Assembly (NCBI RefSeq): GCF_015351075.1
Contig: NZ_JADKRS010000003.1
Span: 310,001 to 374,000, forward strand
Length of the DNA: 64,000 nucleotides
Direction of reading: 5' to 3'
From: Clavibacter sp. VKM Ac-2873
Lineage (GTDB): Bacteria; Actinomycetota; Actinomycetes; Actinomycetales; Microbacteriaceae
The translations under genes were made by a program, and so were the position numbers. Under the pieces are notes generated by a model that was not told the DNA's origin, made no database searches, and worked only from the letters and a program-made list of their open reading frames with translations. Each line of letters begins with the position of its first letter. Within the stretch, counting starts at the first letter, position 1. This document shows positions 1 through 64,000 of the stretch, one piece after another.

Positions 1-2
1 GC

Positions 3-452
3 GGCGAGCTGGCCGAGCTCATCGGCGAGAAGCGCGGCGAGGCCGAGCGGCTGCGCATGGCGCGCGACCGCGCGGCGCTGCGCGACGGCAAGGGACGCCG
101 GCCCGACGACTACCGCGAGGGCGACGTGCCGGGGCTCCGGCTGCGCGCCGAGATCGCCGAGGAGATGGTGGAGCGGCTGGGTGCGCTCTCGCGCGACCCG
201 GAGGCGCTCCGCGAGGTGCTGGTCATCGCGCGCGACGCGGCGCTCGAGCAGATCGTGCGCGCGCGGCTCGCCCCGCAGCTGCTGCCGGGCGCGTTCCCCG
301 CGGAGGGGCGCGACGACCGGGTCGGCGAGCTGCGCGACGAGCTGGCGCGGCTGGCGGCGGATCGGGAGCGGGCGGCCGAGCGGGCCGAGGCGCGGGATCC
401 GGTCCGCACCCGCGTGCGCACCGGCGGCCGTGGGCGACCGCAGAAGGTCTGA
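3..452 (+). CDS. Hypothetical protein, C-terminal part (cut by window edge)
   Basis: The reading frame is open from the first complete codon at position 3 to a TGA at 450-452, so the true start probably lies before the window. What is visible is highly charged and rich in Ala, Glu and Arg, with long heptad-like helices (for example around ELRDELARLAADRERAAERAEA) that suggest a coiled coil, and a basic C-terminus. There is no signal peptide, membrane segment or catalytic motif in this part. An internal ATG at 57 is possible but nothing favours it. I do not recognise the family. It converges with the oxidase gene that follows, with only 19 bases between their ends. Confidence 0.6.
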   Translation, partial: GELAELIGEKRGEAERLRMARDRAALRDGKGRRPDDYREGDVPGLRLRAEIAEEMVERLGALSRDPEALREVLVIARDAALEQIVRARLAPQLLPGAFPAEGRDDRVGELRDELARLAADRERAAERAEARDPVRTRVRTGGRGRPQKV

Positions 453-471
453 CGCCGGACGGCTCCCCGCC

Positions 472-1617
472 TCAGGGCGCGAGCGCGAAGCGGGGCTCGA
501 CGCGCTCGCCGGTCGCCGCATCCGCCGCGAGGCTGCCGATGAGCGGCGCGAACTTGGCGCCGTGGCCGGAGCAGGGCGAGACGATCGTGATCCCGTCGAC
601 CCGGTCGATCACGAAGTCCTCGCTGGGCGTGCTCGTGAACAGGCACGTCGCCTCCGCGTATGGCACGGGTTCGACGCCCGGCAGGTTGCGGCGCACCCAG
701 TCGACGACGCGGGCGCGGTTGGCCGGATCCACGACGCCGTCCTGGTGCGCGGCCGACGGGATCACGCGCCCGCCGTCGAACTCGGCCACCTTGTGGCCGC
801 GGCCGTCCACGTCGCGGCCGCCGGGGAGCGCGTAGACCTGCATGCGCTCGTCCATGTGGATGGAGGTCGGCACGGCCCGGGCGGGCGGCCCGTCCATGTA
901 GGGGAAGTGGAACACCTGCTCCTGCCGCACGCGCAGCGGCGGGATCCGGTCGAGGGCCGCGCGCGGCAGCGGCAGGGCGCCGCCGAGCAGCTCGGGCAGC
1001 CACGCGCCGGCGCCCACCACGACGCTGTCGCCCGCGACGCGGCGGCCGTCGTCGGAGACGACCGCGAAGCCCGCGCCGACCCGCTCGACGGACACGGCTT
1101 CCCAGCCCTCGTGCACGACGGCGCCGTGCGCGACCGCGAGGTCGAGCATCGTGCGCACCGCGGCCTCGGCGTCGACGACGCCCGCGGCCGGGTGGAACAG
1201 CACGTCGGAGTCGAACGCCATCTCCGGCCAGCGGCCCTCCGCCTCGCGCGCGCCCATCAGCTCGTGCTCGACGCCGACGCGCTCGAGCACGCGCGCGAGC
1301 TCGGCGGGGCGGCGCACCAGGCCGGAGTCGACGGATCCGGTCGGGGTCACGAGCCGCGCGCCCGTGGTGCGCTCGAGGCGGTCCCAGAGCACGCGGGCGT
1401 CGCGCACGAGGCGCACGTAGAAGGGGTCGTCGTAGGCGTAGCGGAGGATGCGCGCGGACCCGTGCGAGCTGCCGAGCATGCCCGCCGGCCGGTCGCGCTC
1501 CAGCACCGTGACCTCGTGCCCGCGGCTCGCGAGCTGCCAGGCGGTGGCCGCCCCCGCGAGCCCCGCGCCGATGACGACATGGTGCGATGCGCGCCCGCGC
1601 CCGGTGGATCCCGCCAT
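472..1617 (-). CDS. FAD-dependent amine oxidase, monomeric sarcosine oxidase / N-methyltryptophan oxidase type
   Basis: This 381-residue protein belongs to the DAO superfamily, whose MSOX branch oxidises N-methylated amino acids to formaldehyde, the free amine and hydrogen peroxide. Near the N-terminus is the dinucleotide-binding GAGLAG followed by an acidic ERD end to the second strand. The segment SSHGSARILRYAY is the family's signature after the FAD fold. Near the C-terminus CLFTSTPSEDFVIDR places a cysteine where MSOX attaches FAD covalently, and SGHGAKFAP follows. Length is normal for the family (about 380-390). No signal peptide, so it is cytoplasmic. It is transcribed away from the NYN gene across a 112-bp gap. 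The exact substrate cannot be read from sequence. Confidence 0.85.
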   Translation of the reverse strand: MAGSTGRGRASHHVVIGAGLAGAATAWQLASRGHEVTVLERDRPAGMLGSSHGSARILRYAYDDPFYVRLVRDARVLWDRLERTTGARLVTPTGSVDSGLVRRPAELARVLERVGVEHELMGAREAEGRWPEMAFDSDVLFHPAAGVVDAEAAVRTMLDLAVAHGAVVHEGWEAVSVERVGAGFAVVSDDGRRVAGDSVVVGAGAWLPELLGGALPLPRAALDRIPPLRVRQEQVFHFPYMDGPPARAVPTSIHMDERMQVYALPGGRDVDGRGHKVAEFDGGRVIPSAAHQDGVVDPANRARVVDWVRRNLPGVEPVPYAEATCLFTSTPSEDFVIDRVDGITIVSPCSGHGAKFAPLIGSLAADAATGERVEPRFALAP

Positions 1618-1729
1618 GCATCCAGGCTACGGGCGCGCGCCGCGGACGACCGGGCCCGGCGGGAGGCCGTAAGCGGTGGGGGCTCCAGCTACCCTGTCGC
1701 GATGATCGCCACCCCGCCCGGTCGTCCGT

Positions 1730-2464
1730 GTGCCTGACGCGAAGGCCACGGCCGCCGTCTACGTCGACGGCTTCAACCTCTACCGCCGGCTGCTGACGCA
1801 CGAACCATCGCTGAAGTGGCTGGACCTCGCTGCCCTGTGCGACCTGCTGCTCCCGTCCTTCGACGTCGTCCGCGTCCGGTACTTCACCGCGCTCATCCGG
1901 GCCACGGCGGGGACGGACCCTCGGAGCCCCGTCCGTCAGCAGGCCTACGTACGCGCCCTCCGCACCTCGCCGAGGGTCTCCGTCCACCTCGGCACGTTCC
2001 GGGTGGACAAGCGGACGATGCCCGTCCATCCGGTCCGGTTCGACGCTGACGGCGGGCTCGTCAAGGTCAACGTGCGGAAGACCGAGGAGAAGGGCTCCGA
2101 CGTGAACCTCGCCGCCCACATGCTGGTCGACGCGTTCCGCGGAGTCTCCGACGCGTGCTTCCTGCTGTCCAACGACTCGGACTTCACCGACGCCTTCCGC
2201 CTCGTCCGAGACGAGGCGGGTGCCGAGATCGGTCTCATCTCACCGACGGACCGCCCCTCCGCTTCGCTGCTCGGCGTCGGGCCTGCGCACATCAGGAAGA
2301 TCCGACGCGGGGCGCTCGAGCGATCGCAGTTCCCGGCCATCATCGGCGACTCCGTCGGGGAGGTCCACAGACCGGAAGCCTGGCGTCACATGGCTGAGGC
2401 TCCTTCCGGGGAAGGAGCCTCGCGCCCGGAAGCCGAAGCGACCGGGGGTGTGCCTCCATGTTAG
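1730..2464 (+). CDS. NYN/LabA-like (PIN-fold) domain protein
   Basis: A 244-residue protein starting at GTG. Residues about 8-170 form a NYN domain, a PIN-like fold usually associated with RNA cleavage: YVDGFNL (Asp13, Asn16), EKGSDVNLA near residue 125 and LSNDSDF near residue 145 supply the conserved acidic and Asn positions. The family includes LabA and DUF88 proteins. The C-terminal 25 residues look unlike a domain and cover a perfect hairpin (2396-2421), so the tail may be late read-through. No partner gene is adjacent. RNA-processing activity is inferred from the fold, not shown here. The start lacks a strong ribosome binding site, so an alternative start is possible. Confidence 0.75.
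   Translation: MPDAKATAAVYVDGFNLYRRLLTHEPSLKWLDLAALCDLLLPSFDVVRVRYFTALIRATAGTDPRSPVRQQAYVRALRTSPRVSVHLGTFRVDKRTMPVHPVRFDADGGLVKVNVRKTEEKGSDVNLAAHMLVDAFRGVSDACFLLSNDSDFTDAFRLVRDEAGAEIGLISPTDRPSASLLGVGPAHIRKIRRGALERSQFPAIIGDSVGEVHRPEAWRHMAEAPSGEGASRPEAEATGGVPPC
2396..2421. terminator. Strong hairpin inside the 3' end of the NYN gene
   Basis: GAGGCTCCTTCC at 2396-2407 and GGAAGGAGCCTC at 2410-2421 are perfect reverse complements separated by two bases. In RNA this forms an 11-12 bp stem. There is no U-tract, which is common for terminator-like hairpins in GC-rich actinobacteria. It lies about 40 bases before the stop codon, so it may be a terminator overlapping the coding end or an RNA structure with another role. 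Confidence 0.55.
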
Positions 2465-2528
2465 CCGACCCCAGCTCCTCCTGAGGAGAGGCGTCTCGCG
2501 ACTTGGTCGGCGAGGGAAGGGGGTCAGC

Positions 2529-2724
2529 TCAATCGAGCAGGATGCCGACGACGACGGCCAGCAGGCCGACCACGGCGAAGGGCAGGGGGGCGAGGTACAC
2601 CGACCTCGGCGCCGGCTCGTTCGTCCGAGACATGTGATTCAGCGTGCGGAAGAAGCCCACCCCCCACGCCGATGATGCAGACGATGGTCACGAGCTGCAG
2701 AGCCTTCGCCAGCAGATCAGGCAC
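2529..2724 (-). pseudogene. Small two-helix membrane protein, frameshifted in a C-run
   Basis: Read from the GTG at 2724, the frame gives MPDLLAKALQLVTIVCIIGV, a membrane helix, and then turns into arginine-rich nonsense. Dropping one base at the six-C run at 2660-2665 restores a second hydrophobic helix, APLPFAVVGLLAVVVGILLD, ending at TGA 2529-2531: a 64-residue protein with two membrane segments. The GTG overlaps the stop of the upstream membrane gene by eight bases, which argues that this is a real second cistron. The shift may be a true mutation, phase variation or a base-calling error in the homopolymer. No family recognised. Confidence 0.6.
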
Positions 2725-2962
2725 GGGCCCGCCTCCGCGACCGCATCGCGCGCACCGTCGCCCACCCGAGCCCCGCGAGGCCGAACAGCACGAGGATGCC
2801 GGCGTACAGCCAAGCCGGCGCCTCCCACCGGAACCCGCCCTCGGTCGACAGGTCCGGCACGAGCCCCACGATCAGCAGGCCCAGCATCAGCGTGAACGCC
2901 CCGAAGCCCGCGAGCGTGCGCACCTTCCCGCCCTCGACCTCATCCGTGTCGCCCGCGCCCAT
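2717..2962 (-). CDS. Small membrane protein, two transmembrane helices
   Basis: I chose the ATG at 2962 (MGAGDTDEVEGGK) because the frame upstream of it is arginine- and glycine-rich without homolog-like character. The 81-residue product has two hydrophobic spans, roughly residues 14-32 (LAGFGAFTLMLGLLIVGLV) and 49-70, and ends in a run of Arg typical of a cytoplasmic tail. It is divergent from the HAD gene at 3058 and its stop overlaps the start of the next small membrane protein by eight bases, so the two were probably co-translated. Function unknown. Confidence 0.55.
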   Translation of the reverse strand: MGAGDTDEVEGGKVRTLAGFGAFTLMLGLLIVGLVPDLSTEGGFRWEAPAWLYAGILVLFGLAGLGWATVRAMRSRRRARA

Positions 2963-3057
2963 CCCGCCTCCGCTCGTCCCGCGTCGGAGCGCGGCGTCCC
3001 CTCCATCGTGGCCGACGCGGCATCGCCCGGCTGCCACGCGTCCGGGAGGATGGACGC

Positions 3058-3717
3058 ATGACCGCACCCGTCACGCTCACCGCCCGCGCGCTCCTCCTCG
3101 ACATGGACGGGACGCTCGTCGACTCGACCGCGCTCGTCGAGGGGATCTGGACGATGCTCGCGCACCGCTTCGGCCACGACCCTGCCGACCTCCTGCGACG
3201 GATCCACGGCGTGCGCGCCGTCGACAGCATCGCCCGGTTCGCACCCGCCGACACGGACGTTCCCACGCTCCTCGCCGAGCTCGACCGGCTCGAGCTCGAC
3301 GGCAGCCCCGCGACGGTCGAGATCCCCGGTGCCCGCGACCTCGTCGCGGCGCTGCCCGCCGGATCCCACGCCCTCGTCACGAGCGCCGGCCGCGAGCTCG
3401 CGCGCGCCCGCCTCACCGGCGCCGGCGTCCGGGTGCCCGACCTGCTCGTCACCGCCGAGGACGTGGCGGCCGGCAAGCCCGACCCGTCCGGGTACCTGCT
3501 CGCGGCATCGCGCCTGGGCGTGGATCCTGCGGACGCGATCGTCTACGAGGACGCCGAGGCCGGGATCCGCGCGGGCCTCGCCGCCGGCATGCGCGTCGTC
3601 GTCGTGGGCGACCACGAGAGCGACGCCACCGTCGGCCTCCCCCGCGTCCGCGACCACCGCGGCACGACGGTCGAGGTGCGCGACGGCGTCGTCACGCTCA
3701 CCCTCCCCGGCGCCTGA
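3058..3717 (+). CDS. HAD-superfamily phosphatase (Gpp/DOG1/beta-PGM-like)
   Basis: A 219-residue cytoplasmic hydrolase with all HAD motifs: DMDGTLVDS (nucleophile Asp15, acid/base Asp17), VTSA as motif II, GKPDPSGYLLAA with the motif III Lys, and VYEDAEAGIRA as motif IV. The helical cap sits between motifs I and II, as in subfamily I enzymes acting on small phosphosugars such as glycerol-3-phosphate or 2-deoxyglucose-6-phosphate. Length is typical. The ATG at 3058 is preceded by GGGAGG at about 3042-3047. The gene stands alone, divergent from the small membrane genes. The substrate is not readable from sequence. Confidence 0.85.
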   Translation: MTAPVTLTARALLLDMDGTLVDSTALVEGIWTMLAHRFGHDPADLLRRIHGVRAVDSIARFAPADTDVPTLLAELDRLELDGSPATVEIPGARDLVAALPAGSHALVTSAGRELARARLTGAGVRVPDLLVTAEDVAAGKPDPSGYLLAASRLGVDPADAIVYEDAEAGIRAGLAAGMRVVVVGDHESDATVGLPRVRDHRGTTVEVRDGVVTLTLPGA

Positions 3718-3808
3718 CGCCGGCCGTGCCCCTGCGGATCCGCCGGGAGGCGCCTACGCGGGAGATGCGATTGGGCCACGTGGCCGAATCCCGCGATACG
3801 GTCTTCCC

Positions 3809-3853
3809 ATGACCTCGACGTCCCGCATCCGCCGCCCCGGAGCCCCCTCATGA
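3809..3853 (+). CDS. Possible 14-residue leader ORF before the SMR pair
   Basis: An ATG at about 3810 opens a 14-codon frame (MTSTSRIRRPGAPS) whose TGA overlaps the ATG of the first SMR gene in an ATGA arrangement. The SMR gene also has its own GGAG at 3838-3841, so coupling is not required. This could be a regulatory leader or chance. Confidence 0.25.
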   Translation: MTSTSRIRRPGAPS

Positions 3854-4251
3854 GGTGGCTCCTCCTCGGCGGCGCCATCGCCTCCGAGGTCACCGCCTCC
3901 CTCGCCCTGCAGGCCGCCGTCGACGCGCCCGGCTGGTACGCGCTCGTGGTCGTCGGATACCTGGTCGCGTTCGGCTTCCTCACCCGGGTGCTGAAGGCGG
4001 GCATGGCCGTCGGCGTCGCCTACGGGATCTGGGGAGCGGCCGGCGTCGCGCTCACGGCGGTCGGCGCCACGGTGCTGTTCGGGCAGCCGCTCACCGGGCC
4101 CATGGTCCTCGGCCTCGTGCTCATCGTCGCGGGCGTGCTGCTGGTCGAGCTCGGCTCGCAGCGCGCGCACGCGGCCCGCGCGGCCGCCGCATCTGCCGCA
4201 TCCGCCGCCGCAGCACCCACCCGCGCCGCCCCGACCGGCGAGGCCCGCTGA
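3850..4251 (+). CDS. Small multidrug resistance (SMR) family transporter, subunit A
   Basis: A four-helix membrane protein of the EmrE/Gdx (SMR) family, which exports cations or guanidinium-type compounds by proton antiport as dimers. Residues 1-105 are the complete SMR domain: the essential membrane Glu is at position 13 (AIASEVTASLAL), and AYGIWGAAGVALT is the helix-3 signature. After residue 105 there is an unusual 28-residue Ala/Pro-rich hydrophilic tail absent from typical 105-110-residue members. Its TGA shares one base with the ATG of the second SMR gene, the usual layout for obligate heterodimers such as EbrAB or YkkCD. Substrate unknown. Confidence 0.88.
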   Translation: MRWLLLGGAIASEVTASLALQAAVDAPGWYALVVVGYLVAFGFLTRVLKAGMAVGVAYGIWGAAGVALTAVGATVLFGQPLTGPMVLGLVLIVAGVLLVELGSQRAHAARAAAASAASAAAAPTRAAPTGEAR

Positions 4252-4565
4252 TGGCCGGGCTGCTGCTCGCGATCGCCATCGTCACCGAGGTCGTCGCGAC
4301 CATCTCCCTCAAGCTCGCGACCGACGGCCGGAAGCGCTGGTACGCGGTGGTCGCGGTCGGCTACGTCACGGCGTTCTCGATGCTCGCGGGCGCGCTCTCG
4401 CTCGGCCTGCCGATCGGCGTCGCGTACGGCATCTGGGCGGCGACCGGCGTGGCCCTCACGGCGATCCTCGGCCGCGTAATCTTCCGCGACCCGCTGACGC
4501 GCACGATGCTGGCGGGCATCGCGCTCATCATCGGCGGCGTGCTGCTCATCGAGCTCGGGCACTGA
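4251..4565 (+). CDS. SMR family transporter, subunit B
   Basis: The 104-residue partner of the preceding gene. It has four hydrophobic helices, the conserved Glu at residue 13 (AIVTEVVATISLKLA), the AYGIWAATGVALT signature and the usual ending LLIELGH. The ATG at 4251 overlaps the previous stop (TGATG), so translation is coupled and the pair probably assembles as a heterodimer with antiparallel subunits. Paired SMRs commonly export polyaromatic cations or metabolic waste; I see no riboswitch-like element upstream that would point to guanidinium. Confidence 0.9.
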   Translation: MAGLLLAIAIVTEVVATISLKLATDGRKRWYAVVAVGYVTAFSMLAGALSLGLPIGVAYGIWAATGVALTAILGRVIFRDPLTRTMLAGIALIIGGVLLIELGH

Positions 4566-4597
4566 CTCCGCGCGACCGGCTCTGGCACCATGTCCGC

Positions 4598-5176
4598 ATG
4601 ACATGGACGGACGCGGGCGACCCGCAGCGGTACGGCGCGGGGATCCTGCAGGGCGAGCGGATCCGGCTGCGTGCGCTCGAGGACGCCGACCTGCCCGACC
4701 TCGTGCGCTGGTGGCGCGACCCGGAGTGGGCGGTCGTGCAGCAGCTCACGGTGCGGCCTCGGCCCGAGGGCGACGTCGCCGAGATGTTCCGGAAGTGGAG
4801 CGACAACGAGCCCGCCGGCGCGGTGGGCTTCTGCGTCACCGACCGGATCTCCGGCCGACTCGTCGGCCACGTGACGCTCTTCGGCGCGAAGCTCCTGACG
4901 CGCGCGGCCACTCTCACGGTGATGATCGGATCCGAGCACACGGGCTCCGGCTACGGCACCGACGCCGTCCGCACGCTCGTCGACTACGGCTTCCGGGAGA
5001 TGGGCCTGAACCGGATCGAGCTGCACGTCTTCGCGTACAACGCCCGCGCCCGCGCGACCTACCGGAAGGTCGGCTTCGTCGAGGAGGGCGTGCTCCGCGA
5101 GACGGTCTTCCACGACGGGACGTTCCACGACGAGGTGGTCATGTCGGTGCTGGCGAAGGACTGGTTCGCTCGCTGA
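4598..5176 (+). CDS. GNAT-family N-acetyltransferase (RimJ/RimL-like)
   Basis: A 192-residue cytoplasmic GNAT of the Acetyltransf_3 type. After RIRLRALEDADLPDLVRWWRD, the family opening, comes the beta-strand GRLVGHVTLFG and the acetyl-CoA loop in motif A, HTGSGYGTDAVRTL. The segment NRIELHVFAYNARARATYRKVGF is motif B, with the conserved Asn and Tyr. The C-terminus is the normal strand EVVMSVLAKDWF. Enzymes of this group acetylate ribosomal protein N-termini, polyamines or antibiotics; the substrate cannot be told. It lies 32 bases after the SMR pair on the same strand and may be co-transcribed. Confidence 0.85.
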   Translation: MTWTDAGDPQRYGAGILQGERIRLRALEDADLPDLVRWWRDPEWAVVQQLTVRPRPEGDVAEMFRKWSDNEPAGAVGFCVTDRISGRLVGHVTLFGAKLLTRAATLTVMIGSEHTGSGYGTDAVRTLVDYGFREMGLNRIELHVFAYNARARATYRKVGFVEEGVLRETVFHDGTFHDEVVMSVLAKDWFAR

Positions 5177-5188
5177 CGGCCCGCACTA

Positions 5189-5769
5189 CTACGGGTGCGG
5201 CGTCTCCCCGCGCTCGAGCATCGCGACGAGCTTCGCGAGCCGGTTCGCGCGGACGGTCGCGTTCGGCGCGGTCGACACCCGGTGGATCACGGCGTAGCGG
5301 TTGACCGCGGACAGCGTCGCGAAGGTGGCGGCTGCGGCGGGCGATGCGGCGAGCGCGGCCAGCAGGTCGGCGGGCTCGGCCGCCGACGCCTGGCCCGCGT
5401 AGGCGCGCTCCCACCGGCCGTCGGCCTGCGCGCGCTCCACCTCGCGGATCCCGGCCGGCCGCATCCGGCCCTCCGCGGTGAGCGTCGCCACCAGGCCGAT
5501 GTTGCGCTCCGACCACAGCGACGCCTTCCGCCGGGCGTGAACCGGCGCCGGAAGATCCTGTCGTCGATGCTCGCGGTCTGCCCGTCGATCCATCCGCTGC
5601 ACAGCGCCTCGTCGAGGGCCTCGGCGTAGGTGAGCGAGGTCGGATCCGTGGTGCCCTTCTTCGCGAGCACGAGCCATACGCCGTCGGACGCCTCCTCGTG
5701 CGCGTCGAGCCAGGCGCGCCAGGCGGCCCGGTCGGGGACGGTCAGGACCTCGTGCGCGGCGGCGGGCAT
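5189..5769 (-). pseudogene. YdeI/OmpD-associated family protein, frameshifted
   Basis: From the ATG at 5769 the product reads MPAAAHEVLTVPDRAAWRAWL, then the family core DEALCSGWIDGQTASIDD and RRRFTP. At that point the frame is lost. Adding one base at the three-G run at 5533-5535 (plus strand) restores the expected RRKASLWSERN and the rest, through RMRPAGIREVERAQADGRW to the stop at 5189. The repaired protein of about 193 residues is normal length for this family, whose biochemical role is poorly defined. Either the gene is recently inactivated or a G is missing from the assembly in a short G-run. Confidence 0.8.
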
Positions 5770-5799
5770 GGGTCCGATGCTACGGACGGACCCCGACAC

Positions 5800-7032
5800 C
5801 TACCGCGTCGGCATCTCCATCATCCCGTCCGCGGTCATCTGCATCGCGCCGTCACCCGCCATCGGACCCATGTCGCCGAAGGCGGAGGGCGCGGCCGAGG
5901 CCGTCTGCGCCCGGCCCGAGCCGCAGGGCACCGTGACGTCGATGGTGGCGGTGTGCGCGGTCTCGTCCATCCCGGCCACGGAGACGGACATGCCGTCGGC
6001 GAGCGACACCTTCTCGCCGGGCTGCACGAGCTCGTCGCCGACGCTCGTGTCGCCGGGGCGGATGAGGATCGTCCCCGAGTCCGGCACGGTCGGGTCGGTG
6101 CGCAGGATCTGCACGCCGGACGGCCGCTGGACCTTGAAGCCGGAGATCCACAGCGGGTCGTACGCGGACTGGTCGACCACGTCGGCGTACTGCACGTAGT
6201 ACCGGACCGACGGGCGCTTCGGGTCCGTCCAGGAGATGATGCGCAGCGCGTCGAAGCCCGCGCTCATGGTCTGGATGGGGATGCGCCGCGTGGCGCCGCA
6301 CGTGGGGACGGCGCGACGCGAGATCAGGCCGATCCGGTCGAGCGAGGGCCCCGACGCCGGGTAGTAGGAGTACGAGGAGCCCATCAGGTCCGTGGTGTTC
6401 CCGTACTCGTCGCGCGAGCAGGAGGAGGGCAGCCCGTTCGAGGCGTCGAAGTCCCAGCCGGTGGTGCACCGGATGCCGGAGGCGTGGTGCAGGGAGAGGT
6501 TGTGCCCGAGCTCGTGGGTCAGGGCCGCCGGCGTGATGTCCGTGATGTAGGCCGTGCCCCCGGAGTCGATGCCGTCCCCCTGGTCGCCGGAGGAGAAGTC
6601 GCCGCACTGCATCCCGCCGGGGGTGAAGGCGACGAGGTCCTTGTCGGGGCCCGGCGTCCAGCCGGTCTGCGCCCGGGCGAAGGTGACGACCGCGTCGGGG
6701 TCGGTGCAGACGATGCTCGGGTCGCTCGGCTGGATCCAGTCGGTCACCGACGCGGTGTGGAACTGCACGAAGCCGTTCGACTCGTGCGCCCAGTACGCGG
6801 ACGCGTCCTGGATGGTGGCGATGGCGTCGTCCCGGGTGAAGTCCCGCCTGGTGCCGGCCGGGGCGATGAGCACCGCCGTGATCTCGTGCACGGCCTTCGC
6901 CCCCGCGGGCGCCGACCGCACCACCGTGTACGGAGCCGTCGCCGCCAGCGCGGAGTCGGCCGGCACCGCGGACGTGACGGCCGCCATGAGCAGGAGCCCG
7001 GGCAGGATGAGCAGGGTCAGCGGTCTCCGCAT
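5800..7032 (-). CDS. Secreted metzincin-like zinc metalloprotease
   Basis: A 410-residue exported protein. Residues 1-31 are a Sec signal peptide (MRRPLTLLILPGLLLMAAV, cleavage likely near ALAATA). The catalytic zinc site is HELGHNLSLHH at about residues 189-199, an HExxHxxxxxH motif, followed by a Met-turn candidate LMGSS about 35 residues later; this places it among metzincins of the M11/M43-like kind. Several cysteines in the catalytic half (CTDP, MQCGD, RCTTG, SSCSRD, PTCGA) suggest disulfides. The C-terminal third looks like a beta-sandwich and ends with a Met-rich tail (MGPMAGDGAMQM). In a plant-associated actinobacterium it could act on host or competitor proteins; that is inference. 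Confidence 0.8.
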   Translation of the reverse strand: MRRPLTLLILPGLLLMAAVTSAVPADSALAATAPYTVVRSAPAGAKAVHEITAVLIAPAGTRRDFTRDDAIATIQDASAYWAHESNGFVQFHTASVTDWIQPSDPSIVCTDPDAVVTFARAQTGWTPGPDKDLVAFTPGGMQCGDFSSGDQGDGIDSGGTAYITDITPAALTHELGHNLSLHHASGIRCTTGWDFDASNGLPSSCSRDEYGNTTDLMGSSYSYYPASGPSLDRIGLISRRAVPTCGATRRIPIQTMSAGFDALRIISWTDPKRPSVRYYVQYADVVDQSAYDPLWISGFKVQRPSGVQILRTDPTVPDSGTILIRPGDTSVGDELVQPGEKVSLADGMSVSVAGMDETAHTATIDVTVPCGSGRAQTASAAPSAFGDMGPMAGDGAMQMTADGMMEMPTR

Positions 7033-7180
7033 GGGGATGCCTCACTCCCCGCGGGCGGGGCTTCACGCCGCAGGAGCTCCGCAACGTCGAGGAAGCTAGC
7101 GGACCGCCGCGGTCGCGCGGGGGCCCACCGCACAGGTGACGCGCCGGCCGGACGCCGGACTGCGCCCGTGGCCGCGGCGA

Positions 7181-8302
7181 CTAGAGGACCACCACGAGCT
7201 TCCGCGCCGAGACGCCCGCGCGCAGCCGGTCCATCGCGGGCTGGATGCTCTCCAGCCCGGTGCCGACGACCTCCGCCTGCGGCGCCGCGACGTAGCGGCC
7301 CTCGGCGAGCGCGTCGGGCAGGAACCGCTCCCAGAGCATCGCGCCGACGCCGTCGTGCATGAGCGCGCTGCCCCAGATGAAGCTCGCCCGGATGCCGCGG
7401 ACGCGCGCGCGGATCATGAGGGCCGGGGTGGCCGTGCCCATGCGGATCCCGAGGCGCACGAGCGGCAGGCCCACCCGGCCGCCGCGCGGCAGGGTGTCGA
7501 AGGAGACGGGCGGGCTCGCCATGCTGACCCGCGTCGCGCCCGTGGCGGCGGCGATGTCGACGGCCGGGCCGCCGGATCCGGTGCCGATGGCGAGCACGCC
7601 CGCGACCCCCTGACCGCGCGCCGCGAGGTCCGCCACGATGTCCTGCACCGCCGTCGGGCTCCGGTAGTCGAACGCGCGGCTCGCGCCGAGGGAGCGCACG
7701 AGCTCGTGGTTGCGCGGCGAGGCGGTGGTCACGACGTCGTACCCGGCCGCGACCGCGAGCTGGATCGCGTTGAGCCCCACGCTCGTGGATCCGCCCCACA
7801 CCACCACGGTCTCGCCCGTCGCCGGGGTGGTCGCGTCGGGCGTGCGCAGACCGAGCTGGCCGGCGCCGAACAGCGCGGAGGCGGCGGTCGAGATCCCGAG
7901 CGGGAGCACGGCGGCGTCCTCGAAGGGCAGCGCGTCCGGGATCGGCGCCGCGAGGTCGGTGCGCACGACGACGCGCGTCTGGAACCCGCCCTCCGGCGCG
8001 TGCCGCCGCCCCTTCTCCATGCCGACCGCGTACGCGACGACCCGGTCGCCCACCGCGAAGCGCGTGACCCCGGGGCCGACCTCCTCGACGACGCCCGCGA
8101 CGTCCTCGCCGAGCACGGCGGGGTGCGGGAGCCAGCGGTACATGAGGTCGCCCATGTGCTGCTTCATGGTGTCGAGCGGGTTGATCGCGACGGCACGGAC
8201 GCGGATCGCGACCTCACCCTCCCGGGGCGCGGTCCGCGGCGCGGGGCCGACGGTCAGGTCGGCGGCGGACGAGGCGAGCCAGGCGGCGGATTCGGTGGGC
8301 AC
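7181..8302 (-). CDS. Zinc-type MDR alcohol dehydrogenase / quinone oxidoreductase
   Basis: A medium-chain dehydrogenase/reductase of about 373 residues. I chose the GTG at 8302 because it is preceded by GGAG at a good spacing. The N-terminal GroES-like part has LGEDVAGVVEEVG and VGDRVVAYA; the nucleotide-binding half has GETVVVWGGSTSVGLNAIQLA. The structural-zinc cysteine lobe is missing, as in quinone oxidoreductase and trans-enoyl reductase branches. The closing part, LERF-like LWERFLPDALAEGRYVA, resembles zinc-binding dehydrogenase C-termini. Two palindromes lie just upstream (8335-8355 and 8367-8385), and a similar site precedes the TetR gene at 9553, so that regulator probably controls it. 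Confidence 0.85.
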   Translation of the reverse strand: MPTESAAWLASSAADLTVGPAPRTAPREGEVAIRVRAVAINPLDTMKQHMGDLMYRWLPHPAVLGEDVAGVVEEVGPGVTRFAVGDRVVAYAVGMEKGRRHAPEGGFQTRVVVRTDLAAPIPDALPFEDAAVLPLGISTAASALFGAGQLGLRTPDATTPATGETVVVWGGSTSVGLNAIQLAVAAGYDVVTTASPRNHELVRSLGASRAFDYRSPTAVQDIVADLAARGQGVAGVLAIGTGSGGPAVDIAAATGATRVSMASPPVSFDTLPRGGRVGLPLVRLGIRMGTATPALMIRARVRGIRASFIWGSALMHDGVGAMLWERFLPDALAEGRYVAAPQAEVVGTGLESIQPAMDRLRAGVSARKLVVVL

Positions 8303-8334
8303 GGCGGTTCTCCGATCGAGGGGTGCGCTCCGCC

Positions 8335-8355
8335 TGATGACATCGCGTGTCATCA
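8335..8355. promoter_or_regulatory. Operator 1, perfect inverted repeat
   Basis: TGATGACA and TGTCATCA flank a five-base spacer (8343-8347). It sits 33 bases upstream of the oxidoreductase GTG. The half-site and spacing recur at 8367-8385 and, with one mismatch, before the TetR gene at 9521-9537. Confidence 0.75.
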
Positions 8356-8366
8356 CCATACACGCC

Positions 8367-8385
8367 GATGACACGTCGTGTCATC
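8367..8385. promoter_or_regulatory. Operator 2, perfect 19-bp palindrome
   Basis: GATGACACG-T-CGTGTCATC is a perfect palindrome. Its centre is 31 bp from that of operator 1, about three helical turns, so two dimers could bind the same DNA face between the divergent oxidoreductase and Fic operons. Confidence 0.75.
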
Positions 8386-8470
8386 AGGTTGATGCCGGGC
8401 TGTCACGAGATGCCGTCCCGCCATCGGGTGCCGGTCGATAGATTCGTGTTCCCGTCCGGAAGGAAGCGCC

Positions 8471-8692
8471 ATGACGACCACGCCCTCGGAACCGACCGCC
8501 CCGCTCGGCGAGGCGGAGCGGAGCTGGCGCCGACAGGTCGTCGACGAGACCCGCGCGTCGACCACCCTGGAGGGCGGCAGCTCGACGGACGCCATGCGCG
8601 ATCTGCAGGAGCAGTGGGTCGATGGCCGCATCACCGCCGACGAGCTGCTCGCCGGAGCGCGCCGGCTCCACCCGACCACCGCACCCCGCTGA
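8471..8692 (+). CDS. Fic antitoxin, VbhA/FicA-like
   Basis: A 73-residue protein with the class I Fic inhibitory helix. The defining motif (S/T)xxxE(G/N) is present at residues 30-35 as S-T-T-L-E-G; in the known family the Glu reaches into the toxin active site and blocks productive ATP binding. The surrounding residues form the expected helices (GEAERSWRRQVVDETRAST, then MRDLQEQWVDGRITADELL). It starts at ATG after AAGGAAG and ends five bases before the fic start, so the two genes are translated together, antitoxin first. Confidence 0.88.
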   Translation: MTTTPSEPTAPLGEAERSWRRQVVDETRASTTLEGGSSTDAMRDLQEQWVDGRITADELLAGARRLHPTTAPR

Positions 8693-8697
8693 TCCGC

Positions 8698-9468
8698 ATG
8701 TCGACGGACGATCGCCCCTGGGAGACGGCGACCAGCCCCGAAGGCCGCTGGGCGGGATACCTCGATCCGAGCACCGGACTGCTCCGCACCCTCTCCGCCG
8801 AGCCGCTGGAGACGCAGGCCGAGCTACGGGGCTTCGAGGACGACCACGTGGAAGCACGGTCGATCGAGGCCCGCGTCCGGCCCATCACCGGCTCGTACGG
8901 CATCGATCACCTCCAAGCCATCCACCGCCGCCTCTTCCAGGACGTCTACCCGTGGGCGGGCGAGATCCGGACTGTCAACATCTCCAAGGGCATTCCCCCG
9001 GAGCCGTTCCTGTCGCCGGAGCACGCCGCGTCCGCCGTGGACCGCACCGCCCGGCGCATGCACGAGGACGGCATGCTGCGCCCGGGCATGGATCACGAGC
9101 GCTTCGTCGACCTGCTCGCCCGGAGGTTCTCCGAGATCAACGAGGCGCACCCCTTCCGAGAGGGCAACGGGCGGACCCAGCGCCACTACTTCGACCTGGT
9201 GGCGCGTGACGCGGGCCGGCGCATCGACTGGTCCCAGCTCACCTCGGCGCAGAACATCGCCATCTCCGCGAAGGCCCGCGCGGGTCGCCTCGCCCCGCTG
9301 CGTGACACCCTGCGCGGCATCGTCACGGTCGCCCCGGTGGGTGCAGGACGTCCCGCGAGCGATGGTGATCTGCGGATCCCGCAGGCGCGGCCGGCCACCG
9401 CGCGGACCGCCGATCCCCTCGGCCGCTCCTCGGCGCGACCGGGACGCGGCGGTGGTCGCGGCTCCTGA
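8698..9468 (+). CDS. fic: Fic-domain AMPylating toxin (class I)
   Basis: A 256-residue Fic protein. The catalytic loop HPFREGNGRTQR (His151 to Arg162) matches the full active consensus HxFx(D/E)GNGRxxR, so it should transfer AMP from ATP to a target protein side chain; in the VbhT/FicT group the targets are the DNA gyrase and topoisomerase IV subunits. The preceding helix IHRRLFQDVYPWAGEIRTVNISKG is the Fic flap and substrate-binding region. I start it at ATG 8698, just after the antitoxin stop. The last 50 residues are Arg/Pro-rich and probably unstructured. Inhibition by the adjacent VbhA-like protein is expected. Confidence 0.9.
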   Translation: MSTDDRPWETATSPEGRWAGYLDPSTGLLRTLSAEPLETQAELRGFEDDHVEARSIEARVRPITGSYGIDHLQAIHRRLFQDVYPWAGEIRTVNISKGIPPEPFLSPEHAASAVDRTARRMHEDGMLRPGMDHERFVDLLARRFSEINEAHPFREGNGRTQRHYFDLVARDAGRRIDWSQLTSAQNIAISAKARAGRLAPLRDTLRGIVTVAPVGAGRPASDGDLRIPQARPATARTADPLGRSSARPGRGGGRGS

Positions 9469-9520
9469 CAGGCGGCGGATCGAGCCACCCGCGAGCCGGC
9501 CTCTTGAGCACGGTACGGCC

Positions 9521-9537
9521 ATGGCACGGGATGTCAT
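9521..9537. promoter_or_regulatory. Operator 3, imperfect inverted repeat before the TetR gene
   Basis: ATGGCA, five bases, TGTCAT: the same half-site and spacing as the two palindromes at 8335-8385, with one mismatch. It ends 15 bases before the TetR start, as expected for autoregulation. Confidence 0.6.
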
Positions 9538-9552
9538 CACTAGGATCGACGC

Positions 9553-10128
9553 ATGAGCAGATGGCAGCCGGACACGCGCGAGCGCCTGGCCGCCGCCGCT
9601 CTCGAGCTGTTCCACGAGCGGGGTTTCGCGGAGACGACCGTGCCCGAGATCACCGCCCGCGCCGGCCTGACGACCCGCACCTTCTTCCGCCACTTCGCCG
9701 ACAAGCGCGAGGTGCTCTTCGCCGAGGAGGACGAGCTGCCGGCGCTCGTCACGCGCATCATCCGCGAGGCGCCCGCCGACCGCTCGCCGCTCCAGGTCGT
9801 CGAGGACGGCTTCCCGGAGGTCGTCGCCTCGCAGTTCGCGGAGGGGCGCGCGACGCTGCTCGCCCGCAAGCGCATCATCGGCGACGACCCGGGGCTGCAG
9901 GAGCGCGAGATGCGCAAGGTCCAGGCGATGCAGGAGGCCGTGCGCGCGGGCTTCGTGGAGCGCGGGTCGGATCCGCTCACCGCCGTGCTCGTGGCCCACG
10001 CCACCGCGACGGTCTTCGGCGTCTCCATCGGCCGGTGGCTCGCCGACGGCGACGGCACGACCGACCTCGCAGAGGTGCTGCGCGAGACGCTCGACGCGCT
10101 CCGCCGGGTGATGGCGGAGGGTGCGTGA
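9553..10128 (+). CDS. TetR-family transcriptional regulator
   Basis: A 191-residue TetR protein. The N-terminal helix-turn-helix is clear: RERLAAAALELFHERGFAET, then VPEITARAGLTTRTFFRHFADKREVLF. The rest is a helical ligand-binding domain. A matching operator half-site pattern lies before this gene (9521-9537) and twice before the MDR oxidoreductase (8335-8385), so I infer that it represses both itself and that enzyme; the Fic operon sits between them and shares the intergenic sites. It overlaps the next gene by one base (TGATG). Confidence 0.88.
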   Translation: MSRWQPDTRERLAAAALELFHERGFAETTVPEITARAGLTTRTFFRHFADKREVLFAEEDELPALVTRIIREAPADRSPLQVVEDGFPEVVASQFAEGRATLLARKRIIGDDPGLQEREMRKVQAMQEAVRAGFVERGSDPLTAVLVAHATATVFGVSIGRWLADGDGTTDLAEVLRETLDALRRVMAEGA

Positions 10129-10355
10129 TGCGGGTTACGTACGACCCGGTCGCGGATGCCGCGTACATCGCGCTCGCGGGGCCGGTCGGTGACGGCGGGG
10201 CGGCCACGACGATCCACTCGATCCTGACGCCCGGCGACCGCGGCGAGGTCGCCCTCGACTTCGACGCCGACAGCTGCCTCCTCGGCATCGAGGTGCTGCG
10301 CGCGAGCGCGGTGCTGCCGGCGGCGGTGCTGGCGGATGCGGTGCGGATCGGCTAG
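10128..10355 (+). CDS. DUF2283 family small protein
   Basis: A 75-residue protein beginning MRVTYDPVADAAYIALAG, the hallmark of DUF2283, followed by the turn GDRGEVALDFDADSCLLGIEVLRAS. It is a small beta-rich fold of unknown function found in many bacteria, often near toxin-antitoxin or phage genes. The ATG shares a base with the TetR stop, so the two are co-translated. No catalytic motif is visible. Confidence 0.8.
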   Translation: MRVTYDPVADAAYIALAGPVGDGGAATTIHSILTPGDRGEVALDFDADSCLLGIEVLRASAVLPAAVLADAVRIG

Positions 10356-10387
10356 CTGCCGCGCACCCCCCCTGGGCCTAAGCACGA

Positions 10388-10409
10388 GTGGTACGCTTTC
10401 CGGTACCAC
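10388..10409. promoter_or_regulatory. YefM-YoeB operator
   Basis: GTGGTAC and GTACCAC form a perfect 7-bp inverted repeat with an 8-base spacer, ending 15 bases before the yefM ATG. YefM-type antitoxins bind palindromes with a GTAC core at their own promoters, so this is the likely autoregulatory site. A ribosome binding site AAGGAG follows at 10413-10418. Confidence 0.75.
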
Positions 10410-10424
10410 CTCAAGGAGCCCAGC

Positions 10425-10676
10425 ATGTCCGCCATCACCGCATCCGACGCGCGTCGGAACCTGTTCGGCCTCATCCAGCAGGTCAACGACGACCACTCCC
10501 CGGTGGAGGTCGTCTCCAAGCACGGCAACGCCGTCCTGATCTCGAAGGACGACTTCGACGCCATGACGGAGACGGCCTACCTGCTCCGCAACGCCAAGGG
10601 TGCCGAGCGGCTGCTGCGATCGCTGGAGCGCGCGCGACGAGGCGAATTCGAGACGCACGAGCTGATCGAGGAGTGA
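10425..10676 (+). CDS. yefM: YefM antitoxin (Phd/YefM family)
   Basis: An 83-residue antitoxin. The N-terminal dimerisation and DNA-binding part reads AITASDARRNLFGLIQQVND, with VEVVSKHGNAVLISKDDFDAMTET as the family's beta-strand core. The acidic C-terminus (GEFETHELIEE) is the toxin-wrapping tail. It starts at ATG after AAGGAG with a six-base spacing. Its TGA overlaps the GTG start of yoeB. Together they should form a complex that represses the promoter through the palindrome at 10388-10409. Confidence 0.92.
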   Translation: MSAITASDARRNLFGLIQQVNDDHSPVEVVSKHGNAVLISKDDFDAMTETAYLLRNAKGAERLLRSLERARRGEFETHELIEE

Positions 10677-10933
10677 CGCGCCAGCTCTCCTTCGAGTCGG
10701 ACGGCTGGGAGGACTACACCTATTGGCAGACCCAGGACCGGAAGACGCTGAAGCGGATCAACGCACTTATCCGCGACGTCATGCGCGACCCGTTCGAGGG
10801 ACCGGGCAAGCCCGAGCCCCTCAAGCACATCCTCTCGGGCGCCTGGTCGCGGCGCATCGACGACGCGAATCGTCTGGTCTACCTGGTCACCGACGCGCAC
10901 ATCGTGATCCTGCAAGCGCGCGATCACTACTGA
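10673..10933 (+). CDS. yoeB: YoeB ribosome-dependent mRNA interferase toxin
   Basis: An 86-residue toxin that matches E. coli YoeB almost position for position. WEDYTYWQTQDRKTLKRIN opens the RelE fold; KPEPLKH carries the catalytic Glu48 and Lys51; SGAWSRRID gives the basic patch; and the protein ends RDHY, with His85 and Tyr86 equivalent to E. coli His83 and Tyr84. YoeB cuts mRNA in the ribosomal A site. The GTG start overlaps the yefM stop by two bases, ensuring antitoxin excess. All catalytic residues are intact. Confidence 0.93.
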   Translation: MTRQLSFESDGWEDYTYWQTQDRKTLKRINALIRDVMRDPFEGPGKPEPLKHILSGAWSRRIDDANRLVYLVTDAHIVILQARDHY

Positions 10934-10947
10934 TCGCGGCGCAGCCC

Positions 10948-11289
10948 TCAGCTCCGCAGCACCTTCTGCATGGGCCGCCCGCGGGCGATCTCGTCGACGA
11001 GCTTGTCGAGGATGCGGACCTTCTTCATCAGCGGGTCGTCGATCTCCTCGATGCGGACGCCGCAGATCACGCCGCGGACCTCGTCGGCGAGCGGGTTCAT
11101 GCGGGCCGCGGCGAAGAAGTCGTGGAAGGTGGTCTCCGCGTCGAGGTGGCGCTGGAGCTCCGCGGCGTCGAAGCCGGTGAGCCAGGTGATGACCTGGTCG
11201 ACCTCGGCCTACGTATGACCCTTGCGCTCGGCCTTCTTCACGTAGAGCGGGTAGACCGCGGCGAACGGCGTCGTGAAGATGCGGTGCAT
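10948..11289 (-). pseudogene. DUF2200 family gene interrupted by an amber codon
   Basis: The frame from ATG 11289 reads MHRIFTTPFAAVYPLYVKKA, the DUF2200 opening, then ERKGHT followed by TAG at 11209-11211. Without any frame change it continues AEVDQVITWLTGFDAAELQ, then NPLADEVRGVICGVRIEEI and DPLMKKVRILDKLVDELARG, to TGA at 10948-10950: 113 codons, the full family length. Family members usually have Lys at the stop position, so a single AAG-to-TAG change explains it. The downstream part looks unmutated, which suggests a very recent nonsense mutation or a base error. Function of the family is unknown. Confidence 0.85.
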
Positions 11290-11415
11290 GTCCGGAGCGT
11301 AGGCCGAGGCCGACGCGGGGTCGAGGCCGGGAATAGCCGAGCGCCCCGGCGCGGTTCGACTCCATGCAGACGCATCCACCCGGATCCGTCGCCGTCGAGC
11401 ACCGAGGAGCGCCCC

Positions 11416-12465
11416 ATGGCCACGAAGATCGGCTTCCTGTCGTTCAACCACTGGCAGGACGTGCGCGGATCCCGCGTGCGCACCGCCCAGGACTCGCTGC
11501 TCCAGTCGATCGACCTCGCGGTCGCGGCCGAGGAGATCGGCATCGACGGCGCGTACTTCCGCGTGCACCACTTCGCGCCGCAGCAGGCGTCGCCGTTCCC
11601 GCTGCTGGCCGCCATCGCGAGCCGCACCAGCCGGATCGAGATCGGCACCGGCGTCGTCGACATGCGCTACGAGAACCCCCTCTACATGGCGGAGGAGGCG
11701 GCCATGACGGACCTCATCGCCAACCGCCGGGTGCAGCTCGGCATCAGCCGCGGATCGCCCGAGCAGGTCGAGGCCGGCTACGAGTCCTTCGGCTACGTGC
11801 CGCTCGACGGCGAGACCGACGCCGACATGGCCCGCCGCCACACGGGCCTCTTCCTCCGCGCGCTCGAGGGCGAGGAGCTCGCGACCGCGGCCCCGCAGCG
11901 CGGCATGATCGCGGGCGGCGTGGCCATCACGCCGCAGTCGCCGGGCCTCCGCGAACGGATCTGGTGGGGCGCCGGCACGCGCGCGACCGGCCAGTGGGCG
12001 GCCGAGCAGGGCATGAACCTCATGTCGTCGACGCTCCTCTCCGAGGACACCGGCGTGCCGCTCGACGTGCTCCAGGCCGAGCAGATCCAGCTGTTCCGCG
12101 ACGGCTGGGCCGCCGCCGGGCACGCGTGGGAGCCGCGCGTGAGCGTCAGCCGCAGCATCATCCCGATCGTCGACGACGAGTCGGAGATGTACTTCGGGGT
12201 CCGCTCGCAGATCGAGGGCCGCGACCAGGTGGGCGAGGTCGGCGGCGAGAAGTGGCGCTTCGGCCGCTCCTACATCGGCACCCCGGAGCGCCTCATCGAG
12301 GAGCTCGGAGCCGACCAGGCGATCGCCGCGGCCGACACCCTCCTCGTCACGATCCCCAACCAGCTCGGCGTGGACTTCAACCTGCGCTCGCTCGCGGCGA
12401 TCAAGCAGATCGGCGAGGCCTTGGGGTGGGACCGGGCCGACGTCGCGGTGGGAGCGTCGGCTTGA
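11416..12465 (+). CDS. LLM-class flavin-dependent oxidoreductase
   Basis: A 349-residue luciferase-like monooxygenase fold protein. It opens with KIGFLSFNHWQD and has the family core AVAAEEIGIDGAYFRVHHF, SPFPLLAAIASRTSRIEIGTGV and NPLYMAEEAAMTDLIANRRVQLGISRGSP, which builds the FMN/F420 pocket of the TIM barrel. The C-terminal helix AAIKQIGEALGW is typical. The ATG is preceded by GAGGAG at 11404-11409. Enzymes of this group oxidise diverse substrates with reduced flavin; the substrate here is unknown. It is divergent from the broken DUF2200 gene. Confidence 0.85.
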   Translation: MATKIGFLSFNHWQDVRGSRVRTAQDSLLQSIDLAVAAEEIGIDGAYFRVHHFAPQQASPFPLLAAIASRTSRIEIGTGVVDMRYENPLYMAEEAAMTDLIANRRVQLGISRGSPEQVEAGYESFGYVPLDGETDADMARRHTGLFLRALEGEELATAAPQRGMIAGGVAITPQSPGLRERIWWGAGTRATGQWAAEQGMNLMSSTLLSEDTGVPLDVLQAEQIQLFRDGWAAAGHAWEPRVSVSRSIIPIVDDESEMYFGVRSQIEGRDQVGEVGGEKWRFGRSYIGTPERLIEELGADQAIAAADTLLVTIPNQLGVDFNLRSLAAIKQIGEALGWDRADVAVGASA

Positions 12466-12491
12466 TTGGTTGACGCCTGCCCGCCGCGCGC

Positions 12492-12914
12492 TCAGTCGCC
12501 GGTCGGCCGCTTGCGCTGCTGCTTCGTCGCGGAGCGCTGCGTCTTGGCCGCGAGGCGCCTCTTCTGGGATCCCTTCGTGGGGCGGGTCGGTCGTCGCGGG
12601 GCGGCATCGGGCGCGAGCGCCTCGGCGACGAGCTGACGCAGCCCGTCGATCGCGGCGACCCGGTTGCGCAGCTGCGACCGCTGCTCGGAGACCGTCACCG
12701 TGATCGTCCCGGCGACCAGGCGCCGGCCGAGCCGGTCGAGGATCCGCTCCCGCTGCGGGTCGGTGAGCACGAGCGATCCCGCGACGTCCCACGTGAGCTG
12801 CACCCGGCTGTCCGACGTGTTGACGTGCTGTCCGCCGGGCCCGGACGACCGCGAGAACCGCCACTGCAGCTCGGCGGCGGGGATGGTCAGCCCCGGCGAC
12901 ACGACGAGATCCAT
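12492..12914 (-). CDS. arfB: Alternative ribosome-rescue factor ArfB (YaeJ-type peptidyl-tRNA hydrolase)
   Basis: A 140-residue release-factor-like protein. SGPGGQHVNTSDSRVQL carries the GGQ tripeptide at residues 27-29 that hydrolyses peptidyl-tRNA on stalled ribosomes. There are no codon-recognition domains, and the C-terminal third is a long basic tail (RRPTRPTKGSQKRRLAAKTQRS) that in ArfB threads into the empty mRNA channel. I take the ATG at 12914; the frame upstream of it is not conserved-looking. Length matches the family (about 140). Confidence 0.92.
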   Translation of the reverse strand: MDLVVSPGLTIPAAELQWRFSRSSGPGGQHVNTSDSRVQLTWDVAGSLVLTDPQRERILDRLGRRLVAGTITVTVSEQRSQLRNRVAAIDGLRQLVAEALAPDAAPRRPTRPTKGSQKRRLAAKTQRSATKQQRKRPTGD

Positions 12915-13399
12915 GCGCCAAGGGTCGCATAGTCCGCCTAAATGCCGCTGGAAACCGAGAGCCAATTAAGCGATCAGTGGGCAGGGTTCGACCTACGCTC
13001 GCTAGCCAGCACACATTAGGCCAGCCAGACAACACGCACTAAACCCCTGGGAGGCGTAGGCGCGCACCGCTCCCCTCTTCTTACGGACGCGGACTGCCAC
13101 AAGCCCGGCACGCACGCACGCACGCACGCACGCACGGCAGACATAAGCAATAATGATTTCAATGGCACGGGCTCACCCGCATCAGGTATATGTACGTCGC
13201 GGGTATCGGTAGACCAAGAGCCGGAAAACAATACCCCCCCCTACTGGGTTATATACATAGGCACCGACAGGGCTATATATTGGCACTTTAAGCTCAGGCA
13301 TCCGCGTTCGTGGGCCATTATCATCAGCCAGTCGGCGCTATAAACAGTGTCCAGCTCAGCTTCGGCAATACCATTTCTTCTCGAACGAAAGGCGCACAC
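12915..13399. other. Low-GC non-coding stretch at the edge of the PIN islet
   Basis: I see no gene here. Base composition drops from the chromosomal average soon after 12950. The stretch contains a GCAC tandem repeat (13108-13136), an eight-C run near 13234-13241 and AT-rich words such as TTATATACATA and CTATATATTGG near 13250-13285, which may be promoter elements for the PIN gene. No tRNA or integrase is visible. Confidence 0.5.
13108..13136. repeat. (GCAC)7 tandem repeat
   Basis: Seven perfect tandem copies of GCAC plus one G. It lies in the non-coding flank of the low-GC islet. Tetranucleotide repeats of this kind can vary in length by slippage; no reading frame depends on it here. Confidence 0.9.
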
Positions 13400-14743
13400 T
13401 TGAGGGATACGTTTCGCGCGTACTATTCATTAGACGAGCAAGAGCTGGAGTCCCTGTGGGCAAATGCGATCATAGTTCTCGACACGAATACGCTGTTAAA
13501 TTTCTTCCGCTACACGCCGGGGACTAGAGATGAGTTTCTGCGAGTACTCGAAAGCCTGCAGGAAACGCTCTGGCTTCCCTACCAGGTGGGCCTTGAATTT
13601 CAAGAGCGACGTCTCGACGTAATTCGAGGAACGTCTGAAGCATTCACTAAAGTTAAGGGCTCTGTCGATTCTGCAAAAAACACCGTATTTAAAACACTCA
13701 ACGAGTATAAGCATCACCCCTCGTTAAATCGGAGCGAGGTAACGACAGATCTCAACGAACTGTTCGCCGCGTTCACAAAAAAGATCGATGAGCAGCGAGT
13801 CACTCACGAGGAGTGGCTTGCGACCGAAGGCGATCCGGAAAAGACATTTTTGAGGATAAGCGCGCTCTATAAGGAGCGAGTGGGGAGCGCATTTTCAGCT
13901 GAGCAACTTGTGGAACTGAAGAGCGAGGGTGAAAAGCGTTATGAAGAAAAGGTCCCGCCCGGGTACAAAGATGCGGGTAAGACCAATGGCAATCAATACG
14001 GAGATTGGATCCTCTGGAAAGAGATATTAAACAGGGGGAAGCTTGTCAACCAACCAATTATCTTTGTGACAGATGATGCCAAAGAAGATTGGTGGAGAAT
14101 TGAACACGGCGAAACGCAAGGTCCTCGAATCGAATTAACTGATGAGTACTGGAAAGCATCGGGGCATCGATTGCACATGTATGAGCCCCTGCAATTCTTG
14201 CGGCATGCTAAAGTGCGAACCAAAATCCCGGTCAGCGAGGGCTCGCTTGAAGAGGTTAAGGAAGTTTCGAACGCGAGCGATCGCGCGCTTCGGGTACTTC
14301 GGGAGCGGCGTGAACGACTTATTCAACAACGAGAAGCTCAAACGCAGAGCATCGAGCGACGCCGCCGGGATTCACTTAATCCGGAGCAACAGGCATCCTT
14401 GCGCGCGGAAATTACAGCGTTGCAAGTAGAGCAGCAGGATATGGAAATGCAGCGAGACCGCTTTGCTTCGTCGGTAGACGAGCTCATGTCAAAACTTTCT
14501 GGCACTCATAACGAAGATGCCCGAACGGAAGTAATCTCGCGGCTTGCGAACCAGATCTCGCATCGCACGGAGCTCGAAAATCAACTGCAAATTATTGTTC
14601 GACGTAGAGCCGAGCTTGAAAGGCAGCTGAGGCGGAGTGACCACAATGAGGATAGAATTTCAGATTTGTGGCTCCGTCGACTACGGTCGCTCGAGGATGA
14701 GCTAAAAGAAGTCTCTCTAGCCTTAGATGAGCTGGGTGGGTAG
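13400..14743 (+). CDS. PIN-like domain protein (PIN_8/DUF4935 type) with C-terminal coiled coil
   Basis: About 447 residues from the TTG at 13400, which follows AAAGG; a GTG at 13310 would add 30 residues. The N-terminal domain opens with IIVLDTNTLLNFFRY, whose Asp starts the PIN active site. Further acidic positions appear in GLEFQERRL, GDWILWKEIL and IIFVTDDAKEDWW, the last being the typical closing strand of PIN nucleases. Residues about 310-447 are a long charged coiled coil with heptads (RRERLIQQREAQTQSIE, RLANQISHRTELENQLQII). GC content is far below neighbouring genes, a sign of transfer. PIN_8 proteins often occur in defence or abortive-infection settings; no partner gene is present. 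Confidence 0.7.
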   Translation: MRDTFRAYYSLDEQELESLWANAIIVLDTNTLLNFFRYTPGTRDEFLRVLESLQETLWLPYQVGLEFQERRLDVIRGTSEAFTKVKGSVDSAKNTVFKTLNEYKHHPSLNRSEVTTDLNELFAAFTKKIDEQRVTHEEWLATEGDPEKTFLRISALYKERVGSAFSAEQLVELKSEGEKRYEEKVPPGYKDAGKTNGNQYGDWILWKEILNRGKLVNQPIIFVTDDAKEDWWRIEHGETQGPRIELTDEYWKASGHRLHMYEPLQFLRHAKVRTKIPVSEGSLEEVKEVSNASDRALRVLRERRERLIQQREAQTQSIERRRRDSLNPEQQASLRAEITALQVEQQDMEMQRDRFASSVDELMSKLSGTHNEDARTEVISRLANQISHRTELENQLQIIVRRRAELERQLRRSDHNEDRISDLWLRRLRSLEDELKEVSLALDELGG

Positions 14744-14890
14744 TCATGTGTTATTTGTCTCTCAACAAGCCTTGACTACCCCGCGGAGTAGTTGATGTGC
14801 GCACAATAAGCGCCCCAAACGAATAGCAAGATGCCGGGCTGGAGAGGTTCTAGGCAAACATCTCTCTTGGTTCCACTTGGGCGGAACATA

Positions 14891-15736
14891 TCATCGGCGT
14901 GTCACCTCGGGCCGCCGCGCCGTCAGGTACAACCGATGCGCCGTGATCACCAGCGCCAGCCACGCGCCGCCGAGGAAGAAGGCAGCCAGCACGTCCGTGA
15001 ACCAGTGGTGGCCGAGGTAGACGCGGGTGGCGCCGATGGTGACGGCGAAGACCACGGCGACCGTGATCGAGAGCACGCGCGTCGCGCGACGGTGCTGGCG
15101 GAGGAGGAGCAGGTAGGCGAGGATCCCGGCGATCGCGACCGCGTTCAGCGTGTGGCCGCTCGGGAACGACGGCGACGTCTCGTACGGCGGCACCGCGTCG
15201 GCGAGGTCGGGACGGGCGCGGGCGATGATGTCCTTGCCCGCGATGGTGAGCAGCAGGGATCCGGCGCCGGCCGCGAGCACGAGGATGACCGGGGTCCACG
15301 AGCGGCGGCGCACCGCGAGGAACAGCATCGTCACCACCGCGATGATCGGCATGCCGACGACGCCCGCGACGTCCGTGTAGGCGGTCGCCGCGTCGTTCAG
15401 CCACGGCGTGCGGATGCCGATCATGAAGGCGAGGAGCGGCCGGTCGAGGCCGGCGACCCCGTCGGCGTCGGTCACGTTGTCGTAGACCTGCGCGGCGATC
15501 GCGGCGAGGCCGAACGCGAGCACGAGGCCCACCAGCAGCGTGATCACGAGGGCCCCGTACGGGCCGAGCGCGCGCACGATCCGCTGCACGAGCCGCACCA
15601 GCGCGCGGCCGGGCGGCGTCGCCCAGCGGGTGAGGTCGCGCGCGCCGAGGTAGCGGTCGCGGCGGAGCTCGCCCTCGACGCCCCGGTCGGCCGGATCCAG
15701 CGGGTCGAGGGGCCTGCGCCTCGGGGTCTCGCTCAT
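14891..15736 (-). CDS. PAP2-family membrane phosphatase
   Basis: A 281-residue integral membrane protein with the three PAP2 motifs: KDIIARARP, PSFPSGHTLN and TRVYLGHHWFTD, giving the catalytic His residues. About six hydrophobic helices surround them. The family dephosphorylates lipid phosphates such as phosphatidic acid, phosphatidylglycerophosphate or undecaprenyl pyrophosphate, with the site facing outward. I start at ATG 15736 (MSETPRRRPLDP); the longer frame upstream overlaps the TetR side and lacks membrane character. The N-terminal 60 residues are hydrophilic and cytoplasmic. Confidence 0.88.
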   Translation of the reverse strand: MSETPRRRPLDPLDPADRGVEGELRRDRYLGARDLTRWATPPGRALVRLVQRIVRALGPYGALVITLLVGLVLAFGLAAIAAQVYDNVTDADGVAGLDRPLLAFMIGIRTPWLNDAATAYTDVAGVVGMPIIAVVTMLFLAVRRRSWTPVILVLAAGAGSLLLTIAGKDIIARARPDLADAVPPYETSPSFPSGHTLNAVAIAGILAYLLLLRQHRRATRVLSITVAVVFAVTIGATRVYLGHHWFTDVLAAFFLGGAWLALVITAHRLYLTARRPEVTRR

Positions 15737-15838
15737 GTCGTCCACCTCGTCATCGGCGGAACCCCCGCACGTCCACGCTACCGACGCGGACCGGCGGCGA
15801 CCTGCGAGCGCGCGTGCCCGGTCCCACCGGGACATCCC

Positions 15839-16423
15839 TCACCCTGCGGCGGATGCGAGGAGCCGGAGGGCGCCTTCTGCGTGCGCCGCCGCCGCGCGCC
15901 GGGAGGGGGCCGGATCCAGGGCCAGCAGACGACGGCGGTGCGCCTCGCCGAGCAGGAGCGAATAGAGGGCCGCCGCCCTGTCCCGGGCATCCCCGATCCC
16001 GCCGCCCTCCGCGCGCATGGCGCCCTGCAGCAGCCGGATGGAGTGCCCCGGCCCGGCCGCGTAGAACCGCGCGGCGAGCTCCGGGAAGCGCGGCGCCTCC
16101 GCGATGACCGCGCGATGCAGCGCCACCGCCCGATCGGAGTGCAGGACCACCACGATCTCCGTCGCCACATCGATCAGGGATCCCGCGTCCGCCGCCGACG
16201 CGCGGAGCCGATCGTGCTCGCGCTCGACCGCGGCGGCGAACAGGGCGGCCTTGTCGCCGATGTCGACGTAGATCGTGCGCTTGGTCACGCCCGCGGCGGC
16301 GGCGATCTCGTCGAGCCCGGCCGATCCGAACCCGTGCGCGGCGAACGCCTGGACCGCGCCGTCCAGGATGCGGTCGCGCCGTCCCTCGCGCTCGTCGGCG
16401 GTGGGTCTCCCCCGTTTGGCCAT
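15839..16423 (-). CDS. TetR-family regulator
   Basis: A 194-residue regulator. The HTH is clear: RRDRILDGAVQAFAAHGFGSAG then LDEIAAAAGVTKRTIYVDIGDKAALF. I choose ATG 16423 (MAKRGRPTADER) because this basic opening is the usual TetR N-terminus; a start at 16459 would run through the operator. The palindrome at 16438-16461 lies between it and the divergent DUF952 gene, so it probably represses both. Confidence 0.85.
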   Translation of the reverse strand: MAKRGRPTADEREGRRDRILDGAVQAFAAHGFGSAGLDEIAAAAGVTKRTIYVDIGDKAALFAAAVEREHDRLRASAADAGSLIDVATEIVVVLHSDRAVALHRAVIAEAPRFPELAARFYAAGPGHSIRLLQGAMRAEGGGIGDARDRAAALYSLLLGEAHRRRLLALDPAPSRRAAAAHAEGALRLLASAAG

Positions 16424-16437
16424 GCGTGCCTCCACAA

Positions 16438-16461
16438 GAATGATACTGTGCAGTCTCATTC
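16438..16461. promoter_or_regulatory. TetR operator in the divergent intergenic region
   Basis: GAATGATACTG and CAGTCTCATTC form an 11-bp inverted repeat with one mismatch around a two-base centre. It lies 15 bases before the TetR ATG and 12 before the DUF952 GTG and overlaps the likely promoter of both genes. Confidence 0.75.
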
Positions 16462-16473
16462 AAGGAGGACGCC

Positions 16474-16854
16474 GTGGCAGCCATCGCGCACATCGCCATC
16501 GTCGACGACTGGGAGTCGGCGCGGAACATGGGGGAGTACGAGATCTCCACCCGGGGAGTGAGCCTCGCGGAGGCGGGCTTCGTGCACGCCGTCGCGCTCG
16601 ACGGCATCCGCCGCGTGCTCGACGACCACTACGCCGACATAGCCTACGGGCTCGTGCTGGTGGTCCTCGACTCCGACGCCCTCGCCGCGGATGGCATCGC
16701 CGTCACCGAGGAGACCCCCGGCCTCCCGCACGTGCACGGCGCGCTCCCCACGGAGGGCGACGCGGTGCTGGCCGTGCTCCCGATCGAGAGCGCGGACGGC
16801 AGGCTCGTGATCCCGGACCTGCGCCGGTTCGACGGAGGCGCCACCGGCCGGTAG
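16474..16854 (+). CDS. DUF952 domain protein
   Basis: A 126-residue protein starting at GTG behind a strong AAGGAGG (16462-16468). It follows the DUF952 pattern: an opening IAHIAIVDDWESARNMGEYEI in place of the usual WxxAxxxGxY, then GFVHAVALDGI, YGLVLVVLDSDAL and PHVHGALPTEGDAVLAVLPI, which corresponds to the PHLYGPL region. The expected second His in the FIH motif is present. The family may be ADP-ribosyl-related by fold, but its function is unproven. It is divergent from, and probably controlled by, the adjacent TetR gene. Confidence 0.75.
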   Translation: MAAIAHIAIVDDWESARNMGEYEISTRGVSLAEAGFVHAVALDGIRRVLDDHYADIAYGLVLVVLDSDALAADGIAVTEETPGLPHVHGALPTEGDAVLAVLPIESADGRLVIPDLRRFDGGATGR

Positions 16855-16976
16855 GCGATCCGCGGAAGTCCGCTCGCCGCAGGAGGGCCGCCGCGGATCC
16901 CGCCGCGTGCTTCGCTGTAAGGGACGCTGCGACGAGGATCCGCCGGATGGCAGCCGCGAGGACGAAGGAGTCCGCC

Positions 16977-17834
16977 ATGCCCGACATCACGAAGGTCACC
17001 GTCCTCGGGGCGGGCGTGCTCGGCGCGCAGATCGCGTTCCAGGCCGCGAACCACGGGAAGACCGTGACGAGCTACGACGTGGACGACGCCGCGCTCGAGG
17101 CCGCGCGCGGACGGCTCGACGCGATCGTCGCGCAGTTCGTGTCCGAGACCGGCGAGGAGACGCGGGAGTCCGCGACCGCCGCCGCCGCGGGCATCCGGCT
17201 CACGAGCGACCTCGCCGCCTCCGTCGCCGACGCCGACCTCGTGATCGAGGCGGTCCCCGAGCGCCTCGACCTCAAGCAGGACGTCTACCGCCGCATCGCC
17301 GACGCCGCTCCCGAGCGCACGGTCTTCGCCACGAACTCGTCGACGCTCCTGCCGAGCGACATCGCCGACTCCACCGGCCGCCCCGACCGCTTCCTCGCGC
17401 TGCACTTCGCGAATCACGTGTGGGTGCAGAACACGGCCGAGATCATGGGCACCGAGCGCACGTCGCCCGCGGTGTTCGACCGGGTCGTCGCGTTCGCGGA
17501 GGAGATCGGCATGGTCCCGATCCCGCTCAAGAAGGAGCAGCCCGGCTACGTGCTCAACTCGCTCCTCGTGCCGCTGCTGGGGGCGGCTGCGGGCCTCGTG
17601 CTGACGGGCGTCGCGGATCCGAAGACGGTCGACACCACCTGGCGCATCGCGACCGGCGCGCCCCTCGGCCCGTTCCAGATCTTCGACCTCATCGGCCTCC
17701 GCACCGCCTACGCGGTCTCCGCCGCGAGCGACGAGCCGGGCGCGCAGGCGTGGGCGGCGCACCTCCAGAGCGAGTACCTCGACAAGGGCAAGCTCGGCAG
17801 GGAGTCGGGCGAGGGGTTCTACGCGTACCAGTGA
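16977..17834 (+). CDS. 3-hydroxyacyl-CoA dehydrogenase
   Basis: A 285-residue enzyme of the HAD/HBDH family, which oxidises 3-hydroxyacyl-CoA with NAD in beta-oxidation or related pathways. The Rossmann motif is VLGAGVLGAQIAFQA with the acidic end YDVDD. ATNSSTLLPSDIA and the catalytic-type His in LHFANHVWVQN follow, with the KEQPGYVLNSLL segment joining the C-terminal helical domain. The ATG is preceded by GAAGGAG. It is not next to other beta-oxidation genes; some single-gene members act on other small hydroxy acids. Confidence 0.88.
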   Translation: MPDITKVTVLGAGVLGAQIAFQAANHGKTVTSYDVDDAALEAARGRLDAIVAQFVSETGEETRESATAAAAGIRLTSDLAASVADADLVIEAVPERLDLKQDVYRRIADAAPERTVFATNSSTLLPSDIADSTGRPDRFLALHFANHVWVQNTAEIMGTERTSPAVFDRVVAFAEEIGMVPIPLKKEQPGYVLNSLLVPLLGAAAGLVLTGVADPKTVDTTWRIATGAPLGPFQIFDLIGLRTAYAVSAASDEPGAQAWAAHLQSEYLDKGKLGRESGEGFYAYQ

Positions 17835-17927
17835 CGCCCGGGCCCCAGCCAGGTCCCGCCCCGCGCATGCGCCAAGCTGGTCTCCGGCCGCGGACGCCCC
17901 GCCGCCGACCCGCGAGGAGGGCACCGC

Positions 17928-18566
17928 ATGATCACCCTGGCCGCCGCATCCGCCATGGCCGTCGTGGCCCTCGGCATGGTCCTCACGCCGGGCCCGAACA
18001 TGATGTACCTGGTCTCGCGCAGCATCAGCCAGGGCCGTCGTGCGGGACTCGTCTCGTTGGCCGGCACCGGCGTGGGCTTCGTCGTCTACATGACCATGGC
18101 CAACGTCGGCCTCGCGGCGGTCTTCGTCGTGGTGCCATGGCTCTACACGGGGCTCAAGGTCGCCGGGGCGGCGTACCTGCTGTGGCTGGCGTGGTCCACG
18201 CTGCGCCCGGGCGGCGCCTCCGTCTTCGACACGCGGGACCTGCCGCGCGACTCCACCGCGAAGCTCTTCCGCATGGGGCTCGTCACGAACCTGCTCAACC
18301 CGAAGGCCGCGATCATGTACCTCGCGCTCATCCCGCAGTTCGTCGACCGGGGCGCGGGCGACGTCGTCGCGCAGGGCTTCCAGTTGGGGGCGGTGCAGAT
18401 CCTGGTGAGCCTCGCGGTCAACGCCGGGATCGTCCTCGCGTCCGGCTCGATCGCCGTCTTCCTGCGCGGCCGACCCCGCTGGATGCGCTGGCAGCGCTGG
18501 GCCACCGGCGGGCTCCTCGGCGCGGTCGGCGTGAAGCTCGCCATCGAGGCTCCGGCGCCGGCCTAG
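17928..18566 (+). CDS. LysE/RhtB-family amino-acid exporter
   Basis: A 212-residue membrane protein with six predicted helices. The N-terminal signature GMVLTPGPNMMYLVSRSISQGRRAGLVSLAGTGVG is diagnostic for LysE/RhtB, and the mid segment FRMGLVTNLLNPKAAIMYLALIPQF is the second conserved block. The family exports amino acids such as lysine, threonine or homoserine lactone. It starts at ATG after GAGGAGG. It stands convergent with the LysR gene (22 bases between ends), so that regulator does not obviously control it. Confidence 0.9.
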   Translation: MITLAAASAMAVVALGMVLTPGPNMMYLVSRSISQGRRAGLVSLAGTGVGFVVYMTMANVGLAAVFVVVPWLYTGLKVAGAAYLLWLAWSTLRPGGASVFDTRDLPRDSTAKLFRMGLVTNLLNPKAAIMYLALIPQFVDRGAGDVVAQGFQLGAVQILVSLAVNAGIVLASGSIAVFLRGRPRWMRWQRWATGGLLGAVGVKLAIEAPAPA

Positions 18567-18587
18567 GTCCCGTCCCAGAGGATCCCG

Positions 18588-19520
18588 CTACCGCGGACCC
18601 GCCGCCCCACCCGCCGCGAACGACCGCGCCGCGCGCGTGACCGCCTCCGACAGCGCGCGCATCGCCGGGGTCTCGACGCGCCGGGCCAGCGACGCGAGGT
18701 AGATGGTGCGTGCCGGGATCCGGTCGGCGGGCCGGAACGACACCGCCCGCACGTCCTCGCGGTGCGACGCGAGCGCGAGCCGCGGTGCCATCGCGATGCC
18801 GACGCCGGCCGCCACCATCGCCTGGACCTCCTGGTAGTCGTACGCCTCGTACGCGACGTCCGGCCGGATGCCCGCCGCGGCGCAGCTGCGGTAGAGCACG
18901 TCCGCCGCCGGATGCCCGCCGTTCCGCGTGATCCACGACTCCCGCCGCAGCGACTTGAGCGACACCCCGTCGCGGATGGGGCTGTCGGCCGCGACGAGCA
19001 GCATCGTCTCGTCCTCCACCAGCTTCCGCAGCGCGAGGTGCTTCTCGGCCTCCTCGGTCCACGCGTAGCTCCACAGGAGCGCGAGCTCCACCTCGCCGGA
19101 GCTGAGCTTGTCGATCAGCTCGGGCCGGAGCGCCGACTGCACGCGGATCTCGATGCCCGGCCACGCCGCGTGCGCGTCCTTGAGCGCGTCCGCCAGCAAC
19201 GACGCGCTCACGGTGGGGAAGGACCCGAGCCGCACGGTGCCGTGCTCGAGCCCGCGGATCGCCTCCAGCTCCCCCTCGGCGGCCCGCAGCTCGCGGCGCA
19301 CCGTGCGCGCCTTGGCCGCGAGCACCTGGCCCGCCTCGGTCAGGCGCATGCCGCGCGGGAGGCGGTCGAGCACGGGCTGGCCGATGAGCTGCTCGAGCTT
19401 CGCGATGCGCTGCGACGCCGCCGACGTGGTCATCCGCGAGCGGGCCGCGCCGCCGGTCAGCGTGCCGGTGTCGACCACGTCGAGCAGCAGATCCAACGTG
19501 ACGAGGTCGAAGGAGGCCAT
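18588..19520 (-). CDS. LysR-family transcriptional regulator
   Basis: A 310-residue LysR protein. The N-terminal winged HTH has FDLVTLDLLLDVVDTGTLTGGAARSRMTTSAASQRIAKLE, then LDRLPRGMRLTEAG. The remainder is the periplasmic-binding-protein-like effector domain. It is divergent from the prpF operon with about 100 bp between, the classical arrangement in which a LysR protein activates the neighbouring operon in the presence of its substrate or an intermediate. I infer that it senses a tricarboxylate or dicarboxylate. Confidence 0.88.
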   Translation of the reverse strand: MASFDLVTLDLLLDVVDTGTLTGGAARSRMTTSAASQRIAKLEQLIGQPVLDRLPRGMRLTEAGQVLAAKARTVRRELRAAEGELEAIRGLEHGTVRLGSFPTVSASLLADALKDAHAAWPGIEIRVQSALRPELIDKLSSGEVELALLWSYAWTEEAEKHLALRKLVEDETMLLVAADSPIRDGVSLKSLRRESWITRNGGHPAADVLYRSCAAAGIRPDVAYEAYDYQEVQAMVAAGVGIAMAPRLALASHREDVRAVSFRPADRIPARTIYLASLARRVETPAMRALSEAVTRAARSFAAGGAAGPR

Positions 19521-19622
19521 GAGCTGACTTTAGCCCAGCTGAACGGGCACGTAGGAGATCGAGCTTCTGCTTGAGCCTCCGGATTCGTAGCGTGAGCACA
19601 TCGACGACGACCAGGAGGCCTC

Positions 19623-20729
19623 GTGAGCATCCCCGCCACCCTCATGCGCGGAGGGACCAGCAAGTGCTGGCTCTTCGACCGCGACGCCGTCCCGGCCGAC
19701 CGGGACGCGCTCGCCGAGCTCCTCATCGAGCTGTTCGGCGCCGACGACCCGCGGCAGCTCGACGGCGTCGGCGGCGGCACATCCGTGACATCGAAGGCCG
19801 TCATCGTGGGCCGGAGCGACGAGCCCGGCATCGACGTCGACTACCTCTTCGCCCAGGTCGCGATCGGCGCGCACGTCGTGGAGTGGGGCAGCAACTGCGG
19901 CAACTGCGCCACGGCCGTCGCGCAGTGGTCGGTCGAGCGGTTCGGGCTCGCGGGCGCCGGCGACGCGGCCACCACCGTGCGGATGCGCAACCTCAACACC
20001 TCCGCGGTCGTCGTCGCCCAGGTCGCGGGCGCACGGGACGTGAAGGTCTCCGTGCCCGGCGTCCGCGGTTCCGGCACCGCGGTCGACCTCGCGTTCGTCG
20101 ACCCGGCCGGATCCACCACCGGCTCCCTCTTCCCCACCGGCGCAGTCCGCGAGGAGCTCGTCGTCGACGGCACCGCCTACGAGGTGACCATGGCCGACGC
20201 GGGCGCGCCCGTCGTGCTGCTCGCGGCGGCCGACCTCGGACTGCCGGCGGCCGCGACCGAGATCGAGATCCTCGCCGCCGTGCCGCTGCTGCGCCGGATC
20301 CGCGCGCACGCCGCCGTCGCGATGGGCATCGCGCCGAGCGTCGCCGAGGCAGGCGACGCGGTGCCGAAGGTCGGCGTCGTCGGCCCGGCCGTCGACCACG
20401 TCACCACGCTCGGCCAGGAGGTGCGCGCCGCGGACCACGACGTCTCCGTGCGCATGCTCTCCATGAACGCCGCGCACCCCACCATCGGCCTCACGAGCGC
20501 CGTCGCCCTGGCCCTCGCGGCCCGCGAGCCCGGCACCGTGCTCGCGCGCGTCGGCGTGGATCCGGCCACCTCGCCCCTGCGCCTCGGCACCCTCGGCGGA
20601 CCCTTGCGCGCCGGCGTCGAGGTCGACGCCTCCGGCACGCGGGTCCTGCTCCAGCGGGCGGCCCGCCGCCTCGCGGACTCGGAGCTCCTCACGCACCACG
20701 AACCCATCCCGCTCGCCCCCACCCGCTGA
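19623..20729 (+). CDS. prpF: PrpF-family isomerase (4-oxalomesaconate tautomerase / aconitate isomerase type)
   Basis: A 368-residue enzyme of the diaminopimelate-epimerase fold. PATLMRGGTSKCWLF is the PrpF opening, GVGGGTSVTSKAVIV gives the conserved Lys, and EWGSNCGNCATAVAQWS the active-site Cys segment; LSMNAAHPTIGLTSA closes the second half. Members move double bonds in methylaconitate, oxalomesaconate or aconitate. The gene leads an operon with a carboxylate transporter (35 bases downstream) and a hydroxyacid dehydrogenase, next to a divergent LysR. That set points to uptake and use of an unsaturated di- or tricarboxylic acid; no aconitase or hydratase gene is beside it. Confidence 0.88.
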   Translation: MSIPATLMRGGTSKCWLFDRDAVPADRDALAELLIELFGADDPRQLDGVGGGTSVTSKAVIVGRSDEPGIDVDYLFAQVAIGAHVVEWGSNCGNCATAVAQWSVERFGLAGAGDAATTVRMRNLNTSAVVVAQVAGARDVKVSVPGVRGSGTAVDLAFVDPAGSTTGSLFPTGAVREELVVDGTAYEVTMADAGAPVVLLAAADLGLPAAATEIEILAAVPLLRRIRAHAAVAMGIAPSVAEAGDAVPKVGVVGPAVDHVTTLGQEVRAADHDVSVRMLSMNAAHPTIGLTSAVALALAAREPGTVLARVGVDPATSPLRLGTLGGPLRAGVEVDASGTRVLLQRAARRLADSELLTHHEPIPLAPTR

Positions 20730-20763
20730 CGCGTCGCGCGCCCGCGATCACCAGGAGAAGACA

Positions 20764-22047
20764 GTGTCGTCTATCGAGATCATCCCCCTCATCGGCCTCG
20801 TCGTGATGTTCGTCATCGCGACCGTGTTCCCGATCAACATCGGCTTCCTCGGCTTCATCGGGGCCTTCCTCGTGGGCGCCATCGCGTTCGGCTACGACGA
20901 CAAGGAGATCCTCGAGGTCTTCCCGTCGTCGATCGTGCTCACGATCATCGGCGTCACCTACTTCTTCGGCATGGCGAAGCAGAACGGCACCATCGACCTG
21001 ATGGTGAGCGCCTGCATCCGTGCCGTGCGCGGGAAGCTCTACCTCATCCCGTGGGTCTTCTTCCTCGTCGCCGCGTTCCTCACCTCGCTCGGCACGTTCA
21101 GCCCGGCCGCGGTCGCGCTCATCGCCCCGGCCGCCATGAGCTTCGCCGGCCGCACGCGCATGAGCCCGCTCGTGATGGGGATCATGACGATCAACGGCGC
21201 GCACGCCGGCGCCTTCTCGCCCATATCCGTCTCGGGCGTGCTGGTGCGCGACATCGTCGAGGGCAACGGCCTGTCGCTCGACCCGTGGCTGCTGTTCCTC
21301 TCCAGCTTCGGGATCAACACGCTCCTGTCGGTGCTGACCGTCGCGGCGTACGCCATCACGAGCCGCGTGAAGACGCTCGAGTACACGGCCACCGGCAGCG
21401 TCATGACCATCGAGGACGACACCATCGACGCCGACCACGTGCCGCTCACCCGGGTGCGCATGCTGACGCTCGCGCTCATCGCCGCCATCCTCGTGATCGT
21501 GCTGGTGGGCCACCAGCCGATCAGCTTCGTGGCGATCGCCGCGGGAGTCCTCCTGTCCTTCACCGACCTGAAGAGCACGAGCCGGTCGATCGCCGGCATC
21601 AGCTGGCCGACCGTGCTGCTGGTCGCCGGCATGATCACCTACATCGCGATGCTCGAGGAGCTCGGCACCATCGACCACCTCGCCGACATGGCCCTGCTCA
21701 TCGGCGCCCCCGTGGCCGTCGCGCTCGTGCTCTGCTACGTGATCGGCATCTCCTCGGCCTTCGCCTCATCCACGGCGCTGCTCGCGGCGATCATCCCGCT
21801 GTCCCTGCCGCTGCTCCAGCTCGGCGAGCTGCCCGTGGTGGGCGTGGTCGCGGCGCTCTCGATCGCGGCCACGGTGGTCGACGTCTCGCCCTTCTCGACG
21901 AACGGGGCGCTCGTGCTGGCGAACGCGCAGGGCATCGACCGCACGGTCTTCTACCGGCAGCTGCTGCTCAACGCCGGGGCCGTGGTGGCGGTGGCGCCGC
22001 TCATCTGCTGGGTGCTGCTGGTGGTCGTGCCGAACGCCTTCGCCTGA
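20764..22047 (+). CDS. Dicarboxylate transporter, MatC/SLC13-like ion transporter superfamily
   Basis: A 427-residue integral membrane protein with 10-12 hydrophobic segments. The first 150 residues (IIPLIGLVVMFVIATVFPINIGFLGFIGAFLVG, then IGVTYFFGMAKQNGTIDLM) match the MatC N-terminal region of malonate/dicarboxylate carriers. FSPAAVALIAPAAM and DVSPFSTNGALVLA are the paired re-entrant Ser/Pro motifs of this superfamily. It begins at GTG after AGGAG and lies between prpF and the dehydrogenase, so it probably imports the acid that PrpF isomerises. Confidence 0.87.
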   Translation: MSSIEIIPLIGLVVMFVIATVFPINIGFLGFIGAFLVGAIAFGYDDKEILEVFPSSIVLTIIGVTYFFGMAKQNGTIDLMVSACIRAVRGKLYLIPWVFFLVAAFLTSLGTFSPAAVALIAPAAMSFAGRTRMSPLVMGIMTINGAHAGAFSPISVSGVLVRDIVEGNGLSLDPWLLFLSSFGINTLLSVLTVAAYAITSRVKTLEYTATGSVMTIEDDTIDADHVPLTRVRMLTLALIAAILVIVLVGHQPISFVAIAAGVLLSFTDLKSTSRSIAGISWPTVLLVAGMITYIAMLEELGTIDHLADMALLIGAPVAVALVLCYVIGISSAFASSTALLAAIIPLSLPLLQLGELPVVGVVAALSIAATVVDVSPFSTNGALVLANAQGIDRTVFYRQLLLNAGAVVAVAPLICWVLLVVVPNAFA

Positions 22048-22097
22048 TCCGACCGCACGACCCGTGCCGCCGCGGCACGGGAGGGAGAGCATGGAGC

Positions 22098-23057
22098 ATG
22101 ACCGCACCGATCCGCATCGCCGTCCTCGACGACTACCAGGGCGTCTCCGCCGGCCTCGCCGACTGGGGCGCGATCCCCGGGGCCATCGCCACCGCGTTCC
22201 GCGCGCACCTCGGATCCACCGAGGAGGTGATCACCGCGCTCCAGCCCTTCGACGTGGTGGTGGCCATGCGCGAGCGGACCCGGTTCGACCAGGCCGTGCT
22301 CTCCGCCCTCCCCGCGCTGCGCCTCCTCGTGACCACGGGACGCGCGAACGCGGCCATCGACCTGGGTGCGGCCGCGCGCGCCGGGATCCTGGTCTCGAGC
22401 GGCGCGACCGGCGGCAGCTCGGGAGCCGCCGAGCTCACGTGGGCGCTGATCCTCGCCGCCGTGCGGCACCTCCCCGAGGAGGATCGCCGGGTGCGCGACG
22501 GCCTCTGGCAGGGCACCGTCGGCGGCGACCTCCAGGGGCGGCGGCTCGGCATCGTCGGGCTCGGGGCGATCGGCGCGCGCGTCGCCCGGGTCGCGCTCGC
22601 CTTCGACATGGAGGTGGCGGCGTGGAGCCGGCACCTGGATCCGGAGCGGGCGCGCGCCCTGGGCGTCATCCCCGTCGACAAGGACGAGCTGATCGCCACC
22701 TCCGACGTGCTCAGCGTGCACGCCAAGCTCGACCCGGCATCCGTGGGGCTCATCGGCGCGCGCGACATCGCCGCGATGAAGCCCACGGCGATCCTCGTCA
22801 ACACCGCCCGCGGCCCGCTCGTCGACGAGGCCGCGCTGTTCGCGGCCCTGCACGCGGGCCGGATCGGCGGCGCCGCGCTCGACGTCTTCGACCGCGAGCC
22901 GCTGCCGCTCGACTCGCCGTGGCGGTCGGCGCCGCGCACGGTGCTCACGCCGCACCTCGGCTACGTGACGGACGACACCTACCGCCGCTTCTTCGCCGAG
23001 GCGCACGAGAGCGTGGCCGCGTGGGCCGCGGGCGCGCCGATCCGGTTGCTCGGGTGA
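22098..23057 (+). CDS. D-2-hydroxyacid dehydrogenase family protein
   Basis: A 319-residue NAD(P)-dependent dehydrogenase. The nucleotide-binding domain has LGIVGLGAIGARVARVALAF; the catalytic triad is in the standard places: Arg in VNTARGPLVDE, Glu in DVFDREPLP and His in LTPHLGYVT. The split substrate domain has DDYQGVSAGLADW and LRLLVTTGRANAAIDL. I use the ATG at 22098, the second of two close ATGs. It is the third gene of the prpF operon and probably reduces or oxidises a hydroxy-acid in the same route. Substrate unknown. Confidence 0.88.
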   Translation: MTAPIRIAVLDDYQGVSAGLADWGAIPGAIATAFRAHLGSTEEVITALQPFDVVVAMRERTRFDQAVLSALPALRLLVTTGRANAAIDLGAAARAGILVSSGATGGSSGAAELTWALILAAVRHLPEEDRRVRDGLWQGTVGGDLQGRRLGIVGLGAIGARVARVALAFDMEVAAWSRHLDPERARALGVIPVDKDELIATSDVLSVHAKLDPASVGLIGARDIAAMKPTAILVNTARGPLVDEAALFAALHAGRIGGAALDVFDREPLPLDSPWRSAPRTVLTPHLGYVTDDTYRRFFAEAHESVAAWAAGAPIRLLG

Positions 23058-23085
23058 CGAGCCTCGGCTGACGACCCTCGGCTGA

Positions 23086-23700
23086 TCAGCGCGGGCGCGT
23101 GCCTGCCGCCGACCCGGGCGCCCCACCGCCGCCCAGCACGAACCGCACCAGCCGCCTCACGCTCTCCGCGTGGTCGCCCTTCCGGCCGAGCACGCGCAGC
23201 ACGATGACGCCGAGGATCGCCTGGCCGAGCTCCTCGACGGGCGCGTCTGCCGGGAGCTGGCCCGCGCGGATCCCCGAGGCCAGGCGCTCCGAGAGGTCGC
23301 GGTCGACGCCGAGGCTCGCGCTCAGGCTGTCGCCGACGGCCGCGTCCTCCGCGGCGGCCGCCACGAGCGAGCGGACGAGCGGGCCGCCGGTCGGGGCGTC
23401 GAGCACGGCCAGCACGCCCGTGAGCCAGCGCTCGATGTCGGCGAGGAGGTCGCCCGTGTCGGGCACGGCGAACTCCACCGGCATCAGGCGGCCCTCCGTC
23501 ATGCACTCGGCGATGAGGGCGCCGCGCGACGGCCACCACCGGTAGATCGTCTGCTTGCCGACGCCGGCCTCCTTGGCGACGCCCTCGATCGTGAGGTGGT
23601 CGTAGCCGACGGCGTGGATGAGGCGCACGGTCGCGCCGAGGATCGCCTCGCGGGCCGCCTCGCTGCGGACCCTGCCGGTTCGGTGCTCGTTCACCTGCAC
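23086..23700 (-). CDS. TetR-family regulator of the MMPL pump
   Basis: About 204 residues from GTG 23700, preceded by GGAG; a second GTG at 23694 is also possible. The HTH reads REAILGATVRLIHAVGYDHLT then IEGVAKEAGVGKQTIYRWWPSRGALI, with the TetR_C_11-like C-terminal part. It is divergent from the MMPL transporter with 61 bp between and an operator-like repeat at 23721-23739 in the gap. I infer repression of the pump and of itself. Confidence 0.85.
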   Translation of the reverse strand: MQVNEHRTGRVRSEAAREAILGATVRLIHAVGYDHLTIEGVAKEAGVGKQTIYRWWPSRGALIAECMTEGRLMPVEFAVPDTGDLLADIERWLTGVLAVLDAPTGGPLVRSLVAAAAEDAAVGDSLSASLGVDRDLSERLASGIRAGQLPADAPVEELGQAILGVIVLRVLGRKGDHAESVRRLVRFVLGGGGAPGSAAGTRPR

Positions 23701-23720
23701 AGGGTAGCTCCAGAAACTAG

Positions 23721-23739
23721 ACGAGACGTAGCGTATCGT
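23721..23739. promoter_or_regulatory. Operator between TetR and MMPL genes
   Basis: ACGAGACG and CGTATCGT form an 8-bp inverted repeat with one mismatch around TAG. It lies 21 bases from the TetR start and 23 from the MMPL start, where both promoters must overlap. Confidence 0.6.
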
Positions 23740-23761
23740 CGAGCCGTCCGAAGGAGATGAC

Positions 23762-26386
23762 ATGGCGTCAGTGCTGTACCGGCTCGGTTCGATGGCCGCG
23801 CGTCGCGCGTGGCTCGTGATCGTCTCGTGGGTGGTGATCCTCGGGATCGGCGTGGGCTCGTTCCTCGCGTTCGCCGGCACCCTCGGCAACAGCTTCGACA
23901 TCCCCGGCACGGCGTCCGGCGCCGTCACCGACGAGCTCGCGCGGACGCTCCCCGACACCGCGGGCGGCACCGGCACGGTCGTGTACCGCACCATCGACGG
24001 CTCGGCCTTCACCGACGAGCAGAAGGCCGACATCTCCGCCCTCGCCACCAGCGCGGGCGACCTCCCGGGCGTCGCGCGCGTGGTGGATCCGTTCGCCGTC
24101 ACGCAGCAGCGCGCCGACCAGGCCGCGCAGCTCACGAGCGGCGACGCGCAGATCACCGCCGGCCGCGCCCAGCTCGACGAGGCGCAGCAGCAGCTCGACG
24201 CCGGGAAGGCGCAGCTCGAGGCGGGCCAGCAGCAGCTCACCGCCGCGCGCCAGCAGGCCGAGGCCGCGGGTGCTCCGGCCGCGCAGATCGCCGCGCTCGA
24301 CGCGCGGCAGGCGCAGCTCGACCAGCAGACCCAGGCGCTCCAGCAGCAGCAGTCCACGGTCGACGCCAACCGCACGCAGCTGGAGTCCGGCGCCGAGCAG
24401 GCCGAGCTCGGCCGCACGCTCCTCAGCCTCACGGACGGCATCGGCGTCGTCTCGCAGGACGGCTCGACCGCCATCGTCAACGTCTCCTTCACGGATCCGC
24501 GCCTCCAGCTCTCCGAGGAGACCAAGCAGGACGCCATCTCCCACTTCCAGGACTCCCCCGTCGCCGGCACGAGCGTCGACTTCGCGACCGACCTCGCGCA
24601 GGGCGTGCCCGAGATCTTCGGCGTCGGCGAGGTCGTCGGACTCGTGTTCGCGGCGATCGTGCTCATCGTGATGCTCGGCACGCTCATCGCCGCGTCGCTG
24701 CCCATCGTCACCGCGGTGGTCGGCGTGGGCGTCGGCGTCACCGCATCGCTCGCGTTCTCCGGGGTCGTCTCCATGGCGTCCGTGACCCCGGTGCTGGGCG
24801 TGATGCTCGGCCTCGCGGTCGGCATCGACTACTCCCTCTTCATCGTCAACCGGCATCGCAAGCAGATGCTCGCGGGCACGGGCGTGCGCGAGTCGATCGG
24901 GCTCGCGAACGGCACGTCGGGCACGGCGGTCGTGTTCGCGGGATCCACCGTGATCGTCGCGCTCCTCGCCCTCAACGTGACGGGCGTGCCGTTCCTCGGG
25001 CTGATGGGCACGGTCGGCGCGGTCTGCGTGCTCGTCGCCGTGCTGGTCGCGATCACGCTGACGCCCGCGGTGCTCGGCCTCGCCGGCACGCGCGTGCTGC
25101 GGAAGCGCGACCGCGCGCGGATGGCGGCCGCCGACCCGGCCCGCGCGCAGGACGCCGCGGCGACGCTCAAGCCCATGTCGAACGCGCGCGCCGTGCTCAC
25201 GGTGCTCGGCACGGTCGTCGCCCTGCTCGTCATCGCGATCCCCAGCCTCTCGATGCGGCTGGGCCTCCCCGACGGATCCAGCGAGCCGGCCGGATCCACC
25301 AGCCAGCGCGCCTTCACCACGGTCGCCGACGAGTTCGGCGAGGGCGCCAACGGCCCGCTGCTCGTGGTCGCCGACGTGCCCGCGGGCCTCGCCGACGGCG
25401 ACCTCCTCGCCACGCAGGTCGAGGTCGCGCAGGCGCTGCACGACCTCGACGACGTCGTGGCCGTCGCGCCCGTCGCCAACACCGACGACAACACCGTGCT
25501 CGCGTTCCAGGTGCTCCCGCAGGAGGGCCCGAACAGCGCATCCACGGAACGGCTCGTGCAGGACATCCGCGCGCTGCCCGGGCTCGACGGCGGCATCACG
25601 CTCGGCGTCGCCGGGCAGGCCGCCACCAACATCGACATCTCGGAGGCGCTGGCCGCCGTGCTGCCGCTCTACCTGCTCGTGGTCGTGGGGCTGTCGCTGC
25701 TGATCCTGATCGTGGTGTTCCGCTCGATCCTCCTGCCGCTCATCGCGACCGGCGGGTTCGTGCTGTCGCTGTTCGCGACCTACGGCCTCATCGTCGCCGT
25801 GTTCCAGTTCGGCTGGGGCGCGGGGCTCATCGGGCTGGAGAGCCCGGGGCCGATCCTGAGCTTCCTGCCGGTGATCCTCGTCGGGATCCTGTTCGGGCTC
25901 GCCATGGACTACCAGCTGTTCCTCGCCAGCGGCATGCGGGAGGCGTACGTGCACGGCGCCGACGCGCGGCTCGCGGTGGTGCAGGGCTTCCGGGCAGGAC
26001 GCGCGGTCGTCACGGCGGCGGCGCTCATCATGGTGTCGGTGTTCGGCGGCTTCGTCTTCTCGGAGTCGACCATCATCCGCTCGATCGGCTTCGGCCTCGC
26101 GTTCGGCGTGCTCCTCGACGCGTTCGTGGTGCGGATGCTGCTGATGCCCGCGCTCATGCACCTGCTGGGCCGCTCGGCCTGGTGGCTGCCGCGCTGGCTC
26201 GACCGGATCCTGCCGGACGTCGACATCGAGGGCGCCGCGCTCGAGCGCACGCACCCGCACGCGTCGGCGGCGTCGGCGCCGGATCTCCCGGCCGGCCTCC
26301 CGGCGGACGGCGGGCACGGCGCGCACGCGGCCCCGCCCACGGCGTCCACCATCCAGGCCGAGACGGCGGCGGCCCCGCGCGACTGA
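23762..26386 (+). CDS. MMPL/RND-family transporter
   Basis: An 874-residue actinobacterial MMPL protein with 11-12 membrane helices in two repeats. Proton-relay GxxxDY motifs are present in both halves: GLAVGIDYSLFIVNRHRK and FGLAMDYQLFLASGMREAY. The first extracytoplasmic loop (about residues 120-220) is a Gln/Ala-rich coiled coil (QLDEAQQQLDAGKAQLEAGQQ), longer than usual. The last 45 residues are a soluble His/Ala/Pro-rich tail. Such pumps export lipids, siderophores or drugs; TetR control next door favours a drug- or lipid-induced efflux role. It starts at ATG after AAGGAG. Confidence 0.9.
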   Translation: MASVLYRLGSMAARRAWLVIVSWVVILGIGVGSFLAFAGTLGNSFDIPGTASGAVTDELARTLPDTAGGTGTVVYRTIDGSAFTDEQKADISALATSAGDLPGVARVVDPFAVTQQRADQAAQLTSGDAQITAGRAQLDEAQQQLDAGKAQLEAGQQQLTAARQQAEAAGAPAAQIAALDARQAQLDQQTQALQQQQSTVDANRTQLESGAEQAELGRTLLSLTDGIGVVSQDGSTAIVNVSFTDPRLQLSEETKQDAISHFQDSPVAGTSVDFATDLAQGVPEIFGVGEVVGLVFAAIVLIVMLGTLIAASLPIVTAVVGVGVGVTASLAFSGVVSMASVTPVLGVMLGLAVGIDYSLFIVNRHRKQMLAGTGVRESIGLANGTSGTAVVFAGSTVIVALLALNVTGVPFLGLMGTVGAVCVLVAVLVAITLTPAVLGLAGTRVLRKRDRARMAAADPARAQDAAATLKPMSNARAVLTVLGTVVALLVIAIPSLSMRLGLPDGSSEPAGSTSQRAFTTVADEFGEGANGPLLVVADVPAGLADGDLLATQVEVAQALHDLDDVVAVAPVANTDDNTVLAFQVLPQEGPNSASTERLVQDIRALPGLDGGITLGVAGQAATNIDISEALAAVLPLYLLVVVGLSLLILIVVFRSILLPLIATGGFVLSLFATYGLIVAVFQFGWGAGLIGLESPGPILSFLPVILVGILFGLAMDYQLFLASGMREAYVHGADARLAVVQGFRAGRAVVTAAALIMVSVFGGFVFSESTIIRSIGFGLAFGVLLDAFVVRMLLMPALMHLLGRSAWWLPRWLDRILPDVDIEGAALERTHPHASAASAPDLPAGLPADGGHGAHAAPPTASTIQAETAAAPRD

Positions 26387-26442
26387 GCGCACGCCCGGTA
26401 TCGTCGGAGCGGGCTCGCCGTCGTGCCCGGGAGGCGAGCACC

Positions 26443-27633
26443 ATGACCACGTCCGATCGCCGACCGGGGGCCGCCGACGCACCCGCATCCGCGCGCCTGC
26501 CCGTCGTCGTGGTGGGCGCCGGCGTCATGGGCGCGCTGTGGATCCGGATGCTCGCCGACTCCCCGCACGCCGCGCTCGTGGGGGTCGTCGACCTCGACGT
26601 GCCGCTCGCGGAGTCCGCCGTGCGCGAGGCCGGGCTCGACGGGATCGCCGTGGGCGCGTCCGTCGCCGAGGTCGCCGCGCGCTCGGGTGCCCGGGCCGTG
26701 GTGAACGTGACCGTGCCGCAGGCGCACCGCGTCGTGAACGAGCAGGCGCTCCGCGCGGGCCTCCCGGTGCTGTGCGAGAAGCCGCTCGCGCCGACCGTCG
26801 CCGAGGCGCTGCGCCAGGTCGCGCTCGCCGACATCACCGGCGGGCTCCTCATGGTCAGCCAGTCGCGCCGGTACTTCACGCACCTCACCGCCTTCCGCGC
26901 GGCCGTCGCGCAGCTCGGGCCGCTCGCGGTCGTGCACGCGCAGTTCCTGCACGAGGACCACGAGCCCGGCTTCCGCGAGCAGATGGCGCATCCGCTGCTC
27001 GTCGACATGTCCATCCACCACTTCGACCAGCTGCGCTACGCGACGGGCGAGGAGCCCGTGGCCGTGCGCTGCAGCTCGTGGAACCCTCCGTGGAGCTGGT
27101 TCGCGGGCGATGCCGCGGCCACCGCCGACTTCGAGCTCGCGTCCGGCGCGCGCTTCGCGTACGTCGGCAGCCGCTGCACGCCCGGCATGCCCACCTCGTG
27201 GAACGCCGACTGGCGCGCGTACGGCGAGCGCGGCGCGGCGCACTGGGACGGCGACGACGTCGTCGGGCTCGACGTCCCGGGCGGCCGGTTCGACGTGCCC
27301 GCGCACCCCGAGGGCATCGCCGCGTCGCTCGAGGAGTTCGTCGGATCCCTCCGCGCCGGCACCACCCCGCCGACGGAGGTGCGGCACAACGTGCTCAGCC
27401 TCGCGATGGTGGAGGGCGCGATCCGCAGCAGCGAGCGGGGCGGGGGGCGCGTCGTCATCGCCGACCTGCTCGAGGACGCGCTCGCCCAGGCCATCGCCGA
27501 CGAGCGGAGCGCCGACGTCGCCGATGCGCTGCGCTCCTGGACGAGCGCGGCGGACGGCATCCGCACGCCGGCCTGGGGATCCGCGCCCGCCGCCACCCCG
27601 CCCGCCCCGACCGCCCCGCGCGACGCCCGCTGA
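26443..27633 (+). CDS. Gfo/Idh/MocA-family oxidoreductase
   Basis: A 396-residue NAD(P)-dependent sugar dehydrogenase. The Rossmann part has VVVVGAGVMGALWIRML and the signature CEKPLAPTVAEAL; the catalytic region of the C-terminal domain has VDMSIHHFDQLRYATG, with the conserved Asp and His pair. The last 30 residues are Ala/Pro-rich. It lies just upstream of the GH2 hydrolase, 98 bases apart, on the same strand, so the two probably form one unit for hydrolysing a glycoside and oxidising the freed sugar. Confidence 0.88.
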   Translation: MTTSDRRPGAADAPASARLPVVVVGAGVMGALWIRMLADSPHAALVGVVDLDVPLAESAVREAGLDGIAVGASVAEVAARSGARAVVNVTVPQAHRVVNEQALRAGLPVLCEKPLAPTVAEALRQVALADITGGLLMVSQSRRYFTHLTAFRAAVAQLGPLAVVHAQFLHEDHEPGFREQMAHPLLVDMSIHHFDQLRYATGEEPVAVRCSSWNPPWSWFAGDAAATADFELASGARFAYVGSRCTPGMPTSWNADWRAYGERGAAHWDGDDVVGLDVPGGRFDVPAHPEGIAASLEEFVGSLRAGTTPPTEVRHNVLSLAMVEGAIRSSERGGGRVVIADLLEDALAQAIADERSADVADALRSWTSAADGIRTPAWGSAPAATPPAPTAPRDAR

Positions 27634-27731
27634 CCGACGCGCCCGCCTCCCGTCCGGCGCCGTCCCATCCCGCCGCGGCAGGCTGGCCTCGACCGCACCT
27701 CCCCTCCGTCTCGACAGAAGGAAGCCCGATC

Positions 27732-29588
<1,857 letters not shown>

Positions 29589-29610
29589 CCGGCTGCCGCC
29601 GCGATCCTGA

Positions 29611-30734
29611 TGGATCACGAGCGCCGGCTCTCGTACCCGGCGACTCACTCTCCCCGGCCCCGTTCCGCTGGACAAGCGTGTCGACGACGAGCTGTCCAGC
29701 GCAGCACGCGTCGCGATCACCGTGGCAACGCGAATGGCCGACCGGCTTGCTCGTACACGCGAGGAGGCCGCTCGCACCGGGCAGGGCCGCTCCGAGCACG
29801 AGGTGAAGCAGCTCCAGCAGCGCCTCAGGGCCGAGCGCGACGCCGCAGTGGCGAAGGTCTCCGTCGTCGAGCGGCCCGAGTACTGGGAGCGCTCGTCCCT
29901 CATGGACCAGGCGTCCATGCACGAGACCGCGCAGCAGTGGAAGGACGCCGACCCGCGGGCCCAGGCAGCCTCCGAGACCATCGGCCGGGAGCTGCGCGAG
30001 CGATACGGCATCGACGTCACCAACCCGCAGGCGAACCCCGACGCCGTGCGCGCCGCCCTCCGCGAGCGTGCCGACGTGGAGGCAGCACAGAACGCGGCGG
30101 CAGCGGAGAAGTCCGGACGCGGCGAGGCGGCCGTCGAGACGGCCCTCGGCGGCGCCGCGCTCGACGAGGCCGCACGGCTCGACGCGCGCGCCGCGTCAGA
30201 GCGCAACGACGGCCAAGCCATCGCCACCGAGCCGAACGCCGATGTCGACACCAGACGAACCGATCGGGCCGCCGAGCTCGAGCTCCAGGCGCGCGAGTAC
30301 GACTCCCAGGCCGAAGCCGGTGGCGACATCGCCGGTCCCACTCCGGACGAGCTCCGTGAGCTCGCCGAGGACGCCCGCACGCAGGCGCAGCTCCACCGGG
30401 AGCCTGCAGAGGTCGGCGCCGCGCAGAGCGCCCCGCAGCAGGCCGCACAGGCCGGCGCCGAGACGAACGCCGCCAGCGACCAGGGCCCGCGAACGCCGAG
30501 CGCAGCGCGGGGGAGGCCCACTACGACAGCGCTGAGCGTCAGACGGCGATGGCCGCCGAGCTCGGCCGTCGGGGGGTGCCCCAGCAGACCGTCGACGTCC
30601 GCATGCGCGCCGAGGTCGCTCACGGGCGGCCCGCCTCCGAGGCACCCGTCCAGGGGCAGCAGGTGAACGTGCCGCAGACCAAGCGCGGCCGCGGCGCGAA
30701 CCGCGCCACGGAGCGCATGCAGCAGGACCGGTGA
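29611..30734 (+). pseudogene. 5'-truncated, frameshifted conjugation/plasmid-type gene
   Basis: The frame is open from 29611, right after the GH2 stop region, and already reads like protein before any start codon (VPLDKRVDDELSSAARVAITV), so the 5' part is probably missing; GTG 29722 is the first start. It continues through helical, Ala/Glu-rich sequence (EYWERSSLMDQASMHETAQQW, GRELRERYGIDVTNPQANPD). Near 30481-30495 the frame shifts by one base; the downstream frame ERSAGEAHYDSAERQTAMAAE runs to TGA 30732-30734. It ends with one GV[PS] motif unit shared with the next gene. Probably a remnant of a conjugative or mobilisable element; no catalytic motif is left. Confidence 0.6.
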
Positions 30735-30895
30735 CGACGACGAGCGACGCCCGTCCGGCGACTACAGAGCGCTGGACCGAGTACCGGCAGATGCGCGACA
30801 ACGACGCAGCCCGAGCCGCCCGCGGGGCCCCTCTCGTGAGGAAGCCTCCAGCGACTCCTACTACCGAGACGACATCGGCAAGCCGGGGCGCATGA
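30731..30895 (+). CDS. Small ORF linking the two motif-repeat genes (possibly 5' part of the next gene)
   Basis: A 54-codon frame from GTG 30731, overlapping the previous stop (GTGA), to TGA 30893-30895, overlapping the next ATG (ATGA). The first 33 codons (RPATTERWTEYRQMRDNDAA) look coding, but after about 30830 the frame of the next gene (REEASSDSYYRDDIGKPGR) looks more protein-like. A single lost base could have split one gene into two. Confidence 0.4.
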   Translation: MTTTSDARPATTERWTEYRQMRDNDAARAARGAPLVRKPPATPTTETTSASRGA

Positions 30896-31431
30896 CCAGT
30901 CTCGGATCCAGAGTCGACCGGGACCACGAACCACCCCGCACCATCGCCGAGGAGAAGGCATTGATGCAGGCCGACGTCGACAGGCAAGTCACCGCTCTCA
31001 GCGATGCCGGAGTCCCGCCGGAAGCGATCTACGTCCAGATGCGGAGCCACCTCGCCGCGACCATGGCCGCCCAGATGCAGCGCGACGCCCAGGCCGCGGA
31101 GCTGCTGTCCTACCAGGGGGTCTCAGCCGAGACCCTCACCGCCCACATGCAGGCCTCGATCGAAGCTGGAGACGCCGTGGTCGCGGACCTTCGTGATCGC
31201 CTGCTCGCGCCCCAGGCAGATCCGCGACAGGAACGCGCGGACTCGCTGAGGGAGCTCGGCGTGCCCGAGGCCGCGATCGCGGCTCAGATGCGCGCCGGTG
31301 CCGCCACCCCGAGCGTGACGACGCAGGCCACCCCGAGTACCGCAACCGCTGATGCGCCACAGACGCGAATGGCGCGGCTCGCAGCTCGAGTCACGGGCCG
31401 CAGCGCGCCGCACGCGGCCGCCGAGAGGTAG
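30892..31431 (+). CDS. Repeat-motif protein of unknown function (GV[PS]-x7-M[RQ])
   Basis: A 179-residue cytoplasmic protein with three units of the pattern L-x3-GV[PS]-x7-M[RQ]: GVP at residue 40 with Met50, GVS at 76 with Met86, GVP at 123 with Met133. A fourth unit occurs in the broken gene upstream (GVPQQTVDVRMRA). Each unit should be a helix-turn-helix hairpin. The C-terminus is Thr/Ala-rich and basic. It lies at the end of a conjugative-element remnant and is followed by a strong hairpin terminator at 31450-31477. I do not recognise the family. Confidence 0.55.
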   Translation: MTSLGSRVDRDHEPPRTIAEEKALMQADVDRQVTALSDAGVPPEAIYVQMRSHLAATMAAQMQRDAQAAELLSYQGVSAETLTAHMQASIEAGDAVVADLRDRLLAPQADPRQERADSLRELGVPEAAIAAQMRAGAATPSVTTQATPSTATADAPQTRMARLAARVTGRSAPHAAAER

Positions 31432-31449
31432 CCGGGCGAACACGCAGAA

Positions 31450-31477
31450 GGGGGGGAGCGCGAATGCGCTCCCCCCC
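31450..31477. terminator. Bidirectional hairpin terminator
   Basis: GGGGGGGAGCGC (31450-31461) and GCGCTCCCCCCC (31466-31477) form a perfect 12-bp stem with loop GAAT. It separates the plus-strand repeat-motif gene from the minus-strand coupling-protein tail whose stop is at 31484-31486, and could end transcription from both sides. Confidence 0.8.
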
Positions 31478-31483
31478 CCCTCG

Positions 31484-31567
31484 TCATGCTCGGTTGGGGT
31501 ACTCCTCGTCGTCGTAGATCCCCGATGGCTGCCCACCCGGCTCGACGAGCGCCGATGATGGCCGCTG
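31484..31567 (-). pseudogene. Coupling-protein (VirD4/TraG-type) C-terminal fragment, copy 1
   Basis: Only the last 27 codons are recognisable: RPSSALVEPGGQPSGIYDDEEYPNRA and TGA at 31484-31486. They match the tail at 37066-37149, where the same ending follows a TraG-like domain, in 18 of 27 residues by my count. Upstream of 31570 the sequence turns AT-rich and unrelated, so the rest of the gene is gone. Confidence 0.65.
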
Positions 31568-31680
31568 CGTGGGGGTCGTACGCGTTATCGGACATAACGT
31601 AAATTATCTGCACAATTCAACGAGCATCATGGAAGCTCACAGCATGGCTGTATTGAGGTCGTACGCGGCCCTGGCGCATT

Positions 31681-31712
31681 GGATGCCAGTGCACGAATGT
31701 GCACAGGCATCC
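31681..31712. repeat. Hairpin: GGATGCC-A-GTGCAC / GTGCAC-A-GGCATCC
   Basis: Two arms of 14 bases pair except for one central A-A mismatch, around a GAAT loop. It is the first of three strong hairpins downstream (minus strand) of the Rhs/immunity pair. It may stop transcription from either side or be a folded RNA element. Confidence 0.6.
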
Positions 31713-31743
31713 TCTGTTATCAGAAGCTAGGGGTATTGCCGAC

Positions 31744-31776
31744 GATGAGGCGTCAGTTGGACGCCGACGCCTCATC
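31744..31776. repeat. Hairpin: GATGAGGCGTC / GACGCCTCATC
   Basis: A perfect 11-bp inverted repeat with an 11-base loop. It lies between the other two hairpins in the non-coding 31.57-31.85 kb stretch, which has no gene I can support. Confidence 0.6.
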
Positions 31777-31798
31777 TACGATGAGACGACTGCAACGC

Positions 31799-31832
31799 AA
31801 TCGGCTCCAGCAGTTGCATGCTGGAGCCGATT
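31799..31832. terminator. Terminator-like hairpin after the candidate immunity gene
   Basis: AATCGGCTCCAGCA and TGCTGGAGCCGATT form a perfect 14-bp stem with a six-base loop, 24 bases beyond the stop of the small membrane gene on the minus strand. It probably ends the Rhs-immunity transcript. Confidence 0.75.
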
Positions 31833-31855
31833 TGGCGTTTAACTCAACGCTGATT

Positions 31856-32047
31856 CTACTTGCGCGTCTTACCTACCTGAACCGAGCCGCGGACCACGAC
31901 GACAGCGGTCATGATGATAGCTACGACGAGGAGGGCGAGGATGATGATTTTGAGAGCACCATCTTCCATGTAGTTGAGACCCAGGACAGCGAGGATCACT
32001 TCTACCGCGAGTATGACAAGGTAAAGAATTAACATGGGGCGTTTCAC
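31856..32047 (-). CDS. Two-helix small membrane protein, candidate Rhs immunity protein
   Basis: A 63-residue protein from GTG 32047. Two strong membrane helices, about residues 5-24 (MLILYLVILAVEVILAVLGL) and 32-52 (LKIIILALLVVAIIMTAVVVV), are joined by a short acidic loop (NYMEDGA) and end in a basic tail, so both ends face the cytoplasm. It starts 14 bases after the Rhs stop, the usual place for the immunity gene of a polymorphic toxin. A membrane immunity protein would suit a membrane-active toxin tip. No homolog is recognised; the immunity role is inference from position and topology. Confidence 0.6.
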   Translation of the reverse strand: MKRPMLILYLVILAVEVILAVLGLNYMEDGALKIIILALLVVAIIMTAVVVVRGSVQVGKTRK

Positions 32048-32061
32048 GAGGTTCTCTTCTC

Positions 32062-35000
32062 TTAATCACATTGTGCGTTGATGTCGGCAATTGCGTATCC
32101 CAGGCCGCCGACAGAAGCAATGAAGCCGATTGCTGCGGCTGCTCCTGCGAACACGGTGGGAGCGCCGACAACGACTCCGACCCCGGAGGCAAGAACACCG
32201 ATAGCCGCAAGAATACCGAATGCGATGGCCCCTGCACAGTTGAGGCCGGTGGGATCGGAGTTGTTGATCGGGTTGCATGAGGCGTAGGCGTAGGGCTGCT
32301 TCTCCTGGCCGCTGGGATCCATCTGCGTGAAGCGTCCCAGGGTGGCGTCGTAGTAGCGCGCGCCCATCTTGTACAGGTTGGTCGACTCCTGGTAGCCGCC
32401 GATGTAGCGCAGCGAGTTCAGTGCGACCGCGCTGTTGGTCGACGTCGCCCGCTCCTCGCCGTAGGGGCTGTAGGAGTACCCGCCTTCCCAGATGCCTGCA
32501 CCTGAGAACATGCCGATGACAGAGCCGAGCAGATCGGAGACGTAGTAGTGGCTGGACGAGATCCGGAAGCCGACTGCTTCGCCGTCATCGGTACGGCTGT
32601 AGTTCTGCACCAGGCTGGCAGACGTGTTCGTCTGGCGTGAGAGACCGAGTAGCGAGTTAGAGAAGGACCGGCCCCCGGTGGCGCTCTGGGTGTCCGTGTT
32701 GCCCTCGCCGAAGGCGGCGAAGTTCGTCGCTCCGATGCTCTGGACCTGGCCGCGGTCACCGTAGGTTGCGACGGCGCCGGTGATGCCGTTCTTGACCTGG
32801 TTGCCGGCGGCGTCGTAGACCCACTGGGTGGTGTCGTCGCTGGAGCCGACGAGTTGGTTGGCGGCGTTGTACCGGTAGTCCGTGGCGGTGTCCTGCGCTC
32901 CGCCAGTACTGCCGGCGCGGATCTGCGAGAGGCGGTTGCCGGCGGCGTCATAGGAGTACGCCCACATGGCGTTGGTATTGCCGCCGGCCTTCTCCTCTGC
33001 GATCTCGAGTCGGTTCAGCGAGTCGTACTGGTACGCGGTCACCGCGCCGGCGGGGACGCCTTCTTCCTTGCCGCTGACGCGGGTCTGGATCGTGGTGGTG
33101 TCCTTGCCGTCCTTCGCATACGTGTAGGCGACATCAGCGGTCACGTTGCCGGCGGCGTTCTTGGCTTGCACCTGGGTGGTGCGGCCGGACTTGTCGATGG
33201 TGGTGACCATCTGTGCGCCGGCCGGGAACACGCGTCGGGTCTCTGCACTGTTCGCGTTGTACTCGAAGAGCGTGCATCCGCTGTTCGCGGCGGGGTTGCC
33301 GCTGGTGGGGCAGACTCCGCCGGGCTCGCGCTGGGTGACGAGCTCGTTGGCACCGTTGTAGGTGTTGGTCGTGACGCCGCTGGTGTCCTCGAAGGTGAGG
33401 ATGTTCCCGGCCGCGTCGTAGCTGTACTTCTGGTTGAGGCCGGCGAGAGCACCGATCTGGCTGGTGGTGTTGCCGAGGGTGTCGTACTCGTACTGCTTGG
33501 TCCCGGCGAAGCTGTCGGAGTCGTACTGGACGAGTCCATTCGGGTAGTACGTCTTCGCGAGGGTGCTGCCGTTGGCGAACGTGATGACCGTCTGGCGGTC
33601 ACGGACGTCATACGCGTACTTGGTCACCTTGCCGCGCGGGTCGGTGACGCTGGTGACGCGAGAGAGCGCGTCGTACGTGTACGTCGTCGCACCCTGCGGC
33701 GCCGGCGGGGTGACCTTGATCAGGTTGTACATGCCGTCGTAGTTGTAGCGGGTGACGTTCCCGTTTCCGTCCTTGGCGGAGCAGAGCTGGCCCGGGGAGC
33801 CGCCACAGATGGTGTGGTCCCAGTTGTCGTACACGCGCTCGAATTCGACAGCGCCGGTTCCACCGGCGGTGGTGTCCGCCTTCTTGGTGGGGTTGCCGGC
33901 GGCGTCGTAGTCGTAGCTGGCGGTGTTGCCGCTGGCGTCGGTGGAGCACTTGACCTGGAAGGAGTCGCCGCCGCTCGAAGCGCAACCGGCGCCAGCCGAG
34001 TACACGGCGGAGGCTGCGGCACCGGTGGGCAGCTCGGTCTTCGTGGCGTTGTTGAGGCCGTCGTACTGGAACTTGGTGTCATTGCCGGGCGTGCTGCCGG
34101 ATCCAAGAGCGTCGGTCGAGGTCTGGATGTCGCTGTTCGCGGTCCAGGTCTGCGAGCGGGTGCGGTTCAGCGGGTTCTTGGTGGAGGTGACGCGGCCCTG
34201 GTTGTCGTACGTGAAGGTCGAGGCCTTCCCGTTCGGGTTGGTGACGACGGTGTTGCCGCTGTTGTACGCGAAGTTCGTGACGACGTCGGCCTTGTCCCCG
34301 TACGTCGGGGAGGTGGACTTCTGCGTGATCTTGGTGACCTTGTGCGCGGTGTTGTAGCCGAACGTGATCGTCGTCGTACCGGGCGCGGACGGCACGGTCA
34401 GCGTGGAGAGCCGGCCCGTGGTGTCGTACGTCATCGTGGTGACGGCACCGCCGGGCTTCTCGATCTTCGTCAGCTGGCCGGAGCCGTTCCGCGTGTACGT
34501 GGTCGTGCGGTTGGCCGAGTCGAGGATCGAGGTGATCTTCGGGTCCGTGCCGGTGGTGTGGTTCACGCGCGTGAAGCGGCCGGAGGTGTCCTTGACCGCG
34601 TAGGTCGTGGCGGACGTGGTCCAGTCGTTGGTGAGGCCGATGCCGTTGCGGTCCACGTGGTAGATCAGACGCTTCGTGTTCACGTCGAAGTGGTAGGCCT
34701 CGCCGTTCTCGTTGTAACGCAGCTGCCAGGTGAACTCGCCCTTGTTGAGGGTGGCCTTGAAGCCGGCCGGGGCGGCCCAGGCGCCGCTGCTGTTCTTGGT
34801 GAACTTGGCCTGGAACCCGTTCGGGCCGACGAAGATCGCTTCGGTTTCGCCGCTGTTCACGGAGAGGCCGAAGTCCATGTAGCTCATGACGGAGGACCAG
34901 CCGCCGCCGAGGGCGCCGGCGGAGCTCGAGAGGCCGTTGTAGAACCGGTCTGCGCGGACGCCGATGCCCGCGGCCGAGCTCGTGCCGTCGTTCGCGGTCA

Positions 35001-35466
35001 GGAGCAGGTTGCCGTTGGCCACGTTGACGCGGGCGACCGTGTCGTCGGAGAGCGTGATGTCCTGGAACGACATGTAGGGCAGTGCGCCGAGTCCTGGCGC
35101 GCCGACCGGCGTGCCAGCCGGTGCGCGGTTGGCGGTCCCTGCCTTGGTGAGCGAGCGGTCCGAGCTTGGGATCTTCCACTCGGTTGGCTCAGCCGCGGGC
35201 GTGCCCGCATCGGCCGGCTCCGCCGAAATGCTGCCGGGCGTCCAGACCGCGTCCTTAGCGGCCTTCTGGGCCTCGTCCTGCATCTGCTTGTTGACCTGCG
35301 CAGGATCCTGCGTCTGGTCCTCGAACTGGACCGGCCCTGCGGCGGTCTCGGCGGTGGCCGGCAATGCGCCAAGCCCCGTGATCATCACGGTGCTCGTCGC
35401 GATGATCGCGATCGTGCACCTCACTTTGCCGGCCGTACGCCGGCTCAAGACGCGTTGACCGCGCAT
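32062..35466 (-). CDS. Secreted Rhs/YD-repeat protein with hydrophobic C-terminal tip
   Basis: A 1134-residue protein. Residues 1-40 are a twin-basic Sec-type signal peptide (TIAIIATSTVMITGLGALPATAETAA). A linker of about 100 residues precedes a long array of YD repeats (YDYDAAGNPTKK, YTYDALSRVTSV, YSYDAAGNILTF) that in the family builds a closed cocoon. The Rhs core ends with RYIGGYQESTNLYKMGARYYDATLGRFTQMDP and NNSDPTGL, after which the variable tip begins. Here the tip is only about 60 residues: glycine-rich, hydrophobic, two helices, one Cys near each end (NCAG and QCD). That resembles a membrane-inserting peptide rather than a nuclease. A small membrane gene follows directly. Preceded by GGGGAG. 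Confidence 0.9.
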   Translation of the reverse strand: MRGQRVLSRRTAGKVRCTIAIIATSTVMITGLGALPATAETAAGPVQFEDQTQDPAQVNKQMQDEAQKAAKDAVWTPGSISAEPADAGTPAAEPTEWKIPSSDRSLTKAGTANRAPAGTPVGAPGLGALPYMSFQDITLSDDTVARVNVANGNLLLTANDGTSSAAGIGVRADRFYNGLSSSAGALGGGWSSVMSYMDFGLSVNSGETEAIFVGPNGFQAKFTKNSSGAWAAPAGFKATLNKGEFTWQLRYNENGEAYHFDVNTKRLIYHVDRNGIGLTNDWTTSATTYAVKDTSGRFTRVNHTTGTDPKITSILDSANRTTTYTRNGSGQLTKIEKPGGAVTTMTYDTTGRLSTLTVPSAPGTTTITFGYNTAHKVTKITQKSTSPTYGDKADVVTNFAYNSGNTVVTNPNGKASTFTYDNQGRVTSTKNPLNRTRSQTWTANSDIQTSTDALGSGSTPGNDTKFQYDGLNNATKTELPTGAAASAVYSAGAGCASSGGDSFQVKCSTDASGNTASYDYDAAGNPTKKADTTAGGTGAVEFERVYDNWDHTICGGSPGQLCSAKDGNGNVTRYNYDGMYNLIKVTPPAPQGATTYTYDALSRVTSVTDPRGKVTKYAYDVRDRQTVITFANGSTLAKTYYPNGLVQYDSDSFAGTKQYEYDTLGNTTSQIGALAGLNQKYSYDAAGNILTFEDTSGVTTNTYNGANELVTQREPGGVCPTSGNPAANSGCTLFEYNANSAETRRVFPAGAQMVTTIDKSGRTTQVQAKNAAGNVTADVAYTYAKDGKDTTTIQTRVSGKEEGVPAGAVTAYQYDSLNRLEIAEEKAGGNTNAMWAYSYDAAGNRLSQIRAGSTGGAQDTATDYRYNAANQLVGSSDDTTQWVYDAAGNQVKNGITGAVATYGDRGQVQSIGATNFAAFGEGNTDTQSATGGRSFSNSLLGLSRQTNTSASLVQNYSRTDDGEAVGFRISSSHYYVSDLLGSVIGMFSGAGIWEGGYSYSPYGEERATSTNSAVALNSLRYIGGYQESTNLYKMGARYYDATLGRFTQMDPSGQEKQPYAYASCNPINNSDPTGLNCAGAIAFGILAAIGVLASGVGVVVGAPTVFAGAAAAIGFIASVGGLGYAIADINAQCD

Positions 35467-35772
35467 TTTGCTCCCCTAGTCGTGAGTGGGCATCGTCACC
35501 CGTTCCTCAAGCTAGGGGTTTCCTAACAGTTCGGCCTCAAATCGCTGTTTTCACCCCCCACTTCTGGGGCGCTAATCGGCCGGACGCCCCTGTGGGACAC
35601 AGGGGGTGATCGTTTCGCAAGTCAGCGAAAGGGGGGACAAGCTGCATCTGGCGCTGGGCGCGAGCGGCGCCGGGGCTAAGTTGATGAAATGGGTAGTAGT
35701 GGCGCCTGACGGGTGGCCATGATGTGCACCGTGGGTACGAGAATCGTGCCCTGGGAAATCGGGGACAGAAAC
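35467..35772. promoter_or_regulatory. Divergent promoter region between Rhs and protease genes
   Basis: A 306-bp non-coding stretch. It holds CCCCTAG at 35473-35479 repeated in inverse as CTAGGGG at 35512-35518; a perfect hairpin CCCCTGTG-GGA-CACAGGGG at 35587-35605; and TTTCGC-N6-GCGAAA at 35613-35630. These are plausible operators shared by the two secreted-protein genes. I cannot place -10/-35 boxes with confidence. Confidence 0.5.
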
Positions 35773-37014
35773 ATGCGAGCACGTCAATATTGGATCACCG
35801 CTGCCGTGATTACGGCACTCGGAATTACGTCAGTCGCCCCAGCGTACGGGGCGGGGAACAGTCACGCTTTCGGAAAGGCGTCTACCAAAGTCGCCGTAGG
35901 TGAAATGGACGCTGAGTCACAGGATGCGGCTTTCATCGCGGAGGCCACCGGACGACCGTTTGAGGAGGTGTACGCGGAGAAGCACCGTCACATGCTCTTC
36001 GGGCAGGCACTCGCGAAGCTGCAGAGCGTCGACGGGTTCGCGTCCGCCGGCAAGGACGCCACCGGACCCGGGTACTGGGTCGCCTTCTCCGGCGACGTAC
36101 CCGCGGGCGCGCTCGAGCCGTTGAACGAGCTCGCGTCCGACGTGCGCACCACCACGGACGCGCCCCTCACCGCTGAGGAGCGATCGATTGCTGTCGCCGC
36201 CGCAGCCCAGAGCGTGCAGGCGCAGCTCGGTGCCGAGAGCGTCGAGGCCAGCATGAGCGAAGACGGCACCACCATCACCGCCGCAGCCGTCCTCCCCGCC
36301 ACCGCGCCCCTCACCGAGACCAGCGGCGCCGCGGCCGCAGGACAGGCCGCGGCCGAGGCCTCCGTCGACGGCGCGGCGCAGGTGCAGGTGCAGGTCGAGG
36401 TCGCTCTGACCGACGACGCTCCGGAACAGGAAGTCCTCTCCGGCGGCACGGCACTCGGCCTCGGCACCACCAGCCAGCTCGCCTGCACCGCCGGATTCAC
36501 CGTCCGGAACGCCCGCACCGCGGCCACCGGCCTCATCACTGCGTCCCACTGCCCGGACGACCTCAACTACGAGTCCCGCCCCATCCTCACCTTCGAGGGC
36601 CGCGGCGACAGCGCCCAGCTCGACCAGCAGTGGTTCAGCTCCACCGAGGCCGCGCAGGGCGAGTTCATCAGCCAGAAGGCCGGCTCCACCCTTCTCCGCC
36701 GCAAGGTCACGGCCGTCGCCGCACCCTTTGTCGGCATGTCGGTCTGCAAGTACGGCACCGTCACCGGCAACGGCTGCTCGACCGTGATCAACGGGCCCAC
36801 CACCACGGTGAACGCGAACGGCGTCACCTACGGGAACCTCTGGCAGGTCCAGAGCTACATCACTGCCGAGGGTGACAGCGGCGGCCCCTGGTTCTACGGC
36901 ACCACCGCCTACGGCATCCACTACGGCAACGTCCCCCGCGACGGCTCCGACCGCAGCGCCTTCACCTCGGTCACCTCGATCGAGGCAGCCACGGACCTGC
37001 GCGTCCTGCGCTAG
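35773..37014 (+). CDS. Secreted trypsin-like (S1) serine protease
   Basis: About 413 residues from ATG 35773, which follows GGGGA. Residues 1-29 are a Sec signal peptide (WITAAVITALGITSVAPAYG). A 200-residue propeptide-like region (Ala/Glu-rich) precedes the protease domain. The catalytic His259 lies in TASHC, Asp284 in AQLDQQW is the likely Asp, and Ser369 is in GDSGGPW. Cysteines near the His (CTAGF, SHC) and in VCKYG and GCST could form the usual two disulfides. It resembles streptogrisin- or Clavibacter Chp/Pat-1-type secreted proteases in general build, though longer. It is divergent from the Rhs gene, and could process Rhs or act independently. Confidence 0.87.
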   Translation: MRARQYWITAAVITALGITSVAPAYGAGNSHAFGKASTKVAVGEMDAESQDAAFIAEATGRPFEEVYAEKHRHMLFGQALAKLQSVDGFASAGKDATGPGYWVAFSGDVPAGALEPLNELASDVRTTTDAPLTAEERSIAVAAAAQSVQAQLGAESVEASMSEDGTTITAAAVLPATAPLTETSGAAAAGQAAAEASVDGAAQVQVQVEVALTDDAPEQEVLSGGTALGLGTTSQLACTAGFTVRNARTAATGLITASHCPDDLNYESRPILTFEGRGDSAQLDQQWFSSTEAAQGEFISQKAGSTLLRRKVTAVAAPFVGMSVCKYGTVTGNGCSTVINGPTTTVNANGVTYGNLWQVQSYITAEGDSGGPWFYGTTAYGIHYGNVPRDGSDRSAFTSVTSIEAATDLRVLR

Positions 37015-37026
37015 CCCGCGCGGCAC

Positions 37027-37065
37027 GACGAAGGCCCGCCGCTCACAGAGTGGCGGGCCTTCGTC
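37027..37065. terminator. Bidirectional terminator after the protease gene
   Basis: GACGAAGGCCCGCC (37027-37040) pairs perfectly with GGCGGGCCTTCGTC (37052-37065) around an 11-base loop. It ends one base before the coupling-protein tail's stop codon on the minus strand, and so can serve both convergent genes. Confidence 0.85.
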
Positions 37066-37500
37066 TCAGGCCCGGTGTGGGTACTCGTCGTCGTCGTAGA
37101 TCCCCGGTGGTTGCCGGTCGGGCTCGAAGAGCGCCGCCGGCGGCCGCTTGTAGGGCAGCGGCTGTGTGCTGCGAGAAGTCGTTCTCCCGCACGCCGCCGA
37201 GGTACGCGAACACGTCGGACGCGGAGAAGAGCTTCAGCATGCCTTCCTTGCCGAACACCGCGACGCCCTGCGACCAGGACTGGAAGACCGACATGATCGG
37301 GTCCCGCGCGACCCGAAGTGCGAGCACAGGTCAAGTCCCGCCACCGGCACACGTTCGCGGCCTCGTCGAGGATCCCGACCAGCGGCGCCCGCATGCGGCC
37401 GCCGGCGCTGCCGTCCGCGAGGGCCGTTGCCGCCTCGAGGGTCGCCGCGGTGAGGGCGGTGACGAGAGGGCCGGTCGTCCTGCGGGCCGCGACATCTGAC
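37066..37500 (-). pseudogene. VirD4/TraG-type coupling protein, C-terminal remnant (copy 2)
   Basis: Reading from about 37497 down the minus strand: VTALTAATLEAATALADGSA, then RAPLVGILDEAANVCRWRDL, typical of the TraM-recognition/ATPase region of coupling proteins. The frame then shifts to CSHFGSRG, shifts again to IMSVFQSWSQGVAVFGKEGM and LKLFSASDVFAYLGGV, breaks at ENDFSQHTAAA, and resumes as PYKRPPAALFEPDRQPPGIY to the TGA at 37066-37068. So at least three frameshifts or deletions have inactivated it. Intact proteins of this family deliver DNA to the conjugation channel. The same tail occurs at 31484-31567. Confidence 0.8.
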
Positions 37501-37519
37501 CCGATATGGCTCTTCGCAC

Positions 37520-37571
37520 GACGAGAGCCCGCCCCCGCGATCCATCCGGACCACGGGGGCGGGCTCTCGTC
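37520..37571. terminator. Terminator of the sugar ABC operon
   Basis: GACGAGAGCCCGCCCCCG (37520-37537) and its exact reverse complement (37554-37571) form an 18-bp stem with a 16-base loop, 15 bases beyond the permease stop on the minus strand. Confidence 0.85.
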
Positions 37572-37586
37572 GGGGGCGCGCCCGCA

Positions 37587-38468
37587 TCACCTCCCGGCGA
37601 GCGACCCGCCGATCCCGCCGACGCTGAAGTACTTGTTCAGCAGGGCGAAGATCAGCACGGGCGGCAGCATCATGATGACCGCGACCGCCATCACCGAGCC
37701 CCAGTCGGCCGCGTTCTGCTGGAAGAACGTGTTGAGGCCGATGGGGAGGGTGTACTTCGTGAAGTCCTGCAGGAACAGGAGCGCGATCAGGTAGTCGTTC
37801 CACGCCAGCAGGAACGAGAAGATCGCGGTCGACAGGATGCCCGGCAGGGAGTTCCGCAGCACGACGTGGATGAAGCCGCTGAACACGCTCGCGCCGTCCA
37901 TCCACGCCGCCTCCTCGAGGGTGATGGGGATGGAGTCGATGTAGGCCGCCATCATCCAGATCGCGACCGACATGGTCGACCCGATGTAGATGATCGCCAC
38001 GCCCTGCAGCGTGTTGATGAGCCCGAGCGCCGAGAACGTGATGAACAGCGGGATCGCCGCGGTCACCACCGGCAGGGCCTGCACCACGAACAGCACGAGC
38101 GAGTACCCGGAGACGAGCTTCGACCGCGAGCGGCTGAGCACGTAGCCGGCCGGCGCCGCGATCACGACCGAGACGAGCACGGTCACGAGCGCGACGATGA
38201 GGCTGTTTCCGAGCCAGATCATCACGTCGGTGCCGCCGAGCACGCGCTCGAAGTTCTCGAACGTGAACCCGGTGGCCGTGGAGTTCTGCCCCGGCTGGGT
38301 GGAGAGGAACAGCACCGCGAGGATGGGCGTGATCACCACAAGCGTGATCACCGCGATGAGCAGGAAGCGCCACCACTGGCCCTTCTGCTCGCGCTGCTTC
38401 GCGGAGGTCCGCTTGACGCCCCCGAGGGTCGCCGACGTGGCGCCCCCGACGGCGAGTGCCTGGCTCAT
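37587..38468 (-). CDS. Carbohydrate ABC transporter permease, MalG type
   Basis: A 293-residue inner-membrane permease with six helices after a 30-residue hydrophilic N-terminus. The EAA loop that contacts the ATPase reads LEEAAWMDGASVFSGFIHVVLRNSLPG. Its ATG overlaps the stop of the MalF-type gene (ATGA), so the two are co-translated and form the heterodimeric channel. No ATPase gene is in this operon, as usual for actinobacterial sugar importers that share MsiK. It is the last gene before the terminator at 37520-37571. Confidence 0.92.
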   Translation of the reverse strand: MSQALAVGGATSATLGGVKRTSAKQREQKGQWWRFLLIAVITLVVITPILAVLFLSTQPGQNSTATGFTFENFERVLGGTDVMIWLGNSLIVALVTVLVSVVIAAPAGYVLSRSRSKLVSGYSLVLFVVQALPVVTAAIPLFITFSALGLINTLQGVAIIYIGSTMSVAIWMMAAYIDSIPITLEEAAWMDGASVFSGFIHVVLRNSLPGILSTAIFSFLLAWNDYLIALLFLQDFTKYTLPIGLNTFFQQNAADWGSVMAVAVIMMLPPVLIFALLNKYFSVGGIGGSLAGR

Positions 38469-39460
38469 TCGATGTCCGCCTTCTTGATCTGCCGGTACAG
38501 CAGCGTCGACACGAGGACGAGCACGGCCGTCATCATGAAGGCCACCGCGGTCGCCGGGCCGGTCTGCAGGTTCTGGAACGCCTGCTGGTACGCCAGCACG
38601 ATCAGCGACGTCGTCGCGTTCACGGGACCGCCCTGCGTGAGCAGGAAGATCGTCGGGAAGTCGTTGACGCAGAAGATCGTCATCAGCACCCAGCTGATGT
38701 ACGTGGTGCGGGAGATGATCGGGAGGGTCACGCCGCGGAACGCCTGCCACGCGCTCGCGCCGTCCATCTTCGCCGCCTCGTAGACGTTGGTGTCCACCGA
38801 CGCCAGCGCCGACGACATCATCATCAGCATGAACGGGAAGCTGATCCACACCTTGAAGACGCAGACCACGATCTGCGCCAGCACCGGATCCCCGAGGAAG
38901 TTCGCGTCGGGGAACCCGAGCCTGTCCAGGATGATCGGCACCGGGCTCTGCGGCGTCGCCACCAGCCAGTTCCACGAGGTCGCCGAGACGACCACGGGGA
39001 CGATCCACGGCAGGAGGAGCAGCACCTTGAAGAACCCGTTGCCGGGGATCCGGGTGCGCAGCAGCAGCGCCAGCGCGAGCCCCACGATCCACGACCCGAA
39101 CACGCCCACGACCGTGAAGACGATCGTGAACGTGGTCGCGTTGCGGAACGACTCCGAGGTGAGCACGTTCGCGTAGTTCTCGAACCCGACGAACGGCGTC
39201 TGCCACGGCAGCGTCGACGGCGTGCCCTTCTGGAGGGACTGCAGGAACGAGTACACGACCGGGTAGACGTTGAGCAGCACGAGCAGGAGGAGGGACGGCA
39301 GCGCGAACAGCGCCAGCGTCTTCCCCGCCCGGCCGAGCGGCGTCTTCCCGCGGCCCGTCCGCGGCGCGCTCGGCGGGCGGCCGGGGCCGGCCACGCCGAC
39401 GCCGCGGCGGGCCAGCCCGATCTTGTCCGCGACGCGGGTGTCGCGGGTGTCGACGGCCAT
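38465..39460 (-). CDS. Carbohydrate ABC transporter permease, MalF type
   Basis: A 331-residue permease. Residues 1-45 are a hydrophilic, Gly/Arg-rich cytoplasmic extension; LALFALPSLLLLVLLNVYPVVYSF begins the first of six membrane helices. The EAA loop is VYEAAKMDGASAWQAFRGVTLPIISR. It works with the MalG-type permease, whose start it overlaps, and with the binding protein encoded 42 bases upstream. The transported sugar is not readable, but the operon also encodes an Idh-like sugar dehydrogenase. Confidence 0.92.
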   Translation of the reverse strand: MAVDTRDTRVADKIGLARRGVGVAGPGRPPSAPRTGRGKTPLGRAGKTLALFALPSLLLLVLLNVYPVVYSFLQSLQKGTPSTLPWQTPFVGFENYANVLTSESFRNATTFTIVFTVVGVFGSWIVGLALALLLRTRIPGNGFFKVLLLLPWIVPVVVSATSWNWLVATPQSPVPIILDRLGFPDANFLGDPVLAQIVVCVFKVWISFPFMLMMMSSALASVDTNVYEAAKMDGASAWQAFRGVTLPIISRTTYISWVLMTIFCVNDFPTIFLLTQGGPVNATTSLIVLAYQQAFQNLQTGPATAVAFMMTAVLVLVSTLLYRQIKKADIE

Positions 39461-39502
39461 CAGATCATCCCGTCCACTTCACGGCCCGGGGGACGACGCG
39501 GG

Positions 39503-40822
39503 TCACGCGCCGGCCTCCAGCTCCTTCTGCAGGGTCTCGAGGGAGGCCTTCGCCGTGACCGTGCCGCCGAGGACCGCCTGCGCGAACGAGATCGTCGGCT
39601 GCGTGCCGTCGACCTTGGTCACGTTCTGGAAGACCGTGTTCGAGCCGGGGGCGCCCCACGTCTTCGAGATGGGCTGCCAGTCGTTGAGGATCTTCAGGGT
39701 GTTCGGGTCGTCGGCGTAGGCCTCGTCGGCGATGGACTTCAGCGGCGGCAGGCCGATGCCCGTCTGCTTCGTCCAGAGCGACTTCATGTTCTGGTAGTAG
39801 TACGTGAGGAACGCCTCGCTGTTCTCCTGGCTCGGCGTCGACTTGTACATCATGATGTTGTTCGGGAAGTAGAGCGCGCCCTTCTCGCCGCCGGGGCCCA
39901 CGAGCGGGTCGCCCACCACCATCTGCGCGGCCGTCTCGGGCGTCACGTTGGCCGTGGCTCCCGCGCCGTCCCAGAACATGCCGAACGTGCCGGCGTCCAT
40001 CTGCTGGTACGCGTTGTCGGACGTGTAGGTGGCGCTGCGGGGATCCACGTAGCCGTTCTTCACCATGCCGAGCACCCACTCGACGGCCTGGATGTTGGCG
40101 TCGGTGACGACGTCCGGGTTCTGGTCGGCGTCGAAGAGGCCGCCGCCGTTGTTGATCATGTGGGCGACGATCTGGTGGAAGCCGGTGAAGGCGCCGGCGC
40201 CCGAGCGGGTGCCGTAGCCGTAGACGCCGATCTTCTTGAGGGCGGCGCACGCGGCCTCGTAGCTGTCCCAGTCGGTCGGCACGTCCGCGCCGGCCTTCTC
40301 GAGCAGGTCCTTGCGGTACCAGTACATGCGCATGTCGAGGTTGTACGGGACGGCCGCGTAGCCGTTGGCCGTCTTCAGGGTGTCGACGAGACCGGGCAGG
40401 AAGTCGTCGTAGATCCCGTTGCCCTTCCACGTCTCGATGAGGTCGTCGGCGTACGCGATCTTGCCCTGCGACTCGAACAGGAACGCCGTGGTGCCGCCGC
40501 CCGAGCTCACGGCCGGGCCGTTGTTGGCGGCGACCGCGGTCGAGAAGGTCTGCGTGAAGTTGGCCCACTGGACCTGCTGGTAGCTCACGGCGCCCATGCC
40601 GCTCGCCGGCTTGTAGGCCGCGGAGATCACCTTGTCCTCGGTGAGGAAGGCGGGCGCGCCCCAGGGCATGTTCCAGAACTTGAGGGGCGCGCCGGGCCCC
40701 GATGTGCCTCCGCCTCCGCTGCAGGCGGCGAGGAGGCCGACCGCCGCGGCGCCGACGCCCGCGCTCAGGAGGGATCGTCGGGTGAGGCCGTTGCCGAAGG
40801 CGCTGGATGACTGCTGTGGCAT
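39503..40822 (-). CDS. Extracellular sugar-binding lipoprotein (ABC transporter)
   Basis: A 439-residue solute-binding protein of family 1. The N-terminus has a twin-arginine-like LTRRSLLSAGVGAAAVGLLAAC, with the lipobox LAAC, so it is probably exported and lipidated at Cys34. The body follows the two-lobe fold: LKFWNMPWG, YAAVPYNLDMRMYWYRKDLLEKAG, PTDWDSYEAACAALKK and GTFGMFWDGAG are typical segments. It delivers sugar to the two permeases encoded downstream. Ligand unknown. Confidence 0.9.
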   Translation of the reverse strand: MPQQSSSAFGNGLTRRSLLSAGVGAAAVGLLAACSGGGGTSGPGAPLKFWNMPWGAPAFLTEDKVISAAYKPASGMGAVSYQQVQWANFTQTFSTAVAANNGPAVSSGGGTTAFLFESQGKIAYADDLIETWKGNGIYDDFLPGLVDTLKTANGYAAVPYNLDMRMYWYRKDLLEKAGADVPTDWDSYEAACAALKKIGVYGYGTRSGAGAFTGFHQIVAHMINNGGGLFDADQNPDVVTDANIQAVEWVLGMVKNGYVDPRSATYTSDNAYQQMDAGTFGMFWDGAGATANVTPETAAQMVVGDPLVGPGGEKGALYFPNNIMMYKSTPSQENSEAFLTYYYQNMKSLWTKQTGIGLPPLKSIADEAYADDPNTLKILNDWQPISKTWGAPGSNTVFQNVTKVDGTQPTISFAQAVLGGTVTAKASLETLQKELEAGA

Positions 40823-40876
40823 TTCTGACTCCGTTGTCCGGTGGTGCTGTGTGTGGTGGAAGGGAAGGGGCTGGGT

Positions 40877-41689
40877 CTAGGGGCGCGCGTCGGCGGCGAG
40901 CGCGGGCGCGGCGGCGAGGAGGGAGCGGAGGTCGGCGACGTCGTCGGGCACGCATCGGCCGTGGGCGGCGTCGCGGGCCAGGCGCATCGCCGTGCGGTGG
41001 CCGGACTCGAACACGACGGGGAGGTCCTCGCGGCCGGCGGCGTCCGTGACGCTCGCGCGCCCGGGTGCGGCGGTGCCCGGCGCGGGGAGGACGACGTGGG
41101 CGGCGCGGTCGCCGACGACGAGCCGGAAGGTCGCGCACGCGTGGGCGTGGGCGGTCACGACCGCGCTCACGATCACGTGGACGCCCGCGGCGGTCCGGCC
41201 CGAGAGCATCAGGTGGTCGGGCGTCGACGCGAGCGGCGCGAGCTCCGTCAGCGGGGATCCGACGAGGGCCTGCGTGGTGAGGGCGAGCGCGCGGGCTGCG
41301 CCCGGGAGGTCGTCGGTCGACGCGACGGTGGCACGCGCCTCGAACAGGGCGCCGGGGGCGACGAGCCGGTGGATCCGCGGGGCGACCCGGCGGACGGCCT
41401 CGTCGTGCCGCCACGGCACGTCGAGCACCACGGGGACGCCCGCCGCGGCCAGGCCGGCCAGCTCGGCATCGGCGGCGGTGCCGGGATCGAGCACGAGGAG
41501 GGCGCGCGCGCCGGAGCGGCCCGCGGCCGTCGCGCGACCGGCCCAGCCGTCGCCGCCGGCGACCACGACCACATCGCCCGCGTCGTCCGTGCGGCGGAAG
41601 GACTCGGGCAGCGAGGCGAGGGTCGCGACGGCCGCGTGCGCGTGGCTCGCCGACGCCGCGGGGTCGATGCGGAGGGTGAGGGCGGTCAT
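40877..41689 (-). CDS. Unknown protein of the sugar operon
   Basis: A 270-residue protein whose ATG overlaps the stop of the Idh-like gene by four bases (ATGA), so it is part of that operon. It begins TLRIDPAASASHAHAAVATLA and shows alternating strands and helices (DVVVVAGGDGWAGRATAAG, VVLDVPWRHDEAVRRVAP) like a Rossmann-type or C-terminal dehydrogenase half. Position suggests a partner or second domain of the dehydrogenase. I cannot name a family; no cofactor motif is complete. Confidence 0.65.
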   Translation of the reverse strand: MTALTLRIDPAASASHAHAAVATLASLPESFRRTDDAGDVVVVAGGDGWAGRATAAGRSGARALLVLDPGTAADAELAGLAAAGVPVVLDVPWRHDEAVRRVAPRIHRLVAPGALFEARATVASTDDLPGAARALALTTQALVGSPLTELAPLASTPDHLMLSGRTAAGVHVIVSAVVTAHAHACATFRLVVGDRAAHVVLPAPGTAAPGRASVTDAAGREDLPVVFESGHRTAMRLARDAAHGRCVPDDVADLRSLLAAAPALAADARP

Positions 41690-42813
41690 GCCGCGACCTC
41701 CGTCCGCGCGGCGCGGGCGTCGGATCCGGTCCCCGTCTCGGCGGGGACGGCGCCGCCCGCGCGGATGATCGCCGCGCTCTGCTCCGCGATGTCGGTCGCG
41801 AGGTCGAGGTCGGCGAGCTGCGCCCCCATGTCCACCGGCGCGGCCCGGCCGGTGATCACGTCGTGCACGTGCTCCCACTCGCCGAGGTAGCCGTTGTCGG
41901 CGTAGGGGCCCCAGCCGGTGGTGCCGCGGGCGTCGGTGAGGGTGGCGGTGCTGGATCCGGCGTGCACGTAGGAGAGGGAGAAGTCGAGGTGGAGGGTGCG
42001 GTCGCGCGCGACGGCGTCGAGCGTCCACTCCGGATCCCACGAGGCGCCGCCGATGCCGTGGATCTCGAGCACGCTCTCCCCCACCATCGCGACGATCTGG
42101 TAGCCCCAGGGCCGGAGGGCGCGCGCGCTGATCACGCGCGGGCGCCCGTCGGGCAGGAGGCGACGCGCGAGCGGGAGGTCGTGGATCGCGAGGCCGAGCA
42201 CGCCGCCGGTGACCGCGAGCGCCTGCGCCTCGACGTCCGGCTCGCCCGCGACGCGCGCGGCAGGGCGGCCGACGATCTCGGTGGCGGAGTCCTCGGAGTC
42301 CGGGTTCGGGGGGATGACGGCCGAGATGCGGACGGTGTGCGGCGCGCGGCCGCACGCGTCCCAGGCGTCGGCCGCGGCGATCCACGCGGGGTCGAACGCG
42401 TGCATGGTGCCGACGATCACGGGGACGCCGTGCTCGGCGGACGCACGGGCGATGGCCCGGCCCTCCGCGGCGGAGACGGCGAGCGGCTTCTCGCAGAGCA
42501 CGGCGCGCTTGCCGGCGCGGCACGCGGCGATGACCTGCTCGGCGTGGAAGCGGTTCGGGCTGCCGATGACGACGACGTCGACATCGGGATCCGCGATGAG
42601 CGCGTCCGCGTCGGTCGAGTGCCGTGCTCCCGCGCGGGCGGCGACGCGCTCGGCGACCTCGGCGTCGACGTCCATGACGTGGACCACCCGGAAGCGGTCG
42701 CCCATGCGCGCCAGCGTCGGCAGGTGGATGGCCTGCCCGACCGGCCCGGCCCCGACCAGGCCCACACCGAACACCTCTTCGCCCACGACGCCCTCGTCCC
42801 TAGCAATGATCAC
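41686..42813 (-). CDS. Gfo/Idh/MocA-family sugar dehydrogenase
   Basis: A 375-residue NAD(P)-dependent oxidoreductase. VGLVGAGPVGQAIHLPTLARM is the nucleotide-binding motif, VIGSPNRFHAEQ and CEKPLAV the family signatures, and GGVLGLAIHDLPLARRL carries the catalytic His/Asp pair. The start is uncertain: ATG 42813 or a GTG nine codons later, next to a GAGG. It leads the operon dehydrogenase - unknown protein - binding protein - two permeases, and is divergent from a TetR gene. The set fits uptake and oxidation of a sugar or polyol such as an inositol. Confidence 0.87.
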   Translation of the reverse strand: MIIARDEGVVGEEVFGVGLVGAGPVGQAIHLPTLARMGDRFRVVHVMDVDAEVAERVAARAGARHSTDADALIADPDVDVVVIGSPNRFHAEQVIAACRAGKRAVLCEKPLAVSAAEGRAIARASAEHGVPVIVGTMHAFDPAWIAAADAWDACGRAPHTVRISAVIPPNPDSEDSATEIVGRPAARVAGEPDVEAQALAVTGGVLGLAIHDLPLARRLLPDGRPRVISARALRPWGYQIVAMVGESVLEIHGIGGASWDPEWTLDAVARDRTLHLDFSLSYVHAGSSTATLTDARGTTGWGPYADNGYLGEWEHVHDVITGRAAPVDMGAQLADLDLATDIAEQSAAIIRAGGAVPAETGTGSDARAARTEVAA

Positions 42814-42818
42814 CGCGG

Positions 42819-42839
42819 AACGAATACTGACGCTTCGTT
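42819..42839. promoter_or_regulatory. Candidate operator for the sugar operon
   Basis: AACGAA and TTCGTT form a 6-bp inverted repeat with a nine-base spacer immediately upstream of the dehydrogenase ATG, in the 85-bp gap shared with the divergent TetR gene. Confidence 0.45.
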
Positions 42840-42897
42840 TACGATTGAGTCACTGTACGTCCGGGTCCACGCAGGCACAAGAGGGAGGATCCGCATC

Positions 42898-43647
42898 GTG
42901 ACCGAGTCGAGGAGCGCCGGCCCGAAGCGCCGGGCATCACCCGCCCAGGTGGAAACTTTTCCGCTTGCTGACGGGGATCCGAGCCCACATGGAGGTGCCG
43001 ACGCGACCGGTGGGACTGCCCCGCGCGGCCTCTATTCGGCGGGCGTCCGGCGACGCGCGGAGATCGTCGCCGCAGCTGTACGCGTGTTCGGTATTCGCGG
43101 CTACGGCGCCGCCACGATCAAGGAGATCGCCGACGAGGTGGGCGTCTCGCCCGCAGCTGTGCTCCGCTACTTCCGCAAGGAGGAGCTCTTGACGGAGGTG
43201 CTCCGGCAGTGGGACCGGCAGCAGCCCTTCGTCTCCGAGGCCGCTCCCGGCCTGCCCGCGATCCGCGCCTTCGTCGACCTGATGCGGTACCACGTGGAGC
43301 ACCGCGGCTTCCTCGAGCTGTACCTGACCTTCGCGACCGAGACCAGCGACGCGACGCACCCGGCCCACGCGTACATGCGCGGCCGGTACGCCCGCACCAT
43401 CGCGCAGATCCGCCGCCGCATCGGCGAGGCGGTCGCGCTCGGGCAGGTGCCGCCGATGGACGACGCGACGCTCGACTACGAGGCCGCGTGCTTCCTAGCG
43501 ATCCTCGACGGCCTCGAGATCCAGTGGATCCACAACCCGACGCTCGACCTGCCCGCCCTCGTCGGCGAGTACGTGGAGCAGTCGATCGCGCGCTGGCGCG
43601 GGGGTTCTCGCGCTGCGGTCCCGCCGGGCGCCGCGAGCTGGGACTGA
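42898..43647 (+). CDS. TetR-family regulator of the sugar operon
   Basis: A 249-residue regulator from GTG 42898, preceded by GAGGGAGG. The first 48 residues are a hydrophilic extension; the HTH then reads RRRAEIVAAAVRVFGIRGYGAATI and KEIADEVGVSPAAVLRYFRKEELL. It is divergent from the dehydrogenase-ABC operon and probably represses it via the site at 42819-42839. The effector is presumably the sugar or a derivative. Confidence 0.83.
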   Translation: MTESRSAGPKRRASPAQVETFPLADGDPSPHGGADATGGTAPRGLYSAGVRRRAEIVAAAVRVFGIRGYGAATIKEIADEVGVSPAAVLRYFRKEELLTEVLRQWDRQQPFVSEAAPGLPAIRAFVDLMRYHVEHRGFLELYLTFATETSDATHPAHAYMRGRYARTIAQIRRRIGEAVALGQVPPMDDATLDYEAACFLAILDGLEIQWIHNPTLDLPALVGEYVEQSIARWRGGSRAAVPPGAASWD

Positions 43648-43648
43648 G

Positions 43649-44026
43649 GTGGGCGACGTGCGCCCCCGCGATCCCGAGCGCGTGCCGCGGATCGTCCGGA
43701 TCCTCTGGATCGCGGGCTTCGGCATCGGCACCACCACCCACGTCCTCGACATCGTGATCGGCGGGGCGGACGTCTACGCCGGCTTCCCGCTCGTGCTCCG
43801 CGCCTTCTGGCTGTCGCTCACGGTGCTGGATCCGCTCGTCATCGCCCTGCTGGCCCGACGGCGCCGCACCGGGGTCGCGCTCGGCAGCGCCGTGATCGTC
43901 GCCGACATCGCGGTCAACTGGACGGTGTTCGCGACGATCGGCGGCCTGTCGGTGTGGGGCGTGGTGGACCAGACCCTGTTCGCGATCCTCGTGCTGACCA
44001 CCGCGCCCACGCTGCTCCGGCGGTGA
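43649..44026 (+). CDS. Four-helix membrane protein of unknown function
   Basis: A 125-residue protein from GTG 43649, one base after the TetR stop. It has four hydrophobic helices: VRILWIAGFGIGTTTHVLDIVIG, LRAFWLSLTVLDPLVIALL, ALGSAVIVADIAVNWTVFATI and WGVVDQTLFAILVLTTA. No motif is recognised. Its tight spacing with the TetR gene suggests co-expression. It converges with the next operon. Confidence 0.65.
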   Translation: MGDVRPRDPERVPRIVRILWIAGFGIGTTTHVLDIVIGGADVYAGFPLVLRAFWLSLTVLDPLVIALLARRRRTGVALGSAVIVADIAVNWTVFATIGGLSVWGVVDQTLFAILVLTTAPTLLRR

Positions 44027-44049
44027 CGACGCCCGGAGGCTGCGGCCCG

Positions 44050-44481
44050 CTAGCGCCGGCGATCGGCGGCGACGCCCGGTCGGCGACGCCGCGTCAGCGC
44101 CCGCCAGCGCGGCTGCTCGGTGATCACCACCGCGACGCACAGCGCCGTCACCGCCACGGCGATCCACGTGGGCCAGATCGCCCAGGCGGCGAGCGACGCC
44201 GCGGCCAGCTGCAGCAGCACGAGCAGGATCGTCACGATGCCGGGCGCCGCCACCGGGCCGTCGCCGCCGGGCCGGTCGCCCGGGGTGCTGAACACGGCGG
44301 GCAGGCCGATCAGCAGCACGACAGCGCCGACGGCGAGCGGGATCGAGTGCAGCCACAGCGCCCACGGCGTCGCGACCCACGCGACGAGCTCGGCGAGGAA
44401 GCGCAGCCCGCCGGCGAGGGGGTCGTGCCCGGGCGGGCGGGGCCGCGTCCCCGGCCGCGTGCCCGCGCGGACGCCGCTCAC
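44050..44481 (-). CDS. Membrane protein, possibly DUF2568-like
   Basis: A 143-residue protein with four hydrophobic stretches following a basic, Pro-rich N-terminus. The opening GLRFLAELVAWVATPWALW and the later STPGDRPGGDGP loop resemble small actinobacterial membrane proteins of the DUF2568 kind, but I am not certain of that. Its ATG overlaps the TetR stop by four bases, making it the third gene of the hydrolase-TetR operon. Function unknown. Confidence 0.6.
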   Translation of the reverse strand: MSGVRAGTRPGTRPRPPGHDPLAGGLRFLAELVAWVATPWALWLHSIPLAVGAVVLLIGLPAVFSTPGDRPGGDGPVAAPGIVTILLVLLQLAAASLAAWAIWPTWIAVAVTALCVAVVITEQPRWRALTRRRRPGVAADRRR

Positions 44482-45062
44482 GATGCGCGCCCGCCGTCGG
44501 CCGCCGCCCGCAGGCCGCCGTCGAGGAACGCGACGATCCAGCCGAAGCTCACGTCGATGTCGGTCGCCATCTGGAAGTCGTCGGCGACCTCCAGGGTCGC
44601 GAAGCCGTGCAGCGCGCTCCGCAGCATCCGCAGGGCGTGGATCCGGTCGGCCTCGCCCAGCCGGTAGCCGTGCAGCACGGCGGAGAGGGCGCCGAGGGCG
44701 CGCTCGCGGGCGGGGTCGAGCGGATCCCCGTCGCCCCGCGACCGCGCGCCGACCGTCGCCGCGTAGCGCCCCGGGTGAGACGTCACGTAGTCGCGCAGCG
44801 CGTGCGCGGCGCCGGTGAGGGCCTCCTGGCCCGAGCGGCCCTGCGTCGCGTCGCGCATCGCGTCGCCCGCCTCGACGGTGGCGAGCACGGCGATGCGGTG
44901 CTGCAGGTCGGCGAGCGAGGCGACGTGCTTGTAGAGCGACGGCGTCTTGACGCCCAGCCGCTCGGCGACCGCGCCCATGCTGAGGCCCGCGAGGCCGATC
45001 TCGTCCGCGAGCGCGGCGCCCGCCTCGGTGACCGTCGCGGCGTCGAGCCCGGCCCTAGGCAC
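44478..45062 (-). CDS. TetR-family regulator (WHG-type C-terminal domain)
   Basis: A 194-residue regulator from GTG 45062. The HTH reads VTEAGAALADEIGLAGLSMGAVAERLGVKTPSLYKHVASLADLQ, a variant typical of regulators with a WHG C-terminal domain. The GTG overlaps the hydrolase stop by eight bases, so it is co-translated with the hydrolase. Together with the nested palindrome upstream of the hydrolase it probably forms an autoregulated operon. Confidence 0.83.
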   Translation of the reverse strand: MPRAGLDAATVTEAGAALADEIGLAGLSMGAVAERLGVKTPSLYKHVASLADLQHRIAVLATVEAGDAMRDATQGRSGQEALTGAAHALRDYVTSHPGRYAATVGARSRGDGDPLDPARERALGALSAVLHGYRLGEADRIHALRMLRSALHGFATLEVADDFQMATDIDVSFGWIVAFLDGGLRAAADGGRAS

Positions 45063-45909
45063 GGGTCCCCGGGGTCGTCGCGGCGAGCGTGCGGCCGAGG
45101 AACGGCAGCACGAGAGCCAGCACCTGATCCGGCGTCTCGGCGTGGGGGTAGTGCCCGGCGCCGTCGATGACCGCGAGCTCGCCGAGGCCGGCGGGGAGGT
45201 CGGCGAGGATCCGCGCGCCCTCGGCCCGCGGATCGGCCCAGTCGGGATCCGCCCCGCCCTCGATCACGAGCATCGGGCACCGCACGTCGGCGAGCCGCGC
45301 GCCCGCGTCCGCCGGGCTCGTCTTCGCCATCGCCCGCAGCACGGCCATGCGCTCCGGTCGGCCGAGGCTCGCGCGGATGCGGGCGCTCTCCGCGGCCCAG
45401 TCGGCGGGCTTCGTGGGGAAGGCGAGGTCGAGGTACCGCATCCAGCCGGCGAGGCTCCCGGAGAGGAGCACGCGGGCGAGCTGCACGGTGGCCTTCCGAT
45501 GGGTCGCGGCGCGGAGCAGGCCGCCGAGGTCCGCCGACTGCGCGCGGGTGAACGGCGCGAGCTCGACGACGCCGGAGATGACGTCGGGGGCGTCGGCCGC
45601 CGCGATGGTCGCCGCGCCGCCGCTGATGGACTGCCCGACGACGACCGCCGGGCCGCCGAGGTGCCGCACCAGGGCCACGAGGTCGCCCGCGATGTCGGTG
45701 CGGCTGTAGCCGCTCCAGCCGGTGCTGGACTCCCCGCAGCCGCGGATGTCGACGTTCGCCACCCGGTAGCCGGCGGCCACGAGCCCGGGCACGAGGAAGC
45801 GGTAGGAGCGGCGGCTGTCGCCCATCCCGTGGGCGAGCACGACGAGCGGGCCGTCGCCGACCAGGTCGTAGGCGAGGGTCTCCGCGCCGATGGAAAGGGT
45901 GTCGCTCAT
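45055..45909 (-). CDS. Alpha/beta hydrolase
   Basis: A 284-residue hydrolase. GPLVVLAHGMGDSRRSYRFL gives the oxyanion-hole segment, VVVGQSISGGAATIAA the nucleophile elbow with Ser, and LAVIDGAGHYPHAETPDQV the catalytic His; MLVIEGGADPDWADPRA carries the Asp region. No signal peptide, so it acts in the cytoplasm. Substrate unknown. It is the first gene of an operon with a TetR regulator and a membrane protein, driven from the palindromic region at 45925-45961. Confidence 0.87.
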   Translation of the reverse strand: MSDTLSIGAETLAYDLVGDGPLVVLAHGMGDSRRSYRFLVPGLVAAGYRVANVDIRGCGESSTGWSGYSRTDIAGDLVALVRHLGGPAVVVGQSISGGAATIAAADAPDVISGVVELAPFTRAQSADLGGLLRAATHRKATVQLARVLLSGSLAGWMRYLDLAFPTKPADWAAESARIRASLGRPERMAVLRAMAKTSPADAGARLADVRCPMLVIEGGADPDWADPRAEGARILADLPAGLGELAVIDGAGHYPHAETPDQVLALVLPFLGRTLAATTPGTRA

Positions 45910-45924
45910 CGTGTCCTCCCGGGC

Positions 45925-45961
45925 AGCTAATTGTCTTAGCTAAAAGCTAACACAATTAGCT
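45925..45961. promoter_or_regulatory. Nested 37-bp palindrome, operator/promoter
   Basis: Outer arms AGCTAATTGT (45925-45934) and ACAATTAGCT (45952-45961) are perfectly complementary. Inside is a second perfect palindrome, TTAGCT-AAA-AGCTAA (45936-45950). The AT-rich block stands out sharply from its surroundings and ends 15 bases before the hydrolase ATG. It probably contains the promoter and two overlapping TetR dimer sites. Confidence 0.85.
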
Positions 45962-45986
45962 CCGAAACGGAACAGAGCTTCCGGCC

Positions 45987-47186
45987 CTACTGCTCGAGAG
46001 CCTGACCCACGGCCGCGACCGCGGCGTCGATGCGGGAACCCATCGTCTCGATCGTGAGAGCGTCGGCGCCGTGGGCGGAGGCTCGCCTCGGAAGTCGCGG
46101 CAGCGCTGACCGCAGCCGCTCGAGGTAGTCCCGTGCCGGTGACGGACGGACACCGAACAGATCGAGCGCGTCCTCGGCGGCGAACGCCTCGAGCCTCGCC
46201 TCGCGATCGCCGAGGAGCGCCAACTGGTGCAGCTCCCCGTTGCCGAGCGGCTCCGGGTTCACGTCGAACACGGGAGCGAGGTCCCAGGCCGTCCCCCGAC
46301 GAAGGAAGCCGTGGTTGCGCAGATGGTCATCGAGGTTCCCGATGAGCGCACCGAAGACAGAGCGGCGCCATAGCTCCGTCGTGTCGGCGCCGGCCACGCG
46401 AGCGAAGTCGACGAGATCGAGCCAGTCGCCTCCGTCCCCGTCGGTGGCCTCGAGAGCGGCCATCGCCGAGATGTACGGGACGCGGACGGCATCGGCGGTG
46501 CGGTCGAAGCGCCTCAGGAACAGCACCGTGCGTCGGGTGCCCTCCACCATGATCGCCTTCGTGATGTGCTGCGGGACGTCGATCCCCATCTCGCCCATCA
46601 CGTCGAGCGTCGCCGCTTCCCATGCCATCACGTCCCACTCGTCGCCGGTGGGCTTGGGGAACTTCGCCAGCCACAGGTCCGCGCCGATCCTCACGTTCGC
46701 CTTGGGGCGGGCCCCACCCAGCGAGCCGGTCGCCCGGAAGAGGCGCCGGACCGCGGCGTCGTCGATCTCCGCCTCGCCACGCTCGATCTGGTCGGCGACA
46801 TGGATGATCTGGGACAGGTCTGCTTCGACGGGGACCCCGGCGCCCGGCGCCATCGCGACACCGCCCTCCCAGAAGCGGGTCGCCCCCTGTCGCCCTTCGT
46901 CGTTGACGCCGAGCATCAGCGTGAGCTCGTCGAGGGTGCGGCCGGCGGCACGGTTCTGCACCTTCCGACCCCAGGTGTCCGGTGCCGAGTCGCTGAAGGG
47001 GTTGGTGGGAGAGAGCGACTGGGCACCGGGGAACAGACCCAGGGCAGGCACGAGCGCGAACGCGTCCCGCCGTCGCAGGTAGTCCGAGTCGTACTCGAAC
47101 GATCCGGAGGTCCTCGTGCGGTAGATCCTGCCGGCGAGCACCTCATCGCGGCCGAGCACCGTCGTCACCTCGTAGACGTCAGCCAC
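45987..47186 (-). CDS. hipA: HipA-family serine/threonine kinase toxin
   Basis: About 399 residues from GTG 47186. The N-terminal subdomain has FALVPALGLFPGAQSLSPTNPFSDSAPDTWGRK. The kinase core has TGSLGGARPKANV (the ATP loop), LWLAKFPKP with the Lys, GNLDDHLRNHGFL with the catalytic Asp, and WDLAPVFDVNP as the metal-binding DFG-like site. All key residues are present. In the family HipA phosphorylates glutamyl-tRNA synthetase or related targets and induces dormancy, restrained by HipB. The GTG overlaps the hipB stop by eight bases. Confidence 0.9.
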   Translation of the reverse strand: MADVYEVTTVLGRDEVLAGRIYRTRTSGSFEYDSDYLRRRDAFALVPALGLFPGAQSLSPTNPFSDSAPDTWGRKVQNRAAGRTLDELTLMLGVNDEGRQGATRFWEGGVAMAPGAGVPVEADLSQIIHVADQIERGEAEIDDAAVRRLFRATGSLGGARPKANVRIGADLWLAKFPKPTGDEWDVMAWEAATLDVMGEMGIDVPQHITKAIMVEGTRRTVLFLRRFDRTADAVRVPYISAMAALEATDGDGGDWLDLVDFARVAGADTTELWRRSVFGALIGNLDDHLRNHGFLRRGTAWDLAPVFDVNPEPLGNGELHQLALLGDREARLEAFAAEDALDLFGVRPSPARDYLERLRSALPRLPRRASAHGADALTIETMGSRIDAAVAAVGQALEQ

Positions 47187-47484
47187 GCTTGCGCACCCGG
47201 ACCCGTTCCGGCAGCTTCTCATCGGCCATCAGCCGGCCTCGCTCGGTCCCGAAGGGATCGGTCGCGAGAACGACGGCGTCCATGAGGCCCAGGACGCGCA
47301 GGACCCGGAGCGTGATCTCCAGGCTGGTGCCCTGGCCGTTCTCGAGCTTGCTGATGGTCTGCTGCGTCGTCCCGGCACGCTCCGCAACCATCTTCGCCGT
47401 CAGTCCCAGCAGCTTCCGCTGGGTGGAGAGGTTGCTCCCGACGGTGCGCATCGCTCGGGAGACGGGGGGAGGCGTGGGCGGCAT
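47179..47484 (-). CDS. hipB: HipB-like XRE-family antitoxin
   Basis: A 101-residue protein. Its HTH reads LSTQRKLLGLTAKMVAERAGTTQQTISKLENGQGTSLEITLRVLRVLGL, the Cro/CI-type fold with the recognition helix at TTQQTISKLEN. The C-terminus is basic (KLPERVRVRKRG). It lies directly upstream of hipA and is expected to bind HipA and repress the operon through the inverted repeat at 47499-47518. Confidence 0.88.
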   Translation of the reverse strand: MPPTPPPVSRAMRTVGSNLSTQRKLLGLTAKMVAERAGTTQQTISKLENGQGTSLEITLRVLRVLGLMDAVVLATDPFGTERGRLMADEKLPERVRVRKRG

Positions 47485-47498
47485 GACCTCACCTTAGA

Positions 47499-47518
47499 TC
47501 AAGCATGCTGCAACTTGA
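47499..47518. promoter_or_regulatory. Candidate HipB operator
   Basis: TCAAG and CTTGA are inverted around a ten-base centre, 14 bases before the hipB ATG. A further CTTGCATCAAG palindrome-like word lies at about 47523-47533. Spacing and position suit a HipB dimer site. Confidence 0.5.
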
Positions 47519-47601
47519 ACGGCCTTGCATCAAGCAGATGGGAAGCTACGGCCCGGATGTCCTCGTGGGGCAGCTGGCGCGGCCACGCCCGCGCGTCGCC
47601 G

Positions 47602-49122
47602 CTAGTGCGCCGCGACGCCCTCCGGCATCGGCTCCGCCGGGCGACGCACGAAGAACGACGCGACGATGGCGGCGAGCGAGATGAACCCGCCGATCATGAA
47701 GGCCGCCTGCACGCCGGCCGCGGTGGCCGTGACCTCCGACTGCCCGTCGGCGAGGCCCGCGACGGTCGTGGTCGTGAGCACCGTGACGAACAACGCCGTG
47801 CCCGCGGCGCCCGCGAGCTGCTGCATCGTGGAGACCGTCGCGCTGCCGTGCGAGTAGAGGCGCGGCGGCAGGGATCCGAGCGCCGAGGTGAGCAGCGGCG
47901 TGAACATGAACGCGAGCCCGGCGTTGAGCACCAGGTGCACCGCGATGACCCAGCCGATCGACGTGCCCTCGTGCAGCATCGTGGTCATGCCCCAGAGGGC
48001 GATGCTCACGACGATGGCGCCGGGGATCACGAGCGGGCGCGGCCCGACGCGGTCGAACAGGCGGCCGACGATGGGCGACAGGATCGCCATCAGCGCGCCA
48101 CCCGGGAGCAGCAGCAGACCGGTCTCGAGCGTGCCGAGCTCCAGCACGTTCTGCAGGTAGAGCGGCAGGACGATGAGGCTGCCGAACAGCGCCATCATGC
48201 TGACGCTCACCATGATGATCGCGACCACGAACGGGCGGCTGCGGAAGGTGCGCAGGTCCATGAGGGCGCGATCCTGGCGCTGCAGCGAGATCTGACGGGT
48301 GATGAACGCGGCGAGCGCGAGCACGCCGACCGTGATCGGGATCCACAGCGGCAGCGGCGCGTCGCCCTCGGCCGACTCGCCCAGGCTCGAGAGGCCGAAG
48401 ATCAGGCCGCCGAACGCGAGCGTGGAGAGCACGACCGAGAGGATGTCGAACGGCAGCTTCCGCGGGGTCGTGAGGTTCGTGATCTTCCAGAGCCCGAGCG
48501 TGAGCGCGACGAGCGCGATGGGCAGCACGATCCAGAACATCCAGCGCCACGACAGCGAGCTGAGGATGAGGCCGGACACCGTCGGGCCGATCGCCGGGGC
48601 GACCGCGATGACGATGGAGATGACGCCCATCAGGCGGCCGCGGCGCGCGGCGGGCACGAGGTTGAGGACGGTCGTGAACAGCAGCGGCATCATGATCGCC
48701 GTGCCGCTGGCCTGCACGATGCGGCCCACGAGCAGGATCCCGAAGCCGGGCGCGATCGCGGCGATGAGCGTGCCGAGCGAGAACAGCGTCATGGCGGCGC
48801 CGAACACCTGGCGCGTGGTGAAGCGCTGGAGGATGAAGCCGGTCGCGGGGATCACGACGGCCATCGTCAGCATGAAGCCCGTCGTGAGCCACTGCGCGGT
48901 GGCGGTGGTGATGTCGAGGTCGGCCATGAGGCTCGGCAGCGCGACGCTCATGATCGTCTCGTTGAGGATCACCACGAACGCGGCGACGACGAGCAGGCCG
49001 ATGACGAGCGGGGCGCCGTGCGGCAGGCGCTCGTCCTCCGGGGTGGCGGCGCGGTCGGATGCGGCGCGATCCGTGGTGGGGAGTGTCTCGCGCCGGGTGT
49101 CGGCGGAAGGCGGCGTGCTCAT
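47602..49122 (-). CDS. MFS drug efflux pump, DHA2 (EmrB/QacA) family
   Basis: A 506-residue transporter with 14 membrane helices. The N-terminal region has VVAAFVVILNETIMSVALPSLMADLDI, the DHA2 signature with its Asn/Glu in helix 1, then TTGFMLTMAVVIPATGFILQRF (motif A region) and LLVGRIVQASGTAIMMPLLFTTV (motif B Arg). The Pro-rich motif C region follows, GVISIVIAVAPAIGPTVSGLI. Such pumps export drugs or lipophilic cations. It is divergent from a TetR gene that probably represses it. Confidence 0.92.
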   Translation of the reverse strand: MSTPPSADTRRETLPTTDRAASDRAATPEDERLPHGAPLVIGLLVVAAFVVILNETIMSVALPSLMADLDITTATAQWLTTGFMLTMAVVIPATGFILQRFTTRQVFGAAMTLFSLGTLIAAIAPGFGILLVGRIVQASGTAIMMPLLFTTVLNLVPAARRGRLMGVISIVIAVAPAIGPTVSGLILSSLSWRWMFWIVLPIALVALTLGLWKITNLTTPRKLPFDILSVVLSTLAFGGLIFGLSSLGESAEGDAPLPLWIPITVGVLALAAFITRQISLQRQDRALMDLRTFRSRPFVVAIIMVSVSMMALFGSLIVLPLYLQNVLELGTLETGLLLLPGGALMAILSPIVGRLFDRVGPRPLVIPGAIVVSIALWGMTTMLHEGTSIGWVIAVHLVLNAGLAFMFTPLLTSALGSLPPRLYSHGSATVSTMQQLAGAAGTALFVTVLTTTTVAGLADGQSEVTATAAGVQAAFMIGGFISLAAIVASFFVRRPAEPMPEGVAAH

Positions 49123-49266
49123 GGGGTTCTCCGGTGGAGTGGATGGCGGGGCGCGCGCGACGGTGCGGGGCCGGGGACGATCCAGATGTCAGACTCGGAC
49201 CATGTGGCAGTCTATGACACGAACGGCGGATCCGGCAGGTCGGCTCTGCGAGAGGCGGATGACGAC

Positions 49267-49917
49267 ATGAGCGCAGCGAGCGACCCGGCGGAGGCGTCTG
49301 GCCCCGGCACGACCGGCCTCCGCGAGCGGCGGCGCATGGCGACGACCACCGAGATCAGCGAGGCGGCGCTCGCGCTGTTCGAGGAGCGCGGCATGGCGGC
49401 CACGACGATCCACGACATCGCGCAGGCCGCGGGCGTCTCCGACCGCACGTGCTTCCGCTACTTCCCGAGCAAGGAGGAGTCGGTCCTCACGCTCCACCCC
49501 GTGTTCGACGCGCCGCTCGACGCGTGGCTCGCCGACGTCGACCGCGGATCCGCCCCGCTCCCCCAGCTCGAGGCCGTCTACGAGCGCGTGCTCGCCAGCC
49601 TGGACGGCGACCTCTCCGCCATCGCCCACCAGCAGCTCCGCGTGCGCCGGCTCATGGCCGACGAGCCGCAGCTGCGGTCGGCCGCGGTCTCCATCGACGC
49701 GACGCGCTCGTGGGAGCTGGCCGAGCGGATCACGACGGCGTTCGGCGGCCGCATCACCGCCCAGGAGGCGCGTCTCGTGACGGAGCTCGCCGGTGTCGCG
49801 GTGCGCGCGGCCTTCGACGAGTGGGCGGATGCGCGCACGGCCGGCCTCGACGCGACCCTGGTCGCCTCCCACGCCGCCGTGCGCCGCCGGCTCCGCGACA
49901 TCGCGGGCACGGTCTGA
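49267..49917 (+). CDS. TetR-family regulator of the MFS pump
   Basis: A 216-residue regulator from ATG 49267. The HTH has TTEISEAALALFEERGMAATTIHDIAQAAGVSDRTCFRYFPSKEES; the effector domain follows. The 144-bp gap to the MFS gene contains AGACT-N13-AGTCT at about 49191-49213, a possible operator. It probably represses the pump until a substrate binds. Confidence 0.84.
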   Translation: MSAASDPAEASGPGTTGLRERRRMATTTEISEAALALFEERGMAATTIHDIAQAAGVSDRTCFRYFPSKEESVLTLHPVFDAPLDAWLADVDRGSAPLPQLEAVYERVLASLDGDLSAIAHQQLRVRRLMADEPQLRSAAVSIDATRSWELAERITTAFGGRITAQEARLVTELAGVAVRAAFDEWADARTAGLDATLVASHAAVRRRLRDIAGTV

Positions 49918-49994
49918 GCCCCCTCCGTCGCGCGTCAAATTAACTCTAGGAGCGTTAGAGGTAGTGACGACCGGCGGGACGAACGCCTACCGTC

Positions 49995-51302
49995 TCAGCC
50001 GAACAGGTTCGCCCGGAGCCCGCCCGGCGCCAGCTCGTCGCGGAGGATGCCGCGTCGGCGGAGCACGGGCACGAGGTCGTCGAGCATGCGGTGCAGCGTG
50101 ACCGGGTGCAGGTCGCCCGAGAGGAGCAGGCCGTCGTTGTCGGCGTCCTCGCCGAGCTCCTCGACGAAGTCGGCGAACGCCTCGGCCGTGCCGACGAACC
50201 CGGCTCGCTCGGCGACCAGCCCCTTGCGCGCCTTGCGGGTGAGCAGCTCGCGCAGAGGCGCATCCTCGGTGCCGCCGTAGAGGCCCGCGATGGTGCCGTG
50301 CGATACGTGCTCGCCGAAGAGGCCGCGGTCCACCGGGCGGTCGAGGTCGAGACCCGTGAGGTCGGTCTCCAGGTCGCTCGACCAGCCGAGCGCGATCGCC
50401 CGCAGCTGCGCGTCGGTCGGGTGCCGCGACGCATCCACGACCCGGCGCGCCTCCTCCTCGCTCGCCACGATCTCGGGCTTCACGACGAAGAGGATCCGGA
50501 TGTCGCCCGGCCCGCGCCCGTGCGCGGCCGCCGCGTCGAGCACCTTCCCGCGGTACGCGAGGAGCTTCGCGGGCTCGAGCGGCGCGAGGCCGAGCTGCAC
50601 GTCGGACTGGGTGCCGGCGAAGGACAGGCCGCGCGGGGATCCGCCGGGCGAGACGATCACGGGGTCGCCGAACGCGGAGGGCACGGCGTTGAGCGGCCCG
50701 TCGACGGAGAAGTGGGCGCCGCGGTGCTGGAACCCGTCGAGCAGGGATCCGTCGGCGAAGCAATCGGTGGCCGGATCCTCGACGAGCGCGCCGCCGTCCC
50801 AGCTGTGCCAGAGGCGGCGGACCACCTCCATCCACTCGTCGGCGCGGTCGTACGCGCCGTCGTGCGAGAGCGGTTCGCGGCCCACGTGCCGGGCGCTCCC
50901 GACGTCGGTGACGAGGTTGATCCCGAACCGCCCCGCACTCAGGTGCTGCAGCGTCTGCGCCTGCCGGGCCGCGAGGTACGGAGGCGTGATCCCGGCGTTG
51001 ATCGTCGGCACGAGGCCGATGCGCGAGGTCGCCGCGAAGAGCCACGGCGCGAGCAGCAGCGGGTCGTGCTTGGGGCCGCCGTACGCGCCGCGGACACGCA
51101 GGTCGAGCGTCTCGGGCGAGCCGAGGGAGACGGCGTCCTCCATCACGATGAGCTCGAACCCGGCCTGCTCGAGCTCGCGCGCGGACTGCTGGTAGAGGTC
51201 GGGCCGCGTCCAGTCGTGGTTCCACTCGCGGTACGGGTGGCCCCAGCCTTGCGGCCCGAAGCCGCGGGACAGGAACCAGCCGAGGTGCTGGCGGCGCGCC
51301 AC
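49995..51302 (-). CDS. FMN-dependent monooxygenase, NtaA/SnaA/DszA/SoxA family
   Basis: A 435-residue two-component flavin monooxygenase. It opens GWFLSRGFGPQGWGHPYREWNHDWTRPDLY, the long N-terminal insert of this subgroup, then FELIVMEDAVSLG, TSRIGLVPTINAG and LQHLSAGRFGINLVTDVG, the FMN-site strands. Relatives attack nitrilotriacetate, dibenzothiophene sulfone or alkylated sulfur compounds using FMNH2 from a separate reductase. The GTG 51302 start lies two bases past the stop of the MetY-like gene, so it ends the organosulfur operon. Here it probably frees or oxidises sulfur from an organic compound. Confidence 0.87.
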   Translation of the reverse strand: MARRQHLGWFLSRGFGPQGWGHPYREWNHDWTRPDLYQQSARELEQAGFELIVMEDAVSLGSPETLDLRVRGAYGGPKHDPLLLAPWLFAATSRIGLVPTINAGITPPYLAARQAQTLQHLSAGRFGINLVTDVGSARHVGREPLSHDGAYDRADEWMEVVRRLWHSWDGGALVEDPATDCFADGSLLDGFQHRGAHFSVDGPLNAVPSAFGDPVIVSPGGSPRGLSFAGTQSDVQLGLAPLEPAKLLAYRGKVLDAAAAHGRGPGDIRILFVVKPEIVASEEEARRVVDASRHPTDAQLRAIALGWSSDLETDLTGLDLDRPVDRGLFGEHVSHGTIAGLYGGTEDAPLRELLTRKARKGLVAERAGFVGTAEAFADFVEELGEDADNDGLLLSGDLHPVTLHRMLDDLVPVLRRRGILRDELAPGGLRANLFG

Positions 51303-51304
51303 CG

Positions 51305-52678
51305 TCAGGATCCGATCGCGCGCGCGGCATCGAGGCCGCGCTCGAGGTCCCGCAGGATGTCGGCGATGTCCTCGATGCCGATGGAGACGCGCAGGAGCCC
51401 CGGCCAGATCCCCGCGGCGTCGCGCTCCTCGGGGGTGCGGCCCGCGTGCGTGGTGGACGCCGGGTGCAGCACGAGCGAGCGCACGTCGCCGAGGTGGGTC
51501 ATGCGGCTGAACAGCCGCACCGCGTCGGTGAACGCCTCGGCCGCGGGCTCGCCGCCCGCGAGCGTGAACGAGAACACGGATCCCTGGCCGTCCGGCAGGT
51601 ACCTGAGCGCCAGGTCGTGCGACGGGCTCGACTCCAGCCCCGGGTAGTCGACCGACGACACCTCGGGTCGCTGCTCGAGGAAGCGCGCCACCGCGAGCGC
51701 GTTGGCGGAATGCCGCTCGACCCGCAGCGAGAGCGTCTCGATCCCCTGCCGCAGCAGGAACGCGTTGAAGGGCGCGGGCGTCGGGCCGAAGCGGGAGGCC
51801 ACGACCTCGCGGGCGTACGCCACGAACGCGCCGCGGCCGAACCGGTCGGCCCAGCTCGCGCCGCCGAAGGAGCGCTCGGGCTGGGTGAGGTGCGGGAAGA
51901 GGTCGGGCCGGGCGGCCCAGTCGAAGGTCCCGCCGTCCACCACCACGCCACCGAGCACCGCGCCGTGGCCCGCGAGGAACTTGCTCGTCGAGTGCACGAC
52001 GACGTCGGCGCCGTGCTCGATCGGCCGCAGCAGGTAAGGCGTCGCGAGCGTGTCGTCGACCACGAACGGCAGGCCGTGGCGGTGCGCGACGTCGGCGATC
52101 CCGGAGAGGTCGAGCAGGTCGTTCTTGGGGTTCGGGATGGGCTCGCCGAACAGCACGCGCGTCTCCGGGGTGATCCGGCTGGCCCACTCGTCGAGGTCGC
52201 GGTGGTCGTCCACGAAGTCGACGCCGATGCCGAGCCGGCCGAGGTTCTGGCGGAAGAGCACGCGGTTGCCCTCGTAGACGCTGCTCGAGGAGAGGATCCG
52301 GTCGCCGGCCTGGAGGATCGCCAGCAGCGCCGTGGTGGTCGCCGCCTGGCCGCTCGCCAGGAGGATCGCCTCGGTGCCGCCCTCGAGCTCGGCGAGGCGC
52401 TTCTCGACCTCGTCGGTCGTGGGGTTGCCGTTGCGCGTGTAGAGGTAGCCCTCGTCGACCCCGGCGAAGCGGTCGCGGGCCTCGGCGAAGCTGTCGAAGA
52501 CGAAGCCGGCGCTGAGGTGCACGGGCGAGACGCGGGCGCCGTGGTCGCGGTCGATCGCGGATCCGGCGTGGACCTGGCGCGTGGTGAAGCCGGCGGGCAC
52601 CGGGGCGTCGGAGACCGGTGCGCCGTCGACCGCGCCCTCGCGCGGGGCGGCGGCGCGGATCCCGTCGAGCGCGCTCAC
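51305..52678 (-). CDS. O-acetylhomoserine sulfhydrylase-like PLP enzyme (Cys/Met metabolism family)
   Basis: A 457-residue PLP enzyme. FTTRQVHAGSAIDRDHGARVSPVHLSAGFVFDS and YLYTRNGNPTTDEVEKRLAELEGGTEAILLASGQAA are the family opening; VVHSTSKFLAGHGAVLGG holds the PLP Lys; the C-terminal PGLLRVSIGIEDIADILRDL closes the fold. The length and ERSFGG-type segment favour MetY over MetB or MetC, but that is a judgement. It starts at GTG 52678, overlapping the previous stop by four bases. It could insert sulfide or thiol into an activated homoserine. Confidence 0.87.
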   Translation of the reverse strand: MSALDGIRAAAPREGAVDGAPVSDAPVPAGFTTRQVHAGSAIDRDHGARVSPVHLSAGFVFDSFAEARDRFAGVDEGYLYTRNGNPTTDEVEKRLAELEGGTEAILLASGQAATTTALLAILQAGDRILSSSSVYEGNRVLFRQNLGRLGIGVDFVDDHRDLDEWASRITPETRVLFGEPIPNPKNDLLDLSGIADVAHRHGLPFVVDDTLATPYLLRPIEHGADVVVHSTSKFLAGHGAVLGGVVVDGGTFDWAARPDLFPHLTQPERSFGGASWADRFGRGAFVAYAREVVASRFGPTPAPFNAFLLRQGIETLSLRVERHSANALAVARFLEQRPEVSSVDYPGLESSPSHDLALRYLPDGQGSVFSFTLAGGEPAAEAFTDAVRLFSRMTHLGDVRSLVLHPASTTHAGRTPEERDAAGIWPGLLRVSIGIEDIADILRDLERGLDAARAIGS

Positions 52679-53862
52679 GCGCCGAACGCCCGACGCGAGG
52701 CGATGGCCGCGCCCTCGACGAGCGCGCCGAGCTTCGCCCACGCCACGTCGGTGGCGACGAACTCGTAGCTCGCGAAGGTCGAGAGGCCGCAGTCGGTGCC
52801 GGCGATCACGCGGGTCGGGTCGCCCACGGCGTCGACGACCTCGAGGATCCGCTTGGCGATCACCTGCGGGTGCTCCAGGTAGTTGGTGGTCACGTCCACG
52901 ACGCCCGGGATGAGCACGGCGCCGTCGGGCAGCGGATGCGCGCGGAACGACGGCGCCTCGTGCTGGTGCGCCGGGTTGCCGAGCGGGATGCTGAACGCGC
53001 CCACGTTCGCCCGGTACAGGTGGGGGAGGAGCACGTCGACGGGCACGTCGTCCTGGTGCGGGCCCTGCCAGTTGCCCCAGCACACGTGCAGTCGCACCCT
53101 CTCGCGGGGGATGTCGCGGATCGCGTGGTTGAGCGCGTCGACGTGCAGGTCGACGGCGGCGAGGAACTCCTCGAGGGTGGCGTCGCCGAACTGGATCACC
53201 CGCTCCATCGCGAGGTCGGGCGCGTCGAGCTGCAGCGTGTGGCCGCGCGCGACGATCGCGTCGTACTCGAGCTTCAGCTGGTCGGCGAGCGCGAAGACGT
53301 AGGCGCGGTCGTCGCCGTAGTGCGGGTTCGCGGCGTCGAGCAGCAGGGTCGTCGAGACGATCCCGGGAGTCGCCGCGGAGAAGAACGTGCCGGCGGGCAC
53401 GAGGCCGTGCCCGGCCTGCACGGCGAGCTCGCGGTCGAACCCGTCGAGGTCCTCCGTGATCCCGGCGAGCGCGGGGTCGTACTCCAGCAGGCCCTGCGCG
53501 ACCGGCGGATCCCAGACCCGCGCCACCTCGGCCCCCTCCACGATCTGCTTCGCCTGGAACGCGGCGTAGTCGGGGAACTTGATCGAGTCGAGCGTGGGCT
53601 TGCGGTGCCCGGCGCCGCCGAAGCCGTCGATGCGCTCGAGCACGTAGGTCGAGAAGCCGACGCGCGGCACCTCGCCGTCGTTGACGACGTCGAGGCCGGT
53701 CTCGAGCTGCCGGCGCACGGTGTCGGCGACGGCGGACGCGGTGACCTCCGCGAGCTCGTCCTGGTCGAACGCGCGCCGCTGGTCGCGGGCGACGAGCAGG
53801 CGGGTCAGCTCGGGCGTGCGCGGGAGGCTGCCGGCGTGCGTGGTCAGGATGCGGTCGGTCAT
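52675..53862 (-). CDS. MetE-like cobalamin-independent methionine synthase, C-terminal type
   Basis: A 395-residue protein corresponding to the catalytic half of MetE, in the style of Bacillus YxjG/YxjH. THAGSLPRTPELTRLL is the opening, DGEVPRVGFSTYV follows, and the zinc ligands are supplied by RLHVCWGNWQG (His, Cys) and AGTDCGLSTF (Cys), with an intervening Glu. The N-terminal folate-binding half is absent, so another methyl donor may serve. It overlaps both neighbours by four bases. In this operon it probably methylates homocysteine or handles a methylated sulfur donor. Confidence 0.88.
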   Translation of the reverse strand: MTDRILTTHAGSLPRTPELTRLLVARDQRRAFDQDELAEVTASAVADTVRRQLETGLDVVNDGEVPRVGFSTYVLERIDGFGGAGHRKPTLDSIKFPDYAAFQAKQIVEGAEVARVWDPPVAQGLLEYDPALAGITEDLDGFDRELAVQAGHGLVPAGTFFSAATPGIVSTTLLLDAANPHYGDDRAYVFALADQLKLEYDAIVARGHTLQLDAPDLAMERVIQFGDATLEEFLAAVDLHVDALNHAIRDIPRERVRLHVCWGNWQGPHQDDVPVDVLLPHLYRANVGAFSIPLGNPAHQHEAPSFRAHPLPDGAVLIPGVVDVTTNYLEHPQVIAKRILEVVDAVGDPTRVIAGTDCGLSTFASYEFVATDVAWAKLGALVEGAAIASRRAFGA

Positions 53863-55091
53863 GCGGGGGCTCCTCGGTGGATGGCGGCGCGGGCGGGGGC
53901 GGAAGCGGAGACGGCGGAAGCGGACGACGCGGCGGATCCGACGGCGGCCGCGATCCGGCGCACGGCCTCCCGCAGCACGTCGGGATCGCAGGCGAGGTTG
54001 AGGCGCGCGTGGCCGGCGCCCCCGGTGCCGTAGCAGTGGCCGGCGTTGAGGGCGACTCGAGCCCGCTCGAGCAGCACCGCGGCGGGATCGGCACCGAGGC
54101 CGAGCGGGCGGAGGTCGAGCCAGGCGAGGTAGCCGGCGGCGGGGCGGTGGTGGACGACGCCGGGCAGGTGCTCGGCGAGGAGGGAGGCGAGGAGCTGGTC
54201 GTTCGCGACGATTCGGGCGATGGCATCGTCGAGCCAGTCGGTACAGGAGAACGCGACGACGTTCGCGTGCAGCCCGAGGATGCTCGTGCGACAGGCCACC
54301 TCCTCCACGAGGCCGTCGAGCAGCGCGTGGGTGCGCGGATCCCCCGCGATGACGAGCGAGCACTTCGCGCCCGCGAGGTTCCAGCCCTTGCTCGCCGAGG
54401 TGACGCAGACGGAGCTCGCGCCGAGCGCCTCGGCCAGCGGCGCGAACGGCGTGAACGTCGCGCCCGGCAGCGTGAGCGGCGCGTGCACCTCGTCGCTGAT
54501 CACGAGCACGTCGTGGCGGGCGGCCAGCCGGGCGACGGCCGCGAGGGTCCGGGCGTCGTGCACGAGCCCCATCGGGTTGTGCGGGTTGCAGAGGAGGAAC
54601 GCGTCGACCCCGGACGCGAACGCGCGCTCGAGCCCCGCGAGGTCGAGCGACGCGCGGCCGTCGGACACCAGGAGTGGCACCTCCTCGACGCGCGCGCCCG
54701 CCTCCTCCACCAGCTCGAAGAACGGCGGGTACACGGGCGGCGTGACGACCACGCGTCCGCCGCGCGGCACCGCGAGCCGCAGCGTCTCGACGATGCCGAC
54801 GCTCACGTCGGTGGCGATGCGCACGCGGGACTCGTCCACGGTCCAGCCCCAGCGCTCGCGGGCGAACCGCGCGAAGGCGGGCGCGAGCGGCCCGGGACCG
54901 TCGAGGTAGCCGACGTCGGACGCGCGCACGCGCCGCACCAGCTCCTCGACGACGGGCTCGGCGATCGCGTAGTCCATCTCGGCCACGAACAGGGGCAGCA
55001 CGTCCGCGGGGAACCGCGTCCACTTGATGCTCGTGCGCTGGCCGCGGATCTCGTCGATCGGCGCCGTCGTGACCTCCACCATGGCGGCCAT
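53859..55091 (-). CDS. PatB/MalY-type C-S lyase (cystathionine beta-lyase, class I/II aminotransferase fold)
   Basis: About 410 residues from ATG 55091; a second ATG at 55082 is close behind. RTSIKWTRFPADVLPLFVAEMDYAIAEPV is the PatB/MalY signature, PPVYPPFFELVEEAGARVEEVPL follows, CNPHNPMGLVHD, DEVHAPLTLPG and TSASKGWNLAGAKCSLV give the PLP-binding Asn, Asp and Lys. These enzymes cleave cystathionine or other S-conjugates to release thiol, pyruvate and ammonia. First gene of the four-gene operon with MetE-like, MetY-like and monooxygenase proteins. Confidence 0.88.
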   Translation of the reverse strand: MAAMVEVTTAPIDEIRGQRTSIKWTRFPADVLPLFVAEMDYAIAEPVVEELVRRVRASDVGYLDGPGPLAPAFARFARERWGWTVDESRVRIATDVSVGIVETLRLAVPRGGRVVVTPPVYPPFFELVEEAGARVEEVPLLVSDGRASLDLAGLERAFASGVDAFLLCNPHNPMGLVHDARTLAAVARLAARHDVLVISDEVHAPLTLPGATFTPFAPLAEALGASSVCVTSASKGWNLAGAKCSLVIAGDPRTHALLDGLVEEVACRTSILGLHANVVAFSCTDWLDDAIARIVANDQLLASLLAEHLPGVVHHRPAAGYLAWLDLRPLGLGADPAAVLLERARVALNAGHCYGTGGAGHARLNLACDPDVLREAVRRIAAAVGSAASSASAVSASAPARAAIHRGAPA

Positions 55092-55279
55092 GGTGCCGCC
55101 CGCGGGGCAGCGGCCGCGAGCGGGCGCGTCACACGGAGACACGCGCCGACGTCGGCGCCGCTCCCCGGTCACGCCGCGGTGCGCTGCGTGTGGACAGATC
55201 CGCTGACCTCCAGGGACCGCTCGCTACGGTGCACCGTCCGACCGCGGGTCCCCGCGCACCCGACCGAGGAGCCCCCCGC

Positions 55280-55444
55280 ATGCGTCATCCCCTGCACCGC
55301 GCGCTGCCCCTCCTCTGCGCGGCGGCCGCCCTCGGCGCCGGGTGCGTGGCCGCCCTCGTCGTCGGCACGTCCCTCGTGTCGGGCACCGTCGGGCTGCACC
55401 GGCTCCTGCTCGCGGATCCGGTCGCGCCCGCCGCCGCCACCTGA
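55280..55444 (+). CDS. Small membrane or secreted peptide
   Basis: A 54-codon frame from ATG 55280, behind GAGGA at 55266-55270. It has a basic start (MRHPLHRAL), a hydrophobic span LLCAAAALGAGCVAALVVGTSLVSG and a short Pro/Ala end. It could be a membrane-anchored small protein or a cleaved signal peptide. Only 79 bases precede the glycosyltransferase start, so the two may be co-transcribed. No family recognised. Confidence 0.45.
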   Translation: MRHPLHRALPLLCAAAALGAGCVAALVVGTSLVSGTVGLHRLLLADPVAPAAAT

Positions 55445-55523
55445 GCCACCGTCCCGCTCACCTCCCCCACCCGCCCCGCCGCCGTACCCGACCGGCGCGC
55501 CCCACCCCGACGGAAGCCGCGAC

Positions 55524-56864
55524 ATGTCCTCGTACCTCCTCTGCGCCCCGCCCATCTACGGCCACCTGGCGCCGCTCGTCGCCATCGGCCGGGGCCTCGT
55601 CGCCCGCGGCGCCGACGTCACCCTGCTGACGGGCGCGAAGTACCGCGAGGTCGTCATCGAGGCCGGGCTCACCTTCGCCGCGCTGCCCGCCGACGTCGAC
55701 TTCGACGACGCGCAGCTCGACGGCCTGCTCGGCGAGGCCAACGCCGCGCGTGGCGTCGCCGCGATCCGCACGGGCATGATCGCCATGTTCGTGCGCGTGA
55801 TCCCCGGCCAGCACCGCGCGCTCCTCGCGCTCCTGGAGCAGGGCCGGTTCGACGCGGTGCTCAGCGAGTCGGCGTTCACCGGGGTCGCGCCCTACGTCGA
55901 GCTCCCCCGGGCCGACCGCCTCCCCGTCCTGGGGCTGGCGACCACGCCCGTGACGCTCACGAGCGTCGACGCGGCGCCGTTCGGCGCGGCCCTCCCGCCC
56001 GGTCGCGGACCGCTCGGCCATCTCCGCGACCGGGCGCTGACGGCGGCGATCCGTCCCGGGCTCACCCGCCCGCTCCGGCGCGCGGTCGACGCCGTGCTCG
56101 CCGAGATCGGCGCGGCGCCCTCGCGCACGGACACCTTCGACTTCCCCTACCTCTCCTTCGACGAGCTCTTCCAGCTGAGCGTCTCCGCCCTCGAGTACCC
56201 GCGCCGCGAGCTGCCCGACACGGTGCGCTTCGTGGGGCCGCTCCGGCCCGCGACGGGCGGCGCGCACGACGCGGAGCTGCCGGACTGGTGGCCCGACCTG
56301 GTCGGCGACCGCCCGGTCGTGCACGTCACCCAGGGCACCATCGACAACGTCGACCTCGGCCGGCTCGTCGTCCCGACGCTGCGCGCGCTCGCCGACGAGG
56401 ACGTGCTCGTCATCGCCTCCACGGGCGGGCGCCCGCTCGCGGAGCTGGAGCGCGCGCTCGACGGGCCGCTCCCCGCGAACGCGCGCGTGGCGGAGTTCCT
56501 CCCCCACGACCTGCTCCTGCCGCTCTGCAGCGCGGTCGTCACCAACGGCGGCTTCGGCGGCGTGCAGCGGACGCTGGCGCACGGCGTGCCGCTGGTGGTC
56601 GCGGGATCCACGGAGGACAAGCCCGAGGTCGCGGCCCGCGTCGCCTGGGCCGGATGCGGGAAGGACCTGCGGACGGGCAAACCGCGGCAGAGCGCGATCC
56701 GGAGCGCGGTGCGCGACGTCCTCAGCACGCCGTCGTACCGCGCGCGCAGCCGGGAGCTCGCCACCGCGATCGCCGCGCTCCCGGATCCGTTGGACGTCAT
56801 CGCGGCCGGGCTGGACGCGGCCGTGGCGGCGCGGCGGGGCCCGTCGGCGACGCACGACGCCTGA
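55524..56864 (+). CDS. Glycosyltransferase, GT1/MGT (UDP-glucuronosyl-like) family
   Basis: A 446-residue GT-B fold enzyme. The N-terminal half begins SSYLLCAPPIYGHLAPLVAIGRGLVARGADVTLLTGAKYREVV, the acceptor-binding side with the catalytic-type His. The C-terminal half has VVHVTQGTIDN, EFLPHDLLLPLCSAVVTNGGFGGVQRTLAHGVPLVVAG, the nucleotide-sugar motif of macrolide and flavonoid glycosyltransferases, and then the DK-type STEDKPEVAARV. It glycosylates small lipophilic molecules, perhaps a plant compound or antibiotic. The ATG follows GGAAG. Confidence 0.88.
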   Translation: MSSYLLCAPPIYGHLAPLVAIGRGLVARGADVTLLTGAKYREVVIEAGLTFAALPADVDFDDAQLDGLLGEANAARGVAAIRTGMIAMFVRVIPGQHRALLALLEQGRFDAVLSESAFTGVAPYVELPRADRLPVLGLATTPVTLTSVDAAPFGAALPPGRGPLGHLRDRALTAAIRPGLTRPLRRAVDAVLAEIGAAPSRTDTFDFPYLSFDELFQLSVSALEYPRRELPDTVRFVGPLRPATGGAHDAELPDWWPDLVGDRPVVHVTQGTIDNVDLGRLVVPTLRALADEDVLVIASTGGRPLAELERALDGPLPANARVAEFLPHDLLLPLCSAVVTNGGFGGVQRTLAHGVPLVVAGSTEDKPEVAARVAWAGCGKDLRTGKPRQSAIRSAVRDVLSTPSYRARSRELATAIAALPDPLDVIAAGLDAAVAARRGPSATHDA

Positions 56865-56933
56865 GCGGGCCGGGCTCGGCCGCTAGCGAGCTAGCTGGCC
56901 AGCTGGCCAGTACGGGCGGTACTGCGAGAGCTC

Positions 56934-57263
56934 TCAGAGGATCCCGCTGATCACGAGCATCACGGCACCGGACGCGAGCAGCCCGACGGAGGACAGCGCG
57001 ATGCCGCCCCCGATGAGGCGCGGCCGCTCCGCCGGATGCCGTCGCGCCTCGCCGATCCCCCGCCGGACGCCCACGATCCCGATCACGAGGGTGGCGATCG
57101 ACACGGCAGCGAACAGCACCGCCCCGATCAGCAACTGCGGTTGGGGGACCAGCCAGGCGCCCATGATCGACGCGGCGACCCCCGCCGGCCCGATGAGGCT
57201 GAGCCAGCCGAGTCGCCAGGCGCGGGATCGCGGGCGGAGGGCGGCGTCATGCGGATCCGTCAT
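56934..57263 (-). CDS. Three-helix membrane protein of unknown function
   Basis: A 109-residue protein with hydrophobic segments LSLIGPAGVAASIMGAWLV, LLIGAVLFAAVSIATLVIGIVGV and GGGIALSSVGLLASGAVMLVISG. The loop RRGIGEARRHPAERPRLI is basic. DUF4190-like organisation is possible but not certain. The next gene on the same strand starts far upstream, so it may be monocistronic. Function unknown. Confidence 0.65.
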   Translation of the reverse strand: MTDPHDAALRPRSRAWRLGWLSLIGPAGVAASIMGAWLVPQPQLLIGAVLFAAVSIATLVIGIVGVRRGIGEARRHPAERPRLIGGGIALSSVGLLASGAVMLVISGIL

Positions 57264-57340
57264 GGGTGCAGGGTATTCGCAGGCCGCGCCTCAGCGACGG
57301 CTGCGCGCCCCCGTCGCGGCCCGTGCGGCGACACGGACGC

Positions 57341-58720
57341 TCACGCGATGCGGATCAGCTTCCGGTTCGCGAACTCGTCGACCGCGTGGCGGCCGAGCTC
57401 GCGGCCCGAGCCCGAGCGCTTCACGCCGCCGAAGGGCAGCTCGGCCGCATCGCCGAGCACGAGGTTGACCCAGACCATGCCCGCGTCGATCCCGTCGGCG
57501 ACCCGCAGCGCCTGCTCCGGATCCGTCGTGTAGACGTACGAGCCGAGGCCGAAGGGGGTGTCGTTCGCGAGCGCGACCGCCTCCTCCTCCGATCGCACGC
57601 GGTAGAGCGCGGCGACGGGGCCGAAGAACTCCTCGCGGTAGGCGTCCATCTCGGGGGTCACGTCGGCGAGCACCGCGGGCGGGAACAGGTTGCCCACGGG
57701 CTCGCCGCTCGCGAGCACCGTGGCGCCCTGGTCGACCGCGCGGGCCAGCTGCTCCGCGAGCCGCTCGGTCGCGGCGCGCGAGGAGAGCGGGCCGAGCAGG
57801 GTGCCGTCGGCCATCGGATCCGCGGGCTGGGCCGCCGTGAGCTCCGCGGTGAAGCGCGCGGCGAAGTCGTCGTAGAGGTGGTCCATCACGAGGAAGCGCT
57901 TGGCGCCGTTGCAGGACTGGCCGTTGTTGTCGAGGCGGGCGGCGACGGCGTCCGTGACGGCGGCGTCGAGGTCGTCCGTCGACAGCAGGATGAAGGGGTC
58001 GGATCCGCCGAGCTCCAGCACGACCTTCTTCAGGTGCCGCCCGGCGATCTCCGCGACGGCGGCGCCCGCCCGCTCGGATCCCGTGACGGAGACGCCCTGC
58101 ACGCGCGGGTCGGCGATCACGCCCTCGATCTGCGCGTTCGTCGCGAGCACGCTCACGTACACGCCCGCGTCGGCACCCAGCTCGGCCGCCGCGTCGCGGT
58201 ACATCTTCTGGATCGCCTCGGCCGACTCCGGGCACTGCGGCGCGTGCTTGAGCAGGATCGCGTTGCCGGTCACGATCGCGGGTCCGGCGAACCGGGCCAC
58301 CTGGTAGTAGGGGAAGTTCCACGGCATGATCCCGAGCAGCACGCCGAGGCCCGAGCGGCGCACGAACGCGGATCCGGTGCCGTCGGCGAGCGCGATGGCC
58401 TCGTCGGCGAGGAACTCCTCGGCGTTCCGCGCGTAGTAGCCGAGGATGTCGGCGGCGAAGTCGACCTCGCCGAGGGCCTGGTCGAGCGGCTTGCCCATCT
58501 CGCGCACGATGATCCGCGCCAGCTCGTCCCGGCGCTCCACGTGCAGCTCGGCGACGCGCGCGACGAGGGCGGCGCGCTCGGCGATCGTGGTGCGGCGCGA
58601 CCAGCCGCGGTACGCGCCCTCGGCGGCGGCGATCGCCTCCTGCAGCTCCTGGTCGGTGATCTCGGGATGCTCGGCGACGGTCTCGCCGGTGGTCGGATCG
58701 GTGACGGCGTAGCTGCTCAT
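57341..58720 (-). CDS. NAD(P)-dependent aldehyde dehydrogenase (succinate-semialdehyde type)
   Basis: A 459-residue ALDH. IMPWNFPYYQVARFAGPAIVTGNAILLKHAPQCP gives the catalytic Asn and NAD-site Lys, VSVTGSERAGAAVAE the glycine loop, LELGGSDPFILL the general-base Glu and DNNGQSCNGAKRFLV the nucleophile Cys; FFGPVAALYRV, LPFGGVKRSGSGREL close the fold. The short N-terminus and GQSCNGAKR are typical of GabD1-like actinobacterial enzymes that oxidise succinate semialdehyde, mostly with NADP. The substrate assignment is by resemblance only. Confidence 0.9.
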   Translation of the reverse strand: MSSYAVTDPTTGETVAEHPEITDQELQEAIAAAEGAYRGWSRRTTIAERAALVARVAELHVERRDELARIIVREMGKPLDQALGEVDFAADILGYYARNAEEFLADEAIALADGTGSAFVRRSGLGVLLGIMPWNFPYYQVARFAGPAIVTGNAILLKHAPQCPESAEAIQKMYRDAAAELGADAGVYVSVLATNAQIEGVIADPRVQGVSVTGSERAGAAVAEIAGRHLKKVVLELGGSDPFILLSTDDLDAAVTDAVAARLDNNGQSCNGAKRFLVMDHLYDDFAARFTAELTAAQPADPMADGTLLGPLSSRAATERLAEQLARAVDQGATVLASGEPVGNLFPPAVLADVTPEMDAYREEFFGPVAALYRVRSEEEAVALANDTPFGLGSYVYTTDPEQALRVADGIDAGMVWVNLVLGDAAELPFGGVKRSGSGRELGRHAVDEFANRKLIRIA

Positions 58721-58897
58721 GGGGGCTCCTCCTCTTGCTGCCGCGCGGGTCACGCGGATGGGCCCACGATATCGAGCGGGTGGCGCTCCCCCCGTTCGCG
58801 TCCGGGCCCTTGAGCCGGGGCGCGGACTGTGGGACGTTCGTGAGCGGGGGAGGACGCATCGTCGTCGCCTCGCGCGCATTCCTGGGGGGGGGATCCG

Positions 58898-59758
58898 ATG
58901 AGCGACGTCCGGGGTGCCGAGCAGACGAGGGCGATGCGCCCGGGACAACCGCTGGGGCTGCGGCTCGACGCCCGCGTCGACGAGTTCCACGCGCTGCTGC
59001 TGCAGTGCCCGCTCGACGAGGTCCGGCCCGCCGGCCGCGACTGGCTCCGCCTCCGGTACGCCGAGATCGTGCCGCTGGTGCTCGGATCCGCGCTGTCGTC
59101 CGTCGAGCACGGTCGCCCGCTCCCCGCCTCCTGCCTCGACGACCTGCGAGCGGTCGCCCGACGCAGCGCCGCCGAGCCGGACGTCGACCTCTCCGTCGCC
59201 CTCCGCGGTGCCCTGCCCGCGCTCCGCGTCTTCGCGCTGGTGATGCAGGCCGCCGTCGCCGAGCGGAACGGGATGCTCATCGTCGCGATGGCCCGGGCGT
59301 CGCACGTGGCGCACGAGCTCGGCACCTGCTGGGTGGAGGCGTGGGCGCAGCACCGGGCGGAGGATGCCGCGCGGCCCGCGGTGCCGGCCGCGGTGCCCGT
59401 CGCGGTCACGGTGCCCGTCACCGCGGCGGCGGATCCCGAGGCGGAGCCGGAGCTGGACCTCGTGGCCCGCGCCGCCGACCTCGACGACGTGGAGGAGCGC
59501 ATGCTCGCCCTCACCGCGTACGGGATGTCGAACGACGAGATCGCGCGGGCCACCTCGTACAGCAGGCAGGCCGTGGCCTGGCACCTCGGCCGCCTCATGC
59601 GCAGCTGGAACGCCCCGAACCGCACGCCGCTCGTCTCGGTAGCGTTCGTGCGCGGCGTGATCCGGTCCCGGCGGGTGCGGCGACCCCGCGGCGCGGCGGC
59701 GCAGCCCCGTGCCATCACGGGCACGACGGACGACCGCCCCGCCATCCCAGGAGGATGA
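58898..59758 (+). CDS. LuxR-type HTH regulator without an obvious sensor domain
   Basis: A 286-residue protein. The C-terminal region has LDDVEERMLALTAYGMSNDEIARATSYSRQAVAWHLGRLM, a LuxR/GerE-like HTH with the recognition helix at SRQAVAWHL. The first 180 residues are helical (DEFHALLLQCPLDEVRPAG, LRVFALVMQAAVAERNGMLIVA) with no receiver, PAS or ATPase motif. An Ala/Val/Pro linker separates the halves. The start ATG follows an eight-G run, which could slip. The stop lies inside the loop of a convergent terminator. Targets unknown. Confidence 0.75.
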   Translation: MSDVRGAEQTRAMRPGQPLGLRLDARVDEFHALLLQCPLDEVRPAGRDWLRLRYAEIVPLVLGSALSSVEHGRPLPASCLDDLRAVARRSAAEPDVDLSVALRGALPALRVFALVMQAAVAERNGMLIVAMARASHVAHELGTCWVEAWAQHRAEDAARPAVPAAVPVAVTVPVTAAADPEAEPELDLVARAADLDDVEERMLALTAYGMSNDEIARATSYSRQAVAWHLGRLMRSWNAPNRTPLVSVAFVRGVIRSRRVRRPRGAAAQPRAITGTTDDRPAIPGG

Positions 59759-59769
59759 CGGGGCGGTCG
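59731..59769. terminator. Convergent terminator hairpin
   Basis: CGACCGCCCCG (59731-59741) and CGGGGCGGTCG (59759-59769) pair perfectly. The stem overlaps the end of the LuxR-type gene and lies 22 bases beyond the stop of the convergent secreted-protein gene, so it can serve both. Confidence 0.75.
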
Positions 59770-59791
59770 CGGTGCAGCGCTCTCGAGGGGA

Positions 59792-60292
59792 TCAGCCGCC
59801 GTTGATGCTGATGACGTTGTCCGTCTTCACCTGGTTGCCGAGCACGCCCCAGTTGAGGAAGCCGCCGTCGCCGTTGTTGGTGACGCGACCGGGGCCGTCG
59901 AACCAGTAGATGACGTAGCTGCCGCCCTTGATGTCGATGGGCTGCGCATCGACGATCGCGCCGGTGACGTCGATGGGCTGGTTCTTGTTGACGACCGCGA
60001 CGGTGAGGCGGTCGGGGTTGCCCGCGTTGTAGTACCCCACGTCGAGCGCGGCGAGCACGGCGCCGTTGCGGTCGCCCTGGTCGTTCACCGCCTCGCTGAT
60101 GGCACCGACGATGGCCACCGGGTCGAGGGTGACGCTGCCCGTGATGGGGCTGTTCACCTCGCTCGATGCAGCGGGTGCCGGCTCTGCGGCCTGGGCGGGG
60201 GCCGCGGCGAATCCGCTCAGCCCCGCGATCAGCGCACCGCTCAGGGTGGCCGTGGCGATGATCTTCGTGCTCTTCGACGTCAGCTTGCTCAT
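59792..60292 (-). CDS. Small secreted protein of unknown function
   Basis: A 166-residue protein with a Sec signal peptide (KIIATATLSGALIAGLSGFAAAPAQA, cleavage after AQA near residue 35). The mature part is beta-rich without Cys: NSPITGSVTLDPVAIVGAISEAVND, GYYNAGNPDRLTVAVVNKNQPIDVTG and GSYVIYWFDGPGRVTNNGDGGF. The asparagine/glycine-rich C-terminus looks like an exposed sandwich domain. I do not recognise a family. The ATG is preceded by GAGGA. Confidence 0.75.
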   Translation of the reverse strand: MSKLTSKSTKIIATATLSGALIAGLSGFAAAPAQAAEPAPAASSEVNSPITGSVTLDPVAIVGAISEAVNDQGDRNGAVLAALDVGYYNAGNPDRLTVAVVNKNQPIDVTGAIVDAQPIDIKGGSYVIYWFDGPGRVTNNGDGGFLNWGVLGNQVKTDNVISINGG

Positions 60293-60471
60293 GATTTCGT
60301 CCTCTTCCAATAGGGGTTCGGATTGATCTGTCGTGGTGTCGAATCGGCGATGCCGACGAGGAAGAGACTGCGGCAGGCGGCGCCCCGGCGCACGCGTCCG
60401 GGGCGGTCGTTGGTCGGTCGTCCAACGTCCGGCGGGACCCGGCTCGGACGGGTGTATCGGGGCGGCCGCGG

Positions 60472-62004
60472 TCAGTGCCCGGCGCCGAGGCGGCCGGCGA
60501 GGCGGCCGTGCATGGCGGCGGAGGAGTCGTTCATGCCGGTGATCTCCGCGCGCGCGCCGTGGCGCTCGTACTTGTACGTGATGGCGTCGAGGGCCGCGAC
60601 GGTCGAGGCGTCCCACACGTGGGATCCGGACATGTCGATGACGACGCGCTCCGGGTCGCCCGCGTAGTCGAACTGCGTGGTGAGGTCGTTGCTGGAGGCG
60701 AAGAACAGCTCGCCGATCACGGCGTAGTGCGCGGTCTCGACGCCGTCGGCGTCCACCCGCACGGTGCGCTCGACCGTGGCGAAGTGCGCGACGCGGCGGG
60801 CGAACACGATCATCGCGGCGATGACGCCGACGATGACGCCGATGGCGAGGTTGTCGGTGAGGACCACGACGATCACCGTGAGCACCATGACGAGCGTCTC
60901 GCCCACGGGCATGCGGCGCAGCGTCGACGGCCGGATGCTGTGCCAGTCGAAGGTGCCGACCGAGACCATGACCATCACGGCCACGAGCGCGGCCATCGGG
61001 ATGATCGCGACGACGTCGCCGAGGCCCACCACGAGGATCAGCAGGAAGACGCCCGCGAGGAACGTGGAGATGCGCGTGCGGGCGCCCGAGGCCTTCACGT
61101 TGATCATCGTCTGGCCGATCATCGCGCAGCCGCCCATGCCGCCGAACAGGCCCGAGAGGATGTTGGCGCCGCCCTGGCCGAGCGTCTCGCGGGTCTTGCG
61201 CGACGGGGTGTCGGTGATGTCGTCGACGAGCTTCGCGGTCATGAGCGACTCGAGGATCCCGACGAGCGCCAGGGCGAGCGCGTACGGCGCGATGATCCGC
61301 AGCGTGTCGAACGTGAGCGGCACGTCCGGGATGAAGAGGGTCGGCAGGCTGTCGGGCAGCGCGCCCTCGTCGCCCACGGTGGGCACGGCGAGCGCGGTGA
61401 CGACCACCGCGACCGTGACCACGACGATGGCGACGAGCGGCGCCGGGATGACCTTCGTGATCCGCGGCATCACCACGATGATCGCGATCCCCGCCGCGAC
61501 CAGCGGGTAGACGAGCCACGGCACGCCCACGAGGTTCGGGATCTGCGCGGAGAAGATGAGGATCGCGAGCGCGTTGACGAACCCGACCATCACGCTGCGC
61601 GGGATGAATCGCATGAGCTTCGCGACCCCGAGGAGGCCGAGGACGACCTGCAGGATCCCGCCGAGGATGACGGTGGCGATGAGGTAGTCGAGGCCGTGGT
61701 CGCGCACGACCGGCGCCACGACGAGCGCGACGGCGCCCGTGGCCGCGGTGATCATGGCGGGCCGGCCGCCGAGGAACGCGATCGCGACGGCCATCACGAA
61801 CGAGGAGAAGAGGCCGACGCGCGGATCCACGCCGGCGATGATCGAGAACGAGATCGCCTCGGGGATGAGCGCGAGCGCGACCACGAGGCCCGCGAGCACC
61901 TCGCGGCTGAGGAGGCGCGGGCTCGTCAGCGCCTGGAGGACGGTGGGGCTGGGATGTCGCGCGGGCGGCGCGACGGCGGTCGGGGTGGCTGTTCCTGAGG
62001 CCAT
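60472..62004 (-). CDS. SulP-family anion transporter with STAS domain
   Basis: A 510-residue transporter. Twelve to fourteen membrane helices include LLSREVLAGLVVALALIPEAISFSIIAGVDPRVGLF, the SulP opening, and AMITAATGAVALVV. The conserved SulP core is at LFGGMGGCAMIGQTMINVKASGARTRIS. The last 110 residues form a cytoplasmic STAS domain (RVVIDMSGSHVWDASTVAALDAITYKYE). Members carry sulfate, bicarbonate or other anions; no carbonic anhydrase is adjacent to decide. The ATG 62004 follows GGAG. Confidence 0.9.
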   Translation of the reverse strand: MASGTATPTAVAPPARHPSPTVLQALTSPRLLSREVLAGLVVALALIPEAISFSIIAGVDPRVGLFSSFVMAVAIAFLGGRPAMITAATGAVALVVAPVVRDHGLDYLIATVILGGILQVVLGLLGVAKLMRFIPRSVMVGFVNALAILIFSAQIPNLVGVPWLVYPLVAAGIAIIVVMPRITKVIPAPLVAIVVVTVAVVVTALAVPTVGDEGALPDSLPTLFIPDVPLTFDTLRIIAPYALALALVGILESLMTAKLVDDITDTPSRKTRETLGQGGANILSGLFGGMGGCAMIGQTMINVKASGARTRISTFLAGVFLLILVVGLGDVVAIIPMAALVAVMVMVSVGTFDWHSIRPSTLRRMPVGETLVMVLTVIVVVLTDNLAIGVIVGVIAAMIVFARRVAHFATVERTVRVDADGVETAHYAVIGELFFASSNDLTTQFDYAGDPERVVIDMSGSHVWDASTVAALDAITYKYERHGARAEITGMNDSSAAMHGRLAGRLGAGH

Positions 62005-62499
62005 GGAGGGACTCCGTTCTGTCGCGGGCTGCGCGCCCGCTCTGATGAGGTCGTGGGCGCGTCGTCGCGCGGGTGACGGGCGGCCGTCCGGACGGCCGGG
62101 AGGGGACGGGGATCGGAGCGGGGCTCCTGCGGCCAACCCTAACGTGAAGGGAGGGTTGGCGTCACCTCGGCTCGTCGAGCGGGCGCGCGCGGAGCGCCCC
62201 GGCGGACTCCCCGGCGCGGGCATGGGAGACTCGACCCTGACCGCGCATCGCGCACCGCCGCTCCCCACCGTGACACGGACCCCAGTCGACACCGGCTGGT
62301 CCCTGATCCGACCGGGCGCGAGACGGCACCAGCACGACGCGCATCGCTCCCGCCCCCGTCGTCCGCGACCCGGCGCCGCACCACCCGTCCTCGCGGACGG
62401 CCCCTGAACATCACCGGAGGCACCGTCTCCACGCACGAACCGCGCGAGCACGATCCGCGCACCTCGGCATCACCCGCACGACCTGACCAGAAAGGCACC
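62005..62499. other. Intergenic region between SulP and RNase J genes
   Basis: I see no gene in these 495 bases. It contains a perfect 18-bp palindrome CGGCCGTCCGGACGGCCG (62081-62098) and the 9-bp inverted repeat GCCAACCCT / AGGGTTGGC (62132-62160). Both are in the upstream region of sulP; the RNase J promoter should lie nearer 62400, but no box is convincing. Confidence 0.5.
62132..62160. promoter_or_regulatory. Inverted repeat, candidate operator or RNA hairpin
   Basis: GCCAACCCT and AGGGTTGGC are perfect 9-bp arms around an 11-base centre, 128 bases upstream of the sulP ATG. It may control sulP or the divergent RNase J gene. Confidence 0.5.
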
Positions 62500-64000
62500 A
62501 TGCCTCCCACCTCCCACGCCCACGCCCTCGACATCGCCAAGCCCGGGCGCCTGCCCCGCGGCGGCCTGCGCGTCACGCCCCTCGGCGGCCTCGGCGACGT
62601 CGGCCGCAACATGACGCTGTTCGAGTACGAGGGCGAGCTGCTCATCGTCGACTGCGGCGTCCTCTTCCCCGAGGAGAGCCAGCCCGGCATCAACGTGATC
62701 CTCCCCGACTTCAGCACCCTGCGCGGGCGCCTCGACAAGATCACGGGCATCGTCCTCACGCACGGCCACGAGGACCACATCGGCGGCGTCCCCTACCTCC
62801 TGCAGGAGCGGCCCGACATCCCCATCATCGGATCCCGCCTCACGCTCGCGTTCATCAGCGCGAAGCTCGAGGAGCACAAGATCAAGCCCGTCACGCGCCA
62901 GGTCAAGGAGGGCGACCGCATCGGCGCCGGCAAGTTCGACCTCGAGTTCGTCGCCGTGAACCACTCCATCCCCGACGGCCTCGCCGTCGCGATCCGCACC
63001 GGCGCCGGCATGGTCCTGCACACGGGCGACTTCAAGATGGACCAGTTCCCGATGGACCGCCGCCTCACCGACCTCGGCGCGTTCGCCCGCCTCGGCGAGG
63101 AGGGCGTCGACCTGTTCCTCGTCGACTCCACCAACGCGGAGGTCCCCGGCTTCGTCACCCCGGAGAAGGACATCGCGCCCGCCATCGAGCAGGTGTTCCG
63201 CACGGCGCCCAAGCGGATCGTCGTCTCCAGCTTCGCGAGCCACGTGCACCGGATCCAGCAGGTGCTCGACTCCGCCGAGAAGCACGGCCGCAAGGTCTCG
63301 TTCGTGGGCCGCTCCATGGTGCGGAACATGAAGATCGCCTCCGACCTCGGCTACCTGCGCATCCCGCGGGGCCTCGTCATCGACCTCAAGGCGCTGAACA
63401 AGCTGCCGGATGACAAGGTCACGCTCATCTGCACCGGGTCGCAGGGCGAGCCGATGGCCGCGCTCAGCCGCATGGCGCGCCGCGAGCACATCATCGAGGT
63501 GGGCGAGGGCGACACGATCCTCCTGGCCAGCTCGCTCATCCCCGGCAACGAGAACGCCATCTACGGCGTGATCAACGGCCTCATCCGCTGGGGCGCCGAC
63601 GTCGTGCACAAGGGCAACGCGAAGGTGCACGTCTCCGGCCACGCCAGCGCCGGAGAGCTCGTGTACTGCTACAACATCGTGAAGCCCCGCAACGTGCTGC
63701 CCGTGCACGGCGAGTGGCGCCACCTGGTCGCCAACGCCGCGCTCGCGGAGAGCACGGGCGTGAAGAACGCGCTCGTCATCGAGGACGGCGTGAGCGTCGA
63801 CCTCGTCAACGGCCGCGCCAGCATCTCCGGCCGCGTGCCCGCGCCCTACGTCTTCGTCGACGGCATGACCATCGGCGTCGCCACCGAGGACGCCCTCGAG
63901 GAGCGCCGCACGCTCGCCGCCGAGGGGCAGATCACCGTGCTCGGCATCTTCGACGAGAAGGAGCAGAAGCTCATCCACCCGGCCGAGCTCATCACGCGCG
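62500..64000 (+). CDS. rnj: Ribonuclease J, N-terminal 500 codons (cut by window end)
   Basis: The frame from ATG 62500, after AGAAAGG, runs open to the last base, so the gene continues past the window. The metallo-beta-lactamase part has LGGLGDVGRNMTLFEYEGE and THGHEDHIGG (His88, His90, Asp92, His93), HTGDFKMD with the metal Asp, and the beta-CASP part has SSFASHVHRIQQVLDSAEKHGRK, CTGSQGEP and VSGHASAGELVYC, followed by PVHGEWRH. RNase J performs endo- and 5'-exonucleolytic mRNA decay and rRNA maturation. The missing end would hold the C-terminal domain. It is expected in every actinobacterial chromosome. Confidence 0.95.
   Translation, partial: MPPTSHAHALDIAKPGRLPRGGLRVTPLGGLGDVGRNMTLFEYEGELLIVDCGVLFPEESQPGINVILPDFSTLRGRLDKITGIVLTHGHEDHIGGVPYLLQERPDIPIIGSRLTLAFISAKLEEHKIKPVTRQVKEGDRIGAGKFDLEFVAVNHSIPDGLAVAIRTGAGMVLHTGDFKMDQFPMDRRLTDLGAFARLGEEGVDLFLVDSTNAEVPGFVTPEKDIAPAIEQVFRTAPKRIVVSSFASHVHRIQQVLDSAEKHGRKVSFVGRSMVRNMKIASDLGYLRIPRGLVIDLKALNKLPDDKVTLICTGSQGEPMAALSRMARREHIIEVGEGDTILLASSLIPGNENAIYGVINGLIRWGADVVHKGNAKVHVSGHASAGELVYCYNIVKPRNVLPVHGEWRHLVANAALAESTGVKNALVIEDGVSVDLVNGRASISGRVPAPYVFVDGMTIGVATEDALEERRTLAAEGQITVLGIFDEKEQKLIHPAELITR

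What the first reader, a model, noticed from the sequence alone, without database searches (positions are those of the whole stretch)
31856..32260. Rhs C-terminal tip looks like a membrane-active peptide with a cognate two-helix membrane immunity protein
After the DPTGL boundary the Rhs protein has only about 60 residues, glycine- and alanine-rich, with two hydrophobic helices and one Cys near each end. No nuclease motif is present. Fourteen bases downstream starts a 63-residue protein with two membrane helices. Rhs and other polymorphic toxins normally have the immunity gene directly after the toxin tip; a membrane protein in that place suits a pore-forming or membrane-inserting tip. I know of no described Rhs tip of this kind, so it may be new.
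Basis: inference. Interest (0 to 1): 0.85.

Follow-up and report, generated by a model that had tools for sequence, protein, structure and literature searches.

The report
Rhs membrane-hairpin toxin with membrane immunity
A secreted bacterial cage protein ends in a short, greasy, probably disulfide-tied hairpin that likely damages the membranes of rival bacteria; a tiny membrane protein made by the next gene probably protects the producer, and many related actinobacteria carry ever-changing versions of the same pair.

Summary
The 1134-aa YD-repeat (Rhs) protein (32062-35466, minus), with a signal-like N-terminus, ends after PINNSDPTGL in a 59-aa G/A-rich tip with Cys1077 and Cys1133. A 63-aa two-TM ORF starts 14 nt later. 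Comparative genomics supports the toxin/immunity reading. DNA homology with six loci of the same genus (80-88%) stops at the tip boundary. One relative carries the window's tip plus small gene as an orphan module behind an Rhs with another tip. Of 68 membrane-type tips in three sets, 51 have a 2-TM ORF directly downstream, against 2 of 86 control gene ends. The small gene is under purifying selection (dN/dS 0.09 and 0.07 in two twin pairs). New here: 62 of these 68 tips, mostly not alignable, have exactly two cysteines (31/35, 10/11, 21/22), placed to clasp a helical hairpin. Best reading: an autocleaved, secreted, disulfide-clasped, glycine-zipper hairpin that depolarises membranes from outside, neutralised by a small membrane immunity protein. 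Membrane-active YD-shell tips are known (Tse5, Tox-WTIP, BiTLP), so this is a new variant of a known kind. Toxicity, export, cleavage and the disulfide are untested.

The parts
35347..35466 (-). N-terminal Sec-type signal sequence (about aa 1-40, MRGQRVLSRR...ATSTVMITGLGALPATAETA)
   Evidence: Read from the translation. Similar signal-like starts in 10 of the 16 relatives listed, by eye; no signal-peptide program was run.
32473..35346 (-). YD-repeat (Rhs) shell, with DUF6531 at aa 147-217
   Evidence: Pfam RHS_repeat 3.4e-47, DUF6531 4.3e-7. Best PDB match of the whole protein is the Rhs pore-forming toxin Tse5, 8cp6, 2.2e-21, best stretch aa 557-901.
32242..32472 (-). Rhs-associated core with predicted aspartyl autoprotease: D1050 (32317-32319), D1071 (32254-32256), PxxxxDPTGL motif ending at L1075; extra boundary Cys1064 (32275-32277)
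   Evidence: TIGR03696 aa 999-1075. Asp positions. Tse5 uses D1141/D1164 and cuts L1168-I1169 (PMC10684867 passages); matched by motif, not by a printed Tse5 alignment. Alignments to other Rhs-type core ends.
32065..32241 (-). C-terminal tip, 59 aa: candidate membrane toxin; helical hairpin with Cys1077 and Cys1133 at its two ends, rich in G/A-xxx-G spacing
   Evidence: Family-wide two-Cys rule. Tip conserved at 89% in G015.
31856..32047 (-). 63-aa two-TM small protein (GTG start, 14 nt after the Rhs stop): candidate immunity protein
   Evidence: dN/dS 0.087 against G015. Positional rule.
32048..32061 (-). 14-nt gap; the ribosome-binding-like AAGAGAAGAG starts in the Rhs stop codon and runs into it
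31726..31855 (-). Rest of the module: non-coding tail with two long hairpins (AATCGGCTCCAGCA...TGCTGGAGCCGATT and GATGAGGCGTC...GACGCCTCATC), possibly the transcript end
   Evidence: Homology with the G015 orphan module runs on to 31726; sequence alignment. The terminator scan found no site there on the minus strand.

Best explanation
It is a Sec-secreted polymorphic toxin of the Rhs/YD-repeat kind whose exchangeable warhead is a short membrane-active hairpin. Proposed working: (1) the protein is exported by its signal sequence (inferred from sequence). (2) The YD shell folds around the greasy 59-aa tip and keeps it soluble, and the core aspartyl protease cuts after L1075 (inferred from conserved Asp and DPxGL; not shown). 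(3) Outside the cell Cys1077 and Cys1133 form a disulfide that clasps the two helices into a hairpin (inferred from the two-Cys rule; not shown). (4) Released at a neighbouring cell, the hairpin inserts from outside, packs through G/A-xxx-G faces and depolarises or permeabilises the cytoplasmic membrane (inferred, by analogy with the BiTLP CTD, Tse5 and EsxX). (5) The 63-aa two-TM protein sits in the producer's own membrane and blocks insertion or assembly by helix-helix contact (inferred). Tip and small gene move as one cassette (shown by sequence comparison). The confidence given is for the frame (membrane-acting tip plus cognate membrane immunity); within it, step 4 as stated against a receptor-bound mode is about two to one.
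For: DNA homology to same-genus Rhs loci stops at the tip boundary (last matching base 32264, 32222, 32242, 32242, 32263, 32228 for six loci; the L of the boundary starts at 32244), with nothing alignable further on; the G015 orphan module matches core end + tip + small gene + tail, 33073 to 31726, at 87.8%. Membrane-type tips with a 2-TM ORF starting -40..+120 nt from the stop: 29 of 35, 7 of 11, 15 of 22, against 2 of 86 other gene ends. Exactly two Cys: 31 of 35 (simulation mean 9.3, maximum 21 in 100,000), 10 of 11, 21 of 22, and 12 of 14 tip clusters. G/A-xxx-G motifs 287 against 243+-10 in shuffles. Small gene dN/dS 0.087 and 0.067 in two pairs. Tip and small gene in the same 2 of 18 genomes. 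Best PDB match of the protein is Tse5. Two-helix models of tip and small protein. Precedent: the B. inaquosorum BiTLP CTD makes E. coli permeable only when exported (PMC13018210 section 8).
Against: 6 of 35, 4 of 11 and 3 of 22 membrane-type tips lack a 2-TM ORF in the set distance; most of the first two groups have a 1-TM ORF instead, and one an inverted 2-TM gene. Tip/small-protein co-variation rests largely on twins: Mantel r 0.56, but 0.16 (3 of 5000) without two near-identical twins, and only 4 of 17 tip-similar pairs have similar small proteins. Five tips outside the membrane-type class also have a 2-TM ORF behind them (L058, L050, L051, L084, L094). Positive-inside topology is N-in in only 21 of 30. 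The end-cysteine layout often has a third Cys in the core, so which pair bonds is open. The tip dN/dS is only 0.36 against G015 (8 and 8 changes). The structure models are single-sequence; the tip model's fold search had no match better than E 6.9. No toxicity, export, cleavage or disulfide was observed.
Confidence: 0.77

Rival explanations
1. Receptor-bound bacteriocin-like tip (a rival for step 4 only, inside the same toxin/immunity frame, so its number is not exclusive of the best explanation's): the hairpin does not form pores by itself but docks on a membrane protein or lipid precursor of the target and jams or opens it. The small TM protein shields that receptor.
For: CDI ionophores hijack integral membrane proteins and have highly polymorphic immunity proteins (PMC11630599 abstract). 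The tips are very diverse. Several partner architectures, 1 TM and 2 TM, exist.
Against: The tips show no separate entry domain: the mature piece is 45-100 aa, mostly hydrophobic. BiTLP CTD, the closest tested case, permeabilised E. coli.
Confidence: 0.3
2. The hydrophobic tip is a membrane anchor that holds the Rhs shell on the producer's surface, and the small gene is an anchoring or export partner, not immunity.
For: A C-terminal hydrophobic hairpin could anchor; the small gene is closely linked and hydrophobic.
Against: The predicted autoprotease would cut the tip off. An anchor need not be replaced wholesale while the shell stays 80-88% identical in DNA, nor be kept as orphan modules with its partner. 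Exactly two Cys are not needed for an anchor.
Confidence: 0.08
3. Tips are translocation (entry) helices left over from larger enzymatic toxins, i.e. decayed or non-functional ends.
For: Large Rhs tips in the same genus often begin with a hydrophobic helix before a soluble domain (L055, L067, L068, L071). One relative, L051, does have a broken tip frame.
Against: In G012/G008 the first 60 of 61 tip codons show 9 synonymous and 0 non-synonymous changes (the last residue, L or V, differs). Most end cleanly with two cysteines and carry small TM ORFs that the long tips of set B lack (2-TM in 0 of 23).
Confidence: 0.05

Closest known systems
Tse5 / Tsi5 (P. aeruginosa T6SS Rhs pore-forming toxin, PMC10684867)
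   Same: YD shell that encapsulates a membrane-active C-terminal fragment freed by an Asp protease at a Leu that fits DPxGL; best PDB match of the window protein (8cp6, aa 557-901); immunity gene tsi5.
   Different: Delivered by T6SS; CT of about 16 kDa; no PDB sequence match to this tip. The window protein has a signal-like N-terminus, a 59-aa tip and a cysteine pair, and comes from a Gram-positive.
BiTLP CTD (Bacillus inaquosorum teneurin-like protein, PMC13018210)
   Same: Gram-positive YD-shell protein, hydrophobic CTD, toxic and membrane-permeabilising only when exported; an extra gene lies downstream of almost all TLPs. The alignment with PDB 9pt5 ('Teneurin-like protein'; that it is BiTLP was not checked) shows a Cys three residues after its DPSG.
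   Different: Much longer protein (CTD TM region at residues 2165-2185), one predicted TM segment. No two-Cys rule, polymorphic hairpin family or small TM partner was seen in what I read (abstract, passages, section 8).
Tox-WTIP (Zhang et al. 2012, PMC3482391)
   Same: Predicted pore-forming tip made of two membrane-spanning helices, found with RHS repeats.
   Different: Defined by RxxR and W-TIP motifs, restricted to proteobacteria at that date, no immunity listed. The window tip has no Arg and no Trp.
Glycine-zipper toxins EsxX, TelE (LXG/T7SS) and CdzC/CdzD
   Same: Glycine-zipper helices that depolarise or permeabilise membranes; membrane immunity in part (ExiCD against extracellular EsxX; CdzI).
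   Different: Other delivery (T7SS, T1SS). TipE and ExiAB are soluble. No cysteine is mentioned in the TelE paper (0 occurrences of 'cysteine' or 'disulfide').
CDI ionophore toxins (PMC11630599, abstract)
   Same: Polymorphic membrane toxins with cognate polymorphic immunity.
   Different: Five-helix bundles with separate entry domains; CdiA, not Rhs; described from E. coli isolates.

Membership tests
Rhs/YD-repeat polymorphic toxin | YD/RHS repeats plus Rhs-associated core | tested here: met
   PF05593 3.4e-47, TIGR03696 5.3e-21
Rhs/YD-repeat polymorphic toxin | Autoprotease Asp pair and PxxxxDPxGL boundary | tested here: met
   D1050, D1071, PINNSDPTGL present; spacing 21 here, 23 in Tse5; cleavage itself not testable
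Rhs/YD-repeat polymorphic toxin | Core conserved, tip variable, break at the boundary | tested here: met
   Six loci of the genus break at 32222-32264; boundary at 32244
Rhs/YD-repeat polymorphic toxin | Orphan tip/immunity modules | tested here: met
   G015 orphan with the window's tip and small gene; also G158
Rhs/YD-repeat polymorphic toxin | Tip is toxic and the downstream gene protects | not testable with these tools
   Position and selection only
Tse5-type T6SS Rhs effector | CT homologous to Tse5-CT | tested here: not met
   phmmer of the tip against PDB chains: no hit at E 5
Tse5-type T6SS Rhs effector | PAAR or other T6SS N-terminal module | tested here: not met
   No such Pfam or NCBIfam domain; signal-like N-terminus instead
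Tox-WTIP | RxxR and Wx[ST]IP motifs | tested here: not met
   No Arg or Trp in the tip; definition from PMC3482391
Class IIc bacteriocin / Gly-zipper Pfam families | HMM match above the curated cut-off | tested here: not met
   23 tips scanned; only Gly-zipper hit at 0.55; no bacteriocin family at E 1
LXG glycine-zipper toxins (EsxX, TelE) | N-terminal LXG domain | tested here: not met
   No LXG among the Pfam matches of P0001
Bacterial teneurin-like proteins | Teneurin superfold beyond the YD shell | tested here: inconclusive
   Teneurin and teneurin-like PDB chains match only at 1.5e-7 to 1.5e-4, behind Rhs chains; the protein is about half the length of 9pt5; fold of the full protein not modelled
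Imm17 (two-TM immunity) | WxW and Arg between two TM helices | tested here: not met
   P0002 has no Trp; definition from a PMC3482391 table passage

The most novel reading that the evidence does not exclude
Actinobacteria use secreted Rhs shells as a general delivery vehicle for a large, unrecognised class of disulfide-clasped hairpin bacteriocins. Sequence is free to vary under arms-race pressure as long as two cysteines hold the hairpin. Immunity is given by minimal one- or two-helix membrane proteins, many of them easily missed in annotation. In the layout with end cysteines, the extra Cys just before the cut site (Cys1064 here) holds the cleaved tip in the shell as a mixed disulfide, so that release is redox-controlled.
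Probability: 0.3. Interest if true: 0.8.

Novelty: new variant of a known kind. Interest (0 to 1): 0.62.

Why it matters
Polymorphic-toxin catalogues are built largely from alignable domains, so short hydrophobic tips can fall through (inference). Here the only common features are hydrophobicity, helix-packing glycines and a counted pair of cysteines. The same rule held in two later sets (31 of 33 membrane-type tips with exactly two Cys). If right, secreted Rhs proteins of Clavibacter-like bacteria, Microbacterium, Arthrobacter and Streptomyces carry a swappable repertoire of membrane toxins, with immunity genes often of about 50-80 codons that annotation may miss: in four S. californicus plasmids the matching gene has no feature in the PLSDB table, which is itself incomplete; in other plasmids it is annotated as hypothetical. 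It also gives minimal toxin/immunity pairs for studying how short TM helices recognise each other specifically.

Tried and rejected
Tip and small-gene homologues by direct search reach only a twin: 2 of 18 genus genomes each and, in the family sample of 398 (which did not draw G015), only the window plus one weak hit each. The weak small-gene hit (G020, L009, in a 472-residue open frame) was not pursued. HMM libraries gave nothing usable for tips or small proteins (the scattered E 0.0002-1 matches of small proteins to unrelated membrane families were taken as hydrophobicity). Foldseek with the tip model: best E 6.9, no evidence. Promoter scan: nothing. Neighbour scan: the item window:27710-29588 was given out of frame and is void. 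The GC3 filter hid some small ORFs; searches dropped it. One tip counted as membrane-type (L067) is only cut short by the end of its locus; without it the counts would be 29 of 34 and 31 of 34. L067, L036 and L047's second tip come from the weak-core set B; both set-B tips with a 2-TM ORF (L036, L047) are membrane-type. Rows dropped: one search removed L079 and L023 (shorter copies of L093, L053) and a repeated tip of L067/L071 (72 to 69). Not given: eight weak-core places for which no locus was given (three in G232, one each in G193, G394, G315, G390, G042) and L030 (G131). Of the 37 plasmid records, 19 were fetched; left out were 10 Clavibacter records and 8 others, mostly of the same species or strain series as fetched ones. 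One search skipped one partial match (L099) and counts a 12-aa stub (L103) among its 16 places; one search skipped one partial place seen in two overlapping loci (L140, L114) and duplicates. The later sets are separate genomes or plasmids but several of their tips are relatives of earlier ones (e.g. L112/L099/L140, L103/L085/L115, L108/L109/L117), so they are not fully independent; clusters the first two sets for that reason. Considered and rejected: holin or export partner for the small gene (does not explain cassette exchange with the tip).

The statement that I found no paper describing this class rests on paper searches. Seen: abstract and section list of PMC11630599 and PMC12744356, plus section 11 of the latter; passages of PMC10684867, PMC10434224, PMC5380434; passages and section 36 of PMC3482391; abstract, passages and section 8 of PMC13018210. 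Other papers only as search listings.

Full report
WHAT IS THERE. On the minus strand, 32062-35466 encodes a 1134-aa protein with a signal-like N-terminus, RHS repeats (11 matched stretches) and an Rhs-associated core that ends at aa 1075, the Leu of PINNSDPTGL. The next 59 residues are the tip: NCAGAIAFGILAAIGVLASGVGVVVGAPTVFAGAAAAIGFIASVGGLGYAIADINAQCD. It has two hydrophobic segments and one Cys at each end. After 14 nt a GTG starts a 63-aa ORF with two TM segments. GC is 57% in the 600 bases 31800-32399 that hold tip and small gene, against 60-76% in the other 600-base steps of 27000-39000, as expected of a recently acquired cassette.

IS THE SMALL GENE REAL. In G015, same genus, the same tip (89%) and the same small protein (92%) lie next to each other. 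The small gene shows 19.5 synonymous against 6.5 non-synonymous changes (dN/dS 0.087), the tip 8 against 8 (0.36), and the adjoining 276 codons of core 62.8 against 36.2 (0.147). A second pair, G012/G008, gives dN/dS 0.067 for its small gene, and 9 synonymous with 0 non-synonymous changes over the first 60 of 61 tip codons; the last residue (L or V) differs. Both the tip and the small gene are therefore selected proteins.

THE CASSETTE. Against six loci of the genus (G015 main gene, G012, G016, G008, G003, G005) the Rhs gene aligns at 80-88% DNA identity and stops at 32264, 32222, 32242, 32228, 32263 and 32242. The boundary Leu begins at 32244, and nothing further on aligns. In G015 the window-type tip is not on the full-length Rhs. 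It sits in an orphan module that begins about 1.3 kb and has its tip stop 2.3 kb beyond that gene's stop: about 277 codons of core, tip, small gene and tail (window 33073 to 31726, 87.8% identity). G158 has a full-length Rhs plus an orphan core-end with another tip and another small gene. This is the known exchange anatomy of Rhs systems (established knowledge; PMC3482391 abstract speaks of recombination with standalone toxin cassettes).

HOW GENERAL. The core end was searched in the genus (close core in 7 of 18 genomes; 10 of 18 with any match), the family (35 of 398 at 1e-6), the order (11 of 327 at 1e-10) and PLSDB plasmids (36 records, 21 Streptomyces and 10 Clavibacter). From chosen loci 69 distinct Rhs ends were compared (what was left out is listed under Tried and rejected): set A with core score of 50 bits or more (42) and set B below that (27). 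An ORF of 40-140 aa with two TM segments starting -40 to +120 nt from the Rhs stop occurs in 32 of 42 of A (29 with a stricter threshold), 2 of 27 of B (both membrane-type tips), 2 of 86 other gene ends, and 4 of 840 (0 of 840) shuffles. By tip type, 29 of 35 membrane-type tips (45-100 aa, hydrophobic, few charges) have it against 5 of 34 other tips, Fisher p 1e-8. Before reading the plasmid set I wrote down the prediction. Result: 11 of 16 places had a membrane-type tip; 10 of these 11 had exactly two Cys and 7 of 11 a 2-TM ORF; 3 of the other 5 places also had a 2-TM ORF. A third set, from 384 genomes of the class (20 with a match at 1e-12), run with the same script, gave 22 membrane-type tips among 28 places: 15 of 22 with a 2-TM ORF, 4 more with a 1-TM ORF, and 21 of 22 with exactly two Cys; the 6 other places had 0 two-TM ORFs. 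A 1-TM ORF of 30-140 aa or better follows only 5 of 86 control genes. Exceptions were looked at one by one. The G015 main gene has a 2-TM gene in inverted orientation. L041, L059, L099, L105, L106 and L112 have a 1-TM ORF; L045 and one L084 tip have an ORF with one strong and by eye one weaker segment. L122, L139 and L141's first tip have none in reach, the last with only 277 bases left.

THE TWO CYSTEINES. The tips are mostly not alignable (23 tips: no invariant column, mean column identity 21%), yet 31 of 35 have exactly two Cys. Scattering the same total at random gives 9.3 on average and never more than 21 in 100,000 trials. Clustering 46 tips by similarity leaves 14 clusters (one of 22 tips joined by chaining), 12 with two Cys. 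With the later sets the count is 62 of 68. In the first set spacing falls at 6-36 residues (mostly inner pairs, flanking the turn) or 44-67 (end pairs, as here). Both arrangements could lock an antiparallel helical hairpin, and the window tip is modelled as two helices, 3-26 and 29-58 (moderate confidence, one sequence). If the protein is exported, a disulfide is the natural reading (inference). With the end-pair layout a third Cys often sits about 11 residues before the cut site: 15 of 17 end-pair tips against 2 of 12 inner-pair tips in the first set, p 3e-4, and 7 of 11 against 1 of 10 in the class set. Its role is unexplained.

MECHANISM. The best solved relative of the whole protein is Tse5, by its shell (aa 557-901). 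In Tse5 D1141 and D1164 drive cleavage between L1168 and I1169, and cleavage is needed for toxicity (PMC10684867 passages). The window has an Asp pair in the same motifs, D1050 and D1071 (spacing 21; 23 in Tse5), and the cut would fall after L1075. The nearest functional precedent in a Gram-positive is the Bacillus BiTLP CTD: hydrophobic, growth-inhibiting and propidium-permeabilising only when exported (PMC13018210 section 8). EsxX shows a glycine-zipper toxin acting from outside and stopped by membrane proteins ExiCD, while its soluble partners do not help there (PMC12744356 section 11). The tips here are enriched in G/A-xxx-G spacing (287 against 243 +- 10 in shuffles). The small protein is modelled as a helical hairpin (2-26, 30-60; pLDDT 83.9, pTM 0.58). 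I therefore commit to: secreted, caged, self-cleaved, disulfide-clasped hairpin; insertion from outside; depolarisation; immunity inside the producer's membrane by helix packing. Shown by sequence: cassette exchange, selection, position rule, cysteine rule, Asp/DPxGL motif. Inferred: export, cleavage, disulfide, membrane damage, protection.

LIMITS. Co-variation of tip and small protein is real but weak outside twins: Mantel r 0.56 (0 of 5000), 0.16 without two twins (3 of 5000), 4 of 17 tip-similar pairs with similar small proteins against 29 of 821 dissimilar ones (43 tip/small pairs compared). Predicted topology is N-in for 21 of 30 two-TM proteins, N-out for 8, tie 1. TM calls are hydropathy windows, not a trained predictor. 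Some 2-TM ORFs also follow tips outside the membrane-type class: 5 of 34 in the first set and 3 of 5 in the plasmid set, so TM partners are not exclusive to greasy tips. Genus identity (Clavibacter) is inferred from plasmid coordinates: G005:C3 49121-49306 agrees with NZ_CP080439.1 49118-49306.

NOVELTY. Known: Rhs polymorphic toxins with swappable tips, membrane-active tips (Tse5; Tox-WTIP, predicted; BiTLP), TM immunity proteins. Not found in the searches listed under Tried and rejected: the two-cysteine hairpin class, its spread through Actinobacteria, its coupling to minimal one- or two-TM partners. I file it as a new variant of a known kind.

Noticed in passing
window 32275-32277 (Cys1064) and core ends of many end-pair relatives (YA[AGS]CNP, YA[AM]CDP): A third cysteine about 11 residues before the predicted cut site goes with the end-cysteine tip layout (15 of 17 against 2 of 12; 7 of 11 against 1 of 10). 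Possible mixed disulfide holding the tip in the shell.
   Followed up: partly
L050, L084 (the 106-aa tip), L104, L120: A different, less hydrophobic tip family of about 96-111 aa with four spaced cysteines (CxxxC near the start), also followed by a small TM ORF (1-TM in L120). No Pfam match for the three scanned.
   Followed up: partly
L055 (G000 contig C1 695000-707000): The same genome has a second, 2272-residue Rhs with a tandem orphan core end; both tips end in a GDHYHV[DE] stretch preceded by a Cys pair and look enzyme-like. No convincing Pfam family.
   Followed up: partly
L051 (G230): The Rhs tip frame is broken right at the boundary (DPQV) but a 2-TM small ORF follows at +49: perhaps an immunity gene that outlives its toxin. 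Described only.
   Followed up: no
L002 (Microbacterium marinilacus) 410-1571: Three different small 2-TM ORFs follow one Rhs end in a row: possible array of immunity genes against several tips.
   Followed up: no
L045 (G261): Behind the Rhs and a weak 2-TM ORF lies a hydrophobic Cys-framed tip-like ORF without a core, followed by another 2-TM ORF: perhaps a tip/immunity pair without an Rhs shell.
   Followed up: no
window 31726-31855: Two long hairpins after the small gene, kept in position in the G015 orphan.
   Followed up: partly
window 35713-37014: Plus-strand ORF beside the Rhs gene start with a GDSGGPW motif; looks like a secreted trypsin-like protease (motif recalled; only a sub-threshold Pfam hit to an unrelated family).
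   Followed up: no
PDB hits of window aa 970-1134: The core end, into the first tip residues, aligns best with salivary gland surface proteins SGS1/SGS4 (1.3e-11), which fits the bacterial link of insect salivary SGS proteins discussed in PMC3482391 section 36.
   Followed up: no
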